IMG/VR virus record: IMGVR_UViG_3300048772_000190
Span: 1-26,026 of that record
Strand: one strand, 5' to 3'
Length of the DNA: 26,026 bases
From: a virus
Position 1 is the first letter of the stretch. Every line of letters starts with the position of its first letter. A program made the position numbers and the translations under genes. The notes below the pieces were generated by a model that saw only the letters and a list, made by a program, of their open reading frames with translations, searched no databases and was not told the origin of the DNA. Shown in pieces: positions 1-26,026 of the stretch.

Positions 1-53
1 GTATCTTCTGAGTGTTCATTTTTCTCTATCCAATTTTGTTTAAATTTATTCAT
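1..53 (-). CDS. Start of next late gene (truncated at window edge)
   Basis: An ATG whose A is shared with the stop of the upstream endonuclease gene (TAATG arrangement) opens a frame that stays open to the window edge and encodes MNKFKQNWIEKNEHSED. Only 17 residues are visible, so no family can be assigned. After a head-closure gene, the usual next gene in this kind of phage is a tail-completion or tail-terminator protein; that is inference from gene order only. Confidence 0.55.
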   Translation of the reverse strand, partial: MNKFKQNWIEKNEHSED

Positions 54-751
54 TATGGTAATTCTATTGCCAAACAACCTATTACATCCAATTCATCTTT
101 CATTATCTCATGCTCCCAAAATCTTATAACATCATAACCCATTGCTTTTATTTCAGCATCTCTTAACTTGTCCCTTTCTTGTGCTCCTGGTCTATTGTGC
201 CAATAATCACCATCGCATTCTATGATTAAATTATATTCAGAAATAAAGAAGTCTGCTAAATATCTCCCTATTCTTTTCTGTCTTTCAAAGTGTATTCCTG
301 CTTTTTCTAATATCTCTTTCATTTTCATCTCAGGTTTTGTATTCACACTCATTTTTCCAGACTGCATAGTTCTTATTATTCTGTCTCTGCTGGCTGGATC
401 TGGTTTGCCAAACTTTGCATTCTTTTCTCCTTTCTGAGAACCTCTTTCTTTTCTAGTCTTTCCGGATTTTTCAGAATATATCCTAACTTTTTCACTGTTA
501 TTTTTTGTGAGATTTTTGTTCCATGGAGTTCTACCTCTCAATTTCATTTTATCTTCTTCTGACAATTTCCAATGTTTTCCTTTTGAATTTGATGGCTTTC
601 CTTTTAGAGAAATTGAATTTGATATTCCAATTTTTTTCTTTCTCAGTGTATTGTCCTTATTTTTCCAAGTATTAGAAACAACCATTCTCATTGATTGGCT
701 TTTGTTCCTTTCTACAACATCTGGTCTTTTTGTTCCTTTTTTTGTTGACAT
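53..751 (-). CDS. NUMOD3 / VSR-like (EDxHD-type) homing endonuclease
   Basis: A free-standing homing endonuclease of 232 residues. The N-terminal ~130 residues are Lys-rich with NUMOD3-like DNA-binding repeats of the kind found in phage homing nucleases (e.g. 'GKHWKLSEEDKMKLRGR'). The C-terminal ~95 residues are a VSR/DUF559-like nuclease domain: TKPEMKMKEIL, then ADFFI, ECDGDYWHN, GAQERD and RFWEHEI, which fits the EDxHD type exemplified by I-Bth0305I. It starts 10 bases after the stop of the head-closure gene and ends in TAATG with the next gene, so it sits exactly in a junction of the late operon. It is a clear paralogue of the endonuclease at 6207-6740, sharing YWHNR.GAQERD. The expected role is selfish spread by cutting related phages that lack the insertion; the target is unknown. 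Confidence 0.88.
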   Translation of the reverse strand: MSTKKGTKRPDVVERNKSQSMRMVVSNTWKNKDNTLRKKKIGISNSISLKGKPSNSKGKHWKLSEEDKMKLRGRTPWNKNLTKNNSEKVRIYSEKSGKTRKERGSQKGEKNAKFGKPDPASRDRIIRTMQSGKMSVNTKPEMKMKEILEKAGIHFERQKRIGRYLADFFISEYNLIIECDGDYWHNRPGAQERDKLRDAEIKAMGYDVIRFWEHEIMKDELDVIGCLAIELP

Positions 752-761
752 AATTTTTATT

Positions 762-1130
762 CTAGGGGAGCTCCACCGTAGCTTCTGAATGGTCTATGAC
801 ATTTGGTGTCATATAAGCATATTGTAAACTTGTAACCACATACTCAATTCCATTACTTGTAATTATTCTATCTTCATGCTGTAAAACATTGTCTGAAGAA
901 AAATAAAGAACTCCACTTGGTTTCACCCTTTCTCCAGTTGGCGAAAATTCAATTGGAGTTCCACTAAAAGCTAATTTACATGGCATTGCAGAGTATACAG
1001 TTGTCCATCCTGCTGTTGGAGCTCCATAAATTGGATTGTTAAATGAATCTCTTGATGCCTGTCCCGATCCAGAGCCTAAACTCGGTCTTCGTTTGACTAT
1101 TACATTTTCATTGAATAGGAAGTCTATCAT
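762..1130 (-). CDS. Head-closure / head-tail joining protein
   Basis: A 122-residue beta-rich protein. Its opening (MIDFLFNENVIVKRRPSLG) and pattern (paired strands, 'GTPIEFSPTGERVKPSG', 'EDRIITSNGIEYVVTSLQYAY') look like small phage head-closure proteins of the SPP1 gp16 / HK97-like neck type, which form a ring below the adaptor and stop DNA leaking. The assignment rests on size, beta-rich character and position directly after the head-tail adaptor, with a TAATG overlap that suggests translational coupling. No catalytic motif is expected. A minor tail or stopper protein of another family is the main alternative. Confidence 0.62.
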   Translation of the reverse strand: MIDFLFNENVIVKRRPSLGSGSGQASRDSFNNPIYGAPTAGWTTVYSAMPCKLAFSGTPIEFSPTGERVKPSGVLYFSSDNVLQHEDRIITSNGIEYVVTSLQYAYMTPNVIDHSEATVELP

Positions 1131-2113
1131 TAGATTATTTTAAAGTTTCGATTGACGAACGGATCCAGCATTTCTTTTGCTCTTTTCTCAATTTTGTTTT
1201 GCTCACCGTATGAAACGGAATAAGTTTGAATTCCGAGTGAATCTGCTCCAAGAGGATTTGAAGCTGCTTGTCCGATATAATATGCTGCTAATAAAATAAC
1301 AGCTTCTTTGATATCAAATGGTACTGATTCATTAGATACATAATTTGCTGTAATTACATCAGTAATACTTGCTGCAGTTTTAAGAGTAATGATGGCATTT
1401 GGATAATCAACAGTATAATCAGTTCCAATAGTCAATAATGTAGTATTTTTATATACTTCTAATGTCTGATCGGGCGCTATTAATCTTGACCCGAGAGGTG
1501 CTTGAAATCTGATAAGGTCGGTTATACCACTAGGTTGGTCTAAGGTCATTCCTGAAAGGTCTGTGCCATATCCAGAGGTATAGTTAGTCCATAATACGCC
1601 TAATGCAACCTTGTCTAGAATTGCAGCGGGTATAGGTGATCCAACACCTGTTCCAGAAGTCGATAGAAGAGGAACAATCTTATAATATCCAAAATCTGGA
1701 AATTCTTGTAAATATGAATTTTGAGAAGATGTATCTACTTGAATAAACCACTTAAGAACTTGAATATAAATTGAATTGACTTTTCTGAAAGGTCTGTTAT
1801 TCAATACAACAGTAGTAAGTTGAGGATTAAATGGTTGTGCTCTAAATCCTGTCTTTGTTTCATCAATTGTTTGTGTATCAAAGTATCGTCTGCAGATTCT
1901 ATTTGCTTGAGCTGATGCTTTAAGTATCATCTTATCAAGAACACCATTTATATACATTGAAGTTGTAGTCGATAACCCTAATCCTGCTGCTATTGGATGC
2001 TCTATAAATTCGTCTTTTGTTACATATGGATTATCTACAGGAATTTTCTTTTTTAATCCTGTTGGTGTAATGAATCCACTTTCAATGTTGCCTGAACGAA
2101 TTTCGTTTGTCAT
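1130..2113 (-). CDS. Head-tail adaptor (connector) protein
   Basis: This 327-residue protein probably forms the adaptor ring docked under the portal (SPP1 gp15 / HK97 gp6-like role). The N-terminal ~90 residues are helical and contain a cluster with RICRRYFDTQ. A beta-rich middle (about residues 95-250, with 'NNRPFRKVNSIYIQV' and 'LEVYKNTTLL') precedes a C-terminal helical segment (about 260-327: FDIKEAVILLAAYYIG, EKRAKEMLDPF). Helical ends around an inserted beta domain is the pattern I associate with larger adaptor proteins; it is longer than the ~100-residue minimal family. It follows the capsid-region genes and is coupled by TAATG to the putative head-closure gene. The function is inferred from layout and fold pattern, not from a diagnostic motif. 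Confidence 0.68.
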   Translation of the reverse strand: MTNEIRSGNIESGFITPTGLKKKIPVDNPYVTKDEFIEHPIAAGLGLSTTTSMYINGVLDKMILKASAQANRICRRYFDTQTIDETKTGFRAQPFNPQLTTVVLNNRPFRKVNSIYIQVLKWFIQVDTSSQNSYLQEFPDFGYYKIVPLLSTSGTGVGSPIPAAILDKVALGVLWTNYTSGYGTDLSGMTLDQPSGITDLIRFQAPLGSRLIAPDQTLEVYKNTTLLTIGTDYTVDYPNAIITLKTAASITDVITANYVSNESVPFDIKEAVILLAAYYIGQAASNPLGADSLGIQTYSVSYGEQNKIEKRAKEMLDPFVNRNFKII

Positions 2114-2123
2114 ATGTTAATTA

Positions 2124-3317
2124 TTATGCATATTTAGCTATTATCTCATGAAATTTTTTGATTCTCTTTTCCCAACCATAATCTTTTGCTATTCTTTTTG
2201 CTGCCATTGCTCCCTTTTCTTTAACTTCATCTTGATGAGTATAACAATGTCTAAGATATTTAACTAGTTGATTGTAATCTGGCATTGCCCATTGACCACA
2301 GTCTTCTTTATAAATATTTTTAGTAAAATCTTCAGCATCAATTAACTTATAATCAAGAATATAACTATCTTTCTTATCTAAAAACATTTCTGGTCCTGAC
2401 CAATTTGTACAAATTGCTGGAATTCCTGTAGCCATTGCTTCCATCGGAGGATATCCCCAACCTTCACCCTTTGTCGGGAATACAAAACAATCAATTTTCT
2501 TAAAGAAATTATCAATAAGTTCTGCATGCGATATTGGTCCAACTTGAACCTCAATCCTTTTATCCTTAACCATAAAATGATATTGATTGTGGGATGTTTT
2601 ACAAATGAGTTTTACATTTTCTTTATTAGGAAATGCTTCCTGAAAGGCTTTAACTAACATGTCTGTACCCTTTCTAGTACTCAAGAAACCCATATGACCA
2701 AATGTAAATACCTTATTATTCCTTTCTAGTGGGTAAAATTTGGTCATATCGATGCCTAATTCTGCTATTTCTATTGGTATTTTAACCCTGCTATCCTCAA
2801 ACATCTTCTTATTTTGTTTGCAGGGAACAATTAATGCATCAAATTTATTTAATCTAGGCACCCAACTTAGTGGCACTAATGTTGTTTCAAACATTAATAC
2901 TGCAATATTTTTTTTAAATGGTGATGTTAGGAATTTTTCAGATGGTTGTTCCCACCATACACATAAACCATTTTCTTGTATTTCTGTATTTAATGCTTTT
3001 GAAGATACTCTATCAGCAATGCCATTGGAATTTCCTAATAAAGCTATTTGATAATCAGGACTATATTTTAAGAAATTATATCCAAGATTACCCCAACCTG
3101 ATGTTGCATCGATATTAGTACTAAATACAAAATATTTTTCTTTTTTAAATAAATTAGGCTCATAATCCTTTCCTGAAAAATCTATAAATTCTATATGCAC
3201 TTTTCTACTAAGCTTCATTGCTAAAGAAAATGGAACTTCTATGACTTTATTTATTTCATAGAAGATATTATCCAAAAAGATACTTGATGCTTTTGTTCCC
3301 GTGATTTTGATTAACAT
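2124..3317 (-). CDS. GT4-type glycosyltransferase with N-terminal virion-like domain
   Basis: A 397-residue GT-B-fold glycosyltransferase that moves a sugar from a nucleotide-sugar donor. The nucleotide-binding half is clear: 'FGHMGFLSTRKG' at about residues 206-217, 'CFVFPTKGEGWGYPPMEAMA' at 277-296 with the E-x7-E pair (E285, E293), then NWSGPE. Residues 60-200 form the acceptor-binding half. The first ~50 residues look different: 'KITGTKASSIFLDNIFYEIN' followed by VIEVPFSLAMKL resembles the small 'x-GT-x-YxDGxxYExGxxxEVPxxLA' domain often seen in phage structural proteins. It lies between the capsid and adaptor genes, where a sugar enzyme is not normally found, and follows a structured intergenic RNA. 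Likely a virion-directed glycosyltransferase; donor and acceptor are unknown. Confidence 0.88.
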   Translation of the reverse strand: MLIKITGTKASSIFLDNIFYEINKVIEVPFSLAMKLSRKVHIEFIDFSGKDYEPNLFKKEKYFVFSTNIDATSGWGNLGYNFLKYSPDYQIALLGNSNGIADRVSSKALNTEIQENGLCVWWEQPSEKFLTSPFKKNIAVLMFETTLVPLSWVPRLNKFDALIVPCKQNKKMFEDSRVKIPIEIAELGIDMTKFYPLERNNKVFTFGHMGFLSTRKGTDMLVKAFQEAFPNKENVKLICKTSHNQYHFMVKDKRIEVQVGPISHAELIDNFFKKIDCFVFPTKGEGWGYPPMEAMATGIPAICTNWSGPEMFLDKKDSYILDYKLIDAEDFTKNIYKEDCGQWAMPDYNQLVKYLRHCYTHQDEVKEKGAMAAKRIAKDYGWEKRIKKFHEIIAKYA

Positions 3318-3333
3318 ATGTAAACGATCTTAC

Positions 3334-3394
3334 CATTGCTTCCTTTTCATGCCTCAGACAGTTTCGAAAAGGATACTGTCCGAAGCAAGCAATG
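3334..3394 (-). other. Two-tier RNA stem-loop between capsid and glycosyltransferase genes
   Basis: Read on the minus strand, an 8-bp outer stem (CATTGCTT with AAGCAATG) encloses an 8-bp inner stem (CGGACAGT with ACTGTCTG, one G-T pair). No U-run follows, so it is not a standard intrinsic terminator. It lies directly after the capsid stop codon and could protect or process the abundant capsid mRNA, or reduce read-through into the glycosyltransferase gene. Confidence 0.5.
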
Positions 3395-3403
3395 TCTAAC
3401 TTA

Positions 3404-4450
3404 TTAAACTATTGGATCTGCAACTCTTTCTAACATAGCAACCCATGGTTCTGCTTTAAGAGCAAGAACTGTGTATTGATTTATATAGAATCTTACAGTA
3501 TCAGCCAATTTTGCTAATTCTGTTCTGCCTAGCGGTACCAAGTCAACCATTTGAACACCTTGTTCATCATGTCTCAACAAATAAATTGTTGAAGCTGCTG
3601 TACCTTGTGCTCCTGAAGAACTTGCTGCGTTAGCAGGATATGGCAATGCTGGATTACAGAAGAAGTCTCCTATAACTGGAACTGATCCAATTGCAGAAGA
3701 ATAAGAAGTAACGTGATCACCTGCAGTGAGCAAATTCTCCTTAGTATCTAATTGTACAAAATATCTTGCTGATGGCGCTATAATCTGATTGATTACATTT
3801 TGCATACCAAAAGAACAATATATTGCATCTAGATGTGAACCTCCTTGTAGTCTTACCAACTTAATACATTTATCCAACTGAGGAATTGTAACTCCTGTAG
3901 CTGTCAATGCTGCATCAAGATTGTTAACTATGTTTGTGGTTATCTGTGTATCAAATCCATCATATGATAGAGGATTAACACCTGAGTCACCTTTGAAATC
4001 TGCCCATTCCTCACATTGAATAATTCTTCGTAGAGCTGCTTCTGCAATCTCTGCTTCGATATCAATGTATGAACGACCAGATGCAATCATAGGTCCAGTG
4101 ATAATTGCAGTTGTTCCCATATATTTATAGGCTGCTGTTTTCTGAACATAGGTAGGATCTGTGCTGTTTGGAAGATCACCGTCTGCATAGAACAAGTTTA
4201 CTAATCCAAATGGTCCATCTGCTAATGTATCCAATCTTGTTCTCTGATTCCAGAGGTGGGCAAGACCTTCTCCTTTCATTCTAGATACTCTATCTCTAAA
4301 AGGTGTCTGACGATCTGAAAGTACAACAATCGCTGATTCCAAATCTTGTCTAGCAAGAAGGGAATTAGGTGTTGGACCTGCAAAAGAAATATCAACTGCC
4401 TTTGAGAATTTATCTAGAGCTTTATCTAATTTTCCTGTTATATCACTCAT
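3404..4450 (-). CDS. Major capsid protein (HK97-fold type, inferred)
   Basis: A 348-residue protein with the character of a phage major capsid protein: a helical Lys/Asp-rich N-terminal arm (MSDITGKLDKALDKFSKAVD), Ala/Thr-rich strands and helices (IDIEAEIAEAALRRI, 'ADFKGDSGVNPLSYDGFDTQ'), a long E-loop-like stretch and a C-terminal end rich in strands (VRFYINQYTVLALKAEPW). It follows directly after the protease/scaffold gene, as expected for HK97-like head modules. The first ~30 residues may be removed by the protease, but no cut site can be read with certainty. The intergenic region on either side is larger than usual for this operon, which fits separate control of a highly expressed gene. 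The fold is inferred from composition and order. Confidence 0.85.
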   Translation of the reverse strand: MSDITGKLDKALDKFSKAVDISFAGPTPNSLLARQDLESAIVVLSDRQTPFRDRVSRMKGEGLAHLWNQRTRLDTLADGPFGLVNLFYADGDLPNSTDPTYVQKTAAYKYMGTTAIITGPMIASGRSYIDIEAEIAEAALRRIIQCEEWADFKGDSGVNPLSYDGFDTQITTNIVNNLDAALTATGVTIPQLDKCIKLVRLQGGSHLDAIYCSFGMQNVINQIIAPSARYFVQLDTKENLLTAGDHVTSYSSAIGSVPVIGDFFCNPALPYPANAASSSGAQGTAASTIYLLRHDEQGVQMVDLVPLGRTELAKLADTVRFYINQYTVLALKAEPWVAMLERVADPIV

Positions 4451-4551
4451 AATAATTTCTTATAAAACTAATAATATTTGGGAGCAGTGAGCGAAGAGAT
4501 TTTTACGACTTGCCTCGACTTATCTCAATTTATCTCCAAAATTTGAACTAA
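4451..4551 (-). promoter_or_regulatory. Leader region of the capsid gene with imperfect hairpin
   Basis: This 101-base gap separates the protease and capsid genes. On the minus strand it can fold weakly: GGAG/CTCC outside (4534-4537 with 4481-4484) and GAGAT/ATCTC inside (4522-4526 with 4496-4500). An AT-rich stretch precedes the capsid ATG, with no Shine-Dalgarno sequence. A promoter or translation-control element is plausible given the high need for capsid protein, but no convincing -35/-10 pair is seen. Confidence 0.3.
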
Positions 4552-6216
4552 CTATTCTTTAATCGAAGCCAAGTCTTCTTTATAAACTTGCTTAAATGAT
4601 TTTTTCTCTGCACTTTGACTTTTTCTAATTGTCGTTTCTGACATTTCAGATGCTGTCAATGCAAATCTATTACCTTCTTTTGTTGTCATATATGGAACAC
4701 CCATAGATACTGATTTTTTAAATCCTGGAGTTGCCATCATTTCTTTAATAACAGCTTGGATATCTGGATCTGATTTAATTTGATCTACTATGTGCTTTTG
4801 GAATCCTGGTATTGTTACTCCGCTAGCATTCATTTTTTCTGATATCTTGTCAATTGCTTGTGCCATTGCTAATACTAATTGATCAATTGTTGTTTCTGAT
4901 TTTGTAACAGTATCTGATGTTTCTTCCTTTCCTTCCATTTTATTCATAATTGCTTGCATTTTCTTCATGGAATTCTTTATGGCATATTCACTTGTTGTGG
5001 TATCATCTTTCTTATCATCAGCCTTTTCTTTTGTGCTTGTTTCATCTGTTTCTGCTTTCTCTTTTGTTTCTTCAGCTTTTTCTTTAGTCTCAGTTTCAGC
5101 TTTCTCCTTGGTTTCTTCTATCGCTTTTTCATTTGTTTCTGAATCTGTTTTTTTATCATCAGTTGCTTTTTGCATAGATTCCATAAACTTTGTCATTGTA
5201 GCAAATCCATCAGCAACCATTGACTTAAATTTTTCATCTTCAGTTGTAGCTTTTTCTTTAGTCTCTTCTGCTTTCTTAGTATCTTCCTTTGTATCTTCAG
5301 CTTTCTCTTTTGTTTCTGTTTCCTCAGCTTTGGCTGTTTCTTTTGTATTTTCAGCCTTTTCTTTGGTTTCTGTTTCTTCTGCTTTAGATGTTTCTTTAGT
5401 ATCCTCAGCTTTTTCCTTAGTTTCTGTTGTCTCTTCAGCCTTCTTTGTTTCTGTTGTTTCTTCAGTTGTCTCTGCTTTTTCAGCAGTTGTTTCTTTTGTA
5501 TTTTTTCTCATATCTTCAATTAAATTATTAATAATTGCTGGTTCGTTGACCTCTTTCCAGCTATCGGCAGGGATGGATTTTGCGAATGCTCGCATATAAT
5601 CCATATGCTGATTTTCAAATAAAAACTCTCCATAATATTTTTCTCTGTTCAAAATAACATCTTTTGCTGTTATTTCTTGTTTTCTACTTTTAGCAAATAA
5701 CCATGCGTCATAATTTGCAGGCCTTTGCGTAATTGATACTTCATCGAGCAAAACATTATAAAAAGTTTTTACCATTTGCCCTGTTTTCTCTGACATTTCC
5801 TTCACTGCCTTTTTAACTCGACCTCCGACAGATAATCCCATCTTTGCTCCTTCTTTTAATGCATTATATAAAATTGGCCCTGCTGGATGATTTTTGTCTA
5901 CTCTTGCTTTAATCCATAACTGATTTCGTTCATCCATCCAAGCTTTAAATACAGATCCAAGTATTGCGCTATCTTCTTTTGAATGTTCTAATCTTAATGG
6001 CACAGTTTTTTCATTAATGATGTTTGCCATATCGGACATTGCATTAACAGACATTCGTTCCATATCATGATCCACATTAGCAGTTGAAGCAATTCCAGTT
6101 ATAACCATATCTTCTCCTTCCATACTTTGAAGAGCTTTTTCTATATAGAAAATAAAAGGAAAATCTCCATTTGCTTCAGCAACTATTATTTTATCATTTT
6201 GTTTATCTAAAGACAT
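4552..6216 (-). CDS. Prohead maturation protease fused to acidic scaffold-like repeat region
   Basis: The protease domain occupies roughly the first 180 residues and has the hallmarks of the phage prohead serine protease families related to herpesvirus assemblin (S78-like): a His in VPLRLEHS, the nucleophile Ser in MGLSVGGRV and the 'DEVSITQRPANYDAW' segment. A long low-complexity region follows (about residues 240-420), made of Lys/Glu/Thr repeats such as TKEKAEETKE, then a more ordinary C-terminal segment (about 420-550). The highly charged part probably acts as an internal scaffold that is digested on maturation, as the delta domain does in HK97. The ATG at 6216 is chosen; an in-frame TTG at 6252 would add 12 residues inside the preceding endonuclease gene. 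The gene overlaps that endonuclease by 10 bases. Confidence 0.87.
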   Translation of the reverse strand: MSLDKQNDKIIVAEANGDFPFIFYIEKALQSMEGEDMVITGIASTANVDHDMERMSVNAMSDMANIINEKTVPLRLEHSKEDSAILGSVFKAWMDERNQLWIKARVDKNHPAGPILYNALKEGAKMGLSVGGRVKKAVKEMSEKTGQMVKTFYNVLLDEVSITQRPANYDAWLFAKSRKQEITAKDVILNREKYYGEFLFENQHMDYMRAFAKSIPADSWKEVNEPAIINNLIEDMRKNTKETTAEKAETTEETTETKKAEETTETKEKAEDTKETSKAEETETKEKAENTKETAKAEETETKEKAEDTKEDTKKAEETKEKATTEDEKFKSMVADGFATMTKFMESMQKATDDKKTDSETNEKAIEETKEKAETETKEKAEETKEKAETDETSTKEKADDKKDDTTTSEYAIKNSMKKMQAIMNKMEGKEETSDTVTKSETTIDQLVLAMAQAIDKISEKMNASGVTIPGFQKHIVDQIKSDPDIQAVIKEMMATPGFKKSVSMGVPYMTTKEGNRFALTASEMSETTIRKSQSAEKKSFKQVYKEDLASIKE

Positions 6217-6740
6217 AGTTGTATTTTTTTGCTCATAATATCTTTTTCCCAAAATCTCAAAACTGTATATCCCAATTCTGCCAATCTTGTATTTTGTCTC
6301 CCATCTCTTTCTTGTGCTCCTTCTCTATTGTGCCAATAATTTCCATCAACTTGTAAAACAATGTTTTTTGAAGGAATATAGAAATCTACAACATAAGAAT
6401 CTATTCTGTATTGAAACTCATATTTAATTCCAAGAGCAGTGAGCAATTCTTTCATTTTCAATTCAGGTCGTGTATCAAACCACTTTATATTTTTTCTCTG
6501 CATTATATTCTTCAACATTGTTTCTCTGTTTATTTCATTTTGCCACACCGAGTGTATCTTTCCTTTGTTTGCAACTCCAAGTGTATTTCCTTTTTTAAAT
6601 CCATTTAATGTAATTTTTGCCTTTTCTGACATTTTTTCTCTTTGAGTGTTAGAAGGTGTATATCCTTTTTTAAATCCATTTCTTGAATTTGGATTTTTTC
6701 CTCTTCTTTCAACTATTGTAAATAAGTTTTTATTTTCCAT
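6207..6740 (-). CDS. NUMOD3 / VSR-like (EDxHD-type) homing endonuclease, second copy
   Basis: A 177-residue homing endonuclease paralogous to the one at 53-751. The N-terminal ~75 residues carry NUMOD3-like motifs (GFKKGYTPSNTQREKMSEKA, GFKKGNTLGV). The nuclease domain has TRPELKMKELL, VVDFYI, QVDGNYWHNREGAQERD and RFWEKDI, which matches VSR/DUF559-like EDxHD nucleases. Here the acidic residue before the DGxYWH motif is Gln rather than Glu as in the first copy, which may or may not matter because the catalytic Asp is kept. It lies between the acidic protein and the protease gene, overlapping both by about 10 bases. It probably spreads by cutting endonuclease-free relatives. Confidence 0.88.
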   Translation of the reverse strand: MENKNLFTIVERRGKNPNSRNGFKKGYTPSNTQREKMSEKAKITLNGFKKGNTLGVANKGKIHSVWQNEINRETMLKNIMQRKNIKWFDTRPELKMKELLTALGIKYEFQYRIDSYVVDFYIPSKNIVLQVDGNYWHNREGAQERDGRQNTRLAELGYTVLRFWEKDIMSKKIQLCL

Positions 6741-7167
6741 TTGTTTGTTTCCAATTCTCTTTAAATGCTTTAGTAGTTGGTTGTCCTCTCATCTTCAATT
6801 GAGCTTTTTGTCTTTTTTCTTGTACTACTTTGATTTGATTGATAACTCCATTTACTTCATCTGCTGTTTTCATTTCTTCTGCTTTGTCTCCCAAATCGTC
6901 TAATTTTTCTTGAGTATTTGTTATAACATCAGCCTTTTTTGTCTCACCTTCTAAGTCTTGTTTAGCTAATTTTGAACTGGGTATTGCACCTGCACCTTCT
7001 ATTCCCATCTTTTCTGCTTCTATTTCTTCTAAAATTTCTGCATGAGTTTCTTCATCTTCTGCCATTTCATGGAATTTATCTCCAATCTCATTATATTTAA
7101 CAGAACCCTCTAGCTCTTCAGCAATCATTTCTGTTAATCCTTTCCAAAAATCTTTAAATTTTGACAT
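6730..7167 (-). CDS. Acidic helical protein of unknown function
   Basis: A 145-residue, very charged, mostly helical protein. Residues 13-50 contain 'EELEGSVKYNEIGDKFHEMA' followed by EDEETHAEILEEI, which resembles the E..Y and E/DE..H pattern of one helical pair in ferritin-like or rubrerythrin-like proteins; only one such half is visible. The C-terminal half (about 75-145) is Lys/Glu-rich and likely coiled coil. A minor head, scaffold-assisting or internal head protein is equally possible given its position between the membrane/fibre genes and the protease. The product overlaps the downstream endonuclease by 11 bases. I do not recognise the family with confidence. Confidence 0.7.
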   Translation of the reverse strand: MSKFKDFWKGLTEMIAEELEGSVKYNEIGDKFHEMAEDEETHAEILEEIEAEKMGIEGAGAIPSSKLAKQDLEGETKKADVITNTQEKLDDLGDKAEEMKTADEVNGVINQIKVVQEKRQKAQLKMRGQPTTKAFKENWKQTNGK

Positions 7168-7301
7168 ATATTTAGTGTATTTCTACATATATATTATAAG
7201 TATATCTTTAATATTTTTACCTTTTCATTTATTTTCTCAAAACTACCTCAGTTAAATTCTTCATTGTCTCAGTATTTTGAGTAAATGAATTTTTATCCAA
7301 T
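7168..7301 (-). other. AT-rich intergenic region with possible hairpin
   Basis: This 134-base gap lies between the coiled-coil membrane protein and the acidic protein. It contains an imperfect inverted repeat (CTCAAAA-C-TAC near 7237 with GTATTTTGAG near 7272, one bulge) and, nearer the acidic-protein start, a TATAAT-like string without a convincing -35 box. A 23-codon ORF is listed separately. The hairpin lacks a U-tail, so it is not called a terminator. Confidence 0.35.
7229..7300 (-). CDS. Possible 23-residue peptide with TTG start
   Basis: One base after the stop of the coiled-coil membrane protein, a TTG opens a short frame ending in TTEVVLRK-like sequence (DKNSFTQNTETMKNLTEVVL, then RK and stop). 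The composition looks protein-like and the spacing matches the tight packing elsewhere. There is no Shine-Dalgarno sequence and the length is near chance, and the same bases form part of the hairpin, so this is a weak call. Confidence 0.22.
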   Translation of the reverse strand: MDKNSFTQNTETMKNLTEVVLRK

Positions 7302-7559
7302 TTATTTTTTAAATATTTTAAATAATTCAAAAATTATTCCTATCAAAATTGAAATAAAAACTAATACTCCCATAAGCCATTTTCCTAAAGTTGAAGCTGT
7401 CGTAAATACATCAAGTATCGGTTTTGTCGCTTTTCTTGTTTCTTCGTCATTACGAATTAAAATATCAATTTTTCTATTCAAAGAAGCAAAATCATGTTTG
7501 TTATCTTCAATATGTTTCTGCAATTCGCTATCTTGTTTTTTATCTATTAAATTTTCCAT
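7302..7559 (-). CDS. Coiled-coil protein with single C-terminal membrane segment (holin/haemolysin XhlA-like)
   Basis: A short protein of 85 residues. Residues 1-48 are charged and predicted coiled coil (DKKQDSELQKHIEDNKHDF, 'LNRKIDILIRNDEETRKATK'). Residues 58-80 are a strong transmembrane helix (LGKWLMGVLVFISILIGIIF) followed by a Lys-rich tail. That layout matches phage XhlA/holin-like accessory proteins and other single-pass phage membrane proteins that help lysis. It starts one base after the stop of the fibre gene and is probably coupled to it. No endolysin is visible in the window, so a lysis role is not proven; anchoring of the secreted-type fibre next door is another possibility. Confidence 0.65.
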   Translation of the reverse strand: MENLIDKKQDSELQKHIEDNKHDFASLNRKIDILIRNDEETRKATKPILDVFTTASTLGKWLMGVLVFISILIGIIFELFKIFKK

Positions 7560-7560
7560 T

Positions 7561-10500
7561 TTAATAATATTCTATTACTTCTATAAATCCTGAACCTCCA
7601 TTTCCTCCTGCACCTGTTGTGCCACTTGTATTACCATTTCCTCCCGTGCCAACTGTATAAGAATAAGATGTTGCTGGAGAAGTAATATAAGCATCAATGT
7701 AACCGCCAGATCCTCCACCACTTCCAGCATTATTACCACCGCTTGTATTTAAACCACCAGCACCACCTCCTCCTGAACCAGAATTTGGAGTGGCAGAAGT
7801 TCCAATTCCATAAGTAGCCGCATTTGAACCTCCTGCACCAGCACCACCAAATGGAGTTGAACCACCCATACCTCCTGTTTCTCCAGCAGTAGTATTTGCA
7901 GTATAACTTCCTCCTTGTCCAGCTCCACCTCCAAGTGCAACACCTATTGCACCTGCTCCAATAGTTGCAGAACTAGTCGCACTGGCTCTATTTGAAACTG
8001 CTGCCCAACCTGCACCTGCTGTTAAAAAACTTGTGCCAAAAGTTGAAGTTGCTCCACTTGTTCCAACACCATTCGCACTTCCACCTCCTGCTCCACCTCC
8101 AACCATTTTTACTTCAATATATGCAACTCCAGCAGGAGTTGTATATGTTCCTGAGCCAGATGTGAAAATTTGAATAGTCATTCTCTGTTTTGTCCAAATG
8201 GTAGATGTCCCTGTTGATGTAAGTATTTGTCTTGTTGTGCCTGTAGCATTTGTAGAATCATAAAGTCCACCAGTAAGGTGTTCATTTCCCTGAACTGTTT
8301 CTCCATAATCAGTTAATGTTCCATTGACTGTAAGCTGTTGAGAAGATGTAGCAGTATTGAATTGACCGTAGATAAGAGATTTTGTTTTGTCACCTACATA
8401 ACTTCCTGTATCGTAATCATTTATAAAGAGTTCGTTATTTGTAGAAGTTGCATATTGACCTGCATCATATCCCAAAGCTACTGATGAATTACCACTTAAG
8501 TTAAATAAAGCATTCATACCATTTGCAGTGTTGTAAGAACCTGTGGTGTTGGATAAGAGAGCATAATAACCATTTGCAGTGTTGTAAGAACCTGCGGTGT
8601 TGGAGTAGAGAGCAAAATCGCCATTTGCGGTGTTGTAACCACCTGCGGTGTTGGAGACGAGAGCATAATAACCATTTGCAGTGTTGTAAGAACCTGCGGT
8701 GTTGGAGTAGAGAGCAAAATCGCCATTTGCGGTGTTGTAACCACCTGTGGTGTTGAAGACGAGAGCATAATAACCATTTGCAGTGTTGTTGGAACCTGTC
8801 ATCGTCAGATTTCCTGCTCTGCCAAAGAAATAATTATTGAGTGTTGTGCTTGCTTCTGCTATTACATAACCGTTGTATTGATAACTTCCACCTGTATTAA
8901 CTCCAAGAGTATTGACATTTGAAAGAGATTGATTGTTGAGATTCACGTTTGTAGTTGCACCTGTATAAGGAACATACAAAGTTGAAGAAGCAGACGGAAT
9001 GAATGGCAATGAAGTGCTGGCAGAAACTAAAAGATACAAAGACGAGCTGGCCGATGGAATATAAGCAAGAGATGTTGAAGCAGATAATGTCAAAAATGTA
9101 TTATTGACATAAGTCGTGCTTGCATAGGTGGAAGAAGCATAACTGTAAGTCATATAGCTCAAAAGTGTTCCCGAAGTTGCAAATAATGAAGACGATGCTA
9201 TTGGAATATAAGCCAAACTCGTGCTTGCAGAATTGAGAAGATAAAGAGAACTTGAAGCATAAGGAATGAAAGCGGTGGAAGTTGCTGTGATGTAGTTTGA
9301 CGGATTGCTATTTAAATAATAAAGAGATGAACTAGCGAACGGAATAAATGCAGTTGAAGTGGCAGTGATGTAGCCGGCTGGGTTTGAATTCAAATAATAC
9401 AAAGATGAAGAAGCAATAGGAATGTATGCCAAAGATGTTGAAGCAGAATTCAAAAGATATAGAGATGAGGATGCTATCGGAACATATGCAAGTGAAGTAG
9501 ATGCACTATTTAAAAGAAATAATGATGAACTGGCTAAAGGCAAGTAAGTTGAAGTCGCATAAGCAAAAGTCATATAATTTGACAAGTTTACAGAACTTGA
9601 TGTCGCAATAACATTTCCATTTGCATCAGTTCCTAAAATTGAATTCTTAATATTTGGAAGTATTAAAGCTAAAGTTGTCGTGGTTGCTATCGTAGTGGAA
9701 GCATTCAAATACAATATTTGGTCAGCTAAACTGACATCCATTACTCCATAAATAATTGAATGTGTCTTATCATTTTGATAACTTCCTGTTTGATTATTAT
9801 TTATGAATAATTCATTTGATGTGTTTGTCGCATAATATCCAGCATAAGAACCTAAAGCTATATTGTATGCTCCCGTACTATGATATAAAGAACTATCACC
9901 AACCGATGTATTATAATATCCATTTCCAGATTCCAAAGAATTTGAACCAACAGTAGTATTGTGTGAACCAGTTATAACCAAATTTTCAGCATTATATCCG
10001 ACAGAGGTATTGTTACTTCCAGTTTGTATTGCGTCTAGATTTGAATATCCGATTGCTGTATTTTGGCTTGCACTACGACTATCATTCATATTATACGCAC
10101 CAATAGAGACATTTTGCGAACCAGTAGTGTTATCGTTAAGAGTTTCCATACCGTAAGCTGTATTTTCTGAACCTGTCGTATTGTTGCTCAAAGAATACAA
10201 ACCTATTCCAAAATTCATTTGTCCTGTCATTGTTTTGTTTCCAGCTCCGTTTGAAAAATAGTTTTGGTTGGAAGTATCAAAAATTCCAATATAATAACCA
10301 TTTAAAATATATGGGATATATTCACTAGTTGCAGTTGCAATAGTTAAATAAGTAGAACTTGCATAGTCATAAGTTGGATAGTTCAATAAACTTGAAGTTG
10401 TTGAACTTATATATCCTGCTGGATTTGAAGCGAGATAGTAAAGTGAAGAAGATGCTAGAGGAATATATGAAAGTGAAGTTGAAGCTGAAAGTGGAATGAA

Positions 10501-10890
10501 TGTTGCACTCACCCAAGTTGTCGAAGCGTAAGTTGATGAAGCGTAACTAAATGTCATGTAACTGGAAGTTGCATTTGCAATTGAAAGATATGTTGATGAT
10601 GCATCTATTAAAGACAAGTAAGTATTAGCAGCAGTTGTTGTACTTAGTTTGGATAATAATTGGTTCCATAAATCTGTTTGATTAGATAATGTTCCTGTTA
10701 TATTTCCCCACATCAAAGTTCCAGAACTACAAGCTGTACTTGAAGCTATATAAAGTCCATTACTGCCAGACATCAAACAATATCCACTTCCTGGAGCAAT
10801 AGGAACTGTTGTTTGTGGATTGCTAGCAATTCCAAAGTTTGGAAGGAATAAGAGTGTTGCCAATATTAATGATGTAATTATTTTTTTCAT
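7561..10890 (-). CDS. Large repeat fibre/adhesin with signal peptide and glycine-rich tip
   Basis: An 1109-residue fibre-like protein. Residues 1-24 form a textbook signal peptide: MKKIITSLIL, a hydrophobic core, and a likely cut near GIAS. A tail-fibre-like segment follows (SGTLMWGNITGTLSNQTDLW). Residues ~100-210 and ~430-640 consist of ASST/ASTS-rich repeats (STSLAYIPIASSSLY). Two blocks of trimeric-adhesin-head-like (Hep/Hag, YadA-type) repeats lie at ~220-395 and ~690-850, each closed by NELFIN...SLIYG-like modules, which suggests internal duplication. YVPYTGATTNVNLNNQSLSN is a common tail-fibre phrase. Residues ~904-1109 are a glycine-rich domain opening with FTSGSGTYTTPAGV and ending GGNGGSGFIEVIEYY, typical of receptor-binding tips. 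The role is host or surface attachment. A signal peptide on a virion fibre is unusual; a secreted adhesin made by the infected cell is the alternative. Confidence 0.85.
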   Translation of the reverse strand: MKKIITSLILATLLFLPNFGIASNPQTTVPIAPGSGYCLMSGSNGLYIASSTACSSGTLMWGNITGTLSNQTDLWNQLLSKLSTTTAANTYLSLIDASSTYLSIANATSSYMTFSYASSTYASTTWVSATFIPLSASTSLSYIPLASSSLYYLASNPAGYISSTTSSLLNYPTYDYASSTYLTIATATSEYIPYILNGYYIGIFDTSNQNYFSNGAGNKTMTGQMNFGIGLYSLSNNTTGSENTAYGMETLNDNTTGSQNVSIGAYNMNDSRSASQNTAIGYSNLDAIQTGSNNTSVGYNAENLVITGSHNTTVGSNSLESGNGYYNTSVGDSSLYHSTGAYNIALGSYAGYYATNTSNELFINNNQTGSYQNDKTHSIIYGVMDVSLADQILYLNASTTIATTTTLALILPNIKNSILGTDANGNVIATSSSVNLSNYMTFAYATSTYLPLASSSLFLLNSASTSLAYVPIASSSLYLLNSASTSLAYIPIASSSLYYLNSNPAGYITATSTAFIPFASSSLYYLNSNPSNYITATSTAFIPYASSSLYLLNSASTSLAYIPIASSSLFATSGTLLSYMTYSYASSTYASTTYVNNTFLTLSASTSLAYIPSASSSLYLLVSASTSLPFIPSASSTLYVPYTGATTNVNLNNQSLSNVNTLGVNTGGSYQYNGYVIAEASTTLNNYFFGRAGNLTMTGSNNTANGYYALVFNTTGGYNTANGDFALYSNTAGSYNTANGYYALVSNTAGGYNTANGDFALYSNTAGSYNTANGYYALLSNTTGSYNTANGMNALFNLSGNSSVALGYDAGQYATSTNNELFINDYDTGSYVGDKTKSLIYGQFNTATSSQQLTVNGTLTDYGETVQGNEHLTGGLYDSTNATGTTRQILTSTGTSTIWTKQRMTIQIFTSGSGTYTTPAGVAYIEVKMVGGGAGGGSANGVGTSGATSTFGTSFLTAGAGWAAVSNRASATSSATIGAGAIGVALGGGAGQGGSYTANTTAGETGGMGGSTPFGGAGAGGSNAATYGIGTSATPNSGSGGGGAGGLNTSGGNNAGSGGGSGGYIDAYITSPATSYSYTVGTGGNGNTSGTTGAGGNGGSGFIEVIEYY
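8512..8800 (-). repeat. 51-bp tandem repeat (6 copies) inside the fibre gene
   Basis: The string atttgc(a/g)gtgttgtaa recurs at 8521, 8572, 8623, 8674, 8725 and 8776, an exact period of 51 bases (17 codons: TANGYYAL.SNT.G.YN). Alternating variants (GYYAL and GDFALYS) give a 102-base higher-order unit with nearly identical copies, which indicates recent duplication by slippage or unequal recombination. It encodes part of the second Hep/Hag block. Confidence 0.93.
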
Positions 10891-10893
10891 ATA

Positions 10894-11154
10894 TTAAGCT
10901 GTTACATAAATCATGGCTGTTAAAGTACTTTGTGGTGCTGGTGTTGTGGTTGCAGTGAATGTCAATCCATTCCAAGTCCATCTATCATTTTCTTCGTAGG
11001 CACCATTATCTATAATTAAATAAGTTGGTTTTTTATTATCTTGAAAAGTAAAATCTTGATTAGTTCCATCAACCACTCCAGAAGTAATTGACAATGGTTG
11101 AAAGCCACTACCAACTCCACCCTTTGATTTAATTTGTATTCTATTGCTACCCAT
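10894..11154 (-). CDS. Small beta-rich protein, probably virion-associated
   Basis: An 86-residue protein of beta-strand-like character. It opens MGSNRIQIKSKGG and contains 'LSITSGVVDGTNQDFTFQDN', TYLIIDNGAYEEND and RWTWNGLTFTATTTP, a pattern seen in small phage fibre or decoration proteins that carry a value-like beta module. It has one of the few visible Shine-Dalgarno sequences here (AAGGA about 10 bases ahead of the ATG). It lies 3 bases ahead of the fibre gene and 4 bases after the next small protein, which suggests they form one structural unit. Chaperone or base of the fibre are possible roles; no known family is claimed. Confidence 0.7.
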   Translation of the reverse strand: MGSNRIQIKSKGGVGSGFQPLSITSGVVDGTNQDFTFQDNKKPTYLIIDNGAYEENDRWTWNGLTFTATTTPAPQSTLTAMIYVTA

Positions 11155-11158
11155 AATT

Positions 11159-11449
11159 TTAAGATCCTTTCCACCAAGAATAAACTATCACATCTCCTTG
11201 TGTTCCGACCACAACAACATTCTTGACATCTGCAATTACATCTAAGTTATATATTTCATCTGCATGTATGGGTATTCCAATTACAGGACTAAGTGATACT
11301 GAATTGCCTCCAACAATTATATCTCCTGTATTATTTACATCTGCTCTCAAATCTAATCTGACACAAGGAATAGATCCACTCAAGTTCTGAGGAACTCCAG
11401 TTTCTTGTATAATGCATCTTCCACAATTATTACCACCGTTATTGTACAT
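11159..11449 (-). CDS. Small Cys-containing beta-rich protein of unknown function
   Basis: A 96-residue protein starting MYNNGGNNCGRCIIQETG with a CxxC pair and a third Cys at about residue 29. The remainder alternates hydrophobic and polar residues as in beta strands (VRLDLRADVNNTGDIIVGG, NLDVIADVKNVVVVGTQG). Together with the neighbouring 86-residue protein it lies between portal and fibre genes, so a decoration, minor head or fibre-attachment role is plausible. I do not recognise a family. Confidence 0.65.
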   Translation of the reverse strand: MYNNGGNNCGRCIIQETGVPQNLSGSIPCVRLDLRADVNNTGDIIVGGNSVSLSPVIGIPIHADEIYNLDVIADVKNVVVVGTQGDVIVYSWWKGS

Positions 11450-11453
11450 TGTT

Positions 11454-13871
11454 TTAATTTTTTACAAAAACACAATATTTAATTCCTCTTTCATCTTTTA
11501 AGGTAACTATTCCTCCATATGATTCAGGTTTATTTTTTGAAAAATTCTTTAAAGACTTTAAGGCTTGATTATAATCATATGTATAAAATAATTCAGATAA
11601 ATTATATTTAACTATGTTTGATTCACTCCAATTTTTAAATATGTTTTTTATATTAATTCTAGCCTTATCGTCTTTAATAAGTTCTCCAAACATAACAGGA
11701 CTATCTTTAAATTCATTTTCAGAATCTATTATAGAATCAGGTTGTTTTATATTAGAAGATTTATTTATATTTTTATTCTCAATGAGTGAATTAAATAATT
11801 TTAAAATCTCAGGAGCACCTTCAAAATATTTTTGAATTGACGAACTTGAATCTTTCCATCTATTTATATCTCCCTTAAATTGATAATCAAATCCAAATAT
11901 TCTTTTATTTGGAGTTACTATGTATTGGTTTACTCTTCTATCTCCAAGAATTAATTCCTTTTCAATTAACCATAAATTTGCCAAATCTTTTATGGCTTGA
12001 TGATAACTATCAGGATCTCTATTCATATCTTTTAATACTAATTGACTATCTAAATTATAACCATATATATAATCACTAACTAAATAATAGTCAAACTTTC
12101 TTGAACCTAGACCTCTAGCTTTCCACTTCTCTGAATCATACTCTGATGTCATGGTAATATATCTTTCAAATTCACATTTAACAGATTCTGATGGTAATAA
12201 GTTTATGCAATCATTATAATTTACCTTTCTTATAGTGGGAACATTGAGTCCCAACTCACTTAATTTGTTTGATAATTCTATTTCAAGATTTTGACTCATC
12301 ATATTTACTGCAACAGGAGGTTTTATTACAATTCCGTTTTGAGATATTATATTGAAACAGATAAATGGTTGTGAGTATCCTCTATCATCCATCCATGTCT
12401 TATAACCATCAATGGTCATAATAGATTTTTCTATTCTTTGTTCATTATAGTTTTCTTCGTTGCCAACGACAGCATCTTCTTCAGTCTTGCCTTTATCAAC
12501 AACTTCAGGAGTCATTTTTACATAGCCACTTCCTGTCATCAACATTGGTTCATTTGCCCATTCATCAAATGGTAACAACCCCATCTTGTTTCTAACTTCA
12601 TTAATAGTCATGGTTCCGTTCTTTAAGGCTGTATCTGTCACCCTTGAGTTCACTTCTGGATCAGTTCTATCGTCAACAAGCCAATCAAATTCTAGGTCTG
12701 TAAAACCAAAATCCTTCCAAATGACTTCTTGATTAAAGACTTCTTTAATGAGATGCAATATTGAACCATATCCTTTTTCTTCAGAAAGACCTACTTGTGT
12801 TTGTGATGTTGCTTTATTCAAATCATCCACTAATCCAATATCCTGTCCCGACAATCCATATGATGCAGCAGCAAGTCTAGCTAGGAATTCTGTATATTCC
12901 ATGAACTGCATATCATTATTATTCTGATCTTTTATTTTAATTACTTCAACTTCTCCGCCGGCTGTCATTGCGGGTCTATGGAAAGAACCATTCATTTCAG
13001 AATAAATATATTCTCTTGCAGCTTCAAGATCGCCTTGTGTCATTTGACCTTTGAAATTCAAAAGTGTTGGAGGAAATGATCCTTCTTCAAAATAAGTGCC
13101 ATTATAATTATCAGCATTTAAAAGATTTGACACAACAGATAAGATACCTTCAATTGGAGATAAACCATAACCAAATGTTTCCATTGCGCCTTGTGGATGC
13201 ATATGAAAGTATAGAAAATCTTTCTTTGGCCAAGCAGCTACTATCTCTCCAGATTCAGGACCTCCATACATAGAATTATCCATTACTTGAATATATGACA
13301 CAGGTAATTCTATTCTTCCTGTTTTTGTCGATAATGGTATAACTGCATCTTGATTTCCCTTTTCATCAAAGACAGGTCTAACCGTTGCGGCATCTACGAA
13401 ATGTAATTCTGCAAGATCTCCATTAGGGTATCTAGTCTTTTCAATAGATACTGAGTCAAGTACAAGAAGATCTTCAAGCATCTTATCTAGAAGAGTTCTA
13501 AATGTTTCATCATTATGATTTGGATGTTTAAATATCTCCTCAAGCTTTTTTACTTGTTCTGGGTCTGGTTCCTTTAAAGGATCAATGCTCTTGATTTGCC
13601 ATTTAGTTTTGGTTATCTTTTCTTTAAGAACAGTAATACAAATTCTAATGATTGGTACTGATACAGCTATTCTTCTAAGGGTGTCAAAAGAAACACGTCC
13701 AGGTTTGGACATACCCTTTTCAATCATCTTAGCATTTCTTTGTTTTCTATTGTCAAAAGACAAAGAACGTATTGATGTTGTTTTTTCACTTTTATTAAAA
13801 TAAGGAAATGCAGGAAAAGTTACTTTCTTTTCTGTTGCAACCTTTTTTGGAGTTTTTGTTTTTGATGCCAT
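11454..13871 (-). CDS. Portal protein fused to a C-terminal kinase-like domain
   Basis: An 805-residue protein. Residues ~55-455 are a standard phage portal: VPIIRICITVLKEKITKTKW, a central wing region, 'FEEGSFPPTLLNFKGQMTQG', 'FMEYTEFLARLAAASYGLSG', and a clip/stem ending in GTMTINEVRNKMGLLPFDEW. After an acidic linker (456-480), residues ~485-700 resemble a HipA/PI3-4-kinase-like fold: GIVIKPP with K517, 'NLEIELSNKLSELGLNVP' with E530, a hinge-like YYLVSDYIYGYNL, catalytic-loop-like LILGDRRVNQYIV (D644) and DFG-like IFGFDYQF (D662). The metal-binding Asn is at +4 (N648), with Gln at the usual +5 position, so activity is uncertain. A further ~100 residues of unknown fold follow. Portals form a 12-mer at the packaging vertex, so the extra domain would be present in 12 copies, probably facing the capsid interior. 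Confidence 0.9.
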   Translation of the reverse strand: MASKTKTPKKVATEKKVTFPAFPYFNKSEKTTSIRSLSFDNRKQRNAKMIEKGMSKPGRVSFDTLRRIAVSVPIIRICITVLKEKITKTKWQIKSIDPLKEPDPEQVKKLEEIFKHPNHNDETFRTLLDKMLEDLLVLDSVSIEKTRYPNGDLAELHFVDAATVRPVFDEKGNQDAVIPLSTKTGRIELPVSYIQVMDNSMYGGPESGEIVAAWPKKDFLYFHMHPQGAMETFGYGLSPIEGILSVVSNLLNADNYNGTYFEEGSFPPTLLNFKGQMTQGDLEAAREYIYSEMNGSFHRPAMTAGGEVEVIKIKDQNNNDMQFMEYTEFLARLAAASYGLSGQDIGLVDDLNKATSQTQVGLSEEKGYGSILHLIKEVFNQEVIWKDFGFTDLEFDWLVDDRTDPEVNSRVTDTALKNGTMTINEVRNKMGLLPFDEWANEPMLMTGSGYVKMTPEVVDKGKTEEDAVVGNEENYNEQRIEKSIMTIDGYKTWMDDRGYSQPFICFNIISQNGIVIKPPVAVNMMSQNLEIELSNKLSELGLNVPTIRKVNYNDCINLLPSESVKCEFERYITMTSEYDSEKWKARGLGSRKFDYYLVSDYIYGYNLDSQLVLKDMNRDPDSYHQAIKDLANLWLIEKELILGDRRVNQYIVTPNKRIFGFDYQFKGDINRWKDSSSSIQKYFEGAPEILKLFNSLIENKNINKSSNIKQPDSIIDSENEFKDSPVMFGELIKDDKARINIKNIFKNWSESNIVKYNLSELFYTYDYNQALKSLKNFSKNKPESYGGIVTLKDERGIKYCVFVKN

Positions 13872-13908
13872 ATTATATTGTGGTCTGCTATGATTATTAT
13901 AAAGAGAA

Positions 13909-14241
13909 TTATAATTTTTTATCTTTTTTAACTTTATTTCTTAAATGCCCGTATTCTGTATAAAATTTCTTTTTCTTAAGATGAAGTAATGTAATGATTT
14001 CTTGGCTATTATATCCCATTGATTTAAAAGCCAGGATCAGCGATTGCATTTGACTCATATTAAAGATTTCTAATTGAACGTCGTATGAGGTATATTCCTC
14101 TTCATCTGCAAGTAAATTTTCAAGTAAATATCTATCATGAGGCAAATCAACCTCAGAAACTGATGTCTGATATTCTAAATCATCTATGCAAATATGATTA
14201 CTTAGAGGTATTCTTATTGTTTTGTAAAACTGTTTTACCAT
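13909..14241 (-). CDS. Small protein with sigma-region-4-like helix-turn-helix
   Basis: A 110-residue protein. The C-terminal ~45 residues (MSQMQSLILAFKSMGYNSQE, then IITLLHLKKKKFYTEYGHLR) follow the 'hydrophobic-x3-GYS-x-EIA-x-L-x2-S/K-x4-Y' pattern of sigma-70 region 4-like helix-turn-helices, ending in a basic tail (NKVKKDKKL). The N-terminal half is acidic and unfamiliar. It lies directly ahead of the portal gene and overlaps the previous gene by 44 bases. A transcription regulator for late genes, or an anti-host or virion DNA-binding protein, would fit; the target is unknown. Confidence 0.72.
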   Translation of the reverse strand: MVKQFYKTIRIPLSNHICIDDLEYQTSVSEVDLPHDRYLLENLLADEEEYTSYDVQLEIFNMSQMQSLILAFKSMGYNSQEIITLLHLKKKKFYTEYGHLRNKVKKDKKL

Positions 14242-14794
14242 TATGTTTATGCCATAATTTTATCATTGATATCGTCCAATCATTTAAGAACCAATCAACA
14301 TATGTGCTTGTTGTATCATTTCTTTTAAGAACAATAGCTACAGCAAATGAATCAGCAAAGAATTTTTGTAATGCAAACGCTGTCTCTCTATTACGTGTTG
14401 AGGCAAATACTTCAGAAAGAATAGGTACATTCTTCATTTTCTTAATAATTTTGCCCATATTTGTTTCTCGTCTTTTAAATTTATCTTCTTCCTCTTTAAG
14501 TCTTTTTAGGATATACATAAAGAACTGATCAATCTTTTCTATTTTTATTTGATCTCCTTTGTTTAAATCAATCCAGGCTTTTGTTATTCTATACAATAAA
14601 ACCTGAGAAGCAGAAATTGTCCAATCGTGCGGTAAATAAGAAGGAATACCCGGAAGCATTGGTGCACCCTCATCTTTTTCAATTTCATTAATGATACTCT
14701 CTTGAGCTATAACACCTTTCTTTTTAAGAAGTTCATTTGCTATTTTAGCAGCATCACGTAATTGTTGTATTGGTAATCTTCTTTTTTTCTTCAT
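14198..14794 (-). CDS. Unknown basic helical protein
   Basis: A 198-residue Lys-rich, mostly helical protein (PIQQLRDAAKIANELLKKKG; LKEEEDKFKRRETNMGKIIKK), ending in a basic tail. No catalytic motif is evident. It starts in an ATGA overlap with the gene before it and has one of the clearest Shine-Dalgarno sequences in the window (AAGGAG just ahead of the ATG). Position ahead of the portal suggests a head or packaging helper. No family recognised. Confidence 0.68.
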   Translation of the reverse strand: MKKKRRLPIQQLRDAAKIANELLKKKGVIAQESIINEIEKDEGAPMLPGIPSYLPHDWTISASQVLLYRITKAWIDLNKGDQIKIEKIDQFFMYILKRLKEEEDKFKRRETNMGKIIKKMKNVPILSEVFASTRNRETAFALQKFFADSFAVAIVLKRNDTTSTYVDWFLNDWTISMIKLWHKHNGKTVLQNNKNTSK

Positions 14795-15150
14795 ACTCTC
14801 CTTGTTATTTTAGTTCCTTTACTTTCAAACTCAGGATCATCTGTTGGAATTAACATTCCTTTAAATGCTGCAGGTACAACACTCTTTGGTCTTGTTAATT
14901 TCTTAACTTTTGGATTTGCAAAGCCAGTAACATCGTCCAAAGAATTTGGATCAATCTTTGGTTTTGTTTCTATGGGTGTTTCTGTTTTTGTATGTACAAA
15001 TGTTGGTGTAACTATATTTTCTGTAAGAGGAACAATTTTGAAATGAACTCCTTTCTTTTTAATAATCTCAATACGAACAGTCTCTGATTCATTTTCTGGT
15101 ATAAATTCTCCAGTGACTTCACATTTGATATATTTTGTTGCTTTAGCCAT
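14791..15150 (-). CDS. Unknown protein, Thr/Pro-rich middle
   Basis: A 119-residue protein. The first 45 residues are beta-like (YIKCEVTGEFIPENESETVR, IEIIKKKGVHFKIVPL), followed by a Thr/Pro/Lys-rich, probably flexible segment (FVHTKTETPIETKPKIDP). It ends with TGA inside ATGA of the next gene, which is direct evidence that TGA is a stop here. The start is in a TAATG overlap with the 77-residue protein. Not assigned to a family. Confidence 0.65.
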   Translation of the reverse strand: MAKATKYIKCEVTGEFIPENESETVRIEIIKKKGVHFKIVPLTENIVTPTFVHTKTETPIETKPKIDPNSLDDVTGFANPKVKKLTRPKSVVPAAFKGMLIPTDDPEFESKGTKITRRV

Positions 15151-15383
15151 TATATTGTTATGTTATTCATTAATAATTTTTGGATGATCTTAACCTTTTC
15201 GACATCAGGATATTTACCGCCCATTGGAGGAAATTTTATTAAAGTGTTTAAGGCAACAATATCAGAAGATGGATTTGCTAGATTGTTGAGTTTTTTTGAT
15301 AACCATTGCATAAATTCCATTGTGCCCATATCGACAATTTTCTTTCCATTAATTGTCGTGTTTAATATTTCGTATTCAGTCAT
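15150..15383 (-). CDS. Unknown small protein
   Basis: A 77-residue protein starting at MTEYEILN, one base after the stop of the preceding gene; a longer start at 15422 would lie inside that gene and is less likely. It contains MEFMQWLSKKLNNLANPSSD and KFPPMGGKYPDVEKVKIIQK, a mostly helical pattern. No motif identifies it. Confidence 0.6.
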   Translation of the reverse strand: MTEYEILNTTINGKKIVDMGTMEFMQWLSKKLNNLANPSSDIVALNTLIKFPPMGGKYPDVEKVKIIQKLLMNNITI

Positions 15384-15384
15384 G

Positions 15385-16089
15385 TTATTTATTATCTTCC
15401 ATCGCTTGCTTTGTAGCTTCACGATCTTTTTTAATTATTTCATCGACCTCTTTGTCTAATATTGAATATGGTCTTCCTGCATTGTCTAAATATATTCCAT
15501 ATCCCTTTTCTGCCATTCTTGCTTCTTTAACCTTATCAATCTTAGCGACCAACATTTCAGAACCTTGTCTAAATCTAATAGCCATATTTTGTAATGCCTT
15601 CTTAGAATTCTTTTCTTTAAGTAAGCCGTCACCTATATCTCGTAATAATGTTGATAGAATATCAGCAAGCATTTCAAAATCAAATCTAATTTGTGATTTG
15701 AATATTCTTGATTCTTTAGTATGTGCACCTTTGCTTGCAAATAATTCCATTAGAAATGAACTATGCTCTCTGCCCTGTTCAAATAAATATTGTGCTAATC
15801 TAGAATCTTTTTGCTCTTTGGTTAGATTCGAATCTAAAAAGACTTTGCCCAATGCTTTGTCTGTGATGCCTTCTCTAACAATCATTATCTCTTTATTATT
15901 GATTGTTGCCTTTTCATTTGGCATTGTTCCTAATTTTTTAAGTTTTGTATATGTTGGATCATCTTTAGCTATTTTAGGGCGTTTAGTATCTGTAGTCTTT
16001 GGAAGTTTAACTTCACCGCCAAGAATAGTATCAATTGCTTTTGTAAGTGCCTTACCACATCCATTCAAAGTTTTGATTTTTTTTGTCAT
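15385..16089 (-). CDS. Unknown helical protein
   Basis: A 234-residue basic protein, flexible at the N-terminus (about 1-60, Lys/Thr/Pro-rich) and helical from ~85 on (TKEQKDSRLAQYLFEQGREH, SQIRFDFEMLADILSTLLRD, LVAKIDKVKEARMAEKGYG). It sits one base or so from its neighbours on both sides and is therefore probably part of the same transcript as the portal. It may be a packaging or minor head component; no family is claimed. Confidence 0.68.
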   Translation of the reverse strand: MTKKIKTLNGCGKALTKAIDTILGGEVKLPKTTDTKRPKIAKDDPTYTKLKKLGTMPNEKATINNKEIMIVREGITDKALGKVFLDSNLTKEQKDSRLAQYLFEQGREHSSFLMELFASKGAHTKESRIFKSQIRFDFEMLADILSTLLRDIGDGLLKEKNSKKALQNMAIRFRQGSEMLVAKIDKVKEARMAEKGYGIYLDNAGRPYSILDKEVDEIIKKDREATKQAMEDNK

Positions 16090-17033
16090 TATTTTATTCC
16101 AGGATTAAACCCCCATTTTTTGATAAAAGCTTCTTTATCTGTATTAAACATTTCATCTGATTCTAGATATGTCCAATCAATATCAAATGAATATATTGGA
16201 ATTCTTTGAGATGTAATAACACCATAGCCATTTCTATACATTCTTTGCCAGATATCTTTTTCTGTAAATCTTTTTGTTTTGATATCACAATCTATTTTAA
16301 GCATATCAGCGCCGGCTCTTGGCATTCCAATAAAATCTATATTCATTGCTTTGTCTTCGTTTGGAAATGAAGCAATATATTCATCAAAAGATTCTGGTTG
16401 TACTTTTTCTTTAACGTCAAAGCCTGACACAATCATAACATCTCCGATGTTTAATCTATTTGCCATCAAATCTATTGAGTGTTCCTGAAGAACAATCCAT
16501 GGGTTAACAACCATAATAAATCTAGCATTCACATCTTCAATTGCTATTGATAATCCTTCATGAATATAATCTGAGTATGATGATCCTTGTGGAACTGCTG
16601 CGCCAATTGAATTACCTGCAAAAGAATTCACACCAATATAGTTTAATATATCTGATGGCAATCTTTTTTCTTCTGCTACAAGTATAATATATAACTCATG
16701 CGATTGAGAAGTAACACGATTGATAACAGTTTTAAGAACATCCAAATCTAATTGATTGTCTTTAATATCTGACCAATATCCGTAAAGAGGAATAATGACA
16801 GCAATCTTGCTTTTAGATACGGTTGATATAAAATCATCAAGAGTTCTTTTAAGCATTGATGAATCTGCATCAACAGTTTTTTTAAGAGGCTTTGCTTCTA
16901 TAATTCCAAATTCTTTATCTGTTGATTTTTTTACTATTTGTATTGTTTCATCAACAATAATCTTTTCCTCATCTTTAATCTTATGCTTGTTCTGATGTTG
17001 CGATAACTTCTTCTGTACTTTCTGTTTTTTCAT
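16089..17033 (-). CDS. GT-A-like glycosyltransferase relative (DxD not obvious)
   Basis: A 314-residue protein. After a Lys-rich N-terminal extension (~1-70), residues 77-200 look like the nucleotide-binding part of a GT2-type fold: KIAVIIPLYGYWSD, ELYIILVAEEKRLPS, a helix, then RFIMVVNPWIVLQEHSIDL at the place where a DxD metal motif is expected. The canonical acidic motif is not present at that place, so it may be inactive or use another site. The C-terminal third is helix/strand mix (TEKDIWQRMYRNGYGVITSQ; IPIYSFDIDWTYLES), similar to other GT-A acceptor-side segments. It starts inside the preceding 66-residue gene by 53 bases. It belongs to the sugar cluster 19165-16089. Confidence 0.6.
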   Translation of the reverse strand: MKKQKVQKKLSQHQNKHKIKDEEKIIVDETIQIVKKSTDKEFGIIEAKPLKKTVDADSSMLKRTLDDFISTVSKSKIAVIIPLYGYWSDIKDNQLDLDVLKTVINRVTSQSHELYIILVAEEKRLPSDILNYIGVNSFAGNSIGAAVPQGSSYSDYIHEGLSIAIEDVNARFIMVVNPWIVLQEHSIDLMANRLNIGDVMIVSGFDVKEKVQPESFDEYIASFPNEDKAMNIDFIGMPRAGADMLKIDCDIKTKRFTEKDIWQRMYRNGYGVITSQRIPIYSFDIDWTYLESDEMFNTDKEAFIKKWGFNPGIK

Positions 17034-17181
17034 TTGTTAATTTTTTACCAATCTTATAAAGTAATTGTGCAAGACTTCGACCAGATCCTAATTCAACATT
17101 TTCCATTCCTTGCTTTGATTCTGCTACTGTCCATTGGTTATCTTTCTTGTATATTGTTAAAACGATATTTGTATAATCCAT
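16981..17181 (-). CDS. Small unknown protein in the glycosyltransferase cluster
   Basis: A 66-residue protein with beta-strand-like start (MDYTNIVLTIYKKDNQWTVA) and an acidic/Thr tail. The ATG at 17181 lies four bases after the stop of the preceding glycosyltransferase; a longer start at 17277 would overlap that gene by ~90 bases. Its end overlaps the next gene by 53 bases. Function unknown. Confidence 0.5.
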   Translation of the reverse strand: MDYTNIVLTIYKKDNQWTVAESKQGMENVELGSGRSLAQLLYKIGKKLTNEKTESTEEVIATSEQA

Positions 17182-17185
17182 TTTG

Positions 17186-17974
17186 TTATAAATTAAAAGA
17201 TGTTTTATAAATTTCTTTTCCTTGCTGTCCTCCCCATTTTCTAATGTAATATTTTCTATTGATTTCAAATTGTGCACTTGGCACTATCTTTGTTCCTAAT
17301 GCTTCATTTTGAGTTCTACTGCCATAATGATAAAACAAAGCTTTTGGTGAATGTATTCTTCTGTATCCTGCTATCTTAATCCTATAAACTGAATCTGCAT
17401 CTTCAAAGTATGCTGGCTTAAAGTTCTCATCAAACATTCCTATCTTCTCATAATACTCTCTACCGACCATAAAGAGAGCATAATCAGTACATTCAGATTC
17501 TACTACACTCGTACTGTTATCTACATAATCTATAATTTCTCTTGGCTTGTCTAGAATAAGTTTGTGCAAGCCAGAGATAAGTAAAATCTTTTCTTGATTG
17601 TATTTAGCTACTTCAAATCTATCCACAATGGCATCTATGCATTTGTGATTTAAAATAGTATCATTGTTGAGTATCAAACAGAAATCATAACCATTGTCAA
17701 AAGCATATTTCATTCCATAGTTCCAACTCTTTGCTACACACCATCTTTCCTCATTCCTTTGATATATAAATTTGTTTCTTTTAGGATCTTTAATCATATC
17801 AATCATCTCTGAAGCGTATAGCATCTCTTTACACTTCTCTTGAGTATTATCAGTTGAAGCATTATCAATAATCATTACATCAACAATGTTCTTTTCACTA
17901 GCAATTGAAAGAATGCACTGTTCTGTGAATTGATTCCATAAGTTTATTACTGGTATGACTGCTAATATTTTCAT
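17186..17974 (-). CDS. GT2-family glycosyltransferase
   Basis: A 262-residue GT-A-fold enzyme. Diagnostic parts are ILAVIPVINLW at the N-terminus, the nucleotide-binding VMIIDNASTDNTQEK (residues 33-47), a Lys/Asn/Trp helix ('NEERWCVAKSWNYGMKYAFD'), the metal-binding CLILNNDTIL (N104-D105) and the acceptor-side AYFEDADSVYRIKIAGYR. These are standard for GT2 rhamnosyl- or galactosyltransferase-like enzymes that act on surface glycans; the sugar cannot be read from sequence. It starts in ATGA overlap with the HNH-AP2 gene before it, so it was presumably coupled to the glycosyltransferase further upstream before that element inserted. Confidence 0.93.
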   Translation of the reverse strand: MKILAVIPVINLWNQFTEQCILSIASEKNIVDVMIIDNASTDNTQEKCKEMLYASEMIDMIKDPKRNKFIYQRNEERWCVAKSWNYGMKYAFDNGYDFCLILNNDTILNHKCIDAIVDRFEVAKYNQEKILLISGLHKLILDKPREIIDYVDNSTSVVESECTDYALFMVGREYYEKIGMFDENFKPAYFEDADSVYRIKIAGYRRIHSPKALFYHYGSRTQNEALGTKIVPSAQFEINRKYYIRKWGGQQGKEIYKTSFNL

Positions 17975-18519
17975 ATGTTTGGAGCAAATTCTTTGCCATA
18001 TACTCTAATACGATTTTCAACAAAACATTTCCTTGCTTCTTCTACAGTTTCAAAAGAACCAAGATACTTAGGATATTTATTAACTTTCATTATTGCTTGG
18101 TATGGTCTTGATGAACAATTTCTAGCATTAAATCTAACTCCCATTGGCAATGATGGATCTTTTTTCTTATGAGGTTTATAACAATTTAAATTATTCTGTG
18201 TTTGAGTAACAAATCTTAAATTAGTTTTTCTATTGTCAAGTCCATTTCCATTGATATGGTCTAATTGCTGTTTATATTTTGCTTTCATAATAACTCTGTG
18301 CATAAGATTTCCATTACCAACTGCATATAGATTTCCAATATAACCTCTTGAATCGTGATTATTCATAATCCTCCATGATTGGTCTTCTATTAGTTTTATA
18401 TCTTCTCTGTCTATGATAGCAAATTCTTCTGAATTTGACAATTCAATGTATGCAATATCTCCATCAATTCTTGATATTTTTGCTCCTTTATAATTGTTGT
18501 TATTTTTTCCTGATTGCAT
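17971..18519 (-). CDS. HNH-AP2 homing endonuclease
   Basis: A 182-residue homing endonuclease. An HNH_3-type core (LMHRVIM about residue 72-78, then LDHINGNGLDNRKTNLRFVT at ~86-105) is followed by an AP2-like DNA-binding domain: MGVRFNARNCSSRPYQAIMK, YLGSFETVEEARKCF and RVYGKEFAPNI (~126-182). This order is classic for mobile HNH genes of phages. The start chosen at 18519 lies one base after the upstream stop; a longer start would overlap that gene. It splits the glycosyltransferase cluster between two GT2-type genes, ending in an ATGA overlap. Confidence 0.92.
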   Translation of the reverse strand: MQSGKNNNNYKGAKISRIDGDIAYIELSNSEEFAIIDREDIKLIEDQSWRIMNNHDSRGYIGNLYAVGNGNLMHRVIMKAKYKQQLDHINGNGLDNRKTNLRFVTQTQNNLNCYKPHKKKDPSLPMGVRFNARNCSSRPYQAIMKVNKYPKYLGSFETVEEARKCFVENRIRVYGKEFAPNI

Positions 18520-18520
18520 T

Positions 18521-19165
18521 TTATTTGTTCCATCTTCCTGGTTGATAATAATTAAATAATACATACAAATCAGGTCTGTACACTATTGAGTCTTTGTATT
18601 CTTTAACAATCTTTTCAGCCATCTCTCCATCACCACAATAACTATTTCTGAATTGAATTGTTCTGAACACCTTTCCTTTATAAATTATTTGTTCAGGACC
18701 AATATATCCAACTTTCATATTCTCTGGACTAGCTATAAGAGTTGATGTTCCGTGTGGAGCAGCCAAATGTCCATCATACATATATGGTGGTGGTGTTTTG
18801 TCTCCTCTCTTCATAGATATAACTATAATGTCATCATCTTGTTTTCTTATTTCTTCAATCACATTTGATTCATAGGCATCATCATCATTGAGTATCATGT
18901 AGTAGTCCTCATCATTTATCTCTTGTATATTTATGAAATAGTTTATCTTTGCATAACATTTATCCCATTCCTTTGGTATGTCTGAAATATAAATAGGTTT
19001 TATCCAGCTGTTACCATCTTGTGAAGACTTCTTAAATGTTTCATGCCCATCATTGCATACAGGATGCCATATTACATTTAATGGAAAAAGCATATCAATG
19101 AGAGTATCTTTTAGATGACTCCTACTAAATGCTGTTATAATGTGTATTGTTTTATTTGATTGCAT
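18521..19165 (-). CDS. GT-A-type glycosyltransferase-like protein with DDD motif
   Basis: A 214-residue protein with the shape of a small GT-A enzyme: TIHIITAFSRSHLKD at the N-terminus, a Trp-rich middle, then DYYMILNDDDAYESNVIEEI carrying a DxD-like DDD (about residues 94-96), and DDIIVISMKRGDK. The C-terminal GDGEMAEKIVKEYKDSI resembles the acceptor end of related proteins. The preferred ATG (19165) overlaps the previous gene by 14 bases; ATG 19186 is also possible. It belongs with the two following glycosyltransferases; donor sugar unknown. Confidence 0.78.
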   Translation of the reverse strand: MQSNKTIHIITAFSRSHLKDTLIDMLFPLNVIWHPVCNDGHETFKKSSQDGNSWIKPIYISDIPKEWDKCYAKINYFINIQEINDEDYYMILNDDDAYESNVIEEIRKQDDDIIVISMKRGDKTPPPYMYDGHLAAPHGTSTLIASPENMKVGYIGPEQIIYKGKVFRTIQFRNSYCGDGEMAEKIVKEYKDSIVYRPDLYVLFNYYQPGRWNK

Positions 19166-19691
19166 AAAAGTATATATCAAGTCCATTATCTTCTAAATAT
19201 AAATCTTTGAATGGCTTTTTACTATTGATTGCATCTATGAATTCTCCAAACTTTCCTTTGCACATATTGTTATAGTAATCAGGACTTGTTCCCCATAAGT
19301 TTCCATCTCCTGTAGTTCTTTTTGTTCCATGTTCTGGTCTAGTTGATCCTGCTGCTGAGATTGCCATGAGTCCTCCATCTTTAAGCATGGCATACATATT
19401 CATTAAAGATTGAAACCAGAACTCATCGTGTTCAAGCATTTCACCAGAAACTATAGTATCAACAAGATTCAAGCCATTCTCTGCTCTATTTAATTTATCT
19501 GCTGCTGAAACAATGTCCACATTTGGTCCTGCATGAATATCAATACCCTTGTAGTCTGAATACTCAAACAGATCTTTCAGTGTTCCATTAATATCAAGGG
19601 AACCAAAATCAAGAGCAGAAACACTCTTGAAGTTCTCTGGGAACTTTGCTTTCACCTTTTCAAAAAATTGTCTTTGGGCTGGATGTGCCAT
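19152..19691 (-). CDS. Class I SAM-dependent methyltransferase
   Basis: A 179-residue protein whose first part contains a Rossmann-type SAM site: VSALDFGSLDINGTLKDLF (motif I, about residues 24-42), YKGIDIHAGPNVDIV (acidic motif II, D51) and IVSGEMLEHDEFW (about 80-92). The motif I is the divergent 'LDxGSxDxNG' kind found in phage and glycan-cluster methyltransferases rather than DNA methylases. It heads the sugar cluster right after a small unknown gene that follows the large terminase. It may methylate a sugar on a glycan; substrate unproven. Confidence 0.85.
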   Translation of the reverse strand: MAHPAQRQFFEKVKAKFPENFKSVSALDFGSLDINGTLKDLFEYSDYKGIDIHAGPNVDIVSAADKLNRAENGLNLVDTIVSGEMLEHDEFWFQSLMNMYAMLKDGGLMAISAAGSTRPEHGTKRTTGDGNLWGTSPDYYNNMCKGKFGEFIDAINSKKPFKDLYLEDNGLDIYFYAIK

Positions 19692-19692
19692 G

Positions 19693-19959
19693 TTATTTTT
19701 TAAAATCTAAATTATCAATATGACTATGGAAATCATGCAACACTTTGTTAAACTCTGGACTAGTAAAGAATTTAACCATATCAATTGGTGCCATATGCAG
19801 ACCACAGAGATTGGTAATTCTTAACATCAAATCATCAGTTGTCATTTTTACTGCTATTGCATTATCATTTACTGTCTTGATAGTAGATTTTGATACCTTT
19901 TCTAAGTCATCAATTTTACCTGCCATCTTTATCATTAATTTTTTTTCTTCTTCTGTCAT
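19693..19959 (-). CDS. Unknown small helical protein
   Basis: An 88-residue mostly helical protein starting MTEEEKKLMIKMAGKIDDLE and ending in 'MVKFFTSPEFNKVLHDFHSH' and acidic-basic residues. No motif identifies it. It lies four bases after the large terminase stop and one base ahead of the methyltransferase start, so it is part of the same transcript. Confidence 0.65.
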   Translation of the reverse strand: MTEEEKKLMIKMAGKIDDLEKVSKSTIKTVNDNAIAVKMTTDDLMLRITNLCGLHMAPIDMVKFFTSPEFNKVLHDFHSHIDNLDFKK

Positions 19960-19963
19960 TGTT

Positions 19964-21709
19964 TTATCTTCTTCTCATAAATTGTTTAAATACTTCGACC
20001 TCATGTTTCTTTTCTAATATGTGAGCTAAATCTGCTTTCTTTTCTTCTATTTTTCTTATCATAGGATCATTTAATTCTTTTGCTGTTTCTACTGGCTTGT
20101 TTTGTATTTTATAATCTCCTGGGATAATTACTCGACCTCCCACTAAATCTCTAACTTCAGAACTTGCAAACCATAATGCCATTAAAATATCTCCAGTATG
20201 TCCATCAGGAAAAGCTCTCATTTCATTCATTAATCTTGTGATAATTTTTATTGTGCTATGATCTGTTTGATTAAATGGTAAAACTAATTTTCCTTGCTCA
20301 GCCAATATTGCTAAACTATTTACTCCAATTGCTGAGTCATGCTTTTCTCCGCCTGTATGATATCCTCTGATATTTGTAACTTCATGTTCAAGATCTCTTA
20401 TAATAGCTTCTTGGTATCCTACTGATTCTACCCTAATTCCATTCGGATGTAAATTGTTAGATACATGTATGATTCCTTTTCTTGTTTCATCAGGACTTAA
20501 TTTACCAACTGTTATTTGTCTAATTACTATATCTCCTGCTTTTATGTCTCCGCTTCCATGTTTAACTCTATCAAGTGTAAGTATGACAGTATCATCATTA
20601 TAATCTTTAGTTCCTATAGCTAAGTCGACGCCTGTTGCAGTTATATCATTCATGAATTCAGATCTGATTTCATCTTGCAATTTCATATTAGCCCCTTTCT
20701 TACATGCAAGTTCTAGCCATTCGTCTCTAAATTTTTGTTCAGGTCTGTTTGTCGGATCACATTGTCTCATTCTAGCAAATGAATATGGATTTGCTAACCA
20801 TTCTAAATATAGTTCTTCATATGTAAATCTACTTGGCCAAAGGAGTTGAATTCCTTTATCCATCAAATCTTTATTTTGAGTATAATATTCACTTGCTTGC
20901 TGTTTTCTTTCATTAATGGGGATTTCCTCATTTGTTATCAATTTGGCCCATTCTTGCCATAATTCGGGCCTCTCAGACCATGATTGTATAGCAGGCAGCT
21001 TCTTTTTAAAATCAAATTGTGGATCTTTTAATAAATGAGATACAAGATCTTCTTGATGCCAAGTGTTTCCTAAATATATAAATCTTCCATTAGGTGCTAA
21101 AACAGGCATAACTGTTGTATATATCCAATCAATTATTTTTTGTCGTTGTTCTTCTGTTTGACTGTTCTCTTGGTTCACTACATCGTCGCAAATAATTATA
21201 TCTGCTCTTTTAGAAAGAATTGAGCCAAACAATCCGACTGCGTGTATAGTTGGATCTTTAAGATTAAGAAGTGTTCTATCTATAACTATAGAATCTCCTG
21301 ACCAATTTTCCTGAGCCTTTCTGTAATTCTTCATTTTAGGAATTACACCTTTTCTTGAAATCTCAGAATATTTAGCAAATGTCTGATACATCTTATTCTT
21401 CTCTATATGGTTAATTATTTCAGACATGAAACTTTTAGATATAGAGCCAGTGGAGGAGATTAATAGAATTCTTATATTATGATTCTTTGCTATTAACCAT
21501 AATGGGAATCCTATTGATATATGAGTTGATTTTCCATGGCCTCTTGGAAGTGTGATTACAATCTTTTTTAAAGTAATATCAGATAATGCTTGATCTATAT
21601 CTTCATGAAAGTCTGCGTTTGGCAATCCAATAATATCTTCCATAAAAGAACCAAAACTTGTTTTGGCTATATCACAGACATCTGGCAATAATGTTTTATC
21701 AATTGGCAT
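19964..21709 (-). CDS. terL: Terminase large subunit
   Basis: The 581-residue motor that packages DNA and cuts it to length. The ATPase half has Walker A LPRGHGKST (K60), Walker B IIICDD (171-176) and the coupling motif YLGNTWH (212-218). The nuclease half opens with TGVDLAIGT (D362) and continues with RVESVGYQEAI and DGHTGDILMALWFA, giving the expected acidic residues of an RNase H-like fold. Its length is usual for a full TerL. It overlaps the small-subunit gene by 11 bases, so the pair is translationally coupled, and the portal lies further on, after an unusual block of modification genes. Confidence 0.98.
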   Translation of the reverse strand: MPIDKTLLPDVCDIAKTSFGSFMEDIIGLPNADFHEDIDQALSDITLKKIVITLPRGHGKSTHISIGFPLWLIAKNHNIRILLISSTGSISKSFMSEIINHIEKNKMYQTFAKYSEISRKGVIPKMKNYRKAQENWSGDSIVIDRTLLNLKDPTIHAVGLFGSILSKRADIIICDDVVNQENSQTEEQRQKIIDWIYTTVMPVLAPNGRFIYLGNTWHQEDLVSHLLKDPQFDFKKKLPAIQSWSERPELWQEWAKLITNEEIPINERKQQASEYYTQNKDLMDKGIQLLWPSRFTYEELYLEWLANPYSFARMRQCDPTNRPEQKFRDEWLELACKKGANMKLQDEIRSEFMNDITATGVDLAIGTKDYNDDTVILTLDRVKHGSGDIKAGDIVIRQITVGKLSPDETRKGIIHVSNNLHPNGIRVESVGYQEAIIRDLEHEVTNIRGYHTGGEKHDSAIGVNSLAILAEQGKLVLPFNQTDHSTIKIITRLMNEMRAFPDGHTGDILMALWFASSEVRDLVGGRVIIPGDYKIQNKPVETAKELNDPMIRKIEEKKADLAHILEKKHEVEVFKQFMRRR

Positions 21710-22217
21710 GTTCTATTATATCTTTACTCTTTTTAGTCGCTATTCTTGCTAATGTTCTTTGTGATATTGTTCTATCTGGATTTTCTGTTATAAAAGTATT
21801 AAATTGATTGAATATATTTTTTGGATCATTTTCTTCTTCCTCTTCAGTTTTTACTGGCGTGGTTTTTCCTAATAGTCTATCCATTAATGCGTCTGCTGCT
21901 CTCCAATCTCCGCCTTGCTTTATTAAAATATAATCTATCCCTATTTCTTTTTCTTGTAATAATTTTAATATTCTTTCTTCATTCCATACTTTTGTCCAAG
22001 TTGTAATATCATTAACTGTTATTTTTTCTACCATCACCATTGTGCCAACAGCTTCTGCTAAATGTGAGTTGAATATTTTTCCTAATGCTCCTAATATAGA
22101 ATTTTCTACTTGTATTTTTGCTGTTCTTCTAAATTGACTTAATTCATGTGGCTCAAGAGGTTTTCTTCCTGATCCAATTCTTTTTCCTCCATGGGTTTCT
22201 TCTTTATGTTCTTTCAT
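21699..22217 (-). CDS. terS: Terminase small subunit
   Basis: A 172-residue protein that recognises the packaging site and recruits the large subunit. The N-terminus has the HGGKRIGSGRKP basic motif and FRRTAKIQVENSILG helices common at the start of such proteins; residues ~110-130 (GGDWRAADALMDRLLGKTTP) are another familiar segment. An acidic stretch (KTEEEEENDP) and a C-terminal helix follow, the latter being the usual contact with TerL. The two genes overlap by 11 bases. It may be the first gene of a late transcript, because a tRNA and an AT-rich region lie ahead of it. Confidence 0.82.
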   Translation of the reverse strand: MKEHKEETHGGKRIGSGRKPLEPHELSQFRRTAKIQVENSILGALGKIFNSHLAEAVGTMVMVEKITVNDITTWTKVWNEERILKLLQEKEIGIDYILIKQGGDWRAADALMDRLLGKTTPVKTEEEEENDPKNIFNQFNTFITENPDRTISQRTLARIATKKSKDIIEHAN

Positions 22218-22283
22218 TTTATATTCAAACTTTCAAGATATATTACATAACATTTATATGAATTTGTACATTATTTATTTTTG

Positions 22284-22355
22284 TTCCAGAGATCTGAATC
22301 GAACCGATTTCATATTGGTTATGAGCCAATCCAAATGCCTTACCTGCCCTCTGGT
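22284..22355 (-). tRNA. tRNA with CAT anticodon (Met or Ile2)
   Basis: Cloverleaf read on the minus strand: acceptor ACCAGAG with CTCTGGA (A-A at 1-72, the rest paired), D stem CAGG/TTTG with a GG-containing loop, anticodon stem ATTGG/CCAAT around loop CTCATAA (anticodon CAT), and T arm ATCGG-TTCGATT-CAGAT with one mismatch. No CCA is encoded. The missing GGG/CCC anticodon-stem pairs argue against an initiator; Met elongator versus lysidine-type Ile cannot be decided from sequence. It lies just ahead of the terminase genes, a common place for phage tRNAs. Confidence 0.8.
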
Positions 22356-22392
22356 ATATTTCTTTCAAATCAATAATCAAGTATATTTATAA

Positions 22393-22512
22393 TTATTCTT
22401 GCTTTACTCCTAATACTTCTTCTATACTAACTCCTTTTAATTCATCAATATTTTCAGGACATCCATCATTTGCATTCTCGCTACCTTTTAACCTATATAT
22501 TATATACTTATA
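22393..22512 (-). pseudogene. Coding-like 39-codon frame without start codon
   Basis: The frame YKYIIYRLKGSENANDGC followed by PENIDELKGVSIEEVLGVKQ, E and stop has clear protein-like composition, but no ATG, GTG or TTG starts it and an upstream stop closes it. It ends shortly ahead of the tRNA. It may be a decayed small gene or one that uses a rare start codon such as ATA. Confidence 0.35.
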
Positions 22513-22530
22513 TTAAATGATTGTAAACGT

Positions 22531-23556
22531 TTATTCTAATTTTTCTGCCTCTTCTATGGCCTTTATATAATCAGCATTTGCCATGATAGATACTAATTCT
22601 TTAAAGGTTGTTTTAGGTTTCCAATTAAGTTTTTCTTTGGCTTTTTTACTATCTCCTAATAAATAATTTACTTCATTTGGTCTGTAATATACTGGATTAA
22701 TCGATATAATAACATTATCGTTTATATCTTTAACAACTTCATTAATACCTTCTCCTTCAAACAAGATATCCATATTTAATTCTCGTGCAGTTTCTATTAT
22801 GAATTCTCTAACAGTATGACTTTCTCCTGTTGCAATTACATAATCTTCTGGTTTATCTTGTTGAAGCATTAACCACATCATTTCTACATAATCTTTTGAA
22901 TAACCCCAGTCTCTTTTTGAATCAAGATTTCCTAATTCAAATGATTTTTGAAGACCTGCTTTAATTCTTGACATTGATATTGTGATCTTTCTTGTTACAA
23001 AATGTTCACCTCTTCTTGGGCTCTCATGATTAAATAAAAAGCCTGAGCATATATATAATCCATATTTTTCTCGATATGCTTCTACAACATGTTTATGGGC
23101 ATTTAATTTTGCTTCTCCATATGGAGATACTGGTGAAAATCCAGATAATTCATTTTGTGGCGGCATAATATTTCCAAACATTTCAGAAGTTGATGCTTGA
23201 TATATTTTAATTTTTGGATTTTGTTTCATCGCTATATCCACAAGTCTCATTAAGCCATAATAATTTATTTCTGTTGTTTCGTTTGGACATTTAAAAGATA
23301 TTCCAACATCTGATTGAGCAGCTAAATTATATATTTCATCTGGATTTGCTTCATGAATAACTTTTTCTAAAGAATCAATATCACGTAAATTGCCATATAA
23401 TATTTTTATATGATTAACATTTGTTAAACGAATTAATGGATCATTACTAGTTCTTCTAATCATTCCATATACTTCATATCCTTTATTTAATAAAAATTCT
23501 GCAAGATATGATCCATCCTGACCAGAAATTCCTGTTATAAGAGCGCGTTTTTTCAT
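22531..23556 (-). CDS. gmd: GDP-mannose 4,6-dehydratase
   Basis: This 341-residue short-chain-dehydrogenase-type enzyme turns GDP-mannose into GDP-4-keto-6-deoxymannose, the first step to GDP-fucose, GDP-rhamnose or related sugars. The NADP site GISGQDGSY is at residues 9-17, the catalytic Ser/Tyr/Lys group is in STSEMFG and SPYGEAK, and the family signature FNHESPRRGEHFVTRKI and RDWGYSKDYVEMMW are intact. Length is as in bacterial enzymes. No matching reductase or epimerase is visible in the window, so the second step may be done by the host or by a gene outside. It probably feeds the glycosyltransferases in the late operon. The ATG is AT-flanked with no Shine-Dalgarno sequence. Confidence 0.96.
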   Translation of the reverse strand: MKKRALITGISGQDGSYLAEFLLNKGYEVYGMIRRTSNDPLIRLTNVNHIKILYGNLRDIDSLEKVIHEANPDEIYNLAAQSDVGISFKCPNETTEINYYGLMRLVDIAMKQNPKIKIYQASTSEMFGNIMPPQNELSGFSPVSPYGEAKLNAHKHVVEAYREKYGLYICSGFLFNHESPRRGEHFVTRKITISMSRIKAGLQKSFELGNLDSKRDWGYSKDYVEMMWLMLQQDKPEDYVIATGESHTVREFIIETARELNMDILFEGEGINEVVKDINDNVIISINPVYYRPNEVNYLLGDSKKAKEKLNWKPKTTFKELVSIMANADYIKAIEEAEKLE

Positions 23557-23591
23557 ATAATAATTATATTATATATTAAAATATTTGTAAA

Positions 23592-23936
23592 CTATTTATA
23601 TTCCTCCAATGGGAGGTGTTTAAGAGAGGTGAGGAAGTTTTTAATATCTTCAAATATATCAAATATAAAAGCATTTTCGTGTCCAAATTGAACTGCTTTA
23701 GTTGTATATTCAGTTTCTAATTTATCTATCTCCTTCTCAACCCTTTTCAAAAGAGATTGTTCTGATAGGGAGATTTGAGTGTGGAGAAATGATTTAATAT
23801 CTTTACTGGCGAATTTATGTCCTGAATGTATATCATCACAAGAACACTGACCATAGTCCCAACCACCCTCGCAATTACAACTTGTCCATTTTTTATCAAA
23901 CTCCTCATCTATAGATTTGTATTTATTGTCTTTCAT
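23592..23936 (-). CDS. Cys-rich small protein of unknown function
   Basis: A 114-residue protein. The N-terminal third contains four Cys and a His within 'WTSCNCEGGWDYGQCSCDD' and IHSGH, a possible small metal-binding knuckle. The remainder is helical and charged (SEQSLLKRVEKEIDKLETEY). It starts five bases after the HNH gene stop and ends 35 bases ahead of the dehydratase. I know of no confident family. Confidence 0.6.
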   Translation of the reverse strand: MKDNKYKSIDEEFDKKWTSCNCEGGWDYGQCSCDDIHSGHKFASKDIKSFLHTQISLSEQSLLKRVEKEIDKLETEYTTKAVQFGHENAFIFDIFEDIKNFLTSLKHLPLEEYK

Positions 23937-23941
23937 AGTGT

Positions 23942-24514
23942 TTATTGTTGGTTATTTAATCTCTCATTGATAATTTCTATGTATTCAGGTTCTTTTTCTA
24001 TTAAGATGTAATTTCTATTGAGGTTCTTTTTGGAATGTATCCAAGTATGACATTTGCGACATACGAGAATAAGGTTTGAGTAAGCTGTTCTCTGTTTTCC
24101 TGTCCAAAAAGGTCTGATATGATGGACTTCAAAAGTTTGTTGAGTGTGGTTGAATTTTTCTCGGCATCTTTGGCAAGTTGCGTTATCTCTTTTCCATATA
24201 AACTTACAACATTGTTTCCATTTTTTCTGACCGCTAAACAACTGCTTTTCTGGGGTAACTCCGCCTTTCCAGTTAGGAGATTGTTTTCCAAACCAATAAT
24301 TATCTTTTCCCGTGTTCTTCCCCATATGAGCCAAACTCATTTTTTTCTTTGTTTCGGGAGATGCTAATTTCCCTATACGAAATTCGCTTAACTTTTTCTT
24401 GGTTTCTTCTGAGCGAGGTTTCCCCGTCCAATAGCTAAAGCCAGCCTCATTCCCGAAGTTTTCTTTCAGCTTTTTCTTATGTTCGTCAGTTCTGTTGTAT
24501 ATTCCTTTTGGCAT
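23942..24514 (-). CDS. NUMOD3-HNH homing endonuclease with methyltransferase-like tail
   Basis: This 190-residue homing endonuclease begins MPKGIYNRTDEHKKKL with NUMOD3-like repeats (GKPRSEETKKKLSE, GKLASPETKKKMS) and a HNH zinc domain: CQRC (114-117), EVHHIRPF (H131-H132), NLILVCRKCHTWIHS (147-161). The last ~26 residues do not belong to the HNH fold: NRNYILIEKEPEYIEI and INERL match the end of N6/N4 DNA methyltransferases, including NWICIEKDPSYVAI in the adjacent gene. This suggests insertion into, or recombination with, a methyltransferase gene. The gene lies 42 bases from the methyltransferase stop. Confidence 0.9.
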   Translation of the reverse strand: MPKGIYNRTDEHKKKLKENFGNEAGFSYWTGKPRSEETKKKLSEFRIGKLASPETKKKMSLAHMGKNTGKDNYWFGKQSPNWKGGVTPEKQLFSGQKKWKQCCKFIWKRDNATCQRCREKFNHTQQTFEVHHIRPFWTGKQRTAYSNLILVCRKCHTWIHSKKNLNRNYILIEKEPEYIEIINERLNNQQ

Positions 24515-24556
24515 AGTTTAAGTATATCACTTCTTTGGTATCTTATCAATAGATAT

Positions 24557-25339
24557 TTAATCCAATAATGGTAAATCAAACTTTTTTAATAAATTTGAAT
24601 TTAATCTAATTCTATTCTCATTTATTCTTTTTTTACTTATAGCAACATAACTGGGGTCTTTTTCTATACATATCCAATTACGCCCTATATTGTCGGCGGC
24701 TACGGCAGAAGTTCCGCTCCCCGAACAGTTGTCCAAAATTGTATCGCCTTCATTTGTATAAGTAAGTTGTAGGTACTCAAATAGGGCTACTGGTTTTTGG
24801 GTGGGGTGAGATAGTTTTGCCCTATCTTGACAGTTAAATTCTTGAATACTTGAAGGATATTTATTATTGCCCATCTTGTTTACTGTCGCTCCAATATAAC
24901 CTCCATATAATTCACTTTTAACTTTATCTCTTTTATCCCAATGATTTTTTTTACCAACAGTTAGTTGATAGTTATAAACTGGCATATTCTTATAAAAAAC
25001 TAAGATATTTTCGTGATATTTCATCGGTCTTTTTTTGGCAGTTAATGCCCCCGATGGTTGAGATTTTTTCCATATCCACTCATACTTAAACATCTTCACA
25101 TTACTCATCACCAACGCACTGGTAAAAGGTTGTGAGGCAGTTAAAACTATCGCACCATTGTCTTTTATTATTCTTTTATATTGTTCCCACAATGGCTCAA
25201 AGGGAATTATGGTGTCCCAATGGCACGAAGTCGTTCCATAAGGTAAATCACATAAAATCATATCAATACTGTTATCAGGTATCTCTTTCATTACTTCTAA
25301 ACAGTCGCCTTGTATGATTTGATTTTCTTTCATATCCAT
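24557..25339 (-). CDS. DNA N6-adenine / N4-cytosine methyltransferase
   Basis: A 260-residue beta-class methylase. Motif IV DLPY is at 31-34 (typical of N6-adenine), followed by the target-recognition region (KKSQPSGALTAKKRPMKYHE and beyond), the PTQKP signature at 179-183, the SAM motif I as LDNCSGSGT at 202-210 and NWICIEKDPSYVA near the end. Domain order (IV before I) fits the beta subclass. Unusual is LDNCSGSGT where LDPFxGSGT is standard. No cognate restriction enzyme is visible. It may protect phage DNA from host restriction. Confidence 0.94.
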   Translation of the reverse strand: MDMKENQIIQGDCLEVMKEIPDNSIDMILCDLPYGTTSCHWDTIIPFEPLWEQYKRIIKDNGAIVLTASQPFTSALVMSNVKMFKYEWIWKKSQPSGALTAKKRPMKYHENILVFYKNMPVYNYQLTVGKKNHWDKRDKVKSELYGGYIGATVNKMGNNKYPSSIQEFNCQDRAKLSHPTQKPVALFEYLQLTYTNEGDTILDNCSGSGTSAVAADNIGRNWICIEKDPSYVAISKKRINENRIRLNSNLLKKFDLPLLD

Positions 25340-25405
25340 TCTTTATTCATTATTCATTGTATTACGATTGTACAATGGTGCAGATTTTACACTGCGGTTA
25401 ATAAA

Positions 25406-25609
25406 TTATTTAATAATCTTATCGGCAAATTCTAGTAATTGTTCAATCTCTTTTTGTGATTCATCTATCAATTTTTGTTCTTTTCTTATATCGTCATATA
25501 TTTCTTGTGGCGACATACTACAAGTATTATAAGTTCTTTTTAAGAAACGACTATCCTTTCCTGATAGAGGGATATTTGCGTATTTTCTAAAAAATAAATG
25601 TAATTCCAT
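25406..25609 (-). CDS. Small protein of unknown function
   Basis: A 67-residue protein. The second half is strongly helical and charged (EIYDDIRKEQKLIDESQKEI, then EQLLEFADKIIK), probably a coiled coil; the first half contains FRKYANIPLSGKDSRFLKRT. It overlaps the preceding 31-residue ORF by 23 bases. No family recognised. Confidence 0.55.
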   Translation of the reverse strand: MELHLFFRKYANIPLSGKDSRFLKRTYNTCSMSPQEIYDDIRKEQKLIDESQKEIEQLLEFADKIIK

Positions 25610-25682
25610 TTTGTTTATATTTAAGTGGGTTTTCTTTTATATCTTTCCAATCTCTTGGACAAACTGAATCATCTTCATTCAT
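25587..25682 (-). CDS. Possible 31-residue protein
   Basis: Frame MNEDDSVCPRDWKDIKENPL, then KYKQNGITFIF and stop. It has a credible start and a proline- and tryptophan-containing coding-like sequence, and it overlaps the next gene's start in the manner of other genes here. It is very short, so the call is tentative. Confidence 0.4.
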   Translation of the reverse strand: MNEDDSVCPRDWKDIKENPLKYKQNGITFIF

Positions 25683-25713
25683 CTTTTTTATTATTATACG
25701 CACAGTTGATAAA

Positions 25714-26026
25714 TTATTCTGTAATTTTTGCTTTGTAAGTCTTATTTTCGATAGTTACTGATACTTCTTGCCCAACTAAACTTTCAACTTCTTTTTTCTT
25801 TTCTTCTCAATAGGAGTAATTTCATAATCTCCAAGTACATATTGATTTTTCCAATAAGTAGTTCCTGTTTTATCTGTAATATCTTTTATTTTTCCTGAAT
25901 CATCTCCACCGATAAATCTACCTTTAGTATATGAAAATTTACCACAGACCCAAGCATTACCAGAGACATAAGCATCACCAGAGACTTGAGCATCACCATA
26001 GACCTGAGCATTACCACAGACCTGAG
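25714..26026 (-). CDS. Beta-helix-like repeat protein, 5' truncated, with candidate -1 frameshift
   Basis: The visible part starts outside the window. Its sequence begins with five-to-six-residue repeats of the form GNAQV/YGDAQV/SGDAYV/SGNAWV, the kind that build left-handed beta-helices in phage fibres and related proteins, then GKFSYTKGRFIGGDDSG and KTGTTYWKNQYVLGDYEITP. In the zero frame it stops at 25776-25778 after KKRKKKLKV. A heptamer A_AAA_AAG at 25797-25791, in exact zero-frame phase, would let ribosomes slip to the -1 frame and continue with EVESLVGQEVSVTIEN and KTYKAKITE to a stop at 25714. A genuine programmed frameshift or a one-base sequencing error could both explain this. Coordinates cover the -1 product. 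Confidence 0.68.
25791..25797 (-). promoter_or_regulatory. Candidate -1 ribosomal frameshift slippery site
   Basis: The heptamer A AAA AAG in zero-frame phase near the end of the beta-helix gene. Slippage would join a coding-like 25-codon -1 extension. No clear downstream hairpin is seen in the window, and A/T-rich heptamers occur by chance in such DNA. Confidence 0.45.

Follow-up and report, generated by a model that had tools for sequence, protein, structure and literature searches.

What is a domain with the look of a protein kinase doing at the end of a phage portal protein? The question is raised by an open reading frame (ORF) of 805 amino acids (aa) on the minus strand of a 26-kb IMG/VR virus record, the whole of which was analysed and is called the window below. 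A preliminary description had proposed that this ORF is a portal whose C-terminal domain has a kinase fold, and had quoted the residues GIVIKPP with K517, NLEIELSNKLSEL with E530, GLNVP, YYLVSDYIYGYNL, GDRRVNQYIV with D644 and FGFDYQF with D662, all of which are found where it had placed them. The ORF is composed of an HK97-type portal, a kinase-like domain (KLD) and a C-terminal module of about 80 aa:

11454..13871, minus strand: portal ORF with its fusion, 805 aa, assigned by Pfam and PHROG portal matches
12477..13871, minus strand: portal core, aa 1-465, from the comparison of the clade profile with 8q7d
12435..12476, minus strand: short linker, aa 466-479, with the conserved VGNEENYNEQ, from motif conservation in relatives
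11769..12434, minus strand: KLD, aa 480-701, about 222 aa, from HMM boundaries, AF2 and Foldseek
11457..11699, minus strand: C-terminal module, aa 725-805, PVMFG...YGGI...KYCVFVKN, with an HMM of its own

The portal part is recognised by Phage_portal (PF04860) at aa 74-431 with an E value of 3.7e-26 (92.5 bits, curated cut-off 39.1) and by several PHROG portal families (E down to 2.5e-39). In a PDB profile search the clade profile matches the portal of Staphylococcus phage 812 (8q7d) with an E value of 8.3e-35 up to chain residue 499. For the approximately 326 residues past the Phage_portal match, nothing was found in Pfam at E<=10 and no significant match among PDB sequences, and the best PHROG value was 0.3. 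The range first assigned to the kinase-like part contains the KLD, but by extending to 11454 it also takes in the separate C-terminal module (aa ~725-805), which, in the form PVMFG...GGI...KYxVYVK, occurs on portals without a KLD as well. A motif resembling [VI]GGExxYxxQ is present in the linker of most relatives whether or not a KLD follows, while the rest of the linker is variable and acidic. A reading of this motif as a maturation-protease site is unsupported, since it is missing from the protease/scaffold-like and the major capsid proteins of the window. Among the other genes of the window, glycosyltransferase-like ones (2124-3317, 16089-19186) are scattered through the head module, lying between terminase and portal as well as beside the capsid gene; one of them, a GT2 at 17186-17974, is confirmed by Pfam (E 1.2e-10). 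Small ORFs at 53-751, 6207-6740, 17971-18564 and 23942-24514 resemble free-standing homing endonucleases and may be such.

Modelled alone by AF2 with 24 homologues, the KLD gave a confident structure that has two lobes and does not lack them (pLDDT 92.9, pTM 0.87); for aa 478-805 the values were 84.6 and 0.63, respectively. The N-terminal half of the model runs from a strand through the DDRG loop to a second strand, a third strand of the main sheet closed by K517, a helix carrying E530 and a further strand. Then follow a helical insert with EYDSEKW, the hinge strand, a helix, a long helix and the loop of D644, and finally two short strands, D662 and three helices. Compared with the PDB by Foldseek, the KLD alone had 88 matches at E<=0.001, and the 50 listed are all kinases or kinase-fold proteins, mostly with a probability of 1.00. 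Among them are PI3Kdelta (the best, 2.0e-4), PI4KIIalpha (2.9e-4), COQ8A, LIMK2, TTK, APH(3')-Ia and RNase L, whose match is presumably to its kinase-like part. The 50 PDB matches listed for the longer construct are again kinases or kinase-fold proteins throughout, and in BFVD this construct found mostly viral kinases and, in addition, one portal of an uncultivated phage, A0A6J5S481. By model and by Foldseek the domain thus has the two-lobed fold of the protein-kinase-like (PKL) superfamily, as had been proposed; since the TM-scores of the 50 listed matches are only 0.30-0.49, it is distant from all of them.

The residues at the kinase positions of the model were compared in a set of 24 non-redundant sequences, the relatives being 41-55 % identical to the window. 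The equivalents are named after PKA, in which K72 and E91 are the beta3 lysine and the alphaC glutamate (PMC1821047):

12366..12389, minus strand: loop DDRGYSQP, aa 495-502, where kinases have the glycine-rich loop, between strands 1 and 2 of the N-lobe sheet
12321..12323, minus strand: K517, beta3 lysine equivalent (PKA K72), last residue of its strand, invariant (24/24)
12282..12284, minus strand: E530, alphaC glutamate equivalent (PKA E91), inside the next helix, invariant (24/24)
11940..11942, minus strand: D644, catalytic-loop aspartate equivalent (PKA D166), in (L/M/I)GDRR after the long helix, invariant (24/24)
11925..11927, minus strand: Q649 (+5) at the place of the metal-binding Asn (PKA N171), Gln in 23/24; N648 is +4
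11886..11888, minus strand: D662, DFG aspartate equivalent (PKA D184), in D(Y/F)QF directly after the last strand, invariant (24/24)

The beta3 lysine, the alphaC glutamate, the catalytic aspartate and the aspartate of the DFG position therefore stand on the expected elements and in kinase order, as the preliminary description had read them. R645, R646, Q664 and F665 are equally invariant, and so are D496, G498, P502 and F503 in the loop region, in which a GxGxxG is absent from all 24 sequences. Judged from the alignment, this conserved set of kinase-type residues exceeds chance. The altered metal site that had been pointed out, with Asn at +4 and Gln at +5, is likewise confirmed: an Asn equivalent to N171 is not present, the position being Gln in all members except one with His (L026), preceded by Asp or Asn at 648. 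In the 24 sequences the His of the HxD motif is replaced by Leu, Met or Ile, with no His at the H158 position, and an equivalent of D220 was not assigned. The stretch from the catalytic Asp to the metal-ligand position has been described as a family-defining signature (Kannan et al., PMC1821047); in the KLD it is R-R-x-D/N.

A significant sequence match of the KLD to any kinase family was not found, and since Pfam, PHROG and PDB sequences gave no match, the domain is, as far as searches and model indicate, an unlisted, divergent and unassigned protein-kinase-like family that matches no known one by sequence. The PDB sequence matches (HIV protease, a cytidylyltransferase) are at chance level. 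The top match among the members was the Bud32 model of NCBIfam (4/24, best E 0.0018, far under the curated cut-off of 188 bits), whose alignment spans the hinge-to-DFG region in two members; by hhalign, WaaY came first of 61 E. coli ORFs with a probability of only 8.6 %, in the region from the hinge to the catalytic loop. These weak matches lean towards small kinases of the Bud32/WaaY type. The likeness to HipA and PI3/PI4 kinases that had been put forward holds in part. PI3K and PI4KIIalpha do rank with the best structural matches. PF00454, however, had no sequence match to the KLD at E<=10, and the resemblance to PI3/PI4 kinases is structural only, with Ser/Thr and Tyr kinases, COQ8A and APH equally among the best matches of the model. 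HipA was rejected: HipA_C (PF07804) was not detected at E<=10 in the 24 members or in the window, HipA is absent among the 50 listed Foldseek matches, and it ranked 14th of the 61 E. coli ORFs by hhalign. With HipA the KLD has the kinase fold in common, but neither sequence nor structure matches it.

The position of the domain on the portal suggests where it would act. The crown of the phage 812 portal (residues 437-507) is situated within the capsid, where it forms a funnel that opens towards the centre of the head, and has been proposed to sense packaging (PMC12886913). Because the KLD begins just past the point that matches this crown, we infer that it is located in the head lumen in about twelve copies per virion. 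The best overall explanation, to which we give a probability of roughly 55 %, is a dodecameric portal whose crown bears a divergent kinase-fold domain serving as a head-packaged accessory enzyme. The KLD would be joined to the crown by a flexible linker and point into the head. It would bind a nucleotide-metal complex, with K517 on the phosphates and E530 holding K517, and with the metal held by D662 together with Q649 and/or residue 648; the group that it transfers would most likely be phosphate, D644 acting as the catalytic aspartate. The KLD is probably a phosphotransferase. It is under purifying selection: dN/dS was 0.08-0.28 in the three pairs with estimable dS, dS being saturated in the other pairs, and in 7/7 pairs computed dN was higher for the KLD than for the portal core.

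Portals remain in the virion during ejection, and action in a new host would therefore need cleavage. A maturation protease would free the KLD, which would then act on host targets early in infection; the window codes for a putative protease/scaffold-like protein (4552-6252). A like course has been put forward for further enzymes joined to a portal or MuF protein: those of the 2H, PBECR, Nudix and ADP-ribosyltransferase kinds are taken to be packaged and then injected (PMC5512222; PMC9503650). Delivery of the KLD as a head-packaged accessory enzyme for host targets is held tentatively, at somewhat less than even odds. A chance coming closer to even is given to the wider proposal that the portal contains an unlisted kinase-like family with Gln at the metal-binding position, some twelve active copies of which in the head either modify host targets at infection or control head maturation; it would be the first kinase known from a portal.

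The main rival to delivery is action in the procapsid. While ATP still enters, the KLD would phosphorylate luminal phage proteins, e.g. the product of 4552-6252 or the portal itself, and so set the time at which the scaffold leaves, DNA is packaged or the crown moves. (The ORF at 4552-6252, rich in Thr, Glu and Lys and without a Pfam match, was read from its sequence as a putative protease/scaffold-like protein.) The place of the crown inside the head and its proposed role as packaging sensor speak for this, as does the Thr-rich scaffold-like tail encoded in the same module, and the KLD has been retained with the portal for a long time. Most members of the portal clade keep it. Architectures comprise portal alone, portal with C-terminal module, portal with KLD, portal with KLD and C-terminal module (as in the window) and portal with KLD and a MuF-like region; the MuF-like regions (L028, L029, L034, L035) have E values of 4.5e-6 to 0.0015, all under the curated cut-off. 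Against a function in assembly stands a whole subclade of portals that are otherwise alike (identity to the window 53-61 %) and have no KLD. These five portals (L047, L049, L050, L053 and L055, found in the portal-core scan) form one nested group with a support of 93/95 in a tree of 30 cores whose root is not firmly placed, and because they group together the pattern fits a single loss of the KLD in one subclade. A separate kinase-like gene was not found in the flanks (<=5 kb) of KLD-less portals. An assembly-phase kinase is rather unlikely.

Asn-to-Gln at the metal site and the lost HxD His argue, in the sequences at hand, for altered chemistry or a pseudokinase. A pseudokinase would catalyse nothing and would bind a nucleotide, DNA or a protein partner, organising DNA around the portal or docking ejection proteins, for example; it is held plausible that the crown termini of the phage 812 portal touch DNA (PMC12886913). 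However, K, E, D and D do not vary in the 24 sequences, whose identity falls as low as 41 %, and pseudokinases need not keep them, which favours activity, and a pure binding module is improbable.

The second possibility under altered chemistry is another transfer reaction. SelO and SidJ are kinase folds used for transfer other than that of phosphate, such as AMPylation or glutamylation, and the unusual DDRG loop in place of GxGxxG and the catalytic loop RRx(D/N)Q could be taken in the same sense. SidJ has a kinase-like fold and yet polyglutamylates (PMC6858067). Neither of the two is among the 50 listed Foldseek matches, and such a reaction is regarded as quite improbable for the KLD.

That a frame or assembly error joined two genes, the objection which the preliminary description had itself raised, has practically no probability, since 28 IMG/VR contigs from many metagenomes carry the same fusion unbroken, with linkers that vary in length and sequence, as an artefact would not give, and nothing was found in its favour. 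These contigs came from searches in which the C-terminal part, and afterwards alignments of it, served as query, the survey of portals for the same extension that had been suggested; in all of them KLD and portal are one ORF, also in L005, whose 5' end is cut. The contig 3300046698_000320 shares 13.8 kb with the window at 99.9 % identity. Scans reaching close to moderate relatives found no standalone KLD in IMG/VR, every match being fused, no copies in GTDB genomes or GenBank phages and, with one member as query, none in plasmids. A0A6J5S481, the BFVD match mentioned above, is a 1201-aa 'Phage portal protein, HK97' of an uncultured Caudovirales (Foldseek 6.2e-4 to the KLD model, 7 % identity) and may be another, possibly independent portal-kinase fusion. 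Between the window (7220-12410) and L011 (IMGVR 3300037132_000109) identity is 99.5 % over a block of 5.2 kb but falls to about 70-80 % in the portal core and the upstream genes. The exact match starts at portal codon ~487, i.e. at the KLD start, for which reason the KLD and the downstream genes look recently exchanged, unless either contig is a chimeric assembly. The fibre-like ORF at 7561-10890 contains many near-identical repeats (SASTSLAYIPIASSSLY, NTAGSYNTANGYYAL), which lead to multiple overlapping matches between related contigs.

If active, the KLD would be a phosphotransferase at the single vertex that phage DNA passes both on packaging and on ejection, and it would offer a direct test of phosphorylation in head assembly or of kinases shipped to the host. 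It further indicates that portals can carry enzymes and still be annotated merely as 'portal', and that a divergent family of kinase folds whose metal site is unusual can escape Pfam, PHROGs and PDB sequence searches. A published portal-kinase fusion was not found in the open-licence papers searched. What would be new is the kinase-fold domain on a portal; fusions of enzymes to portals and polyvalent phage kinases were already known.

Compared with HK97-type portals (PF04860; phage 812, 8q7d), the core (aa 1-465) is significantly alike by Pfam and PDB profile, whereas the ORF of the window carries about 340 extra residues past the crown, i.e. KLD and small C-terminal module. With PKL families (PI3K, PI4KII, COQ8/UbiB, APH, ePK and, through weak sequence matches, Bud32/KdoK) the KLD shares the two-lobed fold and the order and place of K, E, D and D. 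It differs from them in the DDRG loop, the Gln for the metal Asn, the missing HxD His, the helical insert (EYDSEKW) before the hinge, the short C-lobe and the lack of membership at the sequence level. The kinase domains of phage polyvalent proteins, compared here by their description in the available parts of Iyer et al. 2017 (PMC5512222), have a reduced C-lobe and keep the typical active-site residues, together with a conserved Glu before strand 2, a Gln in the last N-lobe strand and a His-Asp insert. Like the KLD they are phage-encoded, possibly packaged in the virion and reduced in the C-lobe, but they reside in large polyvalent proteins with no portal fusion described there, while the KLD is on a portal. 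PBECR, 2H, Nudix and ADP-ribosyltransferase enzymes are likewise appended to a portal-vertex protein, portal or MuF, and in four relatives a MuF-like region follows the KLD; in contrast to the portal of the window, the portal fusions in the accessible parts of these papers (PMC5512222; PMC9503650) include no kinase fold.
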